From Burkholderiales bacterium (GTDB lineage: Bacteria > Pseudomonadota > Gammaproteobacteria > Burkholderiales > JAEUOS01), in NCBI GenBank assembly GCA_947473125.1, contig CANJDH010000001.1, forward strand, positions 1-64,000: a stretch of DNA of 64,000 nucleotides. Direction: 5' to 3'. Below are positions 1 to 64,000 of the stretch, piece by piece. The notes beneath the pieces were generated by a model. The model worked only from the letters and a program-made list of their open reading frames with translations, did not search any database and was not told where the DNA came from. The position numbers were made by a program, and so were the translations under genes. Each line of letters starts with the position of its first letter. Position 1 is the first letter of the stretch.

Positions 1-1182
1 GCGTTGCGACAGCTTGACGTTGTAGGTTTCGCTGCCGCGTTCGTCGGCGTGACCTTCTATGGTGATGCTGATCGCGGCGTTGCCGCGCAACAGCGATGCG
101 ACGCGATCGAGCACCGGCGCGGTGGCCACGCTGATGGTGGCCCGGTCGTAGGCGAAGTGCACGCGGTCGGCGAGGATTTCGATCTGCTTCGCCGGCGGCA
201 GCTTGGACAGTGCCGCGTCATCGAGCGCCTGTTTCGGTGCTTCCTTCACCGCAACCGGGCGCGGGCAGGTTTCGGCACCGGCAACGGCATCGCGGTAATA
301 GCGCTCGGCCGCCTGCAGGTGCGGCTTGGCGCTGCGCCAGCCGAGGTCGCGCTGGATGTGGCCGGCCCAGACCAGCTGCACTTCCATGCGCGCGATGTCG
401 CCGCCGGCGCACTTGAAGCCGTCCTTGTCGGTCTTGAGTTTTGCGGCCGCTGCCCAAAGATCGTCGCGCACTTTCACCGACAGCGGCACCACGGTCGTCT
501 CCATGCTGATGCCGGGGCGCTTTTGCTCAAGCGCCTCGATCAGCCGGCTGCCCTCGCCGAGCGCCTGCTCGATGATGCCCGAGCGGTTTTTCATCTCGTA
601 TTCGTCGAGCGCAAAATCCACCCAGTGCAGCGCCTTGGCATAGTGATAGGCGGTGTTCGGGTTGTCGCCGGTATCGTTGAGTGCCTTGAGCCGCCCCTGG
701 TAGGCACGAATGAACGCCATGTCGCCACGAATCGCCTGGTCGGTAATGCGCTTGTCAGACGGGGTGAGTTCGGTTTGGGGTTTCGGCGCGGGCGGGGGGA
801 CGGGTGCCGGCGCTGTTGCAGGTTTGGGCGCAGGTGCGGCTTGCGGCGTAGCCGTGGCGGCGGCAGGTGTGGTTCCGGATGAGGGGGTGGCTGAAGAAGG
901 TTGGCCAGAGCCGCTCTGCGCGGCGGCAGGGCTGGAAGGTTCAGCAGGAGCGGCTGACGGGGCAGGTGCAGTTACGGATTCTGCCGCGGGGGTGGCACTG
1001 CCCTGTGGTGGCGCCATGGGAGTGGCACTCCCCTGCGGGGGCGAGATGGGAGTTGCGCTGCCCTGCGGGGGCGACATGGGCACGGCAGTGGCCGTCTGCG
1101 CAAAGCCGTCGCGCAGGGCCAGCATGCCCAGCGCCAGGCCGAGCACGAACAATATCCATCCCATTACTTTGCTCATTCTCAT
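1..1182 (-). CDS. OmpA-family peptidoglycan-binding protein, 3' end cut by window edge
   Basis: An open frame of 394 codons has no stop before the window edge, so the C-terminus is missing. The ATG at 1182 follows GGGGAGAG, a good ribosome binding site; an in-frame ATG at 1176 is the alternative. Residues 1-28 form a signal peptide ending DGFA. A Pro/Ala/Ser-rich linker of about 90 residues follows, opening with three copies of a ten-residue unit containing PPQGSAT. The middle (about 125-320) is helical and resembles the DUF4398/tetratricopeptide-like part of OmpA-type lipoproteins. The last 55 or so residues match the OmpA C-terminal fold, with FAYDRATIS and then IEGHADERGSETYN, the core peptidoglycan-binding motif. 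It probably anchors the outer membrane to the wall. It is the last visible gene of the minus-strand DUF11 operon, 66 nt after the giant barrel protein, and may help hold that protein. No lipobox cysteine is visible. Confidence 0.85.
   Translation of the reverse strand, partial: MRMSKVMGWILFVLGLALGMLALRDGFAQTATAVPMSPPQGSATPISPPQGSATPMAPPQGSATPAAESVTAPAPSAAPAEPSSPAAAQSGSGQPSSATPSSGTTPAAATATPQAAPAPKPATAPAPVPPPAPKPQTELTPSDKRITDQAIRGDMAFIRAYQGRLKALNDTGDNPNTAYHYAKALHWVDFALDEYEMKNRSGIIEQALGEGSRLIEALEQKRPGISMETTVVPLSVKVRDDLWAAAAKLKTDKDGFKCAGGDIARMEVQLVWAGHIQRDLGWRSAKPHLQAAERYYRDAVAGAETCPRPVAVKEAPKQALDDAALSKLPPAKQIEILADRVHFAYDRATISVATAPVLDRVASLLRGNAAISITIEGHADERGSETYNVKLSQR
992..1081 (-). repeat. Three tandem 30-bp repeats in the OmpA-family linker
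   Basis: Units lie at 992-1021, 1022-1051 and 1052-1081. They differ at a few positions only. Each encodes ten residues around PPQGSAT in the linker just after the signal peptide. Being in frame, copy-number change would lengthen or shorten the linker without breaking the gene. Confidence 0.9.
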
Positions 1183-1248
1183 CGCTTCTCTCCCCGTCGC
1201 TCAGGCGCGGTTTGGGTCTGCCACTGTGGAATTTTCATGGTCGATTCA

Positions 1249-4200
1249 TCATGGTTTTGCCGCCGCAGCGCCGTCGCGCAGCTTGGCGTCCTTGTTCCAG
1301 TCGAACAGCGTTTCATCAAACTTGTAGCGCAGGCGCACGTAAAAACCTTTGTCGGTGTAGTCCTGCGCAGTCAGGTCCTTGTCCTTGAAACCGAACAGGT
1401 TGTAGCCGCCCGAGAGCCACAGGTTTTCCTGCAGCAGGTAACCCACTTCCATGCCCAGCCCGAGCTTGCGGTTGCCGAAGCTGCCGTCGGCCAGCATCGA
1501 GGCGACGACGCCGATGTCCCATTTGCTCGACAGGTCGTGGGTGGCGCGGCCCGAGATCAGGTAGCCCTTCGAGGTGCTCAGGATGCCGACCGAATCTTCC
1601 GAGACAAACTTGGCGGCAACCCGCCCCGACACCACCGACGAGCGATTCGCCTGGTAATTGAAGTGCGCCGAAGCGATATCGGCCGAACGCTTCAGGATCG
1701 GCGCGGCCACCGTGTCTTTTTCTTCACGATGCTCGTAGCGTGTCAGCGCCGACAGCTTGTTGCTGTCGGTATCGCGATAGGCGGCGCCGACCTGGAAGCG
1801 CCAGCGCTCCTGGTCGCCCGGCGTGAGGCCTTTTTGTTGCGTCAATGAGTAGGTGTTGCGCGCCAGCAGCGCGACATCGCGGCTCAGCTTGTAGGCGATC
1901 GACACGGTCGAGAGCACGCTGTCAGTGGCGGTGCTGTTGCGCAGCTCAAGCCGGGCCGAGCCTTTCCAGAGCGGGTTGGCGGTGTATTCGATGCCGCCGG
2001 TGACTGCGGTCGACGTATTCGGCGTCGCGTTGAGCGCCGTCGACGTGATCGGCTGCAGGCGCTCCAGCGTGCCGGTGGCGCGCAGGCCCTCGGCAATGGC
2101 CCAGGTGTTGCGCACTCCCATCGAGGCTTCCGCTGTGGCGCCGTCCAGTGAGCTGCGGCCACGGTACTCAGAGAATACCTGGGTACTTTCGGTGACCTTT
2201 GTGTCGATGCCGAACACCGTCGTATTGTTCTTCTGCGCTGCGACCGGGCTGAGTCCGAAGCCACCCGTGAGCGAACTGATCGACTCGTGCCGGCCATAGA
2301 TGCGCGCCGTCGGCGAGAGCTTGTATTCGGCCCCGAGACCGAGCGCCTTGCGATCATCGCCGCGAATCGACTGCTCGTAACTGGCATTGACGCTGGCCTG
2401 CGGCAGGCCCGGCACCGGAGCGGTTACCTTGGTGAGGATGCTGGTGAATTCATTCGGCGTAGTGCCAGTGCTCAGGCCGTCGGCCGTGGCTGGCACTTTC
2501 TCGGTCGAATGGCGCACGCCGGCTTCGACACGTATGCCGTTCGCGAATCCATGATCGATGCGCAACTGCACGCCGGTGCGGTGCGCGGCGGTCGCCACAT
2601 CGCCGGTGCGCAGGTACTCGGTCGACAGGTTGGTCGAGGCAGTGAGTTTGTAAGTGGCACGTGCCCCGCTTTCAGTGCGGCCGCGGTTGAGCGTGGATGA
2701 CGGATTGTCAAAGGTGACTTCCGAACGCCCGGCAAACACGCGCGCGTCCAGATTGCCGTCGGCATGGCGCAATTCAATCCGGCCGGCGTTGCCTGCGCCG
2801 ACCACGGCGCCAGTGGCGGTGCCGGCCGTGAGTGCCGGCGCCCGGCGATTGGTGCGCGCAGCTTCCGCGACCAGCACGGTTTTTTCGAAAATCTTCCAGG
2901 TGGCGTTGAGGCCACCCATCGCAAATTCCTGCCCCGGGTTCTGGTCCTTGACCAGGCTGCCGCCGATCTCCAGGGCGTCGATCACCTTGTACTGGCCGTC
3001 GATGCCGGCGATCCAGAACGGCGTGCCGCCCTGGTCGAGCTCATAAGTGATGCGGATCGACTGCGGGTTCAGGTTGGCGTCGAGACTCGACACCGGCGAC
3101 TTGAACAGCAGCCGGCCGGTGTACGGCTCGATCTCATAGTCCGAAAAACGCGTTTTCGCTTCGGTCAGCAAAATCAGGGCGGTTTGATTGCGGTCACGCG
3201 TCAGGATCTCGACCTTCTCACTATTGATCACCGAGCCCGAGGGCAGGTTAAGCAGGAACGGTCCCGACGTGCCATTGCCGGAAAATTCCTGCACGCGCTG
3301 CCTGAAGGTGTCGCGGCTCACAAACGTGTTGACAGAATACGGCGCGCCTTCCAGATGCCACTTGGCGCCGGTCAGCGATCGCGAGAACTGCGACAGCGCG
3401 CGTGCGCCGGCCGGGCCGGCTGTTGGGTAGTCGCCGTAGAGCACGAAGGACTTGCCCTTGTCGACGCGCACGAAGAAGCGGCCGCTGGTTTGGGCGTCAA
3501 ATGCGCGTGACGACGAATCGCCGTAGATCGGATAAAACTCGTCAGGGCTGATGTCGCGGAACACGCGCTCGCGCAGGTCCTTGTCGGAGTCGTAGGCGAG
3601 AGTCAGCAGATACTCGCCCTTGACCTTGCCCTTGAGGAACATCGAGGCGCGCGCTTCGGTAGAGCGCTTGCCGTCGCCGGATTCGTAATGGAAGCGGCGG
3701 ATCTCCTGCTCGAAATTGTCGCGGCTCTGGGTATTGATCAGGTTCTTGAGCGACAGGCTGTTGAAATTGATCGCCCCTTCGATGATGCCGGCACCGATCA
3801 GCGGCCGCAGGTGCGGCAGGAACGATACTTTCTTTATGCTCTTCAACACGCCGCCTGCGACTTCGATGGTGGCCTCACCCGGGTCGGTCGGTGCAGCCAG
3901 CTTGTATTCGCCGATGCCTCCAGTAAGAAACACCTGGGTGCCCGGTTCCTGCGGATTCAAGTCTTGCGCCAGCCAGCGGCCCAGGCTCGATTGCAGAGTG
4001 ATCGAAGTACGCGAGGTGACAAGCGTGCCCTTGTCGTCAGTGAGGCGCACCTTCACGGTAATCGGCGTGGAGCCGTCTGCCGTTGACGAATCGACCGTGT
4101 CGATGACAATTTTGCCGAGCGTACCCGGCGCCACAACCTTCAGTTTTACCTCGCCACGCACGTTGCCAAACCCGTCGGTCTGGCGCGCAATAATCTCGTT

Positions 4201-7200
4201 GACGCCGGCCTTGAGCGTCACGCCGATGTATTCCCAGGCTTGCATCGACTTCGAATCGATTGTCGATTTTTTGCCGACGCGACTGGCCAACACCGGCTCG
4301 CCGTTCACGAGCAATTCGAAGTTCGCGCCCTTGGTGCCCTTGAGCTGGATATTGGTCTGCGCGCTCGGCAGCGTATCGCCATCCTTCAAATTGAGGATGG
4401 CGAAGCTGTTGTCCATGCCGTCGACCATTTCTTCAAGCGGCTTGGTGGTCAGCGCCGGTTGCGCTACGTCGGGCAACTGCGCACTGGTGGTATCGCCCTG
4501 TTTGGGCGGCAAGTTGGAATTACTTGAATTGACGCTGCCTGCTGGCCCTGGGCCCAGTACCGGTTGGAACGCCTGATTGGCCGCACTCCCCGCGCCCGCA
4601 ATCGGCGTGGCCGCGCTGCCGGCAATGTTGCCCTGTGACGCCGCCCCGACCGGCGCCGCCGCAAGAGGGGCCGGTGCAATCGGCGCCAATGCGCCGGCGA
4701 ACGCCCGGTTCAGTTCAGCCTGCGCGGTCTCGCCCTTCTCGCGCCGCGCCTTGATCTGCTGCAGCACCTCGGGGGAGCAGGAGCCCTCGGCGAAGTCGGC
4801 GCGCACCATTTCCCCATTTTTAACGTCGACAAATCGGGACGACGGGTCGCCGGCGTTGCGATTGTTGAGCGCGATGAGTTCGGAGCCAACCGGCATGGTG
4901 ATGTCATCGATCTTCATTACATGGGTGCGCGGACTGACGCCATAGAGGCTGTACTTGCCCTCCGAATCGGTGACGACGCTGGTGCCGTCTTCCATGTAAA
5001 GGCGCACGCCGGGAATACCGGGCTCGCGGGGACCCTGCACGCGGTCGCGGTTGCAATCGGCAAACACGGTGCCGACGATGAAGCCGCGATCACTGAACAC
5101 GCCGCCGAGAACCCGCACCAGCGCAGTCGCCGTATTGGAGCCCAAACCAGGGGCCGCCGCAGAAACGCGGTTGATGCCGTCTCCCTGCATCGCGTTCACG
5201 CTCAATTGCGCACGATAGGTAAGGGTTACTGTGGTGCCGACGGTTACCAAACCAATTGGCCACACCAGCGACGGCCCGGCGCCGCCGGCCGGGTCGGCAA
5301 TAACCGAGGCAGTTGTGGCGGGAGGCACTGTCAGACGCGACGTGCCTGGCACGTATTTGAAACCGGCCGGCAGAATATCGGTGACTCGGGTTGGCGTAGC
5401 CGGCGTAGCCGTGGCGTTGTTGATCCGCACCGTGTAATCGACAAAATCGCCGATCTCCGCCACCGTTTTGTTGACCGCCTTGGTAACCAAAAAATTGTTA
5501 CCCAGCACCGCCCCGGTCTTGAACAGCGGCAGGTGGTTGTTGACTACGTCAGGATCGCCGGGCGACATGAAAAAACGCAGAAAATACGGCTGGTTCACCG
5601 GCAGAATCGGGGCTACGTTGATGGCGCTAACCTGGTAGGGGCCGGGCACGGCCAGGCCAGTGGGATCAATACAGTTGGCTGCGGCGCAGCCACCGAGCGA
5701 CGCTTGCGGCGGCACCAACCCCTGTGAGACCGTAAACGCCTGGTAGCCTGCGGGTGGCGTAACACCAATTTCGAGCAGGCAACCACCGCCAGCCAAGCCC
5801 TGACAAAAAGTGGACCCCACGGCAGTGATAACGAATTGGTAGAACCCGGTGGCGCCGGTGGTTTGCGTTGCAGCGGCGGCACCGCCGACCAGGTGGATCG
5901 CCGGGTTAAATCCGGGGGCAGCCGCCCCGGCAAGCGTTTTCACGGTAAGCGTGACCTGCGCCCCCACAATTGCTGCGCCGGTCTGCCCGTCGTAGACGAT
6001 GCCCGAGGGATCAAGCGGCAAGTTCTGCTCGAGCACGGTATCGCCGGCGGTCAGATTGACCCTCAGGAAAGTTCCCGACGAATCCAGTTGCGCCTGATTG
6101 CCGCTAAACGAGGCCGTCGAACAAGTCGTGTCGCTGGTGCCACACACCGGGCGACCGTTGACGACATTGCTGGCCGGATCGCGGAAACGAATCCCGTATG
6201 GCCCTGGAATCAGGTTGGTAACGGTATAGCTGCCACTGGCTGCGGTAGTGCCGGTGCCAACAATCGCAAAGGTGGCAAGGTCAAATACTTCAACGGTCCA
6301 GCCCGCGAGTGGCTTGTCGACTCCGGCGTTGTAGGCCCGGTTGTGATTGACGTCCTGCCACACACGGCCGGTCACGTTGGCCGATGGGCCCACCGTTACT
6401 GCAACAGCGGAAGCATTGTTGGCGTTGTTGGCGGCAGGTTCGCCGCCGCCCGCAACGCTGGCGGTATTGGTAAGCGTGCGCGACACAATGGCGGCGGGCG
6501 GTAGCGGCTGGGTGGCAACCGGCGCGAGTACCGACACCGTTCGCGGCACCACTGTCAGGCGGATTGGCGCTGCCGAACCCGGCACCGACGCCGCCAGTGC
6601 CGCAACTACATTGCTGGTGGTGCAGGTTACGGTGACCCCGCCACCGGTCAGGGTGGCCACGCCACTGGCGTGCGAGCCGCTCTGAGTACAGCTCCAGCCG
6701 GTACCGCTCATGCCGGTGACCTCCAGGCCACCCGGCAACGTATCGGTCACCGTGATGGTACCGGTACTCGCCAGCAAGCCCACGTTGGTCACCTGCAGCG
6801 TGTATTCGCCCGAATTGCCGATGGTGAAATTGCCGGAAGCAGGCTTGGAAATGGTCTTGGCGATCTTCAGGTCGGTCGTGCCCGGCGGGGCGGTCGTGAC
6901 GTTGTACTTGGCCTGATTGGTAGCGATCGTGTGCGTGGTACCACCGCAAGCTGCCGGCGGCAAAGGAGCGGCGGCATCGCAGTACGTGATCCGCGCAGCG
7001 TTGGTGGTTGCGGCCGTCCCGACGGCAAGACTGCCTACCACTTCAACCTTGAACTGCAGCGTCCCCGTGGTGTGGGCCGGCACCGACTCGATTTGGGCCT
7101 CGACACGCGCCTCCGACGTGGCCGGAGCAAGCGGGTAGACCACCTCAAAATTGATGCGTGCACCGGCAACCCCGCATTCGAAACCGTCACCATTGCCATC

Positions 7201-8079
7201 GGTCAAGGCAGTCGCCCCGCCGCCGCACGACGACCAGCGGGCGCTGCCTGGCACATAGCGCATGCCGGTGGTGTTGAACACCATCGGGCTCGACGACGAC
7301 ACGCCAATCCAGTCCGTAACGCGCACGTTGGTGGCGGCCACCGGTGTATTGTTGGTGTAGGTCACGGTCACGGTGATCTGTGAGGTCGACGGCGCAGGTC
7401 CTTCGGTGAGCGAGAAGGTCTTGCCCACCGGTGCCAGCACCGCGGAAGCCGTCAGGTTCACGGTGTCGGTGTTTGGCTGCTGTGCGGCGGCCGTATATCC
7501 ACCCGCCGTAGCGGCAGCAGCATTGCCGACGGCACGCACCTCGAATGAGGAAGCCTGCCCGGCCGACCCCGAGGGTGGAATCGTGATGGCGGCCACAAAC
7601 GTAAAGCTCTGCCCTGCAGCCAGCACGCCGGTGGAAGTGATCGGCACCGTGGAATCGGGAATGCTGTCAGCGGGCGAACTGTCTGGATACAGGGCGCGCG
7701 CCGCCACCCACGGTGAGGCACTGGCTGCAGTGCCAAGGTCAAACGTATCCGGACCGTTGCCGGTATTGGTAAGTGTATGGAAGAAGTAGACGGTGGCACC
7801 GATGGGTGAAAAGCGCGATTGAGACGAGGTCAAGGTAAACGCCGCCACCTGCTGCACGATCGCCACAACCGTATTCGACGGCTGATTGGTGACAGTTGAC
7901 TGCGGCGTGGGCAAGCCGCCGAGGCCGGCTGATGCAGCAGTAGCCGGCACGGTGTAGGTGATGTAGGCGGTATTGCTGATCGCGGTGCCCGAAGCGGGTG
8001 CGGCAAGCGCTGGCGCGACGAGCACCGCCAAACTCGCCAAGAGCATGGCCCGTAGAGCTTCTCCCAGAGCCACTCTCAT
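1249..8079 (-). CDS. Giant exported DUF11 / SdrD B-domain protein with C-terminal outer-membrane beta-barrel
   Basis: I start it at the ATG at 8079 (2276 aa) because GAAGAG sits 7 nt upstream and the first residues form a signal peptide ending APALA. In-frame ATGs at 8085 and 8265 exist, but the latter would put a structured intergenic leader into the protein. Residues 30-560 hold several DUF11-type repeats (YTLQVTNVG, VTDTLPGG). An SdrD B-like domain at about 565-640 has GRVWQDVNHN, and a second at about 995-1070 has GTVFADCNRD. An Ala/Pro/Ser linker spans about 1120-1220. Invasin-like Ig segments lie at about 1225-1440. From about 1450 to the end, alternating aromatic strands look like a large beta-barrel, ending GFYVRLRYKF as a plausible BAM signal with a short tail. 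Product function is unknown; a self-anchored surface adhesin or secreted-passenger protein is likely. It shares its N-terminal pattern with the next gene upstream. Confidence 0.8.
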   Translation of the reverse strand: MRVALGEALRAMLLASLAVLVAPALAAPASGTAISNTAYITYTVPATAASAGLGGLPTPQSTVTNQPSNTVVAIVQQVAAFTLTSSQSRFSPIGATVYFFHTLTNTGNGPDTFDLGTAASASPWVAARALYPDSSPADSIPDSTVPITSTGVLAAGQSFTFVAAITIPPSGSAGQASSFEVRAVGNAAAATAGGYTAAAQQPNTDTVNLTASAVLAPVGKTFSLTEGPAPSTSQITVTVTYTNNTPVAATNVRVTDWIGVSSSSPMVFNTTGMRYVPGSARWSSCGGGATALTDGNGDGFECGVAGARINFEVVYPLAPATSEARVEAQIESVPAHTTGTLQFKVEVVGSLAVGTAATTNAARITYCDAAAPLPPAACGGTTHTIATNQAKYNVTTAPPGTTDLKIAKTISKPASGNFTIGNSGEYTLQVTNVGLLASTGTITVTDTLPGGLEVTGMSGTGWSCTQSGSHASGVATLTGGGVTVTCTTSNVVAALAASVPGSAAPIRLTVVPRTVSVLAPVATQPLPPAAIVSRTLTNTASVAGGGEPAANNANNASAVAVTVGPSANVTGRVWQDVNHNRAYNAGVDKPLAGWTVEVFDLATFAIVGTGTTAASGSYTVTNLIPGPYGIRFRDPASNVVNGRPVCGTSDTTCSTASFSGNQAQLDSSGTFLRVNLTAGDTVLEQNLPLDPSGIVYDGQTGAAIVGAQVTLTVKTLAGAAAPGFNPAIHLVGGAAAATQTTGATGFYQFVITAVGSTFCQGLAGGGCLLEIGVTPPAGYQAFTVSQGLVPPQASLGGCAAANCIDPTGLAVPGPYQVSAINVAPILPVNQPYFLRFFMSPGDPDVVNNHLPLFKTGAVLGNNFLVTKAVNKTVAEIGDFVDYTVRINNATATPATPTRVTDILPAGFKYVPGTSRLTVPPATTASVIADPAGGAGPSLVWPIGLVTVGTTVTLTYRAQLSVNAMQGDGINRVSAAAPGLGSNTATALVRVLGGVFSDRGFIVGTVFADCNRDRVQGPREPGIPGVRLYMEDGTSVVTDSEGKYSLYGVSPRTHVMKIDDITMPVGSELIALNNRNAGDPSSRFVDVKNGEMVRADFAEGSCSPEVLQQIKARREKGETAQAELNRAFAGALAPIAPAPLAAAPVGAASQGNIAGSAATPIAGAGSAANQAFQPVLGPGPAGSVNSSNSNLPPKQGDTTSAQLPDVAQPALTTKPLEEMVDGMDNSFAILNLKDGDTLPSAQTNIQLKGTKGANFELLVNGEPVLASRVGKKSTIDSKSMQAWEYIGVTLKAGVNEIIARQTDGFGNVRGEVKLKVVAPGTLGKIVIDTVDSSTADGSTPITVKVRLTDDKGTLVTSRTSITLQSSLGRWLAQDLNPQEPGTQVFLTGGIGEYKLAAPTDPGEATIEVAGGVLKSIKKVSFLPHLRPLIGAGIIEGAINFNSLSLKNLINTQSRDNFEQEIRRFHYESGDGKRSTEARASMFLKGKVKGEYLLTLAYDSDKDLRERVFRDISPDEFYPIYGDSSSRAFDAQTSGRFFVRVDKGKSFVLYGDYPTAGPAGARALSQFSRSLTGAKWHLEGAPYSVNTFVSRDTFRQRVQEFSGNGTSGPFLLNLPSGSVINSEKVEILTRDRNQTALILLTEAKTRFSDYEIEPYTGRLLFKSPVSSLDANLNPQSIRITYELDQGGTPFWIAGIDGQYKVIDALEIGGSLVKDQNPGQEFAMGGLNATWKIFEKTVLVAEAARTNRRAPALTAGTATGAVVGAGNAGRIELRHADGNLDARVFAGRSEVTFDNPSSTLNRGRTESGARATYKLTASTNLSTEYLRTGDVATAAHRTGVQLRIDHGFANGIRVEAGVRHSTEKVPATADGLSTGTTPNEFTSILTKVTAPVPGLPQASVNASYEQSIRGDDRKALGLGAEYKLSPTARIYGRHESISSLTGGFGLSPVAAQKNNTTVFGIDTKVTESTQVFSEYRGRSSLDGATAEASMGVRNTWAIAEGLRATGTLERLQPITSTALNATPNTSTAVTGGIEYTANPLWKGSARLELRNSTATDSVLSTVSIAYKLSRDVALLARNTYSLTQQKGLTPGDQERWRFQVGAAYRDTDSNKLSALTRYEHREEKDTVAAPILKRSADIASAHFNYQANRSSVVSGRVAAKFVSEDSVGILSTSKGYLISGRATHDLSSKWDIGVVASMLADGSFGNRKLGLGMEVGYLLQENLWLSGGYNLFGFKDKDLTAQDYTDKGFYVRLRYKFDETLFDWNKDAKLRDGAAAAKP

Positions 8080-8335
8080 CGACATACTCTTCGAAGAGTG
8101 TTGGTGCAAGCCATTTTCAGCGGCATGGCTGGTGCCGAACGGGCGCGCCTTTTCGCTGGGCTGGCGCACGGGGACACCCCGGGCCAACCCAGTGAAAAGG
8201 GGCGCGAGGCCGCCGAAGAGGCGGCTCGCGTCCTTCAAAAATTCGCGTAACGCGATCAATTTCATGATTCGATTCTTTGGCTTGCCCGGCGTTGGCGTTT
8301 CTGGCGCCAACGCCGAGTCAAACCTCAGTTCAAGG
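8080..8335 (-). other. Structured intergenic leader between the two DUF11 genes
   Basis: This stretch lies between the stop of the 993-residue gene and the preferred start of the giant gene. It holds a perfect 10-bp stem with a 7-nt loop (8288-8314), a 6-bp stem GCCGCC/GGCGGC (8209-8225), a long imperfect inverted repeat (about 8143-8205) and a 14-bp palindrome (8086-8099) whose right half on the minus strand is the GAAGAG ribosome binding site. None has a long T-run, so they read better as mRNA processing, stability or translation elements than as terminators. The frame upstream of 8079 is open here, so an N-terminal extension cannot be excluded. Confidence 0.5.
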
Positions 8336-11317
8336 TCATTGATCGATCTTCACGCGGAAGTACATGGTTGTCGTCGCACCGCCGTTCAATGTCGCAATGG
8401 TGCAACTGACATTGGGCGCCGCCGGCGCGCCGGGTACGCACGGGTTGGTCGCACCGCTAACGGCCGTAGCGTGCCGTGTCGTATTCGGCGGCGCCACGTC
8501 GTTGATGGTGACAGCCGTCACGCTCTGGGTACCGACGTTGGTTGCACGGACGCGATAGATGATGCACGCACCCGGCACTGCACCGGTGGTGATTTGCGTT
8601 TGCGCGAATGTCGTGAGCGCATCGAGCGTAGCCTGATTGAACGTCGTGGTGCACGCTGTGCCGGTGGTATCAAGCACCTGGTCCTTGATCAACTGAATCT
8701 GACCCAACACCACGGTAGTCGTATCCGTCACCACCGCAGCAGTGATGCCGGTCGAACCAGACAGCGTAAACGTGCTGACGTTGGTTTGCCCGGCTGCCGC
8801 GGCACCCGGTACCTGCACCACCACGATGATGTTGGTGGTGGCACCAGCCGCGAGCGCCACTACATTGGCAGAGGTCGAAGCCGGTGTGCCCGATTCGACA
8901 CCATCGAGGATGCAGTTGCGATTGGTATCGGCATAGAAGGTGGCGTACTGCCCCCATCCGGTGGTGCCGTTCAGGCTCTGGTTCGACTGCGTCAAGACCA
9001 GTGCATTTTCAGCGCCGTTACCGCCGTTGGTGATGGTGTGGCAATACTGCACCGAACCACCCGGGAAACCTTGGCCACTGTTGTTCGGCGAAATGGCTAC
9101 CGAACGCAGCAGATTCACGGTCAACCGGTCGTGCAAGACGTCAGCAGAACTGGTTGTGAAGTCCGCGACAGTCCAGGTGGTTGGCGACAAGGCGCGGAAG
9201 AACAGTTCATAGTTTCCGCTAGGCGCCAAGGCCGGAACCGTCACCACCGCACAGAAGTTCTGAATCGTGCCTGGCCGTACCACACCCGTATTGTTGACTT
9301 CCTGACCAAGCGAAGTGCAAGTGGTAGCGGAGGTGTTGTCATTGTCCTTGTAGAACTTGAGGACAAAGCCGCTCGGCAACGCCGTCACCGTCGTAAACCC
9401 GGTGGCCGCCGTGTAGGCGCCGTTGGCTACGTTGTAGCTCAGGTCAAAGGAGTCGGCGATGCTGCCGGTGTTGTGCACCGCCAGCCGGAACGACGCAGTC
9501 GTGCCGGGATTGGTGGTGATCGTGGCACCAGCACCGGTTACGGCTGCAGCCTCACCGGCGGCCGTTTGGCCGGAGCCGTCAGTCGCACTAGCGCCAGTCA
9601 GTGGGTTGTTGCGCAAGTCGACTCTGGAACCGACCACCCGCAAACGCACACCGACGGTGTTGGTAGCCGACGTGGTATTGGTCGACTGTGCCGTGAGAAT
9701 GGCATCGTATGTGCCTTGTCCACCACTCGGCGGCAGCACCGCGACCACACGAACCAGATACGCGTTGGCAGAGCCGGTACCAATAGGGCCGGTATCGACT
9801 ACACCGTCGTTGTTCGAGTCAGTCAGCGGCGTAAACCCATCGGACCGGAACAACAGGAACGTAGTGCCCGACGGGAAGTTGCTGACTGTGGCGCCGGCGG
9901 TCGGCGGGTAGACGTTGAACGTATCGGTACCGGTACCCGTGTTGATCACATAGGTGTCCCAGGTTGCCAGCGTGCCCTGCCCGGCGGTCGCCACTGCGAT
10001 GTTGAGATCCGCATCGTTGAGCGCCTGCGCTTGCGCCAGCAGCACAAGCGGATTGGTGCCGTCCGTGTCGTTGACGTTCGAGTCCTTGTAGACCACCGCA
10101 CCGGTAGCGCCGATTGACGGGACCGTAAACGGCACCGTGTTCGACGTATTCGGGTTGGTGGTTGTCGCGACCGCATCAACTTCAGCCGTGGTCGGAAGCG
10201 TCGGGGCAGCGAGGAAGTTGGTGGTGGCCCGATTTTGCAGCGTGGTACATGCCGTCTGGAAGGGCGCGGTGGCCGGTTGCTGCGTGCCACCGGTACCCGC
10301 ATCCTTGTAACACCACTGAGCATTGTTCGAGATAATCGGCCCCGTACCTGACATGGTGGCCTGGAACTCGAGGATCCCTTGTACGCCCGGGTCCACCCGC
10401 TGGATGGTGGCGGCAATTCTGGCACCGACGCCCAAGCTTGAAGAGTAGATGATCTGGTTCCCGACACTGCCTTGATAGGTGGTGGTGGCGTCAGTCAGCG
10501 CCGTGCCAGTGATGACGCTCCATCGTCCGCTGCCTGCAACGTAGGTCGCGCCGGCGGGCAGACGGTCGGCAATCACCACGTTGCCGGCCGATACGGTGCC
10601 GGTATTGCGGTAGGTCAACTGGTAAACCACCACAGTGCCCGTCGCACCAGACGAAATGCTGATCGACTTGGTCACGTTGATCACTGCACTGGCCGAGATC
10701 GTTAGCGTGTCGGTGTTGGGGTTACCCGTCAGTGTGCCGCCAAATGCGGAGGCAAACGTGATGTCGATGGCCGCTGATGAAGCAGCCGTGGTACCCGCAG
10801 TCAGTTGCGCGACGAAACAACCTTGCGCGCCAGGTCCCACCGGGCCGATGCTGTTGGTCGGTGCGTTGTTGTCTGCCACGCCGTCACAGTTGTTGTCCGC
10901 AAAGAACACGGTGGCATTGGTGGGCGTCGCCGACAGGTTTGCGCTGCCGGTGATGGTGCCACCCAGAGTCAGAGTGAACGTATCCGGCCCGTTGCCGTTG
11001 TTGACGATGGTGTGCGGGAAGGCGATGGTTTGCCCCGGAGCCGCAATCTTCGACTGGCTTTGCGTCATCGTGGCAGAACCGACCTGCTGAACGATGGTAG
11101 ACACCGAGTTGGAAACGGTGATCCGGCTCACGGCATTGGCGTCCGTATAGCTTGCAGACGCCTGGTTACCGATGGAGGTATTCGCCAACGGCGCGGCATG
11201 CGCTGATCCTGCACCCAAGGCCAACAGCGCCCCGAGCATCAGCAACACAGTGCCCCAGAAACGCAGCCGGAGGAAGTCGCCTTCCCCCTTCGCGTTTTTA
11301 AGAGTAATGGTACTCAT
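8336..11317 (-). CDS. Exported DUF11-repeat protein, 993 aa
   Basis: The ATG at 11317 follows AGGAGAA at a good distance. Residues 1-41 are a signal peptide ending SAHA, and the mature protein opens with PLANTSIGN. The rest is Thr/Ser/Gly/Asn-rich beta-sandwich sequence made of DUF11-like repeats (VVYQLTYRNTGTVSAGNV near residue 230, YRVRATNVGTQSVTAV near the C-terminus). Acidic loops such as DNNCDGVADN, DSNNDGVVDTG and DTNRNCILDG look like calcium-binding D-x-N-x-D-G turns. There is no barrel, LPXTG or obvious anchor, so it is probably secreted or held by its neighbour. The N-terminus (VSTIVQQV, then a GNGPDTFTL motif) parallels the giant downstream protein, so the two are likely paralogues. 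It lies second in the operon. Function unknown. Confidence 0.85.
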   Translation of the reverse strand: MSTITLKNAKGEGDFLRLRFWGTVLLMLGALLALGAGSAHAAPLANTSIGNQASASYTDANAVSRITVSNSVSTIVQQVGSATMTQSQSKIAAPGQTIAFPHTIVNNGNGPDTFTLTLGGTITGSANLSATPTNATVFFADNNCDGVADNNAPTNSIGPVGPGAQGCFVAQLTAGTTAASSAAIDITFASAFGGTLTGNPNTDTLTISASAVINVTKSISISSGATGTVVVYQLTYRNTGTVSAGNVVIADRLPAGATYVAGSGRWSVITGTALTDATTTYQGSVGNQIIYSSSLGVGARIAATIQRVDPGVQGILEFQATMSGTGPIISNNAQWCYKDAGTGGTQQPATAPFQTACTTLQNRATTNFLAAPTLPTTAEVDAVATTTNPNTSNTVPFTVPSIGATGAVVYKDSNVNDTDGTNPLVLLAQAQALNDADLNIAVATAGQGTLATWDTYVINTGTGTDTFNVYPPTAGATVSNFPSGTTFLLFRSDGFTPLTDSNNDGVVDTGPIGTGSANAYLVRVVAVLPPSGGQGTYDAILTAQSTNTTSATNTVGVRLRVVGSRVDLRNNPLTGASATDGSGQTAAGEAAAVTGAGATITTNPGTTASFRLAVHNTGSIADSFDLSYNVANGAYTAATGFTTVTALPSGFVLKFYKDNDNTSATTCTSLGQEVNNTGVVRPGTIQNFCAVVTVPALAPSGNYELFFRALSPTTWTVADFTTSSADVLHDRLTVNLLRSVAISPNNSGQGFPGGSVQYCHTITNGGNGAENALVLTQSNQSLNGTTGWGQYATFYADTNRNCILDGVESGTPASTSANVVALAAGATTNIIVVVQVPGAAAAGQTNVSTFTLSGSTGITAAVVTDTTTVVLGQIQLIKDQVLDTTGTACTTTFNQATLDALTTFAQTQITTGAVPGACIIYRVRATNVGTQSVTAVTINDVAPPNTTRHATAVSGATNPCVPGAPAAPNVSCTIATLNGGATTTMYFRVKIDQ

Positions 11318-11509
11318 GATGATTCTCCTGAGAGAGGTTTAAGAAAACTACGAAAAGGACTACGGAAAAAACCAAAAAACTGAAAAACATGAAAAAAGTC
11401 ACAAACTGCTGTTGCTTGAAAACACTCGGGGCGTCTTAAACCCAACGTATCCGTCAGATTTTCAACACCCCAAGAATCCTTAAAATTGGTTTTGGAGTTC
11501 ATCGGTGGC

Positions 11510-12088
11510 TCATTTTTGTCCTCCTTTGGCGGGTGGCGGCCCGGCAGGTGTGGGAGGCGTGGCAGGTGCGGGCGCGGTATTCGGTGCGTCAGAGACGCGA
11601 ACCCGCGCCGACACAACCACGCTCTTGCCCGCCGCCAACTCGCCCAGGCTCCATTGCAATGCTCGATATTCGGAGAACGGAATGTCGATCTCCTCTTCTT
11701 TACCACTTGGTAATTTCACTTTTCTTTTCAATGGGATAGAAAGAAATTTCCCGTCGCCGACGGAGGCCCGCGCGGCCGCGGGCCGGTTCGTATTGCGCAG
11801 CAATTCGGTGTCGGTGGGAATTGGCAGGGTGGCTGCCAGATCACGCACCGCAGTCTTGCCCTTGTTGGCGTAAGTCACCTGGTACTCGATGATGTCGCCG
11901 GGTTTGGCAGTTTTCGCCTCGATGAGCTTTTCTTTCTTATCTTCGCCTAATTCAACCCTTTTAGCGGTCAAAATAGACTCAATTTCCGGTTTTGGTGCCG
12001 GAGCTGCTGTTTGTGCATTGGCGTTTGGAAATGACGCAAACAACACAAACAGGGCCAATACCTTCAGAAATGCGCCTGGTTTTTGCAT
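11510..12088 (-). CDS. Small exported DUF11-like protein
   Basis: This is a 192-residue protein. The ATG at 12088 has AAAGGAGG ideally placed upstream; longer in-frame starts lack that support and would hide the signal peptide. Residues 1-25 form a signal peptide ending NANA. The mature part has one DUF11-type module (PGDIIEYQVTYANKG, then LAATLPIPTDTEL) and a C-terminal Pro/Ala tail ending AKGGQK. It is first in the minus-strand surface operon and faces the response-regulator gene divergently. The 192 nt to the next gene is rich in T-tracts on the coding strand. Role unknown; it could be a periplasmic partner of the larger DUF11 proteins. Confidence 0.8.
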   Translation of the reverse strand: MQKPGAFLKVLALFVLFASFPNANAQTAAPAPKPEIESILTAKRVELGEDKKEKLIEAKTAKPGDIIEYQVTYANKGKTAVRDLAATLPIPTDTELLRNTNRPAAARASVGDGKFLSIPLKRKVKLPSGKEEEIDIPFSEYRALQWSLGELAAGKSVVVSARVRVSDAPNTAPAPATPPTPAGPPPAKGGQK

Positions 12089-12228
12089 AAATGCCTCCTT
12101 TAGAGGGTGAAGTTGAGTTGGATCGGCAAGATGCGCTGTTTTGAGAGCGATGCTACGACATCGAATCACGCCGAATGTATGAAATAACTGCAATTTTCAT
12201 TCCGCAAATGCATTTTTGATTGTTAACC

Positions 12229-12259
12229 TTGTTTTCCGCACAATAATCAGGGGTACAAT
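12229..12259 (+). promoter_or_regulatory. Possible sigma-70 promoter of the response-regulator gene
   Basis: TTGTTT (12229-12234) and TACAAT (12254-12259) are separated by 19 bp in the 293-bp divergent region between the DUF11 operon and the response regulator. The -10 is good, the spacing is long. I could not identify a convincing promoter for the opposite strand. Confidence 0.3.
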
Positions 12260-12381
12260 TTGTGAAAATCACACGTTGTCCACCCCCGGTGCATGCCGTG
12301 GCGAGCAGTCAGAGAACCCCCTCCGACGATGGTGTTCGAAACTGCTTGTCAGGTTGTGCCTGACAGGATCGCCAGCCGCGC

Positions 12382-13080
12382 ATGCGCATCGCCATTCTCG
12401 AAGACGAACCTGACCAGGCCGCATTGCTCAAATCGTGCATTGCCGCGGCGGGCCATGACTGCCACGTGTTTGCGGCGGGGGGCGCTCTGATCAAGGCCGT
12501 GGGGCGGGAGAGCTTCGACTTGTTTGTGCTCGATTGGCAGGTGCCCGACCTGTCCGGTGAAGAAGTGCTGCGCTGGCTGCGCAAGCATGTGCCTACCTCG
12601 GTGCCGGTGATGTTTGTCACCAACCGCGATTCGGAGCAAGACATCGTCGCGGCGCTCGAGCAGGGGGCCGACGAATACATGAAAAAACCGGTGGGGCAAT
12701 CCGAACTGCTGGCCAGAGTGCAGGCGCTGCTGCGGCGCGCCTATCCGCGCCAGCTGGCCGAAACGCTCGATGTCGATGCGGTCCATTTCGACCTGAAGAC
12801 CAAGGGCATCACGGTGTCGGGGCAATCCATCGAACTGACCCAGAAGGAGTTTGACCTGGCACTGTTCCTGTTTCAGAACCTCGGGCGCCTGCTGTCGCGC
12901 GGCCATATCCAGGAGGCGGTCTGGGGCAGCACCGTCGAAATCCCCTCGCGTACAATGGACACCCATGTTTCGCGGATCCGCACCAAGCTCAATTTGCGCC
13001 CGGAATTCGGTTTCAAACTCACGCCGATCTACAACTACGGGTACCGCCTCGAACACCTCGCGCCGGGCGGCAGCGCCTGA
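12382..13080 (+). CDS. OmpR/PhoB-family response regulator
   Basis: The protein has 232 residues, the usual length for this family. The N-terminal receiver has the acidic pocket E7/D8, phospho-acceptor D51 (VLDWQVPDLSG), T80 and K102 (KKPVG). The C-terminal winged helix covers about 135-228, with LTQKEFDLALFLFQN and the recognition-helix region RTMDTHVSRIRTKL. The partner is the CHASE2 histidine kinase 41 nt downstream. It is transcribed away from the DUF11 surface operon, so that operon is a natural candidate target; this is inference from position only. Confidence 0.93.
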   Translation: MRIAILEDEPDQAALLKSCIAAAGHDCHVFAAGGALIKAVGRESFDLFVLDWQVPDLSGEEVLRWLRKHVPTSVPVMFVTNRDSEQDIVAALEQGADEYMKKPVGQSELLARVQALLRRAYPRQLAETLDVDAVHFDLKTKGITVSGQSIELTQKEFDLALFLFQNLGRLLSRGHIQEAVWGSTVEIPSRTMDTHVSRIRTKLNLRPEFGFKLTPIYNYGYRLEHLAPGGSA

Positions 13081-13121
13081 ACCGGCCCGGCGCCGGGCTT
13101 CGTCAACACCGGACGTCGGGC

Positions 13122-15527
13122 GTGTCCCACATGCCTGACCAGCCCCCAGCCGCGGTTGGGCTGCGCCGCGCCGCCGTACACGAATGGTGGGTACTGACGC
13201 TGCTGCTGGGTGTGCTCACGGCCGGCCTGGCCTGGCAAAACGGCCTCGGGCGCATCGACTACACGCTTTACGATGCGGCCGTCGGCCTGCACCCGCGCAC
13301 GCCCTCCAGCGAAATTGTCATCGTCGCGATCGACGAAGCGAGCCTTGCACAAGCCGGCCGCTGGCCCTGGACGCGCGGCGTGCATGCGGCACTGCTCGAC
13401 CGCATCGCGCCGGCTCGCCCCAAGGCCATCGCCCTTGATCTGATCCTGGCCGAACCCGAGCCCGGCGGCGGCGATGCACTGTTCGCGCAAGCAATCGAAC
13501 GCGCCGCCCCGGTGGTGCTGCCGGTGCTGATGGAGAATGGCACTGCGCCCGGGAGCATCAAGACATCCATGCCGGTGCCTGCCCTGAGCGCGAGTGCGTC
13601 GGCCCTGGGACACATTCATGTCGAGCTTGACCCCGACGGCATCGCACGCAGCGTGTTCCTGCTCGAAGGCATGGTCGAAGCGGACAGCCGCAAAAACGCC
13701 ACCTGGCCGCACATGGCCTTGGCGCTGCGCGAAGCCGGCGCGCCCGCCAGTGCAAGCAGCGCCCTGCCCGGCGAACGCAACCCGCGCCACACAGCAGCGG
13801 CAGGCGTCTGGCGCCGCGATCACTGGATGCACATTCCGTTTGCCGGCCCGCCGGGCAGCTATGCGCGGGTTTCCTACATCGACGTGTTGCAGGGCAAGGT
13901 CGCCCCGTCCGTCTTCGCCGGAAAGTTCGTGCTGGTCGGAGCTACCGCTGCGGGCCTGGGCGACGCGTACGCGACCCCGGTGTCGGGCCGAAGCCGCGCC
14001 ATGCCCGGCATCGAAATCCACGCCAATGTGCTCGACACCCTGCTTGGCGACCGCGCCATCGTGCGAGCCGCGCCATGGGGCAACACGCTGGCATCGGTGG
14101 CCCTCGTGTTGCTGGCGCTGGTGGGCCTGCTAAAACTGTCGCCGCGCCGCGGCCTGGTGATGATGGCTGCGGCAATCGTTGCCGTGCTGGCGGGCTCATG
14201 GGCCGCCATGGCGTTCGCCGGCGTATGGTTCGCGCCGGGTGCCTGCCTGCTCGGGCTGGTGCTTGCTTACCCGCTCTGGAGCTGGCGGCGCCTTGAGGCC
14301 ACGCTGCGTTTTCTGGGTGATGAATTTGCCCGCATCCGGTCCGAGCCGGACATTCTTCCGGGTGCCGCACAACTGCCAGCGCACGGTGTCGATGTGCTCG
14401 AACGACGCCTGCTGGCCCTGGAGGCCGCTGCCGGGCAATTGCGCGACACGCGACGCTTTGTGGCCGACACGATCGACAGTCACCCGGACAGCCTTCTGGT
14501 GACCGACATCGACGGCAAGGTGTTGCTGGCCAACCACGCAGCAGCGAAGCTGTTTGGCAAAGGTGAAGCGGCGGACTTGCGCGGGCAGGCCATGGGTGTG
14601 CTGCTGGCCGTGCTTTCGCAGGGCCCGGGCCAGAAGGCTTCCGTGTCGTGGGAGATGCTGCGTCACGCTGCCGAGCAAGCGGCTGGCGCCGCAACAGTGA
14701 CGGGTGCAGCCGACCTGCCAGCACCCTTCGAACTGGCCACCACAAGCGGACGCAGTCTGCTGGCGCATTGCGCGCGCGGCTCAGGTTCGGGCGGTGCCAC
14801 CCTCGGCTGGATCGTCAGCCTGATCGACGTGACGGCACTGCGTACCGCCGAGCAGCGCCGCGATGAAGCGCTGGCGTTTCTTTCGCACGACATGCGCTCG
14901 CCGCAATCGTCGATCCTGGCATTGCTTGAGCTCCATTCCCTGGATCCGGACAACCATCCGAAGGAAGCCGTCCATTCGCGCATTGAAGGCTACGTGCGCC
15001 GCACGCTCAACCTGAGCGAGCAGTTCCTGCAGGTATCAAGCGCAGAGACCAAGGAGTACCAGTTCGACATGGTCGATCCCGCCGACCTTTGCTCGATGGC
15101 GATCGATGACAGCTGGGACCTGGCCATCAAGAAAAATATCGCGCTCAAGCTGGACCGCCCGCAGCACCCGACCACGCTGCGCGCCGATCGCGCCTTGCTG
15201 ACCCGCGCCGTAGCCAATCTGCTGTCGAATGCGGTCAAGTACAGCCCTGACGGCACGACCGTCTCGGTGACGGTGCGTTTGCTTGGGCCCGAACTGTCGA
15301 TTGAGGTGGCCGATCAGGGTTATGGCATCAGCCCGGAGGACCAGAAGCAGTTGTTCACCCGCTACCGGCGCTTTTCGACCCCAGGCCAACCCAAGGCGGC
15401 GGGTGCCGGCCTGGGCATGGTGTTCGTCAAAACCGTGGTCGACCGCCACGGCGGTCATGTCGAAGTTGACAGCGCGCCGGGAAAGGGAACCCGATTCCGG
15501 CTTTTGTTTCCCGCGCACGTCATGTAG
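13122..15527 (+). CDS. CHASE2-domain sensor histidine kinase
   Basis: A membrane sensor kinase of 801 residues read from GTG at 13122; ATG at 13131 is equally possible and removes three residues. One transmembrane helix at about 22-42 is followed by an extracytoplasmic CHASE2 domain (IVIVAIDEASLAQAGRWPW near 65-85). Three more helices lie at about 320-390. A PAS-like segment (LLVTDIDGKVLLANHAAAKL) is near 465. The dimerisation box FLSHDMRSPQSS carries the phospho-acceptor H589. The ATPase has the N box (NLLSNAVKYSPDG), G1 box (VADQGYGIS) and G2 (GAGLGMVFVKTV). It is transcribed with the response regulator upstream. The ligand is unknown. CHASE2 proteins often occur near FecR/LysM and FHA genes, and such genes are found 9-12 kb downstream. 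Confidence 0.93.
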   Translation: MSHMPDQPPAAVGLRRAAVHEWWVLTLLLGVLTAGLAWQNGLGRIDYTLYDAAVGLHPRTPSSEIVIVAIDEASLAQAGRWPWTRGVHAALLDRIAPARPKAIALDLILAEPEPGGGDALFAQAIERAAPVVLPVLMENGTAPGSIKTSMPVPALSASASALGHIHVELDPDGIARSVFLLEGMVEADSRKNATWPHMALALREAGAPASASSALPGERNPRHTAAAGVWRRDHWMHIPFAGPPGSYARVSYIDVLQGKVAPSVFAGKFVLVGATAAGLGDAYATPVSGRSRAMPGIEIHANVLDTLLGDRAIVRAAPWGNTLASVALVLLALVGLLKLSPRRGLVMMAAAIVAVLAGSWAAMAFAGVWFAPGACLLGLVLAYPLWSWRRLEATLRFLGDEFARIRSEPDILPGAAQLPAHGVDVLERRLLALEAAAGQLRDTRRFVADTIDSHPDSLLVTDIDGKVLLANHAAAKLFGKGEAADLRGQAMGVLLAVLSQGPGQKASVSWEMLRHAAEQAAGAATVTGAADLPAPFELATTSGRSLLAHCARGSGSGGATLGWIVSLIDVTALRTAEQRRDEALAFLSHDMRSPQSSILALLELHSLDPDNHPKEAVHSRIEGYVRRTLNLSEQFLQVSSAETKEYQFDMVDPADLCSMAIDDSWDLAIKKNIALKLDRPQHPTTLRADRALLTRAVANLLSNAVKYSPDGTTVSVTVRLLGPELSIEVADQGYGISPEDQKQLFTRYRRFSTPGQPKAAGAGLGMVFVKTVVDRHGGHVEVDSAPGKGTRFRLLFPAHVM

Positions 15528-15622
15528 GAACGCGCGGCTGCAAGCTACAATCCGCTCCGCGCCTCCGGCCCAGTTCCCGGGGTTTTACCAAAGACCAGTT
15601 CACGCCGACAAGGCGATTCCAG

Positions 15623-18600
15623 ATGTCCACCCCCTCAGCCGAACTCACGGCCCTTGGCCCGTCAAGAAGCGGTCGCTTTTCCGTCCATCTGGCGGAGACG
15701 GCGTGGCTTGGGCTGTTGGTGGTCGTGCCGCTGGTGATGAATGTCGCGGCTGCACGCACCTTCGAGGCGGCGAAGCTGGCGGCGGCGGCGCCGTTGGCGG
15801 CGATACTGCTGTTCGCCCTAGTAGCCGCTGCGATAGAAGGCGGCGCACGCCTGCCAGCATTGGCCAAGCGACAAACCACATTTTGGGCATTCATCGCCGT
15901 GATGCTGAGCGCCGTGACAGCCACGGCGATGAGCGAAACCCCTTGGATTGCATTTTTTGGCGACTACTTCCGGCGCGAAGGCTTGGTGTCATGGCTGATC
16001 TACGCGACCGTGTTCGCGGCGATCATCTCGTTGATGCGGCATCGCGATCAGCTTGAGCGTCTGATCGACACGCTGCTACTGGTGTCCGTGGTGCCTTGTG
16101 TATATGCGCTGCAGCAACGTTACGGCTTCGATTTTTTTTCGACGGCAGGTTTGGGGGGCGGCACGGTGGGGGCGCGGCCGGGGTCCAATCTGGGCAATCC
16201 GACCTTTCTGTCGGCCTACCTGTTACTGATCATTCCTTTGACCATCGCGCGCCTGGTCGACAGCGTCGGCGCATGGAGCGCGCGAGCGCCGTGGCTTGCG
16301 TTGCTCGGGCTGCAAATGTTTGCTGCGATTCTGACGCAAAGTCGCGGGCCGCTTCTCGGCATTGTCGCCGCCTTGTTTTTGCTCGCCGTGGTGCTCGGCG
16401 CCCTGCTCAACAAGCGCGGCATGATTTACCTGGCGATGGGCCTCGCAGTCCTGTCTGCCGCGCTCCTGCTCGCATTGAATCTGGTTCCCGAGCTGCAATC
16501 CCTGATCAAGAATACCCCGCTACAGCGTTTCATCTTCACCGGCGGCCAGGACCTGTCCTCCAATTCCCGTATCGGCATATGGGAAATGGGAATCGATGCG
16601 TTCCTGCATCAGCCGGCTTGGCGCCAACTGGTTGGCGCCGGAGCCGATGCATCGCACTTCTATTATTTCCCTCATCTCCAGTCATGGGTGATGCGCATCG
16701 AAGGCCTGACCGAAACCATCGACCGGCTGCATAGCGAGAGTCTCGAAACGGTCATGACCTTCGGGGTGGCCGGCCTGCTTGCGCAGCTGGTGCTGATGTC
16801 CTCGTTGGTGTGGATGGGCGTAAAGCGCCTCGGTCACTGCGATAGCGTCCGCGCGACCTGCGTCTATGCCATCGCTTGTGTACTGGTCAGCGCCGGCGCG
16901 GGCTGGGCGTTGATGGCGCTTGGCGGGTCGCGCGGCCTTTTCGCGGTTGGTGCCGGTCTGGGCATTGGCGTCGCGTGGACTGCCGCACTGCTGGTCGCAT
17001 CGTGGCGGGCGTTACGCATCGGACGCCCTACGCCAGGCCGCGCTGATGCGGTACTGCTGGTTGCGTTGGTATGTGCGCTGATCGGCTCGTGGATCGAACT
17101 GCAAGTAGGCGTACCCACAATCTCGACGCGCCTGCTCACGGCCGTCTATGCGGCGCTGGTACTACTGGTAGGCTTGAAGGTTTTCGATGCGCCGCCGCCG
17201 ATTGGGGCCCCTGCGCAAGCGCCCACGCCTAGCGCGATGGCGTTGCCGCGCAAGCACAAGCGCGCAAAGGCCTCAGGCGCCGCCAAGTCAGGACTGCGAG
17301 GGCGCAATGCACGACCGACGATTGCCGGCTGGACCACCGGGTTGGCATTGATGGTCGCGACTGCAGCGTACTTCCCTCCGCTCTCCGGCAACGTGATCCA
17401 CCCGCCTTCGCCGCAGCGCCTGCATTTGATCATCGTGCCGTTGCTCGCCCTGGTACTGGCCGGGATCGTGTTCGCCTGGAAAGAAGCCAGGCGCACCGAA
17501 GCAGCGCCAATGGAAGCCTTGACGAGATTTCTGCTGTGGATGACGCTACCCTGGTTCACTTTCATTCTTGGCTACGCCCAGATCGGCAGCGGTATTACCG
17601 GCGCCACCGAGGCACAAGTCGGCGAGCGCATCAATGCCTTGCTGTTGTTTGCGTTTGGCGCTTATCCGCTTTCCGCGATTGCAATGGCCGTCGGTTTGTA
17701 CTGGGCCGACGACCGGCCAAGCGAATCGGCCCGAAGCAAACCGATGGCTGTCGGCGCGCTCGCTCTTTGCATGTTGGCCGCAGCCGGTACGTATTGGACC
17801 GCCATGGTTGATGTGCGCGCCGATACCTACGCCAAGCTGGCGAGCTGGGCGCAGTCCAGGAATCGGCTTGACGCCACCACCGCATTTTTCAAGACGGCCT
17901 CCGACCTGCTACCCCACGAGCGGCGCTTTACCGGATCTTACGCCGCGCGCCTGATCGAACAGGCTGCCCAAGACCTGGGCACACTGCCATCCAAACCAGG
18001 GCTGGCACCGTCGATTCTGGCGCGCCTCGCGACCGCCCAGAAATCGGTCGAGCAGGCGCAGCGCGTCGCACCGCGCGATCCATGGGTCACGTTTTCGCAT
18101 GCCAACGTACACCAGTTTCAGGGTATCAGCCTGCTCGAAGCCCATCAGGCCAAAGGGGAGAAAGACAAACACGTCGAACTCGCGCGGCGCTACTTTGAAC
18201 TCGCGCGCGCCCAATACCCCGGTCACCCCTGGATTTTGCGCAACTGGGCGCAGATGGAAATCGATCTGGGTAACCGCCCGGCGGCGTATCGGAAATTTGA
18301 TGAAATGGAAAAGCTTGATCCGGCAAACATTGGCTTGTACTCGGAACGTCTGCGTTTTACGCGTGCGTTCGGCGATCATTCGATCGCAATAGCGGCGTTG
18401 CGCCGGGGTATCGCTGCGCAACCTGCGGGGTCGGTGGGCGCCAGCGAGCTCAAGCTTGAGCTCGCCAAGTATTTTCAGCAAATCGGCCAGCCGCAACAGG
18501 CGCTCAATGTGTGGTCCGAGATTTTGACCGCGCAGCCGGATAATTTTGCAGTGGCGGCCAACGTCGCAGAAACCTACGCCCAGATCGGCCAGCGCGACCT

Positions 18601-18730
18601 CGCCCTTGGCAATGCCCAGGCGGCGCTGGCACGCATCGCCACGGTCGCGCGCACCGCGCAGACCGATGCCGCGAAGGCGCGTCTCGAAGCGGTGCTTGCG
18701 CGACTCTCCGCTCCCGTTGTTGCGCGCTGA
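15623..18730 (+). CDS. O-antigen-ligase-like polytopic membrane protein with C-terminal TPRs
   Basis: A protein of 1035 residues, much longer than typical WaaL/Wzy enzymes (about 400). Residues 20-500 hold many transmembrane helices and the Wzy_C region, including [17 protein letters not shown] and a large periplasmic loop. A basic Lys/Arg linker at about 535-565 is followed by further helices to about 735. The last 300 residues are soluble, with TPR-like helical repeats (for example [20 protein letters not shown] and [20 protein letters not shown]). Such proteins ligate or polymerise glycans, or glycosylate proteins on the periplasmic side. It follows the kinase after 95 nt and precedes hemA by 5 nt. 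A role in glycosylating the nearby Thr/Ser-rich DUF11 proteins is possible but unproven. Confidence 0.8.
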
Positions 18731-18735
18731 CCATC

Positions 18736-20001
18736 ATGCATCTGGCCACGCTCGGCATCAACCACCACACTGCACCCTTGCACTTGCGCGAGCAGGTGGT
18801 GTTTCATGTCGAACGCCTGCACGCCGCGCTCAGGGAGTTTCTTGAGCAGCGGCTGGCGCGCGAAGCGGCGATCCTCTCCACCTGCAATCGCACCGAAATC
18901 TATTGCGCCACCGACAACCGGCAAACGCTTGAGGAAACCGCCTCCTGGCTGGCGCACTACCACCGCATTGACGCGGCCACCCTGCGCCCACACCTGTACA
19001 CGCTCGATCACGACCACGCCGTGCGCCATGCCTTTCGCGTTGCCGCAGGGCTCGATTCGATGGTGCTGGGCGAGCCGCAAATCCTCGGCCAGATGAAGGA
19101 GGCGGCCAAGAGCGCCGAAAATGCCGGTGCGATGGGCACCTACCTGCACCAACTGTTTCAGCGCTCGTTTGCGGTGGCCAAGGAAGTGCGCAGCACCACG
19201 TCCATCGGTGCGCAGTCGGTTTCGATGGCGGCGGCCTCGGTACGCCTGGCCGGCCGCATTTTTCCCTCGCTGTCGGAAACCCATGTGCTCTTTGTCGGCG
19301 CCGGCGAGATGATCGACCTGACCGCCACCCACTTTGCCGCGCAGAACCCGAAATCGATCACCGTTGCCAATCGCACTGCCGAGCGCGCCGAGGGTCTGGT
19401 GGCGCGCCTCGGGCTGAACGGCCAGCACGGCCGCGCTATCCGCCTCGCCGATTTGCCGGGCGAGCTGCACAAATTTGACGTGGTGGTGTCGTGCACGGCG
19501 AGTTCACTGCCGATCATCGGATTGGGGTTGATTGAATCGGCGCTCAAGAAACGGCGGCGCCGGCCCATGTTCATGGTCGACCTGGCCGTGCCGCGCGACA
19601 TCGAGCCGGAGGCAGCACAGCTCGATGACGTCTACCTCTACACGGTGGATGACCTGGGTGACGTGGTCCAGGAAGGCATGGACGTGCGCAAGGGTGCAGT
19701 GGCCCAGGCCGAAGCGATCATCGAAACACGAGTGCAGGGCTTCATGCACTGGCTGGAAGCGCGCGAAGCGGCGCCGCTGGTCAAGCGCCTGCGCGAGCAG
19801 GCCGAAACACTGCGTTCGGACGAGCTGCAGCGTGCGCTCAGGGCGCTGGAACAAGGCAAACCCGCGGCCGAAGTCATCGAAGCCCTGAGCCGCGCACTGA
19901 CCAACAAGTTGATGCATCCGCCAACTGCCGCACTGTCACAGGTGGGTTCCGACGAGCGCGCGCAGACCACACAGCTGATCCAGACACTCTACAAACTCTG
20001 A
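18736..20001 (+). CDS. hemA: Glutamyl-tRNA reductase
   Basis: Catalyses NADPH-dependent reduction of glutamyl-tRNA(Glu) to glutamate-1-semialdehyde, the first committed step of C5-pathway tetrapyrrole synthesis. The 421-residue length is normal. The N-terminus [14 protein letters not shown] is diagnostic, the catalytic cysteine is C50 in STCNRTEIY, and the tRNA-binding segment [12 protein letters not shown] and the Rossmann motif ([12 protein letters not shown]) are present. A C-terminal dimerisation helix follows. The order hemA-prfA-prmC is conserved in betaproteobacteria. Confidence 0.98.
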
Positions 20002-20072
20002 CCGATTCGGTGCTGCCACCGGCCCGTTGCGGTACGGCACGCCCGAATCAACCCGTTCCGGACCGATTCGCG

Positions 20073-21158
20073 ATGAAACCCTCGATGGCCGCCAAACTGG
20101 CGCAACTCACGCGCCGCCGCACCGAGCTCGACAGCCTGCTGTCGGATCCGGACGTCACGGGCAATCTGGACAACTACCGCAAGCTGACGCGCGAACACGC
20201 CGACCTCACCCCGGTGGTGGCGCTGTATGCGCAATACACCGCGCGCGAGGCCGATGCGGCCAGCGCCATGGAGATGCTCCCGGACCCGGAGATGAAGGCG
20301 TTTGGCGAGGAGGAACTGCGCGCCGCAAAAGACGACCTCCTGGCACTCGAAAAAGACCTGGAGCGCGCCCTGCTGCCGCGCGACCCGAACGACGACAGAA
20401 ACATTTTCCTGGAGATCCGTGCCGGTACCGGCGGCGACGAGTCGGCGCTGTTTGCCGGCGACCTGCTGCGCATGTACACGCGCTTCGCCGAACGCCAGGG
20501 TTGGCAGGTTGAACTGACGTCAGAGAGCCCGTCGGACCTCGGCGGCTACAAGGAAGTGATCCTGCGCATCATCGGCCAGGGCGCGTACTCGCGCCTCAAG
20601 TTCGAATCCGGCGGGCATCGGGTGCAGCGCGTCCCGGAAACCGAAGCGCAGGGACGCATCCATACCTCGGCCTGCACCGTGGCGGTGATGCCCGAGGCCG
20701 ACGCCGCAACCGATGTCGTGATTCGCCCCGACGACATCCGCATCGACGTGTTTCGTGCGTCCGGAGCGGGCGGCCAGCACGTCAACAAGACCGAGTCAGC
20801 GGTGCGCATTACCCACTTCCCCACCGGCATCGTCGCCGAGTGCCAGGATGGCCGCTCGCAGCACCAGAACAAGGATCGCGCCATGGCGGTGCTGGCGGCG
20901 CGCATCAAGGACAAGGAGACGCGCGAAGCCCAGGCCAAGGAGGCTGCCACGCGCAAGGGCCTGATCGGCTCGGGCGACCGTTCCGAACGCATCCGCACGT
21001 ACAATTTCCCACAGGGGCGCGTCACTGACCACCGCATCAACCTGACGCTGTACAAGATCGCCTTCATCATGGATGGCGACATGGACGAGTTGACCGGCGC
21101 GCTGATGGCCGAGTTCCAGGCAGAACAGCTCGCGGCGCTTGCCGGGTCCGACGCGTAA
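20073..21158 (+). CDS. prfA: Peptide chain release factor 1
   Basis: Recognises UAA and UAG and triggers peptidyl-tRNA hydrolysis. Starting at ATG 20073 gives 361 residues, the standard RF1 size; the frame is open further upstream but that part is not RF1-like. The PxT anticodon-like motif appears as PET in [13 protein letters not shown], and the catalytic GGQ is at 233-235 (GAGGQHVNK), the same numbering as the E. coli protein. It overlaps the next gene by one base. PrmC, which methylates this glutamine, is encoded directly downstream. Confidence 0.98.
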
Positions 21159-21982
21159 TGCTCGAAGGGTTGCTGCGCGCATCCGGGCTGCCGTGGCTCG
21201 AGGCGCGCCTGCTCGCCGAGCGGGCACTTCGCTTGACGGCCGTGCAGGTGGCAATGCGCTTGCGTGATCCGGTCTCGAGCGTCGACCAGGCAGCACTGGA
21301 GGCCCTCTGGGCACGGCGGCGCGGCGGCGAACCGGTAGCGTATATCCTCGGCGAGCGCGAGTTTTACGGGCGCCGCTTTACGGTCACCCCGGCAGTACTG
21401 ATTCCGCGGCCCGAAACAGAGCTGCTCTGCGAGGCAGTACTGGAGCGCGTCTCCGGGCCATCGGCTCTGACAGCCGCGTCAGTGCTGGATCTTGGCACCG
21501 GTAGCGGCGCGATCGCCGTCACGTTGGCCTGCGAGCGACCCGACCTCCGCGTGACGGCGGTCGACACATCCGTTGCGGCGCTGGATGTCGCGCGTCACAA
21601 CGCCCTTCGTCTGTGCGCTGCGGCCGGCATTCGTTGCGTCATCAGCAACTGGTTCGACGCCCTCGGCACGGAGCGATTCGACATGATTGCGAGCAACCCG
21701 CCTTACGTCGCGGCCGGCGACCCGCACCTGGTCAGCGGCGACCTGCGATTCGAACCGCCCGGTGCGCTTCAAGCCGGCGCTGACGGCATGGACAGTCTGC
21801 GTGCCATCGCTGCGGCAGCAGCGCAACACCTGAAGCCGGCCGGCTGGCTGCTCATGGAACACGGGTTCTCACAGGGCGAGGAGGTGCGTGGGCTGCTGTC
21901 CCGGCACGGCTTTTCAGACGTCCTGACCCTGCGCGATCTGGCCGGTCTGGAACGCGTCAGCGGTGGCCGACTGCCCGACTGA
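21158..21982 (+). CDS. prmC: Peptide chain release factor N5-glutamine methyltransferase
   Basis: Methylates the GGQ glutamine of release factors using S-adenosylmethionine. The 274-residue protein has the helical N-terminal substrate-binding domain, the PRPETE motif near residue 85, the SAM-binding motif VLDLGTGSGAIAV near 110 and the catalytic NPPY at 180-183. It starts on the last base of the prfA stop (TAATG), consistent with translational coupling. Confidence 0.97.
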   Translation: MLEGLLRASGLPWLEARLLAERALRLTAVQVAMRLRDPVSSVDQAALEALWARRRGGEPVAYILGEREFYGRRFTVTPAVLIPRPETELLCEAVLERVSGPSALTAASVLDLGTGSGAIAVTLACERPDLRVTAVDTSVAALDVARHNALRLCAAAGIRCVISNWFDALGTERFDMIASNPPYVAAGDPHLVSGDLRFEPPGALQAGADGMDSLRAIAAAAAQHLKPAGWLLMEHGFSQGEEVRGLLSRHGFSDVLTLRDLAGLERVSGGRLPD

Positions 21983-22109
21983 TCCGGGTTTAACAAAGGT
22001 TTAATACTACGGCATTGAAAAAGCTATAAACTGCACGTCCGCACCGTAGCAGTGCAGCAAGCGGTAGCGCCGCAGTGACAGACTCGCGTCGGGCGACGTG
22101 CAGACCCCC

Positions 22110-23333
<1,224 letters not shown>

Positions 23334-23348
23334 TTGCACCGCCACCGA

Positions 23349-23375
23349 TGTTGATTCGTCAACAACTGTTGTTTT
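23349..23375 (+). terminator. Possible terminator between the two kinase genes
   Basis: A 6-bp stem TGTTGA/TCAACA closed by a TTCG tetraloop (23349-23364) is followed by ACTGTTGTTTT. The stem is short and the T-run brief, so attenuation rather than full termination is possible. Confidence 0.35.
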
Positions 23376-23467
23376 AACGTTTGTTGACACCACCATCGTG
23401 CAGGACCGGATAGCATCGAGCCACGCCTTCGTGCCTTTCGCGAAAATAGCGATTCCTTACGCAGCAC

Positions 23468-24724
23468 ATGCCCAGAATTCTCCTTGTTGACGACGATGCG
23501 GCCGAGCTCAAGCTCGCCAGTCTGTACATCAGTCGCGCCGGTTATGAAGTCGAAGAGTGCGCCGATGGGATACAAGCACTCGGACGTGCGCTTGCCGCCC
23601 CCCCCGACCTGATCATCTGCGACCTGCAGATGCCCGCGCTGGATGGTTTCGGCTTGCTCTCGGCGTTGCGGGCACAAACCCGGACCGCGGGCATCCCCGT
23701 GATTTTCCTCACCTCACACACGCAACACAGCCACTTTCGCCGGGCGATGCGCCTGGGAGCCGATGATTTCCTGGCCAAACCGGTCAATCGCTCGGACCTG
23801 CTCGAGGCGATATCGTCGCGCCTGTTGCGGCTGGAGTTGGTACGGTCGGCGCCGCTGCCGGTGTTGCGCATCGATCCGGTCGCGGAGGACGGGGCCGTTT
23901 GGCCAGCCTCGCCCCGAATCCCTGCCGGCATCCAGGAATTGGGGGATTACGTCCTCGAATCGGAAATTGCCAAGGGCGGGTCATCCACGATCTATCTGGC
24001 ACGCCACAAGATCGAAGCAAGCCAGGTTGCGATCAAGCTGATTCGCCTCGATGGCCATACGCCGCCGGACGTGCTCGGTCGCTTCATCAACGAGCATGAG
24101 TTGCTCGAGCGCCTGCGGCATCCGAACATCGTGCCCATTTTCGGCCAGGGTTTCTCCGATCATCACGCCTATATCGCCATGGAGTACTTTCCACGCGGCA
24201 GCCTGACAGGCATGCTCAAGGCGCCGCTGCCCCATGCCGCGGTCAAACTGGTCCTGCAGCAATGCGCCGCCGGACTTGAAGCGGCACACCATGCCGGCAT
24301 CGTGCATCGCGACCTCAAGCCCGACAACGTGATGCTGCGCGCCGACGGTACGCTGGCACTGACCGACTTCGGCATCGCCAAAGACCTGCATGCGGCAACC
24401 GAATCGACCGACCACGGCATCGTGCTGGGCACACCCGCCTACATGGCGCCCGAGCAGGCGATGGGCAAGCAAGTCGATGCCAGTTGCGACATTTACAGCC
24501 TGGGCGTGATGCTCTACCAGATGCTCACCGGCGAGAAGCCCTTCCCTGGTGACGACCACCAGACCATCATTTACGGCCATCTCAACGCGCCGGTACCGCG
24601 CCTGCCCGCGCACGCCGCGCAATGGCAGGATCTGCTCGACCTGATGATGGCCAAGCTGCCGCCGGCGCGGCCGGCCAACGCGGCGGCGCTCCAGGCGTGC
24701 CTTGGTCAATTTCACCTGCGGTGA
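23468..24724 (+). CDS. Receiver domain - Ser/Thr protein kinase hybrid (copy 2)
   Basis: This is a 418-residue paralogue of the preceding gene. The receiver has D8-D10, phospho-acceptor D52 (LIICDLQMPALDG) and FLAKPVN. The kinase has KGGSSTIYLA, catalytic lysine in VAIKLI, HRDLKPDN with D282, DFGIAKD and GTPAYMAPEQ, so it looks active. The linker is diverged from copy 1 while both catalytic domains are conserved. The ATG at 23468 has little Shine-Dalgarno character. No membrane segment. It ends 4 nt before the decayed LysM-FecR gene, so the two were probably one transcription unit with the FHA gene. Confidence 0.9.
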   Translation: MPRILLVDDDAAELKLASLYISRAGYEVEECADGIQALGRALAAPPDLIICDLQMPALDGFGLLSALRAQTRTAGIPVIFLTSHTQHSHFRRAMRLGADDFLAKPVNRSDLLEAISSRLLRLELVRSAPLPVLRIDPVAEDGAVWPASPRIPAGIQELGDYVLESEIAKGGSSTIYLARHKIEASQVAIKLIRLDGHTPPDVLGRFINEHELLERLRHPNIVPIFGQGFSDHHAYIAMEYFPRGSLTGMLKAPLPHAAVKLVLQQCAAGLEAAHHAGIVHRDLKPDNVMLRADGTLALTDFGIAKDLHAATESTDHGIVLGTPAYMAPEQAMGKQVDASCDIYSLGVMLYQMLTGEKPFPGDDHQTIIYGHLNAPVPRLPAHAAQWQDLLDLMMAKLPPARPANAAALQACLGQFHLR

Positions 24725-24728
24725 GTGC

Positions 24729-25355
24729 ATGATGCCGCGCTCGTTGTTGCCTTCCCGCCGCATGGCGACCAGCGCGCGTCACATTTGCAACTACGCCCGC
24801 ACCCGTCAAGGCAACCCCGCCTGGATGGCGGCGCTTCTCGCCTTCACGTTGACAAGCCCCGCACTGATGGCGCACGCCGACACCGACTTGCGCTACGAGG
24901 TGATGCCGGGAGACACGCTCGAACGCCTGGCACAGCGTCTGATGGAGCAGCCGCGCCGCTACCGCGAGATTGTGCGACTCAACGGCCTTGGCAATCAGGA
25001 TCTGATCAGTCCGGGTTAGGTACTTCGTTTTCCGGCGCACTATCTCAAGATGTAGCCCGATGAAGCGACGATTTCGTCCACCAAGGGCGCGGCGTCAGTT
25101 GACGGAACAAGCGCGACAGTGGGCGCCAGGGCGGGGGCAGAGGCTGCGGGCGGCTACATCCTGCAAATGGCCGACGACAACCAGGTCTCGCGCGGTGTGA
25201 CGGAACACAAACCGGCCCAAACCCGGCATCAAATCGCCCTCGATTCGTCGCCGCGCCGGGTGTTGTACTGGCCGGTTCGCAGCGTCGATGGTGCCGGCGA
25301 ACCCGGACCAGCCGGGTCCACCCAGACGTTTGAACTGGGCATGCGGGCCGATTGA
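24729..25355 (+). pseudogene. Decayed LysM-FecR gene with two in-frame amber stops
   Basis: Reading one frame from ATG 24729 gives a signal peptide ending ALMAHA and a LysM domain (LRYEVMPGDTLERLAQRLM, then NGLGNQDLISPG). A TAG at 25017-25019 interrupts it. The same frame continues as VLRFPAHYLKM, the expected end of a LysM linker, then a second TAG at 25053-25055. It then resumes with a FecR-like stretch (GAASVDGTSATVGA, GGYILQMADDNQV) to TGA at 25353-25355. Intact relatives carry LysM plus FecR in one periplasmic protein. The frame is unbroken and only stop codons intervene, so this looks like point-mutation decay. The LysM part alone could still be made as a 96-residue exported protein. 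Confidence 0.75.
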
Positions 25356-25473
25356 TCGGCCACAGCGTCGGTTCTGCCCGACATCGAACCGGCAGCGGCG
25401 CGCCACTGCCCGTTTTCATGCCCGATTTGCAGTACCATTACGCGCTCAAATACGCATTCGATTCGGGGAATTC

Positions 25474-25824
25474 ATGGCGCGACTTATTCTGAGCGTGGAC
25501 GGCGTGGTGCTCAAGGAGTACACCATTGCCAAAGAGCGCACCACGATCGGCCGCAAGGCGGTCAATGACGTGCAGATCGAAGACTCGTTCCTGTCGAGCG
25601 AACACGCCAGCATCACCCAGATCGGCAACGACTGTATCCTCGAGGACCTCGACAGCACCAACGGCACTGTGGTCAATGGCAAGCCGGTCAAGCGCCATTT
25701 GCTCAAAAGCAATGAAGTGATTGAATTTGGCGACTACAAGCTCAATTTTGTCGATGAGGTGGACTACACCCAGGACAACTTCCTGTTCTCCCGCATGGTG
25801 CGGACAAAATCAGTCAAGCCCTGA
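25474..25824 (+). CDS. FHA-domain protein
   Basis: This is a 116-residue protein consisting almost entirely of one forkhead-associated domain, which binds phosphothreonine peptides. ATG 25474 follows GGGGAA; longer in-frame starts have no family similarity. Landmarks are TIGRKAVND (G26-R27), the SSEHAS motif (41-46, normally SRxHA) and DLDSTNGTVVNGK (58-70), with E in the usual arginine-adjacent position. The short C-terminal tail ends SRMVRTKSVKP. Placed just after two receiver/kinase hybrids, it is a likely reader of their phosphorylation. Confidence 0.9.
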   Translation: MARLILSVDGVVLKEYTIAKERTTIGRKAVNDVQIEDSFLSSEHASITQIGNDCILEDLDSTNGTVVNGKPVKRHLLKSNEVIEFGDYKLNFVDEVDYTQDNFLFSRMVRTKSVKP

Positions 25825-25848
25825 ACCTGACCCAACAAGGAAACTGCG

Positions 25849-26160
25849 ATGGATACCCAAGAGCGCATCAAGCAAACCGTCACCGGCAGCCCGGTCGTAT
25901 TGTTCATGAAGGGTACCCCGACCTTCCCGCAATGCGGCTTTTCGGCCAAGGCGATCCAGCTGTTGAAAATGAGCGGCGTCACCGAAGTGACCACCGTCAA
26001 CGTCCTCGAAGACCCGGAAGTACGCCAGGGCATCAAGGAGTTTGCCAACTGGCCGACGATTCCGCAGCTTTACGTCAACGGCGAATTCATCGGCGGCACG
26101 GACATCATGACCGAGATGTACCAGTCGGGCGAGTTGCAGCAGGTCCTGGGCGCGAAATAG
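25849..26160 (+). CDS. grxD: Monothiol glutaredoxin (Grx4 type)
   Basis: This 103-residue cytosolic protein has the monothiol CGFS active site at 29-32 ([10 protein letters not shown]), the glutathione-binding [16 protein letters not shown] segment and the GTD turn. Members bind a [2Fe-2S] cluster with glutathione and move clusters to client proteins. A clear terminator follows at 26182. The position downstream of prmC is conserved in many betaproteobacteria, although here two kinase genes, a pseudogene and the FHA gene intervene. Confidence 0.97.
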
Positions 26161-26181
26161 CACCGCATTGACACTGCACAC

Positions 26182-26210
26182 AAAGGCCGCATTCTGCGGC
26201 CTTTGCTTTT
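26182..26210 (+). terminator. Rho-independent terminator after grxD
   Basis: A perfect 9-bp stem AAAGGCCGC/GCGGCCTTT with loop ATTCT (26182-26204) is followed by GCTTTT. It lies 21 nt after the grxD stop. Confidence 0.85.
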
Positions 26211-26226
26211 GCGCGCATCCCCCTCC

Positions 26227-26568
26227 ATGCTGCCGGCCCTGACGCTCTTGCTGGTGTACCAGACGGTCGGCGAAATGCTGGCACATGCGCTGGACCTGCC
26301 GGTGCCCGGACCGGTCATCGGCATGCTGCTCCTGTTTGCGTCCCTGGTACTCAAGGGTAGCGCCCCAGACAACCTGCGCGATACGGCCAATACGTTGCTG
26401 TCGCATCTGTCACTGCTGTTTGTGCCGGCCGGTGTCGGCATCATGGTGCACGCCGGGCGCATCCGCGGCGAAGCCTTGCCGATCATCGTGTCGCTGGTGG
26501 TCAGCACCGCCGTCACCATCGCCGTGACGGCCCTGGTGTTTTCATGGCTTCGGAAACACGGCAAATGA
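26227..26568 (+). CDS. CidA/LrgA-family holin-like membrane protein
   Basis: This 113-residue protein has four predicted helices and the family signature PVPGPVIGMLLLFASL. ATG 26227 is the first sensible start. The family oligomerises in the cytoplasmic membrane and is linked to murein hydrolase control, overflow metabolism and pyruvate transport. It overlaps the lrgB-like gene by 4 nt (ATGA), so the pair is translationally coupled. The start lies just after the grxD terminator, so a promoter must sit in or near that hairpin or read-through occurs. Confidence 0.88.
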   Translation: MLPALTLLLVYQTVGEMLAHALDLPVPGPVIGMLLLFASLVLKGSAPDNLRDTANTLLSHLSLLFVPAGVGIMVHAGRIRGEALPIIVSLVVSTAVTIAVTALVFSWLRKHGK

Positions 26569-27293
26569 ACGCCCGCTTCAACGACATCTGGGTTTACCTC
26601 ACGGCCACGCCGCTGCTCGGGCTGACCCTGACCCTGATTGCCTACCAACTGGCCTACTGGCTCTATGCGAAGGCCAGGTTTCACCCGCTGCTCAATCCGG
26701 TGGCGATATCGGTTGCCTTGCTGGCCACCTTGCTGGCGCTCACCGGCACGGCATACCAGACCTACTTTTCAGGCGCGCAGTTCGTCCACTTCCTGCTCGG
26801 GCCGGCCACCGTGGCGCTTGCCATACCGCTGTATGCGCAACTGGCGCGCCTCAAGGCCGAATGGCGCTCGCTGCTCATCGCGCTGGTCGCCGGTTGCGTC
26901 ACCGCCACATCGAGCGCCATGCTGTTTGCGTGGATGTTCGGCGCGAGCCGAACCACACTGCTGTCGCTAGCGCCGAAATCGGTCACCACGCCAATCGCAA
27001 TGGGAATCGCCGAGAAAATTGGCGGCCTGCCGTCGCTCACTGCGGTACTGGTGGTGTCGACGGGCATCATTGGTGCGGTGCTTGCAAAATATATCCTCGA
27101 CGCCCTCAAGATTGTCGATCACGCGGTGCGCGGCTTCGCCACCGGTGTCGCCGCGCACGGCATCGGCACGGCCCGGGCGTTTCAGGTCAGCGAAGAAGCC
27201 GGTGCGTTTGCCGGACTCGCGATGGGCCTCAATGGCGCGTTGACCGCGCTTCTGGTTCCGCTGGCGCTTTGGGCCGCGGCAAAACTCATGTAA
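26565..27293 (+). CDS. LrgB/CidB-family membrane protein
   Basis: A 242-residue polytopic protein starting at ATG 26565 inside the upstream stop. Family features include YQTYFSGAQFVHFLLGPATVALA, LAPKSVTTPIAMGI and GTARAFQ. It partners CidA/LrgA proteins. Its TAA (27291-27293) directly abuts the reverse-strand stop of the acyl-CoA ligase gene with no intergenic base. Confidence 0.93.
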   Translation: MNARFNDIWVYLTATPLLGLTLTLIAYQLAYWLYAKARFHPLLNPVAISVALLATLLALTGTAYQTYFSGAQFVHFLLGPATVALAIPLYAQLARLKAEWRSLLIALVAGCVTATSSAMLFAWMFGASRTTLLSLAPKSVTTPIAMGIAEKIGGLPSLTAVLVVSTGIIGAVLAKYILDALKIVDHAVRGFATGVAAHGIGTARAFQVSEEAGAFAGLAMGLNGALTALLVPLALWAAAKLM

Positions 27294-28988
27294 TCACGCG
27301 ACGTTGGCGGTGCGCGCCGATTCCTCATCACGCAGGCTGCGGCGCAGGATCTTGCCGACATTGGTCTTGGGCAACTCGGTGCGAAATTCGATGTGCCTGG
27401 GGCACTTGTAGGCGGTCAGGTTTTCCTTGCAGAACGCCCTGATCTGCGCTTCGGTGAGCGTCGCATCTTTCTTCACCACAAACAATTTCACCGCCTCGGA
27501 TGAATGCGCGTCGGGCACGCCCACCGCAGCGCATTCGAGCACCTGCGGCATTTGCGCCACCACCTCTTCAACCTCGTTGGGATACACGTTGAACCCCGAG
27601 ACGAGAATCATGTCCTTCTTGCGATCGACAATTTTGGTATATCCCCGCGCATCCATGATGCCGACGTCGCCGGACTTGAAAAAACCGTCCGCGCACATGA
27701 CCCGCGCCGTTTCGTCGGGGCGTTGCCAGTAACCGGCCATCACCTGCGGCCCGCGAATGCAGATTTCGCCCGCCTCACCCAGCGGCACGTCGTTGCCGTC
27801 ATCATCGCGGATCGTGATTTCGGTAGAAGGCAGGGGCAGGCCAATAGTGCCGGAAAACTCTGTCGTCACGACGGAATTGCAGGTTGCCGACGGCGAGGTT
27901 TCGGACAGACCGTAGCCCTCGGCGATCGCGCAACCGGTGATTTTCTTCCAGCGCTCGGCGACGGCGCGCTGCACCGCCATGCCGCCGCCGTTGGAGACGC
28001 GCAGGCTGGAAAAATCGAGCTTGTCGAAATCCGGATGGTTCATCAATGCGTTGAATAGCGTGTTGACGCCGGTGAACATGTGAAACTTGTGCCGCGCCAG
28101 TTCCTTGACGAACCCGGGAATGTCCTTGGGGTTAACGATCAGGATGTTGCGGCCGCCGATCTTGGTGTAAAGCAGGCAGTTCACCGTGAGAGAAAAGATG
28201 TGATACAGCGGCAGCGCCGTGATGATGGCGAGTTGCTCACTTGGGTCGCCGCGCATCAGCGCCGGCGACATCCAGGCCTCCGACTGCAGGATGTTGGCGA
28301 CGATGTTGCGATTGGTCAGCGTTGCCCCTTTGGATACCCCCGTGGTGCCGCCGGTGTATTGCAGGAACGCCGCGTCTTCCGGCCCGACCTCGACCGGATG
28401 CAGGGTCATGGCCGTGCCTTCGCCAATCATGCGATTGAAGCGGATCGCATCGTCAAGATCGAACGCCGGCACCATTTTTTTGACGTTGCGCACGACGAAA
28501 TTGACCAGTACCCCCTTGATGCCGAGCAAGTCTCCCAGGGACGCGACCACGACATGCCTGATCTGCGTATGCGCCACCACGTGTTCGAGCGGGGTGGCAA
28601 AATTCTCGAGGATGACGATGGCTTCGGCGCCGGAATCCTTGAGCTGGTGCTCAAGCTCGCGCGGCGTATAAAGCGGGTTGACATTCACGACGGTACAGCC
28701 GGCGCGCAGGATGCCGAAAATCGCCACCGGGTACTGCAGCACGTTGGGCATCATCACCGCAACGCGTGCGCCTTTTTGCAGGCCCTTGGCCTGCAGCCAC
28801 GCCGCAAACGCACGCGACAAGCCATCAAGCTGGCGAAACGTGATGGTCTTGCCCATGCAGGTGTAGGCATCGCGATCGGCGAACTGCGCCACGCTGTCAT
28901 CCACCAATGCCCTGAGCGACGCATAGCGCGACGGGTCGATCTCGGCAGGCATGCCTTCAGGGTAGCTTTTGAGCCATATTTTTTCCAT
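27294..28988 (-). CDS. fadD: Long-chain fatty-acid-CoA ligase
   Basis: This 564-residue adenylate-forming enzyme activates fatty acids with ATP and CoA at the inner membrane face. It carries the P-loop-like YTGGTTGVSKGA, the GYGLSETSP motif, SGDVGIMDARGYTKIVDRKKD (the FACS signature region) and the C-terminal catalytic lysine region LPKTNVGKILRRSLRDE. Length and N-terminus (MEKIWLKSYPEGMPAEI) match proteobacterial FadD. It is monocistronic and convergent with the lrgB-like gene. Confidence 0.95.
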   Translation of the reverse strand: MEKIWLKSYPEGMPAEIDPSRYASLRALVDDSVAQFADRDAYTCMGKTITFRQLDGLSRAFAAWLQAKGLQKGARVAVMMPNVLQYPVAIFGILRAGCTVVNVNPLYTPRELEHQLKDSGAEAIVILENFATPLEHVVAHTQIRHVVVASLGDLLGIKGVLVNFVVRNVKKMVPAFDLDDAIRFNRMIGEGTAMTLHPVEVGPEDAAFLQYTGGTTGVSKGATLTNRNIVANILQSEAWMSPALMRGDPSEQLAIITALPLYHIFSLTVNCLLYTKIGGRNILIVNPKDIPGFVKELARHKFHMFTGVNTLFNALMNHPDFDKLDFSSLRVSNGGGMAVQRAVAERWKKITGCAIAEGYGLSETSPSATCNSVVTTEFSGTIGLPLPSTEITIRDDDGNDVPLGEAGEICIRGPQVMAGYWQRPDETARVMCADGFFKSGDVGIMDARGYTKIVDRKKDMILVSGFNVYPNEVEEVVAQMPQVLECAAVGVPDAHSSEAVKLFVVKKDATLTEAQIRAFCKENLTAYKCPRHIEFRTELPKTNVGKILRRSLRDEESARTANVA

Positions 28989-29000
28989 GCCATCCTCGTA

Positions 29001-29071
29001 AAACCGTTGGTGGGAGCGGATCTACACCCGCATGCCCCTGTAAACCCTGGTGCGAGCGGATGTGCGCCCGG
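29001..29071. repeat. Two diverged copies of a REP-like element
   Basis: Copies at about 29001-29031 and 29042-29071 share AAACC, GGTG, GAGCGGAT and CCCG with a period near 41 bp. They fill the gap between the hydratase and fadD genes. The GGTGxGAGCGGAT core resembles dispersed extragenic palindromes of proteobacteria. Confidence 0.45.
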
Positions 29072-29084
29072 TGGGAAATCCGCT

Positions 29085-29906
29085 TCAGGCGAAAGTGATC
29101 CGCAATCCCGGGAGATCGAGGCCGGTAAAGGCGCTGTGCCAGGTCTCTCCCTTTTGGATGGGCAGGGCCGCAGTCAAGGTGCCGGTGGTGATGATTTCGC
29201 CGGGTTCGAGCATGTGGTGATTTGGCTGGTGCGCCAGCAGCTCAACCAGATGTTTGAGCGCAAGCAGCGGGCTGTCGAGCACGTTGGCGCCGGCGCCGGC
29301 GTCGCGCAGGCTGCCATCACACAACAACGACACCTTGAACGAACGCATTTCCTTGACCAGGTCGCGATTGAGGCCGGCAATGGTGCGCACCTGGCGCGGC
29401 GTCCCCACAATGAGCACGCCGTGCAGGCCAAACGCCGCGACCGTATCGGGCCCCTGAAACTTCCAGCCCGGGTAGACCGAGTGCACGATCTCGTAGCCGT
29501 GCGCCATCCAGTCGATGCAGTCTGCGAGCTGCGCTTCGCTCATGCCCGGACGCGGCGCGCTCCTGAGGCAAAACACGATCTCGGGTTCGATCTTCGGCTC
29601 CAGCGCCCCTTTGAGCGATTGCACCCCGGTGTTATTGGGGGCAAAGCGGATCGTGGTGTCGAAAACGTAATTCCAGATCGGCGCCGAGACGCCGTACTCC
29701 GGCCAGATATTGCGGTTGGTGAAACCGATCTTGCGACCCACCACGCGCTCACCCCGTGCGCGGCGCTGCTTCACAATTTCAGCCGAGACCGCGTAGGCCT
29801 CATCAACCGACAAGCCGTGCGGCAACGCGCTGTAAGGGGGTAGGGTTCGGGATTTGGCGCGCGCATTGAGCAGTTCGTATGCGATGGCACTGGCTAGAGT
29901 GGTCAT
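29085..29906 (-). CDS. 2-keto-4-pentenoate hydratase / FAH-superfamily protein
   Basis: ATG 29906 follows GAGGAG and gives 273 residues, the MhpD/HpaH size. Motifs include VVGRKIGFTN, the metal-ligand pair in LEPKIEPEIVF, the YEIVHSVYPGWKF segment and LEPGEIITTGTLT. Such enzymes hydrate 2-hydroxypenta-2,4-dienoate-type intermediates or decarboxylate oxalocrotonate in meta-cleavage pathways. No meta-cleavage genes are nearby. It lies 94 nt after puuD on the same strand, so its substrate here is uncertain. Confidence 0.85.
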   Translation of the reverse strand: MTTLASAIAYELLNARAKSRTLPPYSALPHGLSVDEAYAVSAEIVKQRRARGERVVGRKIGFTNRNIWPEYGVSAPIWNYVFDTTIRFAPNNTGVQSLKGALEPKIEPEIVFCLRSAPRPGMSEAQLADCIDWMAHGYEIVHSVYPGWKFQGPDTVAAFGLHGVLIVGTPRQVRTIAGLNRDLVKEMRSFKVSLLCDGSLRDAGAGANVLDSPLLALKHLVELLAHQPNHHMLEPGEIITTGTLTAALPIQKGETWHSAFTGLDLPGLRITFA

Positions 29907-30000
29907 GCAGGTCTCCTCTTCAGATACAGACTGGAACGCGCCTGTCCGTACTGTGCTGCGGCCGGCGCTGTTTTGCGCCATTGTAGCCGCGCCGGATCGG

Positions 30001-31194
30001 CTAGTTGGTCTTCGCTCCTTGGCTGAACCAGGCACCAATCAGGGCACGTTCGTCGTCAGTCAACTGGGTGAGGTTGCCGGGCGGCATGGCCTTTGCGACG
30101 ACTGTCTGCTGGTTGATTTGCTGGGCAAGCAGCCTGATCTGGTCGGCAGTTTCGAGCATCACGTTCTTGGGAGGGGCATTAAAGCCCTGGAAGTTCGGCT
30201 GTGCCGCATGACAGACGGCACACTTGGCCTCGATCACCCTTTTTACATCAGGGAATTTGACCCCTGCTCCGCTCTTTTGCTCGACCGGTTTCGGAAACAA
30301 GGCAATGAACAGCGCGATCAGGATGCCGTAACCGCTCATCCACAGCATGTGCCTCTTCACACCGCGATGCGACAGCACCGAGTACAGGCGAATCAGCGCG
30401 CCCGCCAGCGAAATCGCCATCAGGATCGCCCAGGCATGCTTGTGGTTGGTAAAGCCTGCGTAATGGTTGCTGACCATCACAAACACCACCGGCAGCGTGA
30501 AGTAGGTGTTGTGCACGCTGCGCTGTTTGCCGCGCGCGCCGTGGATCGGATCAACAACCTCGCCCGCCACTTTGGCGGCCACCATGGCGCGCTGCCCCGG
30601 CATGATGACAAAGAACACATTGGCCACCATGATGGTGCCGATCACGGCACCGAAGTGGATGAACGCACCGCGACCGCTGAACATGTGGGTCAGGCCGTAG
30701 GCCAACGCCGCGAGCAACACGAACATGACGCCCGCGAGCATGGGTTCATTGTCACCCAGTGGCGAGCGGCACATCAGGTCGTAAATGATCCAGGTCATCG
30801 CCAGCACGCCCAGGCCCACGGCAATGGCGGCAACCGGCGTGAGGTTCATCACGCTCTTGTCGATCAAATAGATATCGGCCTGCACGTAGTAGATCAGGAT
30901 CAGCAAGGCAAAACCGGACAGCCAGGTGGTGTAGGCCTCCCATTTGAACCAGTGCAGAGGCGTTGGCAACTCGGGGGGAGCCACCGAAAATTTTTGCGCG
31001 CGGTAAAAACCACCGCCGTGCAGTGCCCACACTTCGCCACCGATGCCGATGTCCCTCGAAGGCTGGTCCTTGGGCGGCAGCAGGCTGGAGTCGAGCCACA
31101 CGAAATACAACGATGCACCGATCCAGGCGATGCCGGCAATCATGTGCAGCCAGCGGATGGCGAAGTTCAGGTATTCGAGGACGTAGGCTTCCAT
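30001..31194 (-). CDS. puuD: Membrane urate hydroxylase with cytochrome c domain (PuuD)
   Basis: Oxidises urate to 5-hydroxyisourate, passing electrons to its C-terminal heme. ATG 31194 gives 397 residues. About eight transmembrane helices (DUF989-type, starting YVLEYLNFAIRWLHMIAGIA) are followed by a short cytochrome c segment with the heme-attachment motif CAVCH near residue 325 (VIEAKCAVCHAAQPN) and the later methionine region AKAMPPGNLT. The HIU hydrolase gene lies 19 nt upstream on the same strand, so the two consecutive reactions are co-transcribed. Confidence 0.93.
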   Translation of the reverse strand: MEAYVLEYLNFAIRWLHMIAGIAWIGASLYFVWLDSSLLPPKDQPSRDIGIGGEVWALHGGGFYRAQKFSVAPPELPTPLHWFKWEAYTTWLSGFALLILIYYVQADIYLIDKSVMNLTPVAAIAVGLGVLAMTWIIYDLMCRSPLGDNEPMLAGVMFVLLAALAYGLTHMFSGRGAFIHFGAVIGTIMVANVFFVIMPGQRAMVAAKVAGEVVDPIHGARGKQRSVHNTYFTLPVVFVMVSNHYAGFTNHKHAWAILMAISLAGALIRLYSVLSHRGVKRHMLWMSGYGILIALFIALFPKPVEQKSGAGVKFPDVKRVIEAKCAVCHAAQPNFQGFNAPPKNVMLETADQIRLLAQQINQQTVVAKAMPPGNLTQLTDDERALIGAWFSQGAKTN

Positions 31195-31213
31195 GATCTT
31201 GGCGGTGTTCGGC

Positions 31214-31564
31214 TCAGGAGCCGCGGTAGGTGGAGTAGGTCCAGGGCGAGCACACCAGCGGCACGTGATAACTGCCGCCGGCCTCCAGGCCGAATTCAAC
31301 CGGAACCACATCAATGAAGGGAGGCTCGGCTAATGCCAGGCCCTTGGCGCGAAAGTGGTCGCCGATGTGAAACAACAGCCGGTACAGGCCCGCCTTGACT
31401 GCGTCGCCCTCAAGCAAGGGTTTGTCGGTGCGGCCATCGGCGTTGGTGTGAGTGCTGACCAGAAGGCGCGGAGCGGACCCGGACAGCGCATATAACTCGA
31501 TGCGCACGTTGGCAGCGGGCGCGCCGTGGACCGTGTCGAGGACGTGAGTGGATAATTTAGCCAT
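31214..31564 (-). CDS. uraH: 5-Hydroxyisourate hydrolase
   Basis: This transthyretin-like protein has 116 residues and hydrolyses 5-hydroxyisourate to OHCU. All catalytic landmarks are present: H7 (STHVLDT), R45 (NADGRTDKP), H100 (SYHVPL) and the C-terminal YRGS at 113-116. No signal peptide, so cytoplasmic. It is transcribed with puuD. A second, diverged copy lies at 38935. Confidence 0.96.
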   Translation of the reverse strand: MAKLSTHVLDTVHGAPAANVRIELYALSGSAPRLLVSTHTNADGRTDKPLLEGDAVKAGLYRLLFHIGDHFRAKGLALAEPPFIDVVPVEFGLEAGGSYHVPLVCSPWTYSTYRGS

Positions 31565-31624
31565 GTGTGTGCGAGGAATAGGGCCGGGGGCCGGCAGCGC
31601 CAGCGACTTCGCTGATTCTAGCGC

Positions 31625-33079
31625 CTAGGCCTCGGCGTGCTTGGCAGCTTCAATGGCGGCGCCGTCATCGTCCTTGGCACCATTGAAGTACAAATTAAGT
31701 GCCACCGCCGAGATCGCTGTCAGCAAAATGCCGGATTCGAGCAATGGATGCAGGTTGTGATTCATGTGCTGGGTCCAGCGCGGTGCCACGAGCGGAATCA
31801 TGCCAAAACCGATCGAAATCGCGACCACATACATGTTGTTCCGATTGGTCTTGTAGTCGACTCCCGTCAGGATGCGAATGCCGGTGGCGGCAACCATGCC
31901 AAACATCACCAGGCCGGCACCGCCGAGCACAAACTGCGGGAGCGACTCCACCAGGGCGGCCATTTTGGGAATCAGACCGAGCACAATCATGATCACGCCG
32001 CCGGCAACGCAGACGAACCGGCTCTTGACCCCGGTTACCCCCACCAATCCTACGTTTTGTGAAAACGAGGTATAGGGAAAGGTGTTGAAGATGCCGCCAA
32101 TAAGGGTGCCAATGCCGTCGGTGCGCAACCCTGCGGACAGTTCTTTCTGGTTGATCGGTTTGCCCGTCAGGTCCGATAACGCCAGAAACATCCCGGTCGA
32201 TTCGATCATCACGACGATCATCACCAGCGTCATGGTCAGGATGAGCACAATGTCGAAAGTAGGCGGCCCGAACTGGAAAGGCATAACCACGTCAAACCAG
32301 CTCGCCTTGGCAACCTTGTCAAAATTCATCTTGCCGGCTATGACGGCGACGATGCCGCCAATCACGATGCCGATCAGTACCGAAATGTTGGCGACGAATC
32401 CTTTGGCATATTTGGTGATCGCCAGGATGCATACGAGTACGAACATCGCTATGCCGAGATTTTCGAGATTGGCGTAACTTGGGTTCGCAATCAGCGGCGG
32501 CGGGCCCATGGGTGCGGCCAGCCCGGCAGCTTTAGCGACTTCAGCCGCTTTCACAAAACTCGGATCTGCAATCTGCGCAATCGTCGGCGGCCCGCCCATG
32601 GCCCATCCGATTCCTACCCGCATCAGGCTGATGCCGATAACCGCAATGATGGTACCCGTGACGACTGGCGGAAAAAAACGCAGCATGCGGCTGACGGCCG
32701 GAGCGATCATTATGGAAATGATGCCGGCGCCGATGATCGCACCGAAAATCGCCTGTGCGCCCGCGGCCCCCCCCTTGGCATTGGCCATTGCAATCATCGG
32801 GCCGACGGACGCAAACGTGACGCCCATCATGACGGGGAGCCGAATCCCGAAGTATTGCGTCATGCCAAGCGACTGGATCAACGTGACAATGCCGCAACAA
32901 AACAAGTCGGCGCTGATCAGCATCGCCACTTGATCAGGTGACAGCTTGAGGGCACGCCCCACAATCAGCGGAACCGCAACCGCACCGGCATACATCACCA
33001 GGACATGCTGCAGGCCAAGCGCGGTCATTTTTGCCGGTGGCAGGATTTCGTCGACTGGATGGACGGCAGGTGTGTTCAT
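31625..33079 (-). CDS. NCS2-family purine (urate/xanthine) permease
   Basis: A 484-residue transporter from ATG 33079, preceded by AGAGGGAAA. The roughly 14 helices and motifs (QHVLVMYAGAVAVPLI, the ESTGMFLALSDLTGK helix-8 region, NTFPYTSFSQNVGLVGVTGV) place it in the NAT/NCS2 family, near the UacT/XanQ/YgfU branch. The urate gene context favours urate or xanthine uptake by proton symport. It is divergent from the LysR gene, with an inverted repeat in the gap. Confidence 0.93.
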   Translation of the reverse strand: MNTPAVHPVDEILPPAKMTALGLQHVLVMYAGAVAVPLIVGRALKLSPDQVAMLISADLFCCGIVTLIQSLGMTQYFGIRLPVMMGVTFASVGPMIAMANAKGGAAGAQAIFGAIIGAGIISIMIAPAVSRMLRFFPPVVTGTIIAVIGISLMRVGIGWAMGGPPTIAQIADPSFVKAAEVAKAAGLAAPMGPPPLIANPSYANLENLGIAMFVLVCILAITKYAKGFVANISVLIGIVIGGIVAVIAGKMNFDKVAKASWFDVVMPFQFGPPTFDIVLILTMTLVMIVVMIESTGMFLALSDLTGKPINQKELSAGLRTDGIGTLIGGIFNTFPYTSFSQNVGLVGVTGVKSRFVCVAGGVIMIVLGLIPKMAALVESLPQFVLGGAGLVMFGMVAATGIRILTGVDYKTNRNNMYVVAISIGFGMIPLVAPRWTQHMNHNLHPLLESGILLTAISAVALNLYFNGAKDDDGAAIEAAKHAEA

Positions 33080-33137
33080 GAACTTTCCCTCTTGTTTTGT
33101 TCTGGTATTTGCGCATTCAAGCATTGCAGCATTCATC

Positions 33138-33162
33138 ATACAATCACAAAATTATTGTCTAT
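33138..33162. promoter_or_regulatory. Candidate LysR operator between permease and regulator genes
   Basis: ATACAAT (33138-33144) and ATTGTCTAT (33154-33162) form an imperfect inverted repeat in the 98-bp divergent region, close to the LysR start. The dyad and position fit autoregulation plus control of the permease. It also shares AAAATTATTGT with the puuE operator region. Confidence 0.4.
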
Positions 33163-33177
33163 TAAGCAGTTTTATTG

Positions 33178-34101
33178 ATGAATATCTCGCTGCGCCAAAT
33201 CCGTGCATTCGTCGCTGTCGCCGAATCGGGCCGCTTCAGCCTGGCGGCTGCACACATGCATCTGACGCAGTCGGCGCTGTCGATGATGGTCAAGCAACTC
33301 GAAGGTGAAATGGGGGCGCGCCTGTTCGACCGCCACACCAGAATGGTGCAGATTACGGAGGCGGGCCGCGCGTTCCTGCCGGTGGCCCGCAAGACTCTCG
33401 CAGACCTGGAAACGGCGCTGGCGGTATCACGTGATGCTGCAGCCCTCAAACATGGCCGCGTGACCGTGGCGACCAATGCCGTCATTGGCGCTACCTTGCT
33501 GCCGTGGGCAATGCGCCAGTTCGCGTTGCTGCATCCGGGAATCCGCGTGATCCTCAAGGATGTCGCGGAGGAAGACATTTACGCCCGGGTACGCGAGCGC
33601 GACGTCGATCTGGGCCTCGGTACCGTGCTTGATGCAGAAGACGACCTGGATCAGATTCCCCTGTTCCGGGATCGCCTGACTCTGTTGTGCGCGCATAACC
33701 ACCCGCTAGCGGCCAAGCGTCGCATCTCCTGGCGGGCGCTTAAAGGCTACCCGTTCATTGCGCTCGCCAAAGGCAGCCCGATTCGCGCGCTGGCCGACCG
33801 CGCATTGCGGCATGCCGGGCTGCAACTCGCACCCGCCTTTGAGGTATCCTTTTCTTCCACCGCCATCAGTCTGGCGGCAGTGGGCCTGGGCGTAACCGCC
33901 CTCCCGATCAACGCGCGGCAGCTGTCACCAAAAGTGAATGTCGTTGCACGCGATCTGATACTCCCTGTAACGCAACGACAGGTGGCATTGATCCAGTTGC
34001 GTGAGGTCGACGCTACGCCTGCAAGCAAGTCATTCAGCGCGTTTTTGCGCGAATACTTTGCGCGCGGCGGCAATTCGAACGCGCTCGACGCTGCCTACTG
34101 A
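33178..34101 (+). CDS. LysR-family transcriptional regulator
   Basis: A 307-residue regulator from ATG 33178 (a TTG three bases earlier is in frame). The N-terminal helix-turn-helix reads LRQIRAFVAVAESGRFSLAAAHMHLTQSALS..., split here for brevity, and is followed by a periplasmic-binding-like effector domain with LLCAHNHPLA and AVGLGVTALP. It faces the purine permease gene and probably senses a purine catabolite. It ends inside the convergent M20 gene (7-bp overlap). Confidence 0.93.
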   Translation: MNISLRQIRAFVAVAESGRFSLAAAHMHLTQSALSMMVKQLEGEMGARLFDRHTRMVQITEAGRAFLPVARKTLADLETALAVSRDAAALKHGRVTVATNAVIGATLLPWAMRQFALLHPGIRVILKDVAEEDIYARVRERDVDLGLGTVLDAEDDLDQIPLFRDRLTLLCAHNHPLAAKRRISWRALKGYPFIALAKGSPIRALADRALRHAGLQLAPAFEVSFSSTAISLAAVGLGVTALPINARQLSPKVNVVARDLILPVTQRQVALIQLREVDATPASKSFSAFLREYFARGGNSNALDAAY

Positions 34102-35321
34102 AGCAGATCGGCCAAGGCGCCCGCCATCACTTCGGTGGCCTTGAAAACATCATCGAGCTTGACGCGCTCGTCGGCACGATGCGCATTGGCCTCGAGCATG
34201 GAACGCGGCCCGGCGCCGTACAGCACCGTCGGAATGCCAGCCGCACTGTAATGGCGCGCATCGGTATACAGCGGCACGCCTTGCGGCTGGATCAACTCGC
34301 CCAAGACGCGCCGGGCATTGGCCTGGATCGCGGCCACCAGTTTTTCCTGCCCGGGGAGCGGTACAAAGGGGCGTGCCAGGATGATGCGCTGGGTGTGCAC
34401 CCGGATGGTGGGATGCAAATCGGCAGCGGCGCGAATAAAGCCCACCAAGTCATGTTCGACCTGCTCGGGATTTTCGTCGGGAATGATGCGCCGATCGAGG
34501 CGAAAGGTCACTTTGTCGGGCACGACATTGGTGTTGATGCCGCCGGCAATCAGGCCGATGGTCAGGGTCGGATGGTCGATGCCGGGCACGCTGGACCGGA
34601 CGTTGGCGTAGCCTTTGCGCAGCGTATAGAGCGCCACCATGATATCGGTAGCGGCATGGAGCGCGTCGTAGCCGGTTTCCGGCCGCGCCGCGTGCGCGCT
34701 CTTACCGAGGCACTCAACCTCCAGGTGCAGACAACCATTGTGCGCAGTCGTGATGCCGTACGAAAATCCCGCTGAAATCGCGTAGTCCGGTTTGGAAATG
34801 CCGTTCGCTAGCAACCATTCGGGCCCGATGGCACCGCCGGTTTCTTCATCGTAGGTGAAATGCAGCTCAACCGTGCCATTGAGTGGCGCCTGTGCCTCCT
34901 TGAGGGCCCTCAAAGCGTAGGCGTACGTCGCGAAGTCGGACTTCGATACGGCCACGCCGCGCCCATACATCCACCCGTCCCGCACCTCTGCGCCGTAAGG
35001 ATCGGAAGTCCACCCCTCCCCCGGGGGCACGACGTCGCCGTGAGCATTGAGCGCAATCGTGATGCCGCCTTTGCCGAAAGTGTGGCGCACCACCAGGTTG
35101 GTCGCGCTCTGCATCCCGAAGGACTTGACCACATCGTCCGGTACGGTGTGGCGCTCGACAGAAAACCCCATCGCTTCGAGCAACTCGGCGGCGCGCTGGG
35201 CGTGCGGGGCGCAGTCCCCCGGCGGGTTGTCCGACGGGACCCGCACCAGCTCGGCGAGAAAGGCAGTTTGCTCATTGCGCCAGCCGGCCAGCAGTTTTGA
35301 CGTACTTTCCTGAATCGTCAT
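34095..35321 (-). CDS. M20-family metallopeptidase / deacylase (ArgE/DapE type)
   Basis: This 408-residue protein has dizinc ligands in LNAHGDVVPPGEGW and the catalytic general base in YDEETGG, followed by a dimerisation domain starting near HLEVECLGKSAHAARPE and the final ligand region TDARHYSAAG. Such enzymes cleave N-acyl or N-carbamoyl amides. Its position divergent from puuE suggests a role in ureide or N-carbamoyl breakdown, but acetylornithine deacetylase-like activity cannot be excluded. The divergent operator at 35367-35397 may control it too. Confidence 0.88.
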   Translation of the reverse strand: MTIQESTSKLLAGWRNEQTAFLAELVRVPSDNPPGDCAPHAQRAAELLEAMGFSVERHTVPDDVVKSFGMQSATNLVVRHTFGKGGITIALNAHGDVVPPGEGWTSDPYGAEVRDGWMYGRGVAVSKSDFATYAYALRALKEAQAPLNGTVELHFTYDEETGGAIGPEWLLANGISKPDYAISAGFSYGITTAHNGCLHLEVECLGKSAHAARPETGYDALHAATDIMVALYTLRKGYANVRSSVPGIDHPTLTIGLIAGGINTNVVPDKVTFRLDRRIIPDENPEQVEHDLVGFIRAAADLHPTIRVHTQRIILARPFVPLPGQEKLVAAIQANARRVLGELIQPQGVPLYTDARHYSAAGIPTVLYGAGPRSMLEANAHRADERVKLDDVFKATEVMAGALADLLQ

Positions 35322-35366
35322 ACGCTACACTCGGAATCAATCATTGTTGGGTCTGCAACATTCGTT

Positions 35367-35397
35367 TTGTATACATATTTAAAATTATTGTATACAA
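35367..35397. promoter_or_regulatory. Paired GTATAC operator overlapping the puuE promoter
   Basis: TTGTATAC (35367-35374) and the perfect 10-bp palindrome TTGTATACAA (35388-35397) are spaced 21 bp apart, two helical turns. A -35-like TTGGGT lies 17 bp before the first TATACA, so the first site would overlap the -10. FadR/GntR-type repressors bind such short palindromes, and a GntR gene is 1 kb downstream. A similar pair precedes the ABC ATPase gene at 48742. Confidence 0.6.
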
Positions 35398-35414
35398 TTT
35401 AAATCATCCGGTCA

Positions 35415-36407
35415 ATGACCGCACTCTATCGTAAGCAATTCATGGACCAATCCAGACAAGCACCCTATCCACGCGACATGCTTGGCTACGGCAGGAACCC
35501 GCCGCACGCAGCATGGCCAAACGGCGCACGCATCGCCCTGCAGTTTGTTCTCAATTACGAAGAGGGTTCTGAAAACAATATCCTGCACGGCGACGCCGCT
35601 TCGGAAACTTTTTTGTCGGAAATGATCGTGGCCCAGGCGTACGAGTCGCGCCACATGTCGATGGAATCGCTCTACGAATACGGGTCGCGCGCCGGCGCGT
35701 GGCGCATCCTGCGTGAATTCGAACGGCGCGAACTGCCGTTGACCCTGTTCGGCGTGTCGATGGCCTTGCAACGCAACCCGGAATTGGTGGCCGCGGTGCT
35801 GGAAAAAGACTACGAAATCGCCTGCCATTCGTGGCGCTGGATCCACTATCAGCACATGAGTGAAGCAAAGGAGCGACAACACATCCAGATTGGCACCGAC
35901 ATCATTCGCGACATGACAGGAGGGCGCTGGCCGCTCGGGTGGTATACCGGGCGCGACTCACCGAATACGCGACGCCTGGTGCTCGACCACGGCGGCTACG
36001 TCTACGACAGCGATTACTACGGCGACGACCTGCCATTCTGGACCGTTGCGCAAAAGACGGATGGCAGCAAGGTGCCGCACCTGATCGTGCCCTACACCAT
36101 GGACACCAATGACATGCGCTTTGCGGCGCCGCAGGGTTACAACACCAGCGAACAGTTCTTTACCTATCTGCGCGATTCGTTCGATGTCCTGTATCGCGAG
36201 GGCGACCCCGACGGCCTGAACCGCCCAAAGATGCTTTCCATCGGCATGCACTGCCGCATTCTGGGACGGGCCGGGCGCCTGGCCGGGTTGCAGCGATTCC
36301 TCGACCATGTTCAGCAGCACGACAAGGTCTGGATCTGCCGCCGCATCGACATTGCGCGCCACTGGATCGCCGAGCATCCCTTCGTCGCTTCGATGGATTC
36401 GCCATGA
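35415..36407 (+). CDS. puuE: Allantoinase, polysaccharide-deacetylase type (PuuE)
   Basis: Hydrolyses allantoin to allantoate. The 330-residue protein has the family N-terminus YPRDMLGYGRNPPHAAWPNGARIALQFV..., here abbreviated, a CHSWRWIHY strand and the GWYTGRDSPNTRRL segment. It belongs to the metal-independent NodB-like allantoinases rather than the AllB amidohydrolases. ATG 35415 and ATG 35442 are both possible; the similarity begins after the second. It heads a plus-strand set with the GntR regulator, uraD and allC. Confidence 0.94.
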   Translation: MTALYRKQFMDQSRQAPYPRDMLGYGRNPPHAAWPNGARIALQFVLNYEEGSENNILHGDAASETFLSEMIVAQAYESRHMSMESLYEYGSRAGAWRILREFERRELPLTLFGVSMALQRNPELVAAVLEKDYEIACHSWRWIHYQHMSEAKERQHIQIGTDIIRDMTGGRWPLGWYTGRDSPNTRRLVLDHGGYVYDSDYYGDDLPFWTVAQKTDGSKVPHLIVPYTMDTNDMRFAAPQGYNTSEQFFTYLRDSFDVLYREGDPDGLNRPKMLSIGMHCRILGRAGRLAGLQRFLDHVQQHDKVWICRRIDIARHWIAEHPFVASMDSP

Positions 36408-36431
36408 GAAAGGTGCCATGAAGGAGGCGCG

Positions 36432-37148
36432 ATGAGGACAGCCACGGCGCAACGCAAACCCCATCGCGCGTCGCGCGATGCCGCGCCGACTGATACCCAC
36501 GCCATCGTCACCCATATTGCGCGCGCCATCGCAGCCCACAAGCTGCCGCCTGGCGCCAAGTTGGGCGAGGAAGCGCTGGGCGAGATTTTCGGCGTATCCC
36601 GAACCAAGATACGCCAGGCCCTGTTCCAGCTGACGTCCGACAAGCTTGTGACGCTGATCCCGGGGCGTGGTGCGTTCGTCGCCCAGCCAACGGTGCGCGA
36701 AGCGCGCGAAGTATTCGAAGCCAGGCGCATGGTGGAAACTTCAGTTCTGACGGCGTTCATCGAACGCGCCAGTACCAAGGACATGGCAACCCTCAAGAAC
36801 CACATTGCGGAGCAGCAGCGCGCCACCGACGCCGGCACCGCCCAGACGCGCAACCATCTGCTCGGCGATTTTCACACCGTCATTGCACGCCTCGCGGGCA
36901 ATGACGTGATGACAGCCATCGTCGCCGAGTTGGTGGCGCGCACCTCCCTGATCACGCTTTTGTACCAGAACACGCGCGGCGCGTCCGAATCCCTCACCGA
37001 TCACCACACGCTGATGGCGGCGATTGAAAAACGCGACGTCAAACTGGCCCTGCAATTGATGGTTGCCCATCTCAACGACGTCGAAAACGGGCTGGTCCTC
37101 AAGGAAGAAGCTCCGGTCGTCGCCGATTTGAAATCCGCCCTTGGGTAA
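36432..37148 (+). CDS. GntR-family regulator (FCD effector domain)
   Basis: A 238-residue protein. The winged helix-turn-helix at about 22-90 contains LPPGAKLGEEALGEIFGVSR and GRGAFVAQP. The all-helical FCD domain follows, with metal/effector histidines plausible in GDFHTVIARLAGN and DHHTLMAAI. FCD members typically repress catabolic genes until a carboxylate ligand binds. It sits between puuE and uraD, so control of the urate/ureide genes through the GTATAC sites is the simplest model. Confidence 0.93.
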   Translation: MRTATAQRKPHRASRDAAPTDTHAIVTHIARAIAAHKLPPGAKLGEEALGEIFGVSRTKIRQALFQLTSDKLVTLIPGRGAFVAQPTVREAREVFEARRMVETSVLTAFIERASTKDMATLKNHIAEQQRATDAGTAQTRNHLLGDFHTVIARLAGNDVMTAIVAELVARTSLITLLYQNTRGASESLTDHHTLMAAIEKRDVKLALQLMVAHLNDVENGLVLKEEAPVVADLKSALG

Positions 37149-37152
37149 ACAC

Positions 37153-37665
37153 ATGCCAATTTCACTTGCCGAACTCAATCATGCGGACCGGAACGCCTTC
37201 GTAGCGCGTGTCGGCGGCATCTTCGAGCATTCGCCCTGGGTCGCAGAACAAGCGTGGGAAGGGCTCCCGTTCAAGGACCTTGCCGCACTCCACTCCGGCA
37301 TGGTGCGCGCCATGCGCGCCGCGCCGCATCTGCAACAACTTGCCCTGCTGCGCGCACACCCGGAGTTGGCGGGCAAGGCCATGTCCAGCAACACGCTTAC
37401 GGCGGACTCCGCCAACGAGCAAACGCGGTCGGGCCTGACCAACTGCTCCCCGCAGGATCTCGCTACCCTGCAGGGCCTTAATGCGGCCTATAACAAGAAA
37501 TTCGGCTGGCCATTCATCGCTGCGGTGAAGTACCTGGACCGCGCCAGCATCATCAAACTGTTTGCCGAACGCCTCGAAGCGAGCGCGGCGGACGAATTTG
37601 AAAACTGCCTGGCCAACATCGAAAAGATCACGCGCTGGCGACTCGATGATCAGGTGTCAGCATGA
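37153..37665 (+). CDS. uraD: OHCU decarboxylase
   Basis: Converts 2-oxo-4-hydroxy-4-carboxy-5-ureidoimidazoline to S-allantoin. It has 170 residues from ATG 37153. Key parts are the catalytic histidine region LLRAHPELAGKA, the NEQTRSGL segment and NAAYNKKFGWPFI, which holds the substrate-binding F-G-[FW]-P motif. The start lies 4 nt after the GntR stop and the end overlaps allC by 4 nt (ATGA). Confidence 0.96.
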   Translation: MPISLAELNHADRNAFVARVGGIFEHSPWVAEQAWEGLPFKDLAALHSGMVRAMRAAPHLQQLALLRAHPELAGKAMSSNTLTADSANEQTRSGLTNCSPQDLATLQGLNAAYNKKFGWPFIAAVKYLDRASIIKLFAERLEASAADEFENCLANIEKITRWRLDDQVSA

Positions 37666-38903
37666 AGTTCGGCACGACCCTGATGCAGCAGGCTGATGCA
37701 CTCGCCCGCTTCAGCGAGGATGCACCCCGCATCACACGGACTTACCTCAGCGCTGAACACAAGGCCGCGGGCAACTACCTGATCGGCCTGATGCGCTCAG
37801 CCGGCATGGAGGCCGGGTTCGATGCGCTCGGCAACATTGTCGGCCGCTACCTTGCTGCTGACCCGAACGCACCGCTCGTCATGACTGGCTCGCACCAGGA
37901 CAGCGTGCGCAACGCAGGCAAGTACGACGGCCTGTACGGCATCCTCACCGCAATCGCCTGCGTGCACGACCTGCATCGGCGCGGCAGACGGCTGCCATTC
38001 ACGCTCGAAGTGATCGGCTTCGGTGATGAGGAAGGCGTGCGTTTCGGCGCCACCCTGATCGGCAGCAAGGCGATGGCCGGTGCCTTTGATCCGGCGTGGC
38101 TCGACAAGACGGACGCCGGCGGTGTGAGCATGCGCCAGGCGATCTGCGACTTTGGCGGCGACGCCGATGCCTGGCACACCCTGGATCGGCGCGGCAACAA
38201 TGTTCTGGCATTTGTTGAGTCACACATCGAACAGGGACCGGTGCTTCTCAACGAAAGCCTTGCGGTCGGCGTTGTCACCGCCATCGCCGGGGCGACACGG
38301 CTCAGGGCAAGCGTCACCGGGTTGGCCGGGCACGCCGGTACGGTACCGATGGGGCAGCGCCGCGATGCGCTGGCTGCGGCCAGCGAAATGGTGCTGTACG
38401 TCGAGCGTTACTGCCTTGAACATCAGGAGGAGAGCGGCCTGGTCGGCACCGTCGGCGTAATCGAGGCCAAACCCGGCGCCGCCAATGTGATTCCGCAGGA
38501 TGTGAACTTCACCGTCGACGTGCGCTCCGGCGACGATGCGGCCCGGCGCCGTGCGGTCGCTTCGCTGCGCGCGCAGTTTTCCGCGATCGCTGCGCGACGC
38601 AATGTGGCGATGGAACTGAACGCGTTTTACGAAGCCGATGCGGCGCCCTGCCATCCGGCGCTGCAGGCCCAAATGGCACGCGCCGTTGAGGCACAAGGCC
38701 TGCCGGTGCGGCACCTCCCTTCCGGCGCCGGGCACGACGCCATGGTGTTTCCGGCAGTGTGTCCGACGGCGATGCTGTTCGTACGTTGCGGCAACAACGG
38801 CATCAGCCATCATCCCGACGAAACCATGACGGCGCACGACGCGGAAATTTCCACCCAGGTGCTGCTCGATTTTCTGGAACGGTTCGAGCCCGTAACAAAC
38901 TGA
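37662..38903 (+). CDS. allC: Allantoate amidohydrolase (M20 hydantoinase/carbamoylase family)
   Basis: This 413-residue enzyme probably releases ammonia and CO2 from allantoate to give ureidoglycine. Dimetal ligands are in MTGSHQDSV, YDGLYG, GFGDEEGVRF, ESHIEQGP and the final ISHHPDE. The dimerisation domain contains GLAGHAGTVPM. It follows allantoinase in the pathway and is coupled to uraD. N-carbamoyl-amino-acid hydrolases share the fold, so the assignment rests partly on context. Confidence 0.88.
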   Translation: MKFGTTLMQQADALARFSEDAPRITRTYLSAEHKAAGNYLIGLMRSAGMEAGFDALGNIVGRYLAADPNAPLVMTGSHQDSVRNAGKYDGLYGILTAIACVHDLHRRGRRLPFTLEVIGFGDEEGVRFGATLIGSKAMAGAFDPAWLDKTDAGGVSMRQAICDFGGDADAWHTLDRRGNNVLAFVESHIEQGPVLLNESLAVGVVTAIAGATRLRASVTGLAGHAGTVPMGQRRDALAAASEMVLYVERYCLEHQEESGLVGTVGVIEAKPGAANVIPQDVNFTVDVRSGDDAARRRAVASLRAQFSAIAARRNVAMELNAFYEADAAPCHPALQAQMARAVEAQGLPVRHLPSGAGHDAMVFPAVCPTAMLFVRCGNNGISHHPDETMTAHDAEISTQVLLDFLERFEPVTN

Positions 38904-38934
38904 CACCGCCCCCCATCCCGAAAGAAGGAATCTC

Positions 38935-39297
38935 ATGAGCCAGCCAGGCGGCATATCGATTCACGTTGTGGACGTATCACGCGGCGTTGTTGCCAGTGGC
39001 ATGCGCGTAGAGGTGTTTGCAGCAGGGTCGATGCGCACGTTGCTGTGCGCAGGTGCGATCAACCTGAAGGGCGTTCTCGATGATGCCCTGTTGATGAGCG
39101 AGGTCATGCAGGAGGGTTACTACGAGGCAAGGTTTCATGTGGCCGACTATTACCGCAGCGCTGGAGTCGCACTGCCCACACTACCTTTTCTCGACATCGT
39201 CACCTATCGCTTCGCAATTGGCGATACGCGCCAGCACTATCACCTGCCGATGAAAGTGACGCCGTGGGGCTACTCCTGCTTCAGGGGCGGCGCCTAA
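38935..39297 (+). CDS. Diverged HIU-hydrolase / transthyretin-like paralogue
   Basis: A 120-residue protein with the same fold as the UraH at 31214. It keeps H10 (SIHVVD) and H103 (HYHLPM), but the catalytic arginine is V47 (NLKGVLDD) and the C-terminal YRGS is FRGG plus a final Ala. Loss of the arginine and of YRGS argues against ordinary HIU hydrolysis. The start follows AAAGAAGGAA. It lies 31 nt after allC, so it is transcribed with the urate genes. A hydrolase for a modified isourate, or a non-catalytic protein, are both open. Confidence 0.85.
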   Translation: MSQPGGISIHVVDVSRGVVASGMRVEVFAAGSMRTLLCAGAINLKGVLDDALLMSEVMQEGYYEARFHVADYYRSAGVALPTLPFLDIVTYRFAIGDTRQHYHLPMKVTPWGYSCFRGGA

Positions 39298-39340
39298 AGC
39301 ATTTCATCGCAGCACCTCGGCCTGCCAGGCGGCGATAAGC

Positions 39341-39369
39341 CGGAAACCGTTGTCCACCAACGGTTTCCG
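39341..39369. terminator. Hairpin between convergent genes, likely bidirectional terminator
   Basis: A perfect 12-bp stem beginning CGGAAACCGTTG with loop TCCAC occupies 39341-39369, in the 89-bp gap between the UraH-like gene and the ABC binding-protein gene. There is no long T-run on either strand, so termination strength is uncertain. Confidence 0.5.
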
Positions 39370-39386
39370 CTGGATGAAGAATTGAA

Positions 39387-40397
39387 TCAGATCTTGCGGT
39401 CGCCCCGCGACGGCAGGAAGCTCGAATTGAACAGCAGGTCCGCACTGGGTTTATTCTTCAAACCAAATGCGCTCACCACATCATCAACCTGGTTTTCCAT
39501 CTTCACCTTGTTGATCGAGCCGATGCCGTCCGACTTGGCGTTGGGCGTCGATACGAATTCCAGGAACAACTTCAGGCGCTGCAGCTCGACCTTCTCGTCA
39601 ATCAAGGGCTCGCGGCGTTTCACCGAGGCAATCGTACCGTCGGGGTCGGCCAGAACGTCCTTGATCGAACGATTGAGCGCACGCAGAAAACCGGCAATCG
39701 CCTTGGGACGCTCGGCGATCATCTTTTCACTGGCGATGATGGCATTGCCATAGAGGTTCGAGAGACCCATGTCGGCATACTTGAACCATTGCATGTCTTC
39801 GGTCTTGACGCCGCGCGCGTTGAGCGTGAGCAACTGGGTGTAGTAAAAGCCGGTGATGGCGTCCACGTCGCCTTTCACCAGCATGGTTTCACGCAGCGCC
39901 GGCTCCATGTTCACAAGCTGGACCGTCTTCGCGTCGAAGCCGTTGGCCTTGGCGACCAGCGGCAGCATTTTGCGCACGGCGTCAAAGCTGGGCCCGCCCA
40001 GCTTCTTGCCGGCAAGGTCGGATGCCTTCTTGATACCGCTTTTCTTGAGCGTGAAAATCGCACCCGGCGACTGCTCATGGACCATGTAGACCGCCTGCAT
40101 GCGCTGCGGGTTCACCGTGTTCGCGTAATACTCGATTAATGCCGAAAAGTCGCCGAAGGACATATCGTACGCGCCAGTGGCCACGCGTGCAATTGAAGCT
40201 GCCGAACCGGTGCCAACGTCAAGCGACACGTCAAGACCTTCCTGCTTGAAATATCCCTTCTGCTCGGCGTGGAAAAAAATCGCCACCGGTCCTTCCACAC
40301 GCCAATCGAGCGAGAACTTGATTTTCTCCTGGGAATCGGCGCTCGTCGCGAGCAGCGCCAAAGCCAGACCCAACACTCTCATTTTGGACCACAACAT
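39387..40397 (-). CDS. ABC transporter substrate-binding protein, NMT1/THI5-SsuA type
   Basis: A 336-residue periplasmic protein from ATG 40397, preceded by AAGGAGAAG. A signal peptide of about 22 residues ends SADS. The mature N-terminus KIKFSLDWRVEGPVAIFFHA and the YDMSFGDFSALIEYYAN and SPGAIFTLKKSGIKKASDLAGKK regions match NMT1-like binding proteins for thiamine precursors, sulfonates and related small molecules. No cognate ATPase/permease lies next to it; the matching pair is at 48837-50414 on the other strand. The ligand is unknown. Confidence 0.87.
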   Translation of the reverse strand: MLWSKMRVLGLALALLATSADSQEKIKFSLDWRVEGPVAIFFHAEQKGYFKQEGLDVSLDVGTGSAASIARVATGAYDMSFGDFSALIEYYANTVNPQRMQAVYMVHEQSPGAIFTLKKSGIKKASDLAGKKLGGPSFDAVRKMLPLVAKANGFDAKTVQLVNMEPALRETMLVKGDVDAITGFYYTQLLTLNARGVKTEDMQWFKYADMGLSNLYGNAIIASEKMIAERPKAIAGFLRALNRSIKDVLADPDGTIASVKRREPLIDEKVELQRLKLFLEFVSTPNAKSDGIGSINKVKMENQVDDVVSAFGLKNKPSADLLFNSSFLPSRGDRKI

Positions 40398-40515
40398 GAA
40401 CTTCTCCTTGAGGGGAAACAGGTTGGAAAGCACCACCCGTGGCGCTCATCCCGTGCAATCACTGTACCTACGGGCCTATCACAAAGCAAGCTCGGGGAGA
40501 AAACTGGCGTCATCC
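40398..40515 (-). promoter_or_regulatory. Upstream region of the NMT1-type binding-protein gene
   Basis: On the minus strand TTGCTT and TACAGT are 17 bp apart (about 40462-40490), a fair promoter. A 5-bp stem CCCGT/ACGGG (40450-40474) lies around its -10. No open frame is convincing here. Confidence 0.35.
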
Positions 40516-40544
40516 TTGACACCCCGCGCGTCATCCGCTATAAC
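40516..40544 (+). promoter_or_regulatory. Sigma-70 promoter for the amidohydrolase/UbiD/molybdenum hydroxylase genes
   Basis: TTGACA (40516-40521) and TATAAC (40539-40544) are separated by exactly 17 bp. Transcription would start near 40551, leaving about 190 nt of leader before the first start codon. Confidence 0.75.
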
Positions 40545-40550
40545 TCGGTC

Positions 40551-40740
40551 CGTGGGTAGAAGCGGTCAGCTGCACCGGCGCAACGCCGGGTAAGCCAGCA
40601 GGAGATTGCTCACTTGAGGAAATTCCCTTGAGTTCGAGTTTGCGGCCGGCCTCCCCATCGAGCGAATGGCCGCAATGCCAAGCCCGCCCCTCATTGGTTT
40701 TCCCCGACGCAAAAAATCGCCGTTGTACCAGGAGAAAGCA
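40551..40740 (+). other. Long structured 5' leader of the amidohydrolase operon
   Basis: Between the promoter and ATG 40741 lie a 6-bp stem CCGGCG/CGCCGG with loop CAA (40575-40589) and a perfect 8-bp stem TTGCGGCC/GGCCGCAA (40640-40675). No convincing small reading frame was found. I cannot match it to a known riboswitch by eye. Confidence 0.45.
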
Positions 40741-41661
40741 ATGATCATCGATATGAGTTGTTACCCCACCAAAGTGGTGGACATGGCGTGGCGCCACGAC
40801 GGCGAGCCCTTTACCGGCGAACGCCTGATCAAGATGATGGATGGCCCGTATTGGGTCAATGGCAAACCGCGCCGGGTTGACAAGGCATTCATCCAGCCGC
40901 CGCAGGGCAATACCATCTACACCTGGACCGACAAGGACTTGCACGGCCGTGAAGCAATTCGCGACTACATGGCATACACGGTCGAGTTGACGCAACAGTA
41001 TCCGGATCGGCTGATCGGCTGCTTTGTTTACAACCCGCGCTACGGCACCGAAGCCGGCGCACTGGAAATCGAGCACCATGTCAAGGAGCATGGCTTCAAG
41101 ATGGTGCAGTTTCAGGCCAACATGCATGCCTACCGACCGGACCGCGCAAAAGATTGGCTGCGCCCGGCGCTCAAGAAATGCGCCGAGCTCGGAGTCCTGG
41201 TGAAACTGCATACCGGCGACGGCCCCTACAGCATCCCCACCGAGTGGATTCCGATCATCCATGAATTTCCGACGGTGAACTTCATCATGGCGCACTTCGG
41301 CGTACAGACTGGCGGCGTCTATACATTTGAAGCGTTTCAGTGGGCGATGGAACTGCCCAACGTGTATTGCGAGTCGGGCTGGTGCCTGCAATCGCGCATC
41401 GTCGAATTCGCCAAGGACCTGCCGAAGCACAAAATCATGTTCGGCACCGACACGCCGCCCAATGAGCCGGGCATGTGGTTGCGCCTGCTCGAAGTGCTGT
41501 GCCACGAACCGCCGCAGGGCATGAATCTGGACGAAGACACGCTCGAAGACTATTTCGGCAACAACCTCGCCCGCATGATCGGTCTGAAGACCACGCCGCC
41601 GCCCGCTACGCGCGAAGAGGCCGAGGCGCGCCTCAAAGACACGTACGCCGGCGTCAAGTAG
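40741..41661 (+). CDS. Amidohydrolase-2 family protein lacking the HxH metal motif
   Basis: A 306-residue TIM-barrel protein from ATG 40741 (AGGAGAAAGCA upstream). It is a clear paralogue of the next gene along its full length. The usual HxH after beta-1 is replaced: the start reads MIIDMSCYPT, so positions 6 and 8 are Ser and Tyr. Later ligand candidates remain: the histidine in KLHTGDGPYS, AHFGVQTGG and GTDTPPNEPG. Either it binds metal differently, forms a complex with its neighbour, or lost hydrolysis. The family includes decarboxylases, hydratases and lactonases of ring-derived acids. First gene of the operon. Confidence 0.88.
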   Translation: MIIDMSCYPTKVVDMAWRHDGEPFTGERLIKMMDGPYWVNGKPRRVDKAFIQPPQGNTIYTWTDKDLHGREAIRDYMAYTVELTQQYPDRLIGCFVYNPRYGTEAGALEIEHHVKEHGFKMVQFQANMHAYRPDRAKDWLRPALKKCAELGVLVKLHTGDGPYSIPTEWIPIIHEFPTVNFIMAHFGVQTGGVYTFEAFQWAMELPNVYCESGWCLQSRIVEFAKDLPKHKIMFGTDTPPNEPGMWLRLLEVLCHEPPQGMNLDEDTLEDYFGNNLARMIGLKTTPPPATREEAEARLKDTYAGVK

Positions 41662-41681
41662 AACAATTCGCGGAGAAGACC

Positions 41682-42596
41682 ATGATTATTGATACCCACC
41701 TGCACCCGACCAACCTGGTCGACGAAGCCTGGCGCCATACCGGCGAGCCGTTCAATGGCGAGCGCATGCTCAAGATGATGGACGGGCCGTTCTATATCAA
41801 CGGCAAGCCGCGCCGCGTCGACATGGGCTTCATCCAGCCGCCGCCGGGCAACACCGGCTACCGCGAGGGCAACCGCAAGGGCCGCGACGGTGTGCGCGAC
41901 TACATGAAGTACTGCGCCGACCTCACGCAGAAATACCCGGACCGTTTTATCGGCAATTTCAATTTCAACCCGCGCTGGGGCCCGGAGAACGGCGCGCTCG
42001 AGCTCGAGTACCACGTCAAGGAGTACGGCTTCAAGATGTTGAAGCTGCACACCAACATGCACGGCTATCGCCCGGACCGCTGTCTTGACTGGCTGCGCCC
42101 GGCGATGAAAATGTGCGCCAAGTACAACATCGTGGTGCTGATCCACACCGGTGACGGGCCGTACTCGATCCCGACCCAGTTCTACCCGGTGATCCGCGAA
42201 TTCCCGATGGTCAATTTCATCATCGGCCACTTTGGCATCCAGACCGGCGGCAACTATTCGTTCGAGGCATTCTGGATGGCGATGGATACACCTAACGTGG
42301 TGTGCGAGTCGGGCTGGTGCTTCCAGTCGCGCATCGTCGAATTCGCCAAGGAGTTGCCGCGCAACAAGATCGTGTTCGGCACCGATTCGCCACCAAACGA
42401 GCCGGGCATGTGGCTGCGTGAACTCGAAGTGCTGTGCTCCGAGGCGCCGCAGGGCATGGGACTCGATGAAGACGGCCTGGAAGACTACATGGGCAACAAC
42501 ATTGCCCGCATGTGCGGCATCAAGACCACGCCACCGCCCAAGACCATGGAAGAAGCCGAGGCGCGTCTCAAGGACACCTACGCCGGGGTCAAGTAA
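41682..42596 (+). CDS. Amidohydrolase-2 family metal-dependent hydrolase or decarboxylase
   Basis: This 304-residue protein starts at ATG 41682 after CGGAGAAG. It has the complete metal set expected of the ACMSD/resorcylate-decarboxylase superfamily: H6 and H8 in MIIDTHLHPT, the histidine in LIHTGDGPYS, GHFGIQTGG and the aspartate in GTDSPPNEPG. Its last 25 residues are almost the same as in the preceding gene, showing a tandem duplication. With a UbiD enzyme next, it probably acts on a carboxylated ring or a ring-cleavage product. Substrate unknown. Confidence 0.9.
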   Translation: MIIDTHLHPTNLVDEAWRHTGEPFNGERMLKMMDGPFYINGKPRRVDMGFIQPPPGNTGYREGNRKGRDGVRDYMKYCADLTQKYPDRFIGNFNFNPRWGPENGALELEYHVKEYGFKMLKLHTNMHGYRPDRCLDWLRPAMKMCAKYNIVVLIHTGDGPYSIPTQFYPVIREFPMVNFIIGHFGIQTGGNYSFEAFWMAMDTPNVVCESGWCFQSRIVEFAKELPRNKIVFGTDSPPNEPGMWLRELEVLCSEAPQGMGLDEDGLEDYMGNNIARMCGIKTTPPPKTMEEAEARLKDTYAGVK

Positions 42597-42608
42597 GAAG
42601 GGCATGCC

Positions 42609-44006
42609 GTGAGCTTCGCGCCTCAGTTTTCGCGCCAGGACATCCGCCATTTTCTGGAGGGCTATGCGAAGGCCCATCCGGAGGACGTGCTGAATGTCGA
42701 TGAAGAGATTTCATCCGATCAGGACATCACCGGCCTGGTGTGGACACTGGCCGCGCGCGGCAAACATCCGCTGGTCATCTGCAACAAGGTGAGTGGAATC
42801 GGCTCGAAGGTTGTCACGAACCTGTTCGGCTCGCGCGAGCGGGTGGCGCGCATGCTCGACACGGATGCCCTCGGCATCCATGCCGCGTATCAAGCGCGCA
42901 CGCGAAAACTGCTGGAGCCGCGCATGGTGGCGAGCGGGCCAGTGTGCGATGTCGTCGAGTCAAGCAACATTGATTTGGCCACGTTGCCGCTTCTCAGGCA
43001 TTTCGCGACCGACCGTGCGCCCTACATCACCAATGGCATCATCGCAGCCGACCACCCCGATACGGGCGCCGGCAACCTGTCGTACCACCGCTCGATGCTG
43101 CATTCGAAGACCGAGCTTGCCACCAGCCTGCATTCGCGCGGCCATTTGTGGCGCATCCTGCAAGCGGCGAGCGACGCGAACCAGCCATTGCGCGTTGCGA
43201 TGGTGATCGGCGCGCATCCGCTGTTCATGTTGGCCGGGTCTGCGCGCTTGCCAATGGGCGTCGACGAACGGCATGTCGCCGGCGGCCTGTTCGGCGAGCC
43301 GCTTGAGGTGGTGCGCACCCCGAAATACGGCATTGCCGTACCGGCCCACGCCGAATATGTGCTCGAAGGCGTGATCGATGCCAAGGCGCATGCCGAAGAA
43401 GGGCCGTTTGGCGAGTTCACCGGTTATTCGTCGAACCGCTCCACCAACAACCTGTTCAGGGTCGAAACCCTGATGCGGCGTCGCGATGCGATGCTGGTGG
43501 ATGTCGTCGGCGGCAACTCGGCGGAACACCTCAACCTGGGACGGATCCCGCGCGAATCGGAAATGGTCGAAAAGCTCAGGGAGCGCTTCCCCAGTGTCAC
43601 TGCGGTCCACTACCCAAGTTCCGGCACGCATTTCCATGCCTATGTGGCGATGAAGCAGGTGCGTGACGGCGAAGCGCGCCAGGTGATGCTGGGTCTGTTG
43701 GGCTGGGACCCCTACCTCAAGACCGTGGTCGCAGTCGATGCCGACGTGGACATCACGCGCGACGAGGAAGTGCTGTGGGCGCTGGCTACGCATTTCCAGC
43801 CGCATCGCGACGTGCTGGTGATTGACGGATTGCCAGGTAGCGCCCTCGACCCCTCCGCCGGCAGCACCGGCACGACATCACGCATGGGCCTGGATGCAAC
43901 GCGCGGGGCGAATTTCGAAGGCCAGCGCGCCCAGATCGCGCCGGAGGCGATGGCACGCGCCGCGGCCATTTTGGCGCGCGTCACGGGAACCGGCAAACCA
44001 GCATGA
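42609..44006 (+). CDS. UbiD-family (prenylated-FMN) decarboxylase
   Basis: A 465-residue protein read from GTG 42609. It has the UbiD landmarks: the N-terminal region leading to NKVSGIGSKVVTNLFGSRER, the metal/prFMN region HRSMLHSK, GAHPLFMLAGSARLPMGVDE, and the catalytic Glu pair in EEGPFGEFTGY. The enzyme would reversibly (de)carboxylate an unsaturated or aromatic acid. No UbiX-type prenyltransferase is in the window, so the cofactor must come from elsewhere. It overlaps the next gene by 4 nt. Ubiquinone synthesis is unlikely given the catabolic neighbours. Confidence 0.92.
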   Translation: MSFAPQFSRQDIRHFLEGYAKAHPEDVLNVDEEISSDQDITGLVWTLAARGKHPLVICNKVSGIGSKVVTNLFGSRERVARMLDTDALGIHAAYQARTRKLLEPRMVASGPVCDVVESSNIDLATLPLLRHFATDRAPYITNGIIAADHPDTGAGNLSYHRSMLHSKTELATSLHSRGHLWRILQAASDANQPLRVAMVIGAHPLFMLAGSARLPMGVDERHVAGGLFGEPLEVVRTPKYGIAVPAHAEYVLEGVIDAKAHAEEGPFGEFTGYSSNRSTNNLFRVETLMRRRDAMLVDVVGGNSAEHLNLGRIPRESEMVEKLRERFPSVTAVHYPSSGTHFHAYVAMKQVRDGEARQVMLGLLGWDPYLKTVVAVDADVDITRDEEVLWALATHFQPHRDVLVIDGLPGSALDPSAGSTGTTSRMGLDATRGANFEGQRAQIAPEAMARAAAILARVTGTGKPA

Positions 44007-44865
44007 TTCGGTTCGATTACGAAGAGCCGCGCACACTGGCCGAGGCCTCGGCGGTGCTCAAGGCCCACGCGGGCCGGGCCAGCGTGCTGGCGGGCGGCAC
44101 TGATCTGCTGGTCGAGATCAAGGAACACCTGCGCCGCGTGCACTGCGTGGTCAACATCAAACGAATTCCCGGCCTTGATGCAGTGACATTTGATGCCGCC
44201 ACCGGATTGCGCTTCGGGGCGCTGACTACCGCACGCCGGATTGAACTCGATGCCGACGTCGCGCGCCACCATCCCGGCCTGCGCCAGGCAACGCGAGAAC
44301 TGGGCTCGATCCAGGTGCGGCATCGCGCCACCGTGGTCGGCAACGTCTGCCGCGCGTCACCATCGGCCGACACCTTGCCGCCGCTGATTGCCGACGGCGC
44401 CGTGATCGAGATCGGCAATGGCACCAGCACTCGCGAGATGTTGCTCGAAGATTTCTTCACCGGGCCGGGCAAGACCGCCTTGCAGCCGGGAGAACTGGTG
44501 CTCGCGATCCGTCTGCCGCCGGCGCCGGCGCGCACTGGCCGTATCTACATCAAGCACGGACGGCGCCGCGCCATGGAACTGGCCACGGTCGGCGTGGCCG
44601 TATCGATCACGCTCGACGAGGCCCGCATTTGCACCAAGGCGCGCATCGCACTCGGCGCAGTCGCAGCCACGCCGATCCGTGCACGCGACTCGGAAGCAGC
44701 GCTCGAGGGGCGTGTCGTCGATGCGACGATCATCGCGCACGCGGCAGACCTCGCCATGGCCGCGAGCCGGCCGATCAGCAACGTGCGTGCCAGCGCCGCC
44801 TACCGGCGCGAGATGGTCAGCGTGCTCACGCGGCGCGCGCTGGAACAGGCCCTGGCGACGATCCC

Positions 44866-44869
<4 letters not shown>
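44003..44869 (+). CDS. Molybdenum hydroxylase FAD-binding subunit
   Basis: A 288-residue medium subunit of the xanthine dehydrogenase/CO dehydrogenase family. FAD motifs are VLAGGTDLLVEI and ATVVGNVCRASPSADTLPPL, and the C-terminal CO_deh_flav_C domain follows from about 180. It transfers electrons from the iron-sulfur subunit to an acceptor. It overlaps both neighbours by 4 nt, so the three subunits are translationally coupled. Confidence 0.93.
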
Positions 44870-45350
<481 letters not shown>

Positions 45351-45354
<4 letters not shown>

Positions 45355-47663
45355 GCTTCGATGTCATCGGCCGTTCGGTCAAGAGAAACGATGTGGTCGA
45401 AAAGATCACCGGCAGCGCGCGCTACGCCGGCGACGTGCGCCTGCCCGGCATGCTGTACGCCAGGACCCTGCGTAGCAACATGGCACATGCAACGATCCGG
45501 TCCATCGACACCAGCCGCGCCCTTGCGCTGCCCGGCGTCAAGGCCGTACTGACCCACGAAAACGTTCCGCGCGTGCTGCACTATGGCTCACCCCATCCGC
45601 GCTCGGCCTCATTGGCCCAGGACCAGTACATCCTCGACAATAAGGTACGCTACTGGGGCGAATGCGTCGCCGCAGTGGCCGCGATCAGCGAAGAAATCGC
45701 CGAGGAAGCCCTAGAGTTGATCGACGTGGTCTACGACCCTCTGCCAGTGATGGCTACCATCGAGGCAGCCCTCGCAGCCGGCGCGACGCCGATCCACGAC
45801 GTCGGCCCCGGCGGCAATCTGGTCGCTCCACCAATCAAGGTACGGCGCGGCGACATCGAGCGCGGCTTCGCGGAAGCGGACCTCGTCATCGAAGGCGAAT
45901 ATGAAGGCGGGCGCCCCACGCCGGCGTACATGGAGCCGAATGTTTGCGTCTGCCATTGGGAACACACGGGGGAGCACAACAGTGCGGCCAGCGACCGTAG
46001 CGGCGACAAGCTTACCGTGCACATCTCGACGCAAACCGCCTTCATGGTGCGCGGCATCCTTGCCGAAGTATTGGGCCTGCCGCTCAATCAGGTGCGCGTG
46101 ATCGTCGACCACATGGGTGGCGGCTTTGGCGCCAAACAGGATTTGTTCCAGTCCGAGTTCCTCTGCGCATTGCTGTCGCGGGAAACGCGGCGCCCGGTGA
46201 TGCTCGAATACACGCGCAAGGAAACCTTCCTTGGCGGGCGCTCGCGCCATCCGGTCAAGATCTGGCTCAAGCAGGGATTCAAGCGCGACGGCACGCTCAC
46301 CGCGCGCCAGGCCAGGGTCGTTTTCAATTCCGGCGCGTACGGCTCGCACGGACCCGGCGTGACTGCCGTCGGAACGACCGCAATGACCTCGCTGTACCGC
46401 TGCGAGAACATTGAGCTCGAAGGCATGTGCGTCTATACCAATGCGCCGATTGCCGGGGCCTTCCGTGGCTACGGCGTGGTGCAAACCTATTACGCTCTCG
46501 ACATCCAGATGGACGAAGCCGCCGAACAACTGGGCATCGACCCGGCGCTGCTGAAACGCAAGAACGCGGTACGCGCCGGCGACCTCGCGCCATCCGGCCA
46601 CCCGCTGGTGGGGCATGGCCTGGAAGACTGCATCGATCGCGGAATGCAAGAGGTGAACTGGCCCAAGACCCGCACCCACCAACGATCTTCAGATGGCGCC
46701 CGGCGCTTTGGCTGGGGCATCGGATGCGAAATGCACGGTTCGTCAGCCTACCCCGGCATCAAGGAGCAAGGCAACGCGATCGTCAAGCTCAACGAGGACG
46801 GCACCGCTGTGCTCCTCACAGGTACCGCCGGTCTCGGCACCGGTGCTCACACCGCGTTGGCTCAAATCGTCGCAGAAGAACTTGGGATTCCGTTCGAGCG
46901 CGTATCGGTAATGCACGGGGACACCGATACTGTACCTTGGGACATTGGCGCCTTTGCCAGCCATACCACCTACATGGGAGGCCGTGCCGCGCAAATGGCG
47001 GCCACCGAGGTCAAGCGGCAATTGCTGGAACGCGCCGCTGAGAAGCTGGAGGTGGCTGCAGAAGAACTCGAGTTGCGCAAAGGTATCATCTCTGTGCGCG
47101 GCACCGACATCCACCTCAGCGTGGCCGAAGCCCTCGGCGTGGCGCGCGGCCAGCCGGCCGCACATCTGGTCGGTTCGGCAACTTACACGCCGACCAAATC
47201 GTATTCATTCGGCGCGCACTTCGCCGAAGTGGCAGTCGATGTCGAGACCGGCCATATTGAGGTGCTGCAGGTGACCCCGGTCCACGAGGTGGGTCGCGTG
47301 ATCCATCCGCTGGCGGCTGCGGGCCAGGTCGAAGGCGGCATCCAGCAAGGCATTGGCCATACGCTTTCCGAAAACTACGAGATTGATCCTGTGACCGGCA
47401 AATCGCTCAACGCCGGCTTCGTCGATTACAAGATGCCGCTGTCGATGGACATGCCGCCGATCCACACGATCCTGCTAGAAACGGCGCCGGATCCCGGCGG
47501 CCCATGGGGAGCGAAGGGCATCGGCGAAGATCCGATCATCGCCATCGGGCCGGCAATCGCCAATGCCGTCCATAACGCCATCGGCGTGCGCTTCCGCCAT
47601 TACCCGATTACACCGGAAGACGTGTTGAATGCCTTGCGCGCGCAGAAAACAGAGGTCGCATGA
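45351..47663 (+). CDS. Molybdenum hydroxylase catalytic (molybdopterin-binding) subunit
   Basis: A 770-residue protein from ATG 45351 (ATGA overlap). Mo-cofactor motifs are [38 protein letters not shown] and GAKGIGEDP, whose Glu is the expected catalytic base. It has AFRG rather than the AYRCSFR of CO dehydrogenase, so it is a hydroxylase. The substrate is probably an N-heterocycle or aldehyde. Being a separate three-subunit enzyme next to urate genes, xanthine or methylxanthine oxidation to a urate is possible, but the tight coupling to UbiD and amidohydrolase genes points to another ring compound. No XdhC-type maturation factor is encoded nearby. Confidence 0.93.
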
Positions 47664-48667
47664 ATACGAACAAGGCGGGTTTCCCGCCGATTCCCCTGCC
47701 GGTCACGGTACTGACCGGATTCCTTGGTGCCGGCAAGACCACCCTGCTCAATTACATCCTCACCGAGCGTCACGGCCATCGGATCGCCGTGATCGAAAAC
47801 GAATTCGGCGAAGTGGCCATCGACAACGACCTGGTGTTGAGCTCTGAAGAGGAAATCTTCACCCTCACCAACGGTTGCATCTGTTGCACCGTAGATGTGC
47901 GCAACGATTTGATCAAGGTGCTCGGCAAACTGCTGCAGCGGCGCGACGAGTTTGATTACATTCTGGTCGAGACCAGCGGCCTGGCCGACCCGACACCGGT
48001 CGCGGCAAGCTTCTTTTACGACAAGTCGCTTGCGCCGCAAGTGAGCCTCGACGCAATCGTGACCCTGGTCGACGCGCGCCACATCGGACAGCACATTCAC
48101 GACCCGCTTCTCGATGGCAGCGACAATCAGGCGGTGGACCAGATCATCGCCGCCGACCGCGTGATCCTGAACAAGATCGACCTTGTGCCCGATGAGGCAG
48201 CATTGGCACGGCTCGAGGCCGACATCCGCAAGCTCAACGGCACGGCCGACATCCTGCGCTCCAGCCATGCGCGCGTCGATCTGCAAAAAATTCTTGGCAT
48301 CGGCGCCTTCGCGCGCGTCAACAACATGACGATGGCGGGGGATTTTCTGGACGACACCTCGCATGCGCACGACCCGACCGTCAGTTCGCTGTCGTTCGTG
48401 TTCAAGCGCAGCTATGACAGCGGGCGACTGAACGATTTTCTGCGCACGCTGACCGGCGCCCAGGGTGATGACATTTTCCGCATCAAGGGCATCATCGGGA
48501 TTGCAGGCGACCCGCGACGGCATGTGCTGCAAGGCGTGCACCGCGTGTTTGAACTGCGCGCCGCCAACCCTTGGAGTGCCGACGGTGTTGAAAGCAAGGT
48601 CGTGCTGATCGGCCGCGGCCTCGATCGCAAGACCATCGGCGAAGGGTTGCTCAAGGCGCTGGCGTGA
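47660..48667 (+). CDS. COG0523 (CobW-family) metallochaperone GTPase
   Basis: A 335-residue G3E GTPase. The P-loop GFLGAGKTT lies at 20-28, the metal-binding C73-I-C75-C76 (NGCICC) follows, then ETSGLADP and NKIDLV as the guanine-specificity motif, and a CobW_C domain at about 240-330. It overlaps the molybdenum hydroxylase gene by 4 nt. A histidine-containing segment DTSHAHD sits before the C-terminal domain. It probably delivers zinc or another metal to a partner in this operon, the amidohydrolase being the best candidate. Confidence 0.93.
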
Positions 48668-48741
48668 GCAGGCCACTCATCATATGGGCATGAGTCTTGC
48701 TGCTGGATGTTGGTGTTGTCGGGCCTTATGTAGAGGCCATT

Positions 48742-48773
48742 TTGTATACGCCGCACTTGGTTAATGGATACAA
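48742..48773. promoter_or_regulatory. Paired GTATAC-like operator upstream of the ABC ATPase gene
   Basis: TTGTATAC (48742-48749) and GGATACAA (48766-48773) are spaced 22 bp apart in the 169-bp gap. They resemble the pair before puuE (21-bp spacing). TACAAT within the second site could be a -10. The shared arrangement suggests one regulator controls both units. Confidence 0.5.
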
Positions 48774-48836
48774 TTCTCACGAAGTTCCCGATCCATCGCC
48801 AGCGTCCAGGACGCCCCAACCCAGCAGATTGCCGAC

Positions 48837-49619
48837 ATGCCCGCCTTCATTGACTTCAACCAGGTTTGGCTGAAATACAACCCCACGCTCGACTTTGCCA
48901 TCGAGGACGTGAGCGTCTCCATCGCGGAACATGAGTTCATTGCGATCGTAGGCCCGTCGGGGTGCGGCAAGTCGACATTCATGAAACTGGGCACCGGCCT
49001 CAAACCACCGACCAAGGGCACCGTCACGGTGGACGGCAAAGCCGTATCCGGCCCGCTCAAGATCACCGGCATGGCGTTTCAGGCGCCCAACCTACTGCCA
49101 TGGCGCACCACCCTGGACAATGTTCTGTTGCCGCTCGAAATTGTCGAGCCGTATAAATCGAGCTTTCGCGAAAAACGCGCCGAATACGAAGCCCGCGCCA
49201 TGATGCTGATCAATACAGTCGGGCTGGGCGGATGGGAGAGGAAATTCCCCTGGGAATTGTCCGGCGGAATGCAGCAACGCGCCTCGATTTGTCGGGCCCT
49301 GGTGCACGAACCAAAACTGCTGATGCTCGACGAGCCGTTCGGCGCACTCGATGCGTTCACCCGTGAAGAATTGTGGTGCGTGCTGCGCGACCTGCATGCG
49401 GCGAACCCGTTCACCGTGGTGCTGGTGACACACGACCTGCGCGAGGCTACGTTCCTGGCCGATACGGTGTACGTAATGAGCAAGCGGCCGGGGCGCATCC
49501 TGGCCAAGAAGCACATCGACCTGCCGCGCCCGCGCGATATCGAGGTAACGTATTCGGAGCCGTTCTCGCGAATCGTGCACGAACTGCGCGAGCACATCGG
49601 CATGATTCGCAAGTCCTGA
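48837..49619 (+). CDS. ABC transporter ATP-binding protein (SsuB/TauB type)
   Basis: A 260-residue ATPase with Walker A GPSGCGKST, Q-loop AFQAPNLLPWRT, signature LSGGMQQRASICRAL, Walker B LLMLDEPFGALD and the switch histidine in VLVTHDLREA. This subfamily serves nitrate, taurine, sulfonate and NMT1-type importers. It pairs with the permease 27 nt downstream and most likely with the binding protein at 39387. Confidence 0.95.
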   Translation: MPAFIDFNQVWLKYNPTLDFAIEDVSVSIAEHEFIAIVGPSGCGKSTFMKLGTGLKPPTKGTVTVDGKAVSGPLKITGMAFQAPNLLPWRTTLDNVLLPLEIVEPYKSSFREKRAEYEARAMMLINTVGLGGWERKFPWELSGGMQQRASICRALVHEPKLLMLDEPFGALDAFTREELWCVLRDLHAANPFTVVLVTHDLREATFLADTVYVMSKRPGRILAKKHIDLPRPRDIEVTYSEPFSRIVHELREHIGMIRKS

Positions 49620-49646
49620 AACACGGCGCCCATCAAGGACCCAGTG

Positions 49647-50414
49647 ATGCAAAGTTTTTTCGAAAAACATGCCCCGACCCTTCTGACGGTTGCGTTGTTG
49701 CTGGTATGGGAAGGCACATGCCGCATTTTCACGATCGACCCGTTCGTGCTGCCGATGCCTTCGGCGATCTGGGATGCCCTGATTGAATATCGGGGGCCGA
49801 TCTGGGATCACGCGCAGCAGACCTTCTGGACCACCATGGTCGGATTCGCCGTGGCAGTCGTTGTCGGCATCGTGCTCGGCTCCCTGCTGGGCTCTTCGCA
49901 ACTCATCTACCGCGCCTGCTATCCACTGCTGGTTGGGTTCAACTCGATCCCCAAGGCGGCGTTCGTGCCGATTCTGGTGGTGTGGTTCGGCATCGGCTCG
50001 TTGCCCGCCATCATTACCGCCTTTTTGATCTCGTTTTTTCCGATCGTGGTCAACGTGGCAACCGGCCTCGCCACGCTGGAACCCGAGCTTGAAGACGTGT
50101 TGCGCGCGCTCGGTGCGACGCGTTTCGAAATATTGAGGAAAGTCGGACTGCCCCGTTCCATGCCGTTTTTCTTCGCGTCGCTCAAGGTAGCGATCACGCT
50201 TGCCTTTGTCGGCACCGTGGTGTCCGAGATCAGCGCATCGAATGCCGGCATCGGCTATCTCATGATGAGTGCAAGTTCATCCCTCAAGACGGCGCTGATG
50301 TTCGCTGGTGTGATCGTCATATCGATCATGGCAATGGTGATGTACGAACTGTTTGCCTGGATTGAAAAGCGCATGACCGGCTGGGCCCATCGCGGCCAGC
50401 AGTCGAACGCCTGA
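49647..50414 (+). CDS. ABC transporter permease (SsuC/TauC type)
   Basis: A 255-residue inner-membrane protein. ATG 49647 has AAGGA 7 nt upstream; a GTG lies one codon earlier. About six helices and the EAA-like loop ELEDVLRALGATRFEILRKV, which contacts the ATPase. Last gene of the plus-strand catabolic region. Confidence 0.94.
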   Translation: MQSFFEKHAPTLLTVALLLVWEGTCRIFTIDPFVLPMPSAIWDALIEYRGPIWDHAQQTFWTTMVGFAVAVVVGIVLGSLLGSSQLIYRACYPLLVGFNSIPKAAFVPILVVWFGIGSLPAIITAFLISFFPIVVNVATGLATLEPELEDVLRALGATRFEILRKVGLPRSMPFFFASLKVAITLAFVGTVVSEISASNAGIGYLMMSASSSLKTALMFAGVIVISIMAMVMYELFAWIEKRMTGWAHRGQQSNA

Positions 50415-50443
50415 CGGGTGCGCGCTGAGCAGGAATCGCCACA

Positions 50444-50466
50444 AGAATGGCTACAGGAGCCATTCT
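50444..50466. terminator. Hairpin between convergent permease and tyrS genes
   Basis: A perfect 9-bp stem AGAATGGCT/AGCCATTCT with loop ACAGG lies in the 65-bp gap. There is no T-run beside it, so it may be a weak bidirectional terminator or an extragenic palindrome. Confidence 0.45.
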
Positions 50467-50479
50467 CGCAAGTTATTGG

Positions 50480-51715
50480 CTAAGCGCTCAGCACCCGGTG
50501 GTATTTTTTCTTGCCGGCGCGAAGCAGGATTGCACCTTCTTTGAGATCGCTTGCAGCAACCTTGTGCGCGTCATCACCCACCACCACATCGTTGACATAA
50601 GCCCCACCTTGCTGAACCAGACGCCGCGCCTCCCCTTTTGAAGCGGTCAGGCCGCACTCGACAAACAAATCAAGGACGCTGATGCCGTCTGCCAACCTGG
50701 CGCTGGCAATCTCGGTTGACGGCATCGCGCTCAAGTCACCGCCGCCGCCAAATGCCGCGCGCGCGGCGGCACGCGCCTCGTTTGCGGCAACCTCGCCATG
50801 GCACAGCCTGGTCGCCTCAAAAGCCAGAATTTCTTTCGAGGCGTTGAGCCCGGCGCCGGTAGCGACGCCCAACTTCTCGATCTCCTCCATGGGCAAAAAG
50901 GTGAACAGGGCAAGAAACCGGCGCACGTCACGATCGTCGGTGTTGATCCAGTACTGGTAGAACTCGTACGGCGAGGTGCGGCCGACATCAAGCCAGATCG
51001 CGCCTTTCGCGGTCTTGCCCATTTTCTCGCCGCGCGCGGTGGTCAACAACGGAAACGTAATGCAATGCGCCTGCTTGGCGTGCTTTCTGCGAATCAGGTC
51101 CACACCAGCAAGGATGTTGCTCCACTGGTCGTCGCCCCCCATCTGCAGTACGCACTGATGCTTTTCAAACAGCTGGAGGTAGTCGAAGGCTTGCAGCAGC
51201 TGGTAGTTGAATTCAATGAACGAAAGCCCTTCTTCGCGTTCAAGCCTGGCACGATACGCTTCGGCCCGTACCATTTCATTGACGCGAAAGTAACGGCCGA
51301 TATCGCGCAGGAACTCGATGTACTTCAACTCAAGCAGCCAGTCGGCATTGTTGGCGGAGAGCCCCGCTACGCCGTCGAGGGTAAGGTAGCGCTGCAGTTG
51401 TGCGAGGATGCCCACGCCATTGTCGCGAATCGCGTCAATGCTCAACATTTGGCGCATTTCGGTCTTTCCCGACGGATCTCCCACCATTGCGGTGCCACCT
51501 CCAACCAAGCCGAGAGGTATGTGGCCGGCGCGTTGCAGGTGGGCCATGGCCATAATCGGCACCAGAGAGCCGCAATGAAGCGAACTGGCGGTCGGGTCAA
51601 AGCCTATGTAGAACGTCACCTTCTTCTTTTGCAGCAACTCGCGCGTGGCTTCCGCATCGGCGGTCTGTGCGATGAAGCCGCGCTCGGTCAGGGTGTCAAA
51701 TACGTTGGGCAACAT
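50480..51715 (-). CDS. tyrS: Tyrosyl-tRNA synthetase
   Basis: A 411-residue class I synthetase. Tyrosine-site sequence YIGFDPTASSLHCGSLVPIM carries the HIGH-equivalent HCGS. GGDDQWSNILAG is the conserved specificity region, and KMGKTAKGAI is the KMSKS-loop equivalent. A C-terminal S4 RNA-binding domain (LVQQGGAYVNDVVV) ends the protein. The TyrRS-2-like form is common in proteobacteria. It is divergent from the M23 peptidase gene. Confidence 0.98.
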   Translation of the reverse strand: MLPNVFDTLTERGFIAQTADAEATRELLQKKKVTFYIGFDPTASSLHCGSLVPIMAMAHLQRAGHIPLGLVGGGTAMVGDPSGKTEMRQMLSIDAIRDNGVGILAQLQRYLTLDGVAGLSANNADWLLELKYIEFLRDIGRYFRVNEMVRAEAYRARLEREEGLSFIEFNYQLLQAFDYLQLFEKHQCVLQMGGDDQWSNILAGVDLIRRKHAKQAHCITFPLLTTARGEKMGKTAKGAIWLDVGRTSPYEFYQYWINTDDRDVRRFLALFTFLPMEEIEKLGVATGAGLNASKEILAFEATRLCHGEVAANEARAAARAAFGGGGDLSAMPSTEIASARLADGISVLDLFVECGLTASKGEARRLVQQGGAYVNDVVVGDDAHKVAASDLKEGAILLRAGKKKYHRVLSA

Positions 51716-51822
51716 GGAATCCTGCGGGTGGTCTTTGTTATACTTGGCGATTTACAGCATGCCTCATTGACTCCCGACGAGAAGATCGGAAAGAGGCCGC
51801 GCCAATCAGGGAATCAATTCGC

Positions 51823-53148
51823 GTGCAAGCACTGATTTTATCCCGCCTGTCCCCTAAGCAAAAGCGCCAGTTGCGTTTGTGTCTGATTGCATCGGTGATG
51901 TCCGGTGGCGCCTTTGCGACGTTGGGAGTGGTCGGCAGCGAGGCGCCGCAGACGACGGCACTGAGCCAGTCGCTGAAGCTTGGCGAGACCAACGTCGTCA
52001 GCCTGGATGACGAGGATCGCGGCGTTTTTCGCGAGGAACGCGTGTTGCGTGGTGACACGCTCGCGACCGTGCTGGCCCGCCTTGGCGTAAGCGATTCGCA
52101 GGCATTCCAGTATGTCCGGGGCCATCCCGACGCCCGCGCCCTCGCCAATAACCTGCGTCCGGGGCGCGCTTTGCGTGCCGAGACGGATGTTGACGGTACC
52201 CTGGTGAACCTTACTTATTCACTTTCGCCCACTGAGAGCGTCACGATTGCGCGAGACGGCGATACCTTCAGCACCAGCAGAGCCGAACTTCAGGTGGAGC
52301 GGCGCGTCCACATGAAGAGCGCCGAAATCCGCCATTCGCTGTTCGGCGCAGCTGATGCGATTGGATTGCCTGATAGCGTGACCACGCAGGTTGCGGAAAT
52401 CTTCTCCGGCGACATTGATTTTTACAAGGACATCCGCAAGGGAGACCGGTTTCGCGTGGTTTACGAAATGCTGTACCACGAAGGCGAGCTGGTCAAAGCG
52501 GGACGGGTCCTGGCGGCGGAATTCATCAATAACGGCAAGACCTTTGCTGCGGTCTGGTACGACAACCCCCAAGACAAGGAGGCGTCGGGTTACTACACCC
52601 CAGAGGGCAAGAACCTGCGCAAGGCATTCTTGCGCTCACCGCTGGAGTTTTCACGCGTGACCTCCGGCTTTGGCGGGCGCATGCATCCGATCCACAACAC
52701 GTGGAAGCAACACAAAGGCGTCGACTACGGTGCTCCCAGTGGCACCCGCATCAGGGCCACCGGTGATGGCGTGATTGACTTTGTCGGCAAACAGGGCGGT
52801 TATGGAAATGTTGTCGTGGTGCGCCATCAAGGTCGCTACTCCACGCTGTACGCGCACATGAGCGGGTTCGGGCCTGGGATCAAAAAAGGCGCTCGAGTCA
52901 GCCAGGGAGAGCCCGTCGGTTTTGTCGGTCAGACTGGCTGGGCAACGGGGCCGCATTTGCACTATGAGTTCCGCGTTGCAGATGCGGCCGTCAACCCGCT
53001 GACCGTCACGCTCCCTGCAGCATTACCCCTTGATGCGCGACACCTGGCGGATTTCAAAGCCAAGGGCGTTCCGATCGCCACAAGAATGGCGCTGCTGCGC
53101 GAACAGCAAGCCTTTGGGCCCGTTGTTGCTTTGGCCAATTTCGAGTAG
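51823..53148 (+). CDS. M23-family murein endopeptidase with OapA-like domain
   Basis: A 441-residue envelope protein from GTG 51823. An N-terminal membrane anchor or signal (LRLCLIASVMSGGAFATLGVV) is followed by a LysM/OapA-like region (RVLRGDTLATVLARLGVSD) and a lysostaphin-type domain with zinc ligands in GGRMHPIHNTWKQHKGVDYG and the GPHLHYEFRV motif. It cleaves peptide cross-links in murein and resembles MepM/YebA. The pairing with tyrS upstream and anmK downstream is typical of betaproteobacteria. A bactofilin gene lies 1.6 kb away on the opposite strand. Confidence 0.93.
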   Translation: MQALILSRLSPKQKRQLRLCLIASVMSGGAFATLGVVGSEAPQTTALSQSLKLGETNVVSLDDEDRGVFREERVLRGDTLATVLARLGVSDSQAFQYVRGHPDARALANNLRPGRALRAETDVDGTLVNLTYSLSPTESVTIARDGDTFSTSRAELQVERRVHMKSAEIRHSLFGAADAIGLPDSVTTQVAEIFSGDIDFYKDIRKGDRFRVVYEMLYHEGELVKAGRVLAAEFINNGKTFAAVWYDNPQDKEASGYYTPEGKNLRKAFLRSPLEFSRVTSGFGGRMHPIHNTWKQHKGVDYGAPSGTRIRATGDGVIDFVGKQGGYGNVVVVRHQGRYSTLYAHMSGFGPGIKKGARVSQGEPVGFVGQTGWATGPHLHYEFRVADAAVNPLTVTLPAALPLDARHLADFKAKGVPIATRMALLREQQAFGPVVALANFE

Positions 53149-53159
53149 TCAAGTCTCTC

Positions 53160-54275
53160 TTGGGCGCTGCCCGTTCCGATCAGCGGTTGTTCATCGGCCT
53201 GATGTCCGGCACCAGCCTCGATGGCGTGGATGCCGCACTAGTTGATTTTTCGGGTCACATGCCGCAGACGCTGGCTACTCACTACGCGCCGTTCGAAGCG
53301 TCCCTGTGCGCCGAACTGTCGGCGTTGCAGTCGCCCGGGGAGAACGAACTTCATCGAAGTGCACTCGCTTCCAACCAGCTGGTGCGCGCTTATGCGGACG
53401 CCGTCTGCGCCCTGCTGCTGCACGCGGACATTGACGCGAGCGCCGTAGAAGCAGTCGGCGCACACGGACAAACTGTCCGGCATCGGCCCGAACTGGGCTT
53501 TACCCTGCAGTTGAACAATCCTGCGCTGTTGGCCGAGCTGAGCGGCATCGCAGTAGTGGCAGATTTTCGCAGTCGTGACGTTGCGGCCGGTGGTCAGGGT
53601 GCCCCGTTGGTACCTGCGTTCCATCGCGCCGTATTTGGATCCCCTGATCGCAATCGCGTTGTCGTGAACATCGGCGGGATCGCCAACATCAGCTATCTTC
53701 CTGCGCGCGGTGAAACTGCGGGTTTCGACACAGGCCCCGGTAACGTCTTGATGGACTTGTGGATAAGCAGAGTCCTGCGCCGGCCATACGATGCTTCCGG
53801 CGACTGGGCCTCCACTGGTGCGGTACTACCAGAGCTATTGGCGAGATTTATTTCTGAGCCCTATTTTTCCCAGGCGCCGCCAAAAAGCACTGGCCGCGAC
53901 CTGTTTCATGCCGCGTGGCTTGATCAACATTTGACTGGAAATGAAAATGTTGCGGACGTCCAGGCGACCTTGTGTGCATTGTCTGCGCGCACCATCACGA
54001 ATGCCATCAGGCAATGCGCCGATCATGACCTGCCGCTTGAGGGATTTGTCTGCGGTGGCGGAGCGCACAATCGGTTTCTTGCAGGGCTTCTCGCAGATGC
54101 CGCCCCCGATTGCGCTTGGGGACGAACGGACGACCTGGGGGTGCCCGCAGACTGGGTGGAGGCGGTTGCGTTCGCCTGGATGGCCTATCAGTTTATTGAG
54201 CGCAGGCCTGCCAACGCGCCGCAGGTGACCGGCGCCAAGGGCACTCGCCTGCTCGGTGCGATCTACCCCGCCTGA
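53160..54275 (+). CDS. anmK: Anhydro-N-acetylmuramic acid kinase
   Basis: Phosphorylates and opens recycled 1,6-anhydroMurNAc to MurNAc-6-phosphate. Read from TTG 53160 it has 371 residues, matching the family length; no ATG precedes the conserved IGLMSGTSLDGVDAALV motif. Other marks are AHGQTVRHRPE, VNIGGIANISYL and DTGPGNVLMD. It starts 11 nt after the M23 gene and ends at a strong terminator. Confidence 0.96.
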   Translation: MGAARSDQRLFIGLMSGTSLDGVDAALVDFSGHMPQTLATHYAPFEASLCAELSALQSPGENELHRSALASNQLVRAYADAVCALLLHADIDASAVEAVGAHGQTVRHRPELGFTLQLNNPALLAELSGIAVVADFRSRDVAAGGQGAPLVPAFHRAVFGSPDRNRVVVNIGGIANISYLPARGETAGFDTGPGNVLMDLWISRVLRRPYDASGDWASTGAVLPELLARFISEPYFSQAPPKSTGRDLFHAAWLDQHLTGNENVADVQATLCALSARTITNAIRQCADHDLPLEGFVCGGGAHNRFLAGLLADAAPDCAWGRTDDLGVPADWVEAVAFAWMAYQFIERRPANAPQVTGAKGTRLLGAIYPA

Positions 54276-54291
54276 TGCGATCCGGAACGCC

Positions 54292-54327
54292 AAAATGAAA
54301 AAGGCGCCGAAGCGCCTTTTTCATTTT
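54292..54327. terminator. Strong bidirectional Rho-independent terminator
   Basis: A perfect 16-bp inverted repeat (54292-54307 and 54312-54327) with loop CGAA. The GC core GGCGC is flanked by A-runs and T-runs on both sides, so it can stop both anmK and erpA transcripts. Confidence 0.93.
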
Positions 54328-54342
54328 CAAACAATACCCTGT

Positions 54343-54693
54343 TCAAACGGAGAACGATGAGCCGCATCCGCAAGTCGTGGTCGCCTGCGGATTCTTGATG
54401 ACAAACTGTGCGCCCTCGAGATCTTCCTTGTAATCGATTTCGGCCCCCACCAGATACTGGTAGCTCATCGAGTCAATCAGCAGCTTGACGCCATTTTTCT
54501 CCATCGTCGTGTCGTCATCATTGACCGCCTCGTCGAACGTAAAGCCGTACTGGAATCCTGAACAGCCTCCGCCCGTCACAAAGACGCGCAGCTTCAGATC
54601 AGGATTGCCTTCTTCTTCGATCAGGCTCGCCACCTTGTTGGCGGCGCTGTCGGTAAATACAAAAGGCACGGGAAGTTCAACAGCTGCATTCAT
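54343..54693 (-). CDS. erpA: Iron-sulfur cluster insertion protein ErpA
   Basis: This A-type carrier has 116 residues from ATG 54693 (TGGAGAACC upstream; longer starts are not conserved). The three cluster cysteines are C44 ([10 protein letters not shown]), C108 and C110 (TTCGCGSSF). It delivers clusters to proteins such as IspG and respiratory enzymes. Confidence 0.97.
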
Positions 54694-54774
54694 TTGGTTC
54701 TCCAGACATGGTGGCTCGCTCAAGCCGATTATGGGGGCGAATCCCCATAAATTCAAACCCTTGCTCAATAGGGT

Positions 54775-55188
54775 CTATTTGTTGTTGGCTGCCAATTTCA
54801 GGTTAGCGCGACCTGATTCGGCTCCGACGTGCTCCAGCCTGCCATCCAGCGTCGCGCCAAGGTGGATTTCGATGCTCTTGTAATGCACATCGCCCGCCAC
54901 GCGCGCTTTGGGTTGCAATTCAAGGAACTCGGATACAAAAATCGGGCCTTCGACAACCCCATTGACAACGACATGCGCCGCACGTATCTCTCCCTGGATT
55001 CGCGCAGATTCACTGACGACCAGAGTGCTGTTGGTCACGCCGGAATCCCCCGACGCGACAACATTGCCCCTCACCTGCCCGTCGACCCGCAGGCCACCTG
55101 AAAACACGACATCGCCTTCAATCACCGTGGTGGCACCGATCAAGCTATCGATCGTGCTCTGCGGTTTGCTCGATTTGATTCCGAACAT
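54775..55188 (-). CDS. Bactofilin (polymer-forming cytoskeletal protein)
   Basis: A 137-residue protein whose central beta-helix shows short repeats (VIEGDVVFSGGLRVDGQVRG, AHVVVNGVVEGPIF, VAGDVHYKSIEI). Bactofilins polymerise without nucleotide and place murein enzymes or polysaccharide machinery at chosen membrane sites. The nearby M23 endopeptidase is a natural partner, as in other bactofilin-M23 pairs. The N-terminal MFGIKSSKP lacks a membrane helix. Confidence 0.93.
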   Translation of the reverse strand: MFGIKSSKPQSTIDSLIGATTVIEGDVVFSGGLRVDGQVRGNVVASGDSGVTNSTLVVSESARIQGEIRAAHVVVNGVVEGPIFVSEFLELQPKARVAGDVHYKSIEIHLGATLDGRLEHVGAESGRANLKLAANNK

Positions 55189-55216
55189 GTGACTCTCCTT
55201 GATGCGGCGGCGCGCC

Positions 55217-55990
55217 TCAACCAGCCGGGTTCAAATTGACCGTTTGCGTCGCTTTGACCTTGTCTCCCTCGAGCAGCCTAACTTGAATCTGCTTGGGAAC
55301 GGCCCCTGACGGCAACGCCAACTCTCCCTCCATGCGTTGAAAATAACGAAACTTGACGCGATAATTGTCCGCGCCAATCTCCTCGTTTGAAGGGAGGCGA
55401 ATCATACCACCGTCCGCGGCCCCTCCCTGAGTGAGCTGAAAGTCGATCCGGCCGGAAAATTCAGGCTCCTGGTTGCCTCCCAAAATGCTCCCGGTACGCG
55501 CCCCGCGGGACAACAAAAGTCGATAGCGCATGCGCCCTTTGTCGATTTCCACCTTGAAATTGTTGATGGCAACGCTACCTTCCTTGCGCTCGGCCGCGAC
55601 CATTCCCTCAAACAATGCCAGATCTTCGCGCAATCTGGTGTTTTCCATTTCAAGGGTCTTCACTTGCTCGCCGAGGCGCTGCTGCGCAGTTTGTTCGATC
55701 GACAGCCGGCTGCCGGCTGCATTGTTTTCAGCCTTGAGCTTGGAATTTTCGCTTGAATGCCGCTGCACAGCCACCCGCAACTCAGCCAATTCCTGCTGGA
55801 CTTCATTACGGTCAAATCCGGCGAATTTCCTTCCGGCGTCGTAGATCCAGGCTGCAAGAGCAAGGGATGTCGACATAACCGCGATCCAGAACAGCGCCCG
55901 CCAATACCAGGGGATGTGCGTTCGTACCGCCATTTTTGGCGCAGCGATCGTCATCCGCCGGCGCATGAACCGAAAACGGCGAAAGTCCAT
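55217..55990 (-). CDS. DUF6776-like single-pass membrane protein with coiled coil
   Basis: This 257-residue protein has a basic cytoplasmic start, one transmembrane helix (WYWRALFWIAVMSTSLALAA), a coiled coil at about 60-130 (LKAENNAAGSRLSIEQ, LEMENTRLREDLALFEG) and a beta-rich C-terminal domain. Proteins of this type sit beside bactofilin genes in betaproteobacteria, and a joint envelope role is likely. No enzyme motif is visible. The family name is from memory and moderately sure. Confidence 0.75.
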   Translation of the reverse strand: MDFRRFRFMRRRMTIAAPKMAVRTHIPWYWRALFWIAVMSTSLALAAWIYDAGRKFAGFDRNEVQQELAELRVAVQRHSSENSKLKAENNAAGSRLSIEQTAQQRLGEQVKTLEMENTRLREDLALFEGMVAAERKEGSVAINNFKVEIDKGRMRYRLLLSRGARTGSILGGNQEPEFSGRIDFQLTQGGAADGGMIRLPSNEEIGADNYRVKFRYFQRMEGELALPSGAVPKQIQVRLLEGDKVKATQTVNLNPAG

Positions 55991-56013
55991 CGTCTATTAG
56001 AGCGAGCGCCCGC

Positions 56014-57042
56014 TTACGGCACCAGCCCTATCCCTTCCAGGCCCGTGGTTTCGGGCAATCCGCACATCAGGTTCATTACCTGCACCGCCTGCCCTGCGGC
56101 ACCTTTGGTCAGGTTGTCGATGACGGACAAAATCACCAACGTATCCCCGTTCCCCGGCCGATGCACTGCAAGCCTACAAGTATTCGCGCCGCGCACAGAG
56201 CGGGTATCGGGCGTCGAGCCAGCCGGCATGACATCTACGAAAGGCTCGCCCCGGTAGGCGTCTTCGTAGAGTTTCTGGAAGTCGGCTTCCTTGGTGATCC
56301 GGGCGTAAATCGTCGAGTGAATACCGCGGATCATCGGCGTCAAATGCGGTGTGAATATCAGACCGACCGGTTGGCCCGCAATGCTGGACAGCCCTTGGAC
56401 AATCTCGGGATGGTGCCGGTGACCAGATAGGCCGTAGGCCTTGAAGTTATCGCCAGCTTCGGAAAACAGAGCCCCTATCTCGGCTTTGCGCCCCGCCCCT
56501 GACACGCCGGACTTGCAATCGGCGATCAGGTGCGTCACGTCGATCAGACCCGCCTCCAAGGCTGGCTTCAATCCAAGTTGCACGGAAGTCGGATAGCACC
56601 CCGGCAGGCCAATCACCCGCGCATTGCGGATGGCGCCCCGGTTCACCTCGGGCAGGCCGTACACCGCTTCGGCAAGCAATTCGGGCGCGCTGTGCGGCAT
56701 CTTGTACCATTTCTCAAAGACGGCGGTGTCTTTGAGACGGAAATCTGCAGCAAGGTCGATGACTTTGACACCCGCCTTGACCAACGCCGGGCCCATATTC
56801 ATGGCAACGCCGTGCGGGGTTGCAAAAAACACCACGTCGCAGGCCCCCAAGGTGGCCTCATCGGGCTCCGAGAACGCAAGATTGACTACCCCACGCAATG
56901 ACGGAAACATCTCCGCTACCGGCATGCCGGCCTCCTTGCGCGAGGTAATTGCCGCCAATTCAGCCAGCGGGTGGCGCGCCAACAAGCGCAACAACTCGAC
57001 ACCGGTGTAACCAGTCCCGCCGACAATGCCAATCTTCACCAT
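56014..57042 (-). CDS. argC: N-acetyl-gamma-glutamyl-phosphate reductase
   Basis: This 342-residue enzyme makes N-acetylglutamate semialdehyde in arginine synthesis. It has the NADP motif [19 protein letters not shown], the catalytic cysteine in GLPGCYPTS and the base region GHRHHPEI. The AAGGGG ribosome binding site precedes ATG 57042. It follows the rpsI terminator on the same strand. Confidence 0.97.
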
Positions 57043-57116
57043 GCTTTACCCCTTCAATGGCGATAGTAACGTGCTTTGCCTATCGACAGAGAGTCTCTGA
57101 ATTCACCTCCATAAAC

Positions 57117-57149
57117 AAAAAGGCCACCTGACAATCCGGCGGCCTTTTT
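57117..57149 (-). terminator. Terminator of the rplM-rpsI operon
   Basis: AAAAAGGCC (57117-57125) pairs with GGCCTTTTT (57141-57149), with further imperfect pairing inside. On the minus strand a T5 run ends the structure, 30 nt after the rpsI stop. Confidence 0.85.
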
Positions 57150-57178
57150 GCTGGAACTCGCGGCCATGGCCGCTGAGC

Positions 57179-57571
57179 TCAACGCTTGGAAAACTGCTTA
57201 CGCCGACGCGCCTTGCGCAAACCGACCTTTTTTCGCTCGACTTCACGTGCATCACGAGTCACCAAGCCAGCCTTCGACAATACCGGCTTCAATGTTGCGT
57301 CGTACTCGACCAAAGCGCGGGTAATGCCGTGCCGCACCGCACCTGCCTGGCCGGACTCCCCACCGCCGTGCACATTGACCTGGATGTCGAAGGTGCCGAT
57401 GTGTTGGGTCAGCTCAAGCGGCTGGCGGACAATCATGCGGCCGGTCTCGCGCGTGAAAAACTCGTCTACCGCCTTTCCGTTCACTACAAACCCCCCATTA
57501 CCGGGCTTCATGAAAACGCGGGCTACTGCCGTCTTGCGACGACCGGTTCCGTAATTCTTGTTATCGATCAT
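57179..57571 (-). CDS. rpsI: 30S ribosomal protein S9
   Basis: This 130-residue protein has the conserved start [14 protein letters not shown], the core [19 protein letters not shown] and the invariant basic tail RRRKQFSKR that reaches the ribosomal P site. It is 23 nt after rplM, the usual pair. Confidence 0.98.
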
Positions 57572-57594
57572 AGTTGCCTCGAGAAACGACCTGA

Positions 57595-58026
57595 TTAATG
57601 GAGTGCAAGCGCCTTGGGCTGCTGTGCGGTATGCGGATGGGTTGCTTCGGCGTACACCTTGAGCTTCTTGATCATCGCGTAACCAAGTGGGCCTTTGGGC
57701 AACATGCCTTTGACCGCTTTTTCCAGTGCGCGGCCTGGCGCGCGTTCCTGCATCTTGGAGAAATTGGTTTCGTAAATTCCGCCCGGATAGCCAGAGTGGC
57801 GATAATATTTCTTGTCGAGCGCCTTGTTGCCGGTCACGCGCAACTTGGCGGCGTTGACCACAACGATAAAATCACCCGTGTCTACGTGCGGCGTAAACTC
57901 GGGCTTGTGCTTGCCGCGCAGACGGCGCGCCACCTCAGTGGCAACGCGACCGAGAACGAGGTTATCGGCGTCAATCAATATCCAATCGTGCTTGACGTCT
58001 TGCGGCTTGGCGGAAAAGGTTTTCAT
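57595..58026 (-). CDS. rplM: 50S ribosomal protein L13
   Basis: This 143-residue protein has [20 protein letters not shown], the GDFIVVVNA strand and YRHSGYPGG. It is the first gene of the operon, with a sigma-70 promoter about 78 nt upstream and a hairpin in the leader. Confidence 0.98.
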
Positions 58027-58058
58027 TGCAATTCTCTAAGTCTGACTGTGACTAGAAC

Positions 58059-58080
58059 GCGGCCCAGTCATGAGGGCCGC
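58059..58080 (-). promoter_or_regulatory. Hairpin in the rplM leader, possible autoregulatory site
   Basis: A perfect 7-bp stem GCGGCCC/GGGCCGC with an 8-nt loop sits between the promoter and the rplM start. Ribosomal operons often use leader hairpins for repression by their own protein, L13 here; this is inference. Confidence 0.45.
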
Positions 58081-58103
58081 TTGTTTTTTCAGGAAAGCCT
58101 GTG

Positions 58104-58133
58104 ATTATATGGCGTGGAATGCCGATGAGTCAA
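58104..58133 (-). promoter_or_regulatory. Sigma-70 promoter of rplM-rpsI
   Basis: On the minus strand TTGACT (58133-58128) and a consensus TATAAT (58109-58104) are 18 bp apart. Confidence 0.8.
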
Positions 58134-58185
58134 GAAACTCAATCAACTAAAGGCCTCAACCGCCTTCAGCCACGATTTTCCAGAC

Positions 58186-58297
58186 AAAAAAAACCCAAGC
58201 CTTGGAGGGCGTGGGTTTAAATCCACCAAAGGAGGAGGGTGGAGGAGACAAACTTGCCTGCGGCGCCCGACACTGAAACGTCCTGAAGCACCGCCAC
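58186..58297 (-). ncRNA. Candidate small RNA with anti-Shine-Dalgarno hairpin loop
   Basis: About 112 nt, bounded by a sigma-70 promoter and a terminator on the same strand. The 5' stem pairs 58294-58288 with 58266-58260 (7 bp, one G-U). The middle hairpin has stem TCCACC/GGTGGA (58243-58238 and 58227-58222) whose 10-nt loop is CTCCTCCTTT, a perfect anti-Shine-Dalgarno; a second CTCCTCC lies just 5' of it. The 3' hairpin pairs AAACCCA with TGGGTTT (58218-58191) and runs into eight T. No reading frame of note. It resembles, from memory, the toxic anti-SD small RNAs described in betaproteobacteria, but I cannot confirm the family. It would bind ribosome binding sites or compete for 16S-like pairing. 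Confidence 0.75.
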
Positions 58298-58303
58298 GAA
58301 CTC

Positions 58304-58332
58304 ACTATAGCAGCGCCCATGCTGCAATGCAA
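58304..58332 (-). promoter_or_regulatory. Sigma-70 promoter of the small RNA
   Basis: On the minus strand TTGCAT (58332-58327) and TATAGT (58309-58304) are exactly 17 bp apart, placing the start near 58297. Confidence 0.75.
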
Positions 58333-58376
58333 GAAAAAAATTTAACGCCCTTTCCATTCCGTCATGGAGATGGAGA

Positions 58377-58480
58377 AATAACAACATTACTTATATTAAT
58401 CAATTGTTTATATATTTACATTGCGAAAATCACAGGGTCTAAAAAACTTATAATTAATTAGGTACTTACTTCTAAATTTG
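58377..58480. other. AT-rich intergenic tract upstream of the OsmC gene
   Basis: About 100 bp of unusually AT-rich DNA (runs such as TTATATTAATCAATTG and TTATAATTAATTA) in an otherwise GC-rich window. No gene is visible. It could hold the osmC-like promoter and sites for an AT-binding nucleoid protein. A 10-bp palindrome TGGCTAGCCA follows near 58541-58550. Confidence 0.5.
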
Positions 58481-58572
58481 CCAAGTTGCGGCTGCGCAGC
58501 ATGAAGATTCCTGGAGCCTTTTTGGCACCGGGCTAATAAAATGGCTAGCCAAACTTGCTCGGGAGCAACCAG

Positions 58573-58992
58573 ATGGAAAGCGTCGTGAAGTGGGTCGGTC
58601 CTGAAGGCATGTCCTTTTGGGCTGAAACCGGTAGTGGTCACGCTGTCGTCATGGATGGTGCGCCGGAGGGGGGCGGCCGAAACCTTGGCCCGAGACCCAT
58701 GGAAATGGTTTTGCTAGGGACTGGCGGGTGCACCGCTTACGACGTCGTCCTGATCCTGAAGAACAGTGGCCAGCAGATCACGGGTTGCGAAGTAAAAATT
58801 CAGGCAGACCGTGCGGAGAGGGACCCCAAGGTCTTCACCCGCATCCACATGCACTTCATCGTCCGCGGGGTGCAGTTGCGTGCCCAGTTGGTGGAGCATG
58901 CCATTAAGCGCAGTCACGAGAAATATTGTTCGGCGACGGCCATGTTGCAATCAACGGCGACCATTACTCACGACTACGAAATCACAGAGTAA
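58573..58992 (+). CDS. OsmC/YhfA-family protein
   Basis: A 139-residue protein from ATG 58573 (GGGAG upstream). It has the two conserved OsmC cysteines, in LLGTGGCTAYDVV and HEKYCSATAML, which act in thiol-dependent peroxide or organic hydroperoxide reduction. The VKWVGPEGMSFWAETGSGH start matches the YhfA-like branch. It is divergent from the small RNA and the ribosomal genes. Confidence 0.92.
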   Translation: MESVVKWVGPEGMSFWAETGSGHAVVMDGAPEGGGRNLGPRPMEMVLLGTGGCTAYDVVLILKNSGQQITGCEVKIQADRAERDPKVFTRIHMHFIVRGVQLRAQLVEHAIKRSHEKYCSATAMLQSTATITHDYEITE

Positions 58993-59237
58993 TGTGGACG
59001 ATTCGATGTCCATCGCCAGATTTAATGCAGCGCGCCTTCTCGCCTACAGCGCGTTCGCATCTCACCATTGCCAAATCCACAAACACCCGCACGCCTCGGC
59101 AACCCTCCCCTTGAATCAATGCCCTACTGAACGGTCGGGCTAGACGCTAACCTGGTACCGGACTCATGCACGTAGATGCGCCATCACATCTACGAAATGG
59201 CTCAATTGCGCAAAACTGCGCTCGAAGTCCCTGAGTT
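58993..59237. other. Intergenic region without a recognisable gene
   Basis: A 245-bp stretch between convergent osmC-like and UDP-sugar dehydrogenase genes. Short plus-strand open frames begin at 59006 and 59176, but neither shows a family motif or a good ribosome binding site. No clear terminator is visible. Confidence 0.5.
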
Positions 59238-60536
59238 TCAGAGTCGCCAAAAGGCAAAGCCGGCAGCGCGCACCGCCGCCGGATCGAGTATCGACTTGAC
59301 GTCGATCACACAGGCGCCGGGACGCAGCTTCGCAATAAACCCCTGCAGCGGCAGGGCCCGGAATTCGCGGTGGGCCACCGCCACCACCATGGCATCGGCC
59401 TGCGGCAAGGCATCGAATTTGCGCAGTTCCACTCCGTATTCATGCTGCGCCGCCGCCACTTCGGCGTGGGGGTCGTGCACTTGCACCTTGATGCCGTAGC
59501 TCTGCAGTTCGCGGATGATGTCGATCACCCGCGAATTGCGCAGGTCGGGGCAGTCTTCCTTGAAGGTCAGGCCCAGTACGTTGACGGTTGCGCCAGCGAT
59601 CGGACGGCCGGAGGAAATCATCAGCTTGACGGTCTTCTCGGCGATAAATTTGCCCACGCCGTCGTTGATGCGCCGCCCGGCCAAGATCACCTCCGGGTGA
59701 TACCCGGTCATCTGCGCCTTGTGGGTCAGGTAATAAGGATCCACGCCGATGCAATGACCGCCGACCAGGCCGGGCTTGAAAGGCAGAAAATTCCACTTGG
59801 TGCCGGCGGCGGCCAGCACTTCGCTGGTGTCGATGCCAAGACGATCGAAAATCACCGCCAATTCATTCATGAAGGCAATGTTGATGTCGCGCTGGCTGTT
59901 CTCGATCACCTTGGCCGCTTCGGCGACGCGGATCGAGGATGCACGGTACACCCCGGCAATCACCACACTGGCGTAAAGGGCAGCGATCGCATCGAGGGTC
60001 TGCGGCGTATCGCCGGAAACGATTTTAAGGATCTTGGTGAAGGTATGGTCGCGGTCGCCCGGGTTGATGCGCTCCGGCGAGTAACCAACGTTGAAGTCGA
60101 TCTTCCACTTCATCTTCGCATGCTTCTCAAGCACCGGGATGCACACCTCTTCGGTGGCGCCCGGATAAACGGTCGATTCGAATACCACAATGGCGCCGCG
60201 CCGCATGTACAGCCCCGCCGCTTCGCTGGCACCAATCAGCGGACCAAAGTCCGGGCTGTGCGCCTCGTCGACCGGGGTAGGCACGGCAATGATGATGGCA
60301 TCGGCCGCGCCCAGGCGCGCCGGGTCGGTGGTGTATTCGATATTGGTGGCGGCGCGCATTTCCGCGTCGCTCAGCTCGCCAGTGGGATCATTGCCGGCCT
60401 GATAGGCAGCGATCTTCGCCGCCGACATGTCGTAGCCGATCACCCGGTACTTGGCGGCAAATGCAACCGCCAGCGGCAGGCCCACATAGCCCAGGCCGAT
60501 TACGCCCAGCGTCTTGATCTCGTTCATCTGTTGCAT
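59238..60536 (-). CDS. UDP-N-acetylhexosamine / UDP-sugar 6-dehydrogenase (TviB/WbpA type)
   Basis: This 432-residue NAD-dependent enzyme oxidises a UDP-HexNAc to its uronic acid. It has the N-terminal Rossmann motif GVIGLGYVGLPLAVAF, the VPTPVDEAHSPDFGPL loop, FESTVYPGATEE, and the catalytic cysteine in GLVGGHCIGVDPYYL. The C-terminal domain contains GLTFKEDCPDLRNSR. Sequence style favours the Vi-antigen/VipA branch over UDP-glucose dehydrogenase. It is last in the visible polysaccharide operon, next to an epimerase gene. Confidence 0.92.
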   Translation of the reverse strand: MQQMNEIKTLGVIGLGYVGLPLAVAFAAKYRVIGYDMSAAKIAAYQAGNDPTGELSDAEMRAATNIEYTTDPARLGAADAIIIAVPTPVDEAHSPDFGPLIGASEAAGLYMRRGAIVVFESTVYPGATEEVCIPVLEKHAKMKWKIDFNVGYSPERINPGDRDHTFTKILKIVSGDTPQTLDAIAALYASVVIAGVYRASSIRVAEAAKVIENSQRDINIAFMNELAVIFDRLGIDTSEVLAAAGTKWNFLPFKPGLVGGHCIGVDPYYLTHKAQMTGYHPEVILAGRRINDGVGKFIAEKTVKLMISSGRPIAGATVNVLGLTFKEDCPDLRNSRVIDIIRELQSYGIKVQVHDPHAEVAAAQHEYGVELRKFDALPQADAMVVAVAHREFRALPLQGFIAKLRPGACVIDVKSILDPAAVRAAGFAFWRL

Positions 60537-60566
60537 TATTCCCGCAAGTTTGCCGCGTTACCCGCT

Positions 60567-61574
60567 TTAGAGGCCATGATAGGCGCGATGCCACTCGACA
60601 TAGCGGCCCACGCCCACTGCGAGCGGCGTGGCAGGCCGGAAGCCGACGGCGGCTTCGAGATCGTCGGTATTGGCGCTGGTTTCGGCGACGTCGCCCGGCT
60701 GCATCGGCATGAAATTGAACAGCGCCTTCTTGCCTACCGCGGCCTCGATCAGGCCGATCATGTCCATCAGCGGCACCGGGCTGTTGTTGCCGATATTGAA
60801 CACCCTAAACGGGGCGGCGCTGCGGGCCGGATCGGTATAGCTGTCCCGCCCCACCTGCGTGGCCTGCGGGATGAGGTCGAGGACGCGCACCACACCCTCG
60901 ACAATGTCGTCCACATAGGTAAAGTCGCGGCGCATCTTGCCGTGGTTGAATACATTGATCGGACGCCCGGCAACGACGGCGTCGGTGAACAAGGCCATCG
61001 ACATGTCAGGCCGTCCCCATGGACCGTATACCGTAAAAAAGCGCAATCCAGTGGTGGGCAGATTGAACAGGTGACTATAGCTATGCGCCATCAATTCGTT
61101 GGCTCGTTTGGTCGCCGCATATAAACTCACCGGGTGGTCGATAGCGTCACGTGTCGAAAATGGCTGTTTGGCGTTGGCGCCATATACGCTGGAACTACTG
61201 GCATACACGAAGTGCGCGGTCTTCTGCGTGCGGCAGCACTCCAAGATATTGATGAACGCGGCCAGATTGGCGCTCACATAGGCATGTGGATTGACCAACG
61301 AATAGCGCACGCCGGCTTGCGCGGCCAGATGCAGCACACGGTCAAAATTATGACGAGCAAACACTGGCTGCAACGCACCGAGGTCGGCAAGGTCGAAGCG
61401 GTGGAACTCAAACTCAGGGAAGCTGCCGAGCTGCTCCAGCCGGCGCTCCTTCAGCGCGACGTCGTAGTAGTCGTTCACATTGTCGATTCCAACGACCTCA
61501 TGCCCATCCTTCAGGAGGCGCGCCGCAGAATGCATGCCGATGAACCCCGCGCATCCTGTAACCAGAATTTTCAT
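60567..61574 (-). CDS. UDP-glucuronate 4-epimerase-like NAD-dependent epimerase
   Basis: A 335-residue short-chain dehydrogenase/reductase from ATG 61574. It carries the GCAGFIGMHSAARLL nucleotide motif, YASSSSVYG, the catalytic YAATK and FTVYGPWGRPDMS. Length and motifs match CapI/LspL 4-epimerases for UDP-glucuronate or UDP-GalNAcA, which fits the dehydrogenase next to it. The start overlaps the glycosyltransferase stop by 4 nt. Confidence 0.92.
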   Translation of the reverse strand: MKILVTGCAGFIGMHSAARLLKDGHEVVGIDNVNDYYDVALKERRLEQLGSFPEFEFHRFDLADLGALQPVFARHNFDRVLHLAAQAGVRYSLVNPHAYVSANLAAFINILECCRTQKTAHFVYASSSSVYGANAKQPFSTRDAIDHPVSLYAATKRANELMAHSYSHLFNLPTTGLRFFTVYGPWGRPDMSMALFTDAVVAGRPINVFNHGKMRRDFTYVDDIVEGVVRVLDLIPQATQVGRDSYTDPARSAAPFRVFNIGNNSPVPLMDMIGLIEAAVGKKALFNFMPMQPGDVAETSANTDDLEAAVGFRPATPLAVGVGRYVEWHRAYHGL

Positions 61575-62452
61575 TTCATTGTGCTTTCGATGGTCGCCGC
61601 AACCCACAGCGCATGCCATTCGGCACTTTCGTCAGCCGATATCCCGTTGGCAGACTCGTTCCGCAGGCGCCGGTCCCAACCTGTGGGCACAGTCAACAGA
61701 TCGACCATCGCCTTGGCCCCTTGCCACACCAATCCGGCCAGTCCGGCAGGGACTGCGTTCTGTCGCAAGGCTTCTCGCAAGATAGAGCGCGCAAAATTCT
61801 TCCGGCCCGTGAGAAGCTTTTGGAGGGTGCGGCGTTCCTGACGATATCCGAGCAATATTTCGGGTACGCAGGCAAACCGGCTTGTAGTGTAGGAGCGCAA
61901 CAATAAATCCTGATCTTGAGTTTTTCGATAGTCCGGTGAGTAGCCAAATCGGGCAAACCATTCACGCTTGCCCAACCATGTCGGGTGTGGCAGCGGAAAT
62001 CCTGCCCAAGGGCGGGCACAAATTTCCGCATGAGAAAGGCGTAGTGCAAATTTTCCCTGTACTTGACCGGCATCATCAAATATCAGCGCCGCGCAGCCCG
62101 TCAGATCACAATCCGTATGCTCGGACATGAATTTTACTTGAGCCGCCAGGCGCGTCGGGTAGGCGATGTCATCGGCATCCATTCGCGCAATATATTGCCC
62201 GCGGGCTAAGCTAACCGCCTGATTCAGGCGTGCTGCGAGACCTTCGTTAGAAATACCTGCGAGCACCCGCAAGCGCTGGTCTGCCAGCGCCGCCGCGTGC
62301 GCCATTGCCAACGTGGCATCCGTCGAGCCATCATCGATCAGGATCAATTCCCAATGTGTATGGGATTGCCAAACAATTGAACGCAGCGTTGCGTGCAAGG
62401 TGCGCTCCGCGTTGAACACCGGCATAACGATCGAGACCAATGGTTCACTCAT
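61571..62452 (-). CDS. Family 2 glycosyltransferase
   Basis: A 293-residue GT-A enzyme from ATG 62452. Landmarks are VSIVMPVFNAERTLHATLRS, LILIDDGSTDATL and the metal-binding DxD region ARMDADDIAYP, followed by the acceptor region KTQDQDLLLRS. It transfers a sugar from a nucleotide donor in surface glycan assembly. The C-terminal part from about 215 is less conserved. Coupled to the epimerase gene. Confidence 0.92.
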   Translation of the reverse strand: MSEPLVSIVMPVFNAERTLHATLRSIVWQSHTHWELILIDDGSTDATLAMAHAAALADQRLRVLAGISNEGLAARLNQAVSLARGQYIARMDADDIAYPTRLAAQVKFMSEHTDCDLTGCAALIFDDAGQVQGKFALRLSHAEICARPWAGFPLPHPTWLGKREWFARFGYSPDYRKTQDQDLLLRSYTTSRFACVPEILLGYRQERRTLQKLLTGRKNFARSILREALRQNAVPAGLAGLVWQGAKAMVDLLTVPTGWDRRLRNESANGISADESAEWHALWVAATIESTMK

Positions 62453-62456
62453 GGCC

Positions 62457-63650
62457 TCAACTCTCACCGTAAAACAAGCGGCCTGGCCACCCTGCCGCAG
62501 TATAAGTGTGGCGGCCAGCGACCCGCCAGCAGACTTCAAAGAGGGCACGACGCGCGGCCCGTCTACCGCGCTGCGGGCCCCACAGCAACACGCATGGCGC
62601 CAATAGCAAGGCTCGGAGCCATTTCAAAAGCACTCCGGGTTTATGGCTGCGTTGCACATGCTCGAATTCGGTCCAGGCTATCCGTCTCGGATTGGGCAAG
62701 ATCGGTCCGGCTTGCTCCAACCGTTCAAATAACCGGTGCAGCCGCATCTCGTAGGTATGTTCACGCGCCACGCGTGCGTGGCCATCCAGCGCAATCTGGT
62801 CGCGCAAATTTGGCGCGGCCAGCAACGCATGCGCTTTGCTCGCCAGCTCATCGTCGGTGGCAAATTGCACCACTTCGGCATCTTGTACAAAATACCGATC
62901 CAAATGGGGTGCCTTCTCGGTTAGCAGCATGCCGCCAGCAGCGGGGACCTCGAAAATGCGTGCCTTGATCTGCTTGCCAAATCCTTGCCCGGCTTCACTG
63001 AAATTCAAACTTACTACCGAGTCTCGCAAGATCTCCGGAATACGCTCCGCAGCCACTGGCCCGTTGGGCCAACCATGGCCAAAGCACTCGACGGCAATGC
63101 CTGCTTCGCGCAGCGCCGCAATGCGTGCAGGCCGGCTGCCATAGGCCGACCCAACAAAGGTCACCGCATAGCGGCATTCGGTAGCCGGCTTGGGTGCGGC
63201 CAGCCAAGCGGAGCTTGCCGCCCACTGCGTCGCATGAACATTGACAATACCGTCAGCGGCATACCAGGGAAGAGCATCCGGACAAGTGGTTGCCCAAAGA
63301 TCAAAATCCGGCGCAACTAAGCGCGAGAATTCGCGATACTTCCAGGAATCGTCGGTCGCCCAGTTGACCACCTTGCAGCCCGCCTTCCGCATGAGTGCGA
63401 TGGTCTCGAGCCACACTTCGGCCATCATCAGCACAGTGAATACCACATCGGGCTGCCACGCTTCGACGCGCTCAAGCAGCGCTCTATTAAGGGCCAAAAA
63501 GTCTATGTGCTCCGTACGGCAGAATGAATCAAAAAACAACACTTCATGGCCCAAGGTACGCAAGGCCGGAAGGAAATGCGTGTACTCGACCCCTTCGCCA
63601 CGTGCCGGGTCACCATAGTTGTGCTGACCGAACACGCAGAGTATTTTCAT
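62457..63650 (-). CDS. CgeB-like glycosyltransferase
   Basis: This 397-residue GT-B protein begins MKILCVFGQHNYGD. The N-terminal domain contains WQPDVVFTVLMMAEVWLETI and VNWATDDSWKYREF. The C-terminal Glyco_trans_1-like part has GKQIKARIFEVPAAGGMLLTE, TDDELASKAHALL and ARVAREHTYEMRLHRLFE, typical of CgeB/spore-maturation-type transferases. It lies 4 nt before the family 2 transferase. Donor and acceptor unknown. Confidence 0.88.
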   Translation of the reverse strand: MKILCVFGQHNYGDPARGEGVEYTHFLPALRTLGHEVLFFDSFCRTEHIDFLALNRALLERVEAWQPDVVFTVLMMAEVWLETIALMRKAGCKVVNWATDDSWKYREFSRLVAPDFDLWATTCPDALPWYAADGIVNVHATQWAASSAWLAAPKPATECRYAVTFVGSAYGSRPARIAALREAGIAVECFGHGWPNGPVAAERIPEILRDSVVSLNFSEAGQGFGKQIKARIFEVPAAGGMLLTEKAPHLDRYFVQDAEVVQFATDDELASKAHALLAAPNLRDQIALDGHARVAREHTYEMRLHRLFERLEQAGPILPNPRRIAWTEFEHVQRSHKPGVLLKWLRALLLAPCVLLWGPQRGRRAARRALFEVCWRVAGRHTYTAAGWPGRLFYGES

Positions 63651-63671
63651 GCCCGCAGATTTGCCTTGAAG

Positions 63672-64000
63672 TCAGGGCTTGCGAAATACGTACATGCCGC
63701 AGCCATAGTTAAGCTGACTGGCACTCTCGACGTGTGCGGTTGCATGGAAGACGCCTGAATCATCGACCAACGCAAAAGCCGCTTTCTCCAACGCGCCGAA
63801 AATATGCAGCAAACCATCAGGGGTAAAAACACGATGCGCGTTAAAACAGACCTGCTCGCGCCCGACCGGTGTCGAGAGATACAACGTACCACCGGGCGCA
63901 AGCACGCGCATCAGTTCAACGGCGGCACGCTCGCTACCCGCGGGATCGATGGGGTCCCCATAGCGACCCAGGCCAATGTGCTCAAGTACGTGCAAACATG
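63672..64000 (-). CDS. DUF268 protein, 5' end cut by window edge
   Basis: Only the last 109 residues are in the window; the frame stays open to position 64000 (a TGT codon precedes the visible LHVLEHIGLGRYGDP). The motif plus LMRVLAPGGTLYLSTPVG is typical of DUF268 proteins, which look like SAM methyltransferase relatives within surface-polysaccharide clusters. It is 21 nt before the CgeB-like gene on the same strand. Confidence 0.82.
   Translation of the reverse strand, partial: CLHVLEHIGLGRYGDPIDPAGSERAAVELMRVLAPGGTLYLSTPVGREQVCFNAHRVFTPDGLLHIFGALEKAAFALVDDSGVFHATAHVESASQLNYGCGMYVFRKP

Follow-up and report, generated by a model that had tools for sequence, protein, structure and literature searches.

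The gap between rplM and a divergent gene for an OsmC-family protein in this Burkholderiales genome holds a gene for a small RNA (sRNA), and the question that it raises is what kind of RNA would be made there and what would turn it on. The second half of this question reaches beyond the locus. An earlier study left open how the accumulation of "toxic" or double-hairpin RNAs is controlled, and called the regulation of ncS03, ncS05 and ncS27 unknown (PMC5688073); as late as 2021, the control of PHB by RNAs in Cupriavidus necator was said to be undeciphered (PMC8401924). The material used here is the window (the whole stretch of 64,000 nucleotides) and a comparison that took in about 145 genomes overall. 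The reading that we consider likely is that of a trans-acting anti-Shine-Dalgarno (anti-SD) sRNA of the family RF02278 whose promoter would be repressed by PhaR, a regulator that senses the PHB granules in which carbon is stored, and induced with PHB, so that the RNA would be gated by carbon storage. PhaR control, if true, answers the point left open by the earlier study.

The RNA and its family

The sRNA gene and all its elements lie on the minus strand (Table 1). The predicted primary transcript is ~111 nt long, from ~58296 to the end of the T8 run at 58186, and its fold, a leader structure and two hairpins, has -42.3 kcal/mol (z -2.5), with 6 of 300 dinucleotide shuffles as low. For the 65-nt 3' part, which consists of the loop hairpin and then the terminator hairpin with U8, the value is -21.7 (z -4.0) and none of 300 shuffles was as low; on the plus strand of the same stretch, folding gave no structure beyond chance (z +0.5). 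The promoter TTGCAT-17-TATAGT, the T8 run and a three-hairpin transcript of ~112 nt had been pointed out in the preliminary description, without naming the strand, and they are found here on the minus strand, the three hairpins being the leader fold and the two hairpins of the 3' part. Also present are the 10-nt anti-SD loop and the adjoining second CTCCTCC that it had named: two copies of CTCCTCC, at 58237 and 58247, fit within 17 nt, and only two more occur in the 64-kb window when both strands are counted. Within the Site 2 loop, CCUCCUUU resembles the 3' tail of 16S rRNA.

Table 1. Elements of the sRNA gene and neighbouring genes, in positions of the window
Feature	Position	Strand	Remark
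PhaR-operator-like site TTCTTGCATTGCAGCAT	58319..58335	-	Core TGCATTGCA at 58323-58331; overlaps -35
-35-like TTGCAT	58332-58327	-	Half of the palindrome; 17-nt spacer to -10
-10 TATAGT	58309-58304	-	Same 17-nt spacing and TATAGT in L020, L021, L067
5' leader of primary transcript	58251..58296	-	Not conserved beyond close kin; upstream sequence unalignable between families
RF02278 core, double-hairpin anti-SD sRNA, 65 nt	58186..58250	-	cmscan 62.5 bits
Site 1, 5' CUCCUCC, partly single-stranded	58241..58247	-	Within invariant 5' end UGUCUCYUCC
Site 2, 10-nt loop CUCCUCCUUU of hairpin 1	58228..58237	-	Predicted fold
Hairpin 1, stem UCCACC/GGUGGA (6 bp)	58222..58243	-	Predicted fold
Hairpin 2 and T8, intrinsic terminator	58186..58218	-	Predicted fold
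rplM (L13)	57595..58026	-	Pfam PF00572; downstream of sRNA, same strand; order conserved
rpsI	57179-57571	-	Pfam PF00380; after rplM
OsmC-family protein gene, divergent neighbour	58573..58992	+	Pfam PF02566; order conserved

A scan against Rfam, for which the preliminary description had called after guessing at a toxic anti-SD small RNA of betaproteobacteria, proved the guess right. The model of RF02278 (Betaproteobacteria toxic small RNA) is matched from end to end (1-64 of 64) by positions 58250-58186, with 62.5 bits against a gathering cut-off of 50. The E value is 3.4e-10 (64 kb, both strands, 4227 families), so the sRNA call is not due to chance, and this is the single match over the cut-off in the whole 4.88 Mb genome. 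The hallmarks of the family are present in the predicted fold, namely two hairpins, CU-rich anti-SD sequence in the 5' end and in the loop, and an intrinsic terminator. The window RNA is thus a new member of an already known kind, whose relatives are expressed and repress ribosome binding sites (RBSs). The RNAs anti-hemB, Pseudomon-1/ErsA and NmsRb share with it the architecture of a CU-rich loop and a terminator hairpin; they were rejected, anti-hemB (RF02837) with 23.6 bits against a gathering cut-off of 49.5, and Pseudomon-1/ErsA (RF01719) and NmsRb (RF02877) with scores far under their cut-offs.

On another contig, the same genome has a second double-hairpin anti-SD RNA (G000:C140:4212-4279, minus strand; locus L002) that scores 31.3 bits and is therefore below the cut-off. 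It has 5' UGUCUCCUC, the loop UCUCCUCCUU and a strong terminator, and no PhaR core (see below) lies upstream. In genomes of the family, further sub-cut-off relatives (L009, L010, L011, L012, L013 and L014) keep the 5' UGUCUCCUC, or nearly so, together with the terminator, while the loop is varied or lost, and it follows that the Rfam model probably under-calls a wider family.

Conservation of the RNA and of its place

From the order, 200 genomes were sampled; RF02278 was over the cut-off in 74, and the flanks were taken for 66. A copy upstream of rplM and on the same strand is found in 41 of these 66 genomes and in 17 of 23 families; its other flank is in most cases formed by a divergent osmC. 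Judged by this comparison of sequences, the placement between osmC and rplM is ancestral. The preliminary description had drawn attention to this placement, which is indeed conserved, and had taken from it a hint of translational control under stress. The latter does not follow: its only support is how the neighbour is annotated, and what the conserved element in the promoter indicates is PhaR and the storage of carbon. Some related loci are arranged differently. In L022 and L024, coq7 lies beside the sRNA on the osmC side, adjoining osmC, and in L024 a type-4 glycosyltransferase is found on the other side. These neighbours are as described for Bordetella S17, which has coq7 and not rplM as its neighbour, so that S17 is probably a positional relative.

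Within the sRNA, the part from TGTCTC to GGTGG is nearly invariant, and the sequence upstream of it is unalignable between families. The 5' TGTCTCYTCC is kept in 40 of 40 orthologues from the rplM gap, apart from C or U at one position, whereas the loop motif is conserved in most of them and lost in L085, L099 and L093. The earlier emphasis on the loop is to be corrected in this respect, as the part without exceptions is the 5' end. In hairpin 1, one pair shows a double change among the 40 orthologues, with 95 of 500 shuffles as high; the stem is nearly invariant and covariation is therefore uninformative. In hairpin 2 there are 25 distinct 5' stems in the 40 orthologues with the pairing kept, as seen in individually predicted folds, which lean towards pairing. 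It is worth noting that L085, L099 and L189 (the last from Polynucleobacter), all from small genomes, have lost the CTCCTCC of the loop and carry CCCAAACAT instead. Neither the 5' CTCCTCC nor the PhaR core is lost in them, and they are natural single-site variants.

A PhaR-like palindrome in the promoter

By inspection, a recurrent palindrome similar to TTGCATTGCAC was seen in the otherwise unalignable upstream sequences. In Herbaspirillum seropedicae, PhbF has the motif TG[N]TGC[N]3GCAA, confirmed by footprint (PMC3206438), and the palindrome agrees with this motif and also with PhaR sites of Sinorhizobium, including TTTTATTGCATTGCACACTGA at phaP2 (PMC12542648). In S. meliloti, TTGCATTGCAC is the core of a phaP2 site, and that promoter is shifted by PhaR in EMSA (PMC12542648, PMC8401924). 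Compared with the Ralstonia eutropha PhaR palindrome YTKNTGCRNYGCANMAR (PMC12849132), the site in the window has two mismatches (threshold at most three), both in the flanks, and its core is intact. As a single site it is weak, since about 3% of stretches of this kind would have a core by chance alone; the case for the window site rests on comparison, and by conservation it is strong. The short exact pattern TTGCAWTGCAVCA has three sites in this genome, and the other two are without evident link.

For the comparison, the core was defined as TGCRNYGCA and sought up to 170 nt upstream of the sRNA copies, with the expectation taken from dinucleotide shuffles. It was found upstream of 30 of the 41 rplM-gap copies (1.27 expected), of 8 of the 9 copies with osmC only (0.4 expected), and of 6 of the 35 copies at other loci (0.93 expected), nearly all at -33/-34. 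In genomes with phaR, the stretch upstream of the sRNA has 4.46 cores per kb, and the remainder of these loci 0.24 per kb. Of 50 cores, 30 are followed at 16-18 nt by a -10 element that faces the way of the sRNA, and 3 by one that faces the reverse way. The palindrome occurs in two layouts, either over the -35, as in the window, or 8-10 nt upstream of a separate -35.

The 200 sampled genomes were also searched for phaR (PF07879). Among those with the sRNA, 40 of the 47 that have phaR carry the core, as does 1 of the 18 that lack phaR; the p value of 3e-9 is unadjusted for phylogeny and overstates the case, since in a tree of rplM/rpsI the genomes without phaR fall into two or three clades and represent few independent events. 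The exception, with the core and without phaR (G124), is an 85% complete assembly. The strict core is also missing in some genomes that have phaR, namely in Burkholderia, Caballeronia and Cupriavidus-type gaps, and in f21 and f48. A second set consists of 80 loci from named genomes that were picked by OsmC only, and is largely independent of the first; here the core is found in 38 of 45 gaps with the sRNA versus 2 of 35 without it (p 5e-13), the latter including gaps in Janthinobacterium, Massilia and Duganella. The element therefore goes with the sRNA, not with osmC. In the osmC-rplM gap of Glaciimonas immobilis (L125), no sRNA motif is found and the PhaR core is kept with a -10-like element downstream; possibly this is a diverged sRNA.

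The genome of the window itself encodes phaR (PF07879, E 4.2e-28), and its phaP promoter carries an exact PhaR 17-mer at -90 and a site with one mismatch at -147. Exact 17-mers of this kind occur only three times in the whole genome, the other two at G000:C102:11412-11428 and G000:C3:74127-74143 (L117 and L115). Taken together, these patterns suggest that the sRNA promoter is under PhaR control.

It is unlikely, to our judgement, that the palindrome in front of this RF02278 sRNA is instead the site of another regulator, or a favoured extended -35, with PhaR uninvolved. TTGCA does overlap a normal -35, which accounts for part of the conservation, and the Bordetella relative S17 responds to BvgA (PMC11722255). 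However, promoters have no element that corresponds to the right half, YGCA, and in f32, f30, f48 and f51 the -35 is separate from the palindrome, which stands 8-10 nt farther upstream. Genomes that lack phaR are nearly devoid of the core, even though the sRNA persists there, and the same sites are found at the genome's own phaP.

Probable action of the RNA and a proposed mechanism

What such an RNA may do is best judged from its published relatives. In Burkholderia cenocepacia, the RF02278 members ncS03, ncS05, ncS27 and ncS62 were mapped by RNA-seq, which RACE and Northern back for part of them; ncS03, ncS05 and ncS27 are 4-8 fold up in glucose medium and also up in biofilm, and ncS27 is processed, slows growth when overexpressed and speeds growth when silenced (all PMC5688073). 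In Bordetella, S17S (67 nt) arises from S17L (about 190 nt) by RNase E processing. Two parts of S17S are able to pair with RBSs, Site 1 at its 5' end and Site 2 in its loop; Site 1 of the window RNA is the counterpart of Site 1 of S17S (PMC11722255). By analogy with the step from S17L to S17S, the 5' leader of the window transcript is probably removed by processing. Four further members, Hsnc59/63/86/107, are expressed in Herbaspirillum seropedicae (PMC7011215). The preliminary description had also considered a relative with local targets, but the published relatives act in trans on many RBSs (PMC5688073, PMC11722255). When the sRNA was paired with the 46 RBS windows at ORF starts of the window, the mean energy was no better than for mononucleotide-shuffled sRNA; pairing looks strong at the best single sites only, and no target is claimed.

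Going by the family name, one might expect a toxin-like RNA that is retained because it arrests growth or kills. Cloned relatives inhibited the growth of E. coli (Kimelman 2012, as cited in PMC5688073 and PMC4603805), and the effect of ncS27 overexpression points the same way (PMC5688073), but we hold this to be very unlikely for the window RNA: S17S is not toxic to E. coli BL21 in exponential growth (PMC11722255), the gene is chromosomal and conserved in position with no antitoxin partner seen, and toxicity fits an anti-SD RNA that is overexpressed. It is highly improbable, too, that the transcript acts mainly in cis, as a terminated leader upstream of rplM-rpsI by which the operon would adjust the synthesis of ribosomal proteins, which would come near the hint of the preliminary description. 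The sRNA is on the rplM strand in every rplM-gap case, with 160 nt from its terminator to the rplM start here; against this stand the strong terminator ahead of rplM, a promoter-like TTGACT-18-TATAAT of rplM's own after that terminator (58133-58104, minus strand; probably the rplM-rpsI promoter), the homologues at many unrelated loci, which are not always beside rplM, and the action of ncS27 and S17 in trans. Inside the rplM leader, at 58059-58080, there is also a GC-rich inverted repeat GCGGCCCAGTCATGAGGGCCGC, then TTGTTTTTTC on the plus strand, which could be a leader structure or an opposite-strand terminator. That the operator serves the divergent osmC, with the sRNA as a bystander in their common intergenic region, is already disfavoured and scarcely credible, as the core is found in 2 of 35 gaps without the sRNA versus 38 of 45 with it, stands at -33/-34 in L046, L053, L072, L079 and L094, which have no osmC, and is followed by -10 elements that face the sRNA direction.

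In the PhaR-controlled, trans-acting RNA that we favour, a sigma-70 promoter would give the primary transcript of about 111 nt, which would be trimmed, probably, to a form of about 65 nt that starts at UGUCUCCUCC. Pairing with GGAGG-type RBSs would be through the loop and the 5' end, both rich in C/U, so that many mRNAs would be repressed, as reported for ncS27 and S17. When there is no PHB, PhaR would bind the palindrome overlapping the -35 and repress the sRNA promoter. As PHB accumulates, PhaR would move to the granules and the sRNA would be made, and genes for uptake and catabolism would in turn be turned down while carbon is in excess. Repression as the sign of this regulation is inferred from the overlap of operator and -35 and from phaP1; PhaR can also activate, as at phaP3 (PMC12849132), which makes the sign uncertain. 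The rise of ncS03, ncS05 and ncS27 in glucose medium and biofilm is consistent with the model. On balance, it also seems probable that RF02278 sRNAs across Burkholderiales are ancestral members of the PhaR regulon, with granules that would sequester PhaR, the sRNA switched on, and the RBSs of uptake and catabolic genes repressed.

If true, PhaR control explains why RF02278 RNAs rise in glucose medium, in biofilm and in stationary phase, and it couples carbon storage to translation. On this view, "toxic sRNA" would be a name that misleads, the RNA being part of a carbon-storage response. As the PhaR operator is conserved, one cheap and decisive test is possible in well-studied strains. In the openly readable literature no connection between RF02278 and PhaR was found, and priority is uncertain.

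Several known systems can be set beside this locus. The B. cenocepacia RNAs share with the window RNA the family RF02278, the two hairpins, the CU-rich 5' end and loop complementary to RBSs, and the intrinsic terminator. For three of the four, the main text of the study names a "common upstream motif" without further description, and it mentions neither PhaR nor PHB (PMC5688073). Unlike ncS03/05/27/62, the window copy lies between osmC and rplM. With S17 of Bordetella pertussis, the window RNA shares Site 1 in the conserved 5' end and Site 2 in the loop. The primary transcript of S17 is processed, as is proposed here, and S17 is induced through BvgA (PMC11722255). In the PhaR/PhbF regulon of Ralstonia eutropha and Herbaspirillum seropedicae, the operator core TGC-N3-GCA lies near the -35, as it does here, and phaP of the window's own genome carries the same sites; the accessible literature names no sRNA gene as a member of the regulon in these two species. 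A precedent for an sRNA under PhaR comes from S. meliloti, where PhaR binds the mmgR promoter and represses MmgR, a small Hfq-dependent RNA of a PHB producer with a PhaR palindrome in its promoter (PMC12542648, PMC8401924). MmgR is alphaproteobacterial, belongs to another RNA family (alpha-r8) without an Rfam match in the window, and acts on phasin expression. By analogy, it would be a parallel case to RF02278 sRNAs controlled by PhaR.
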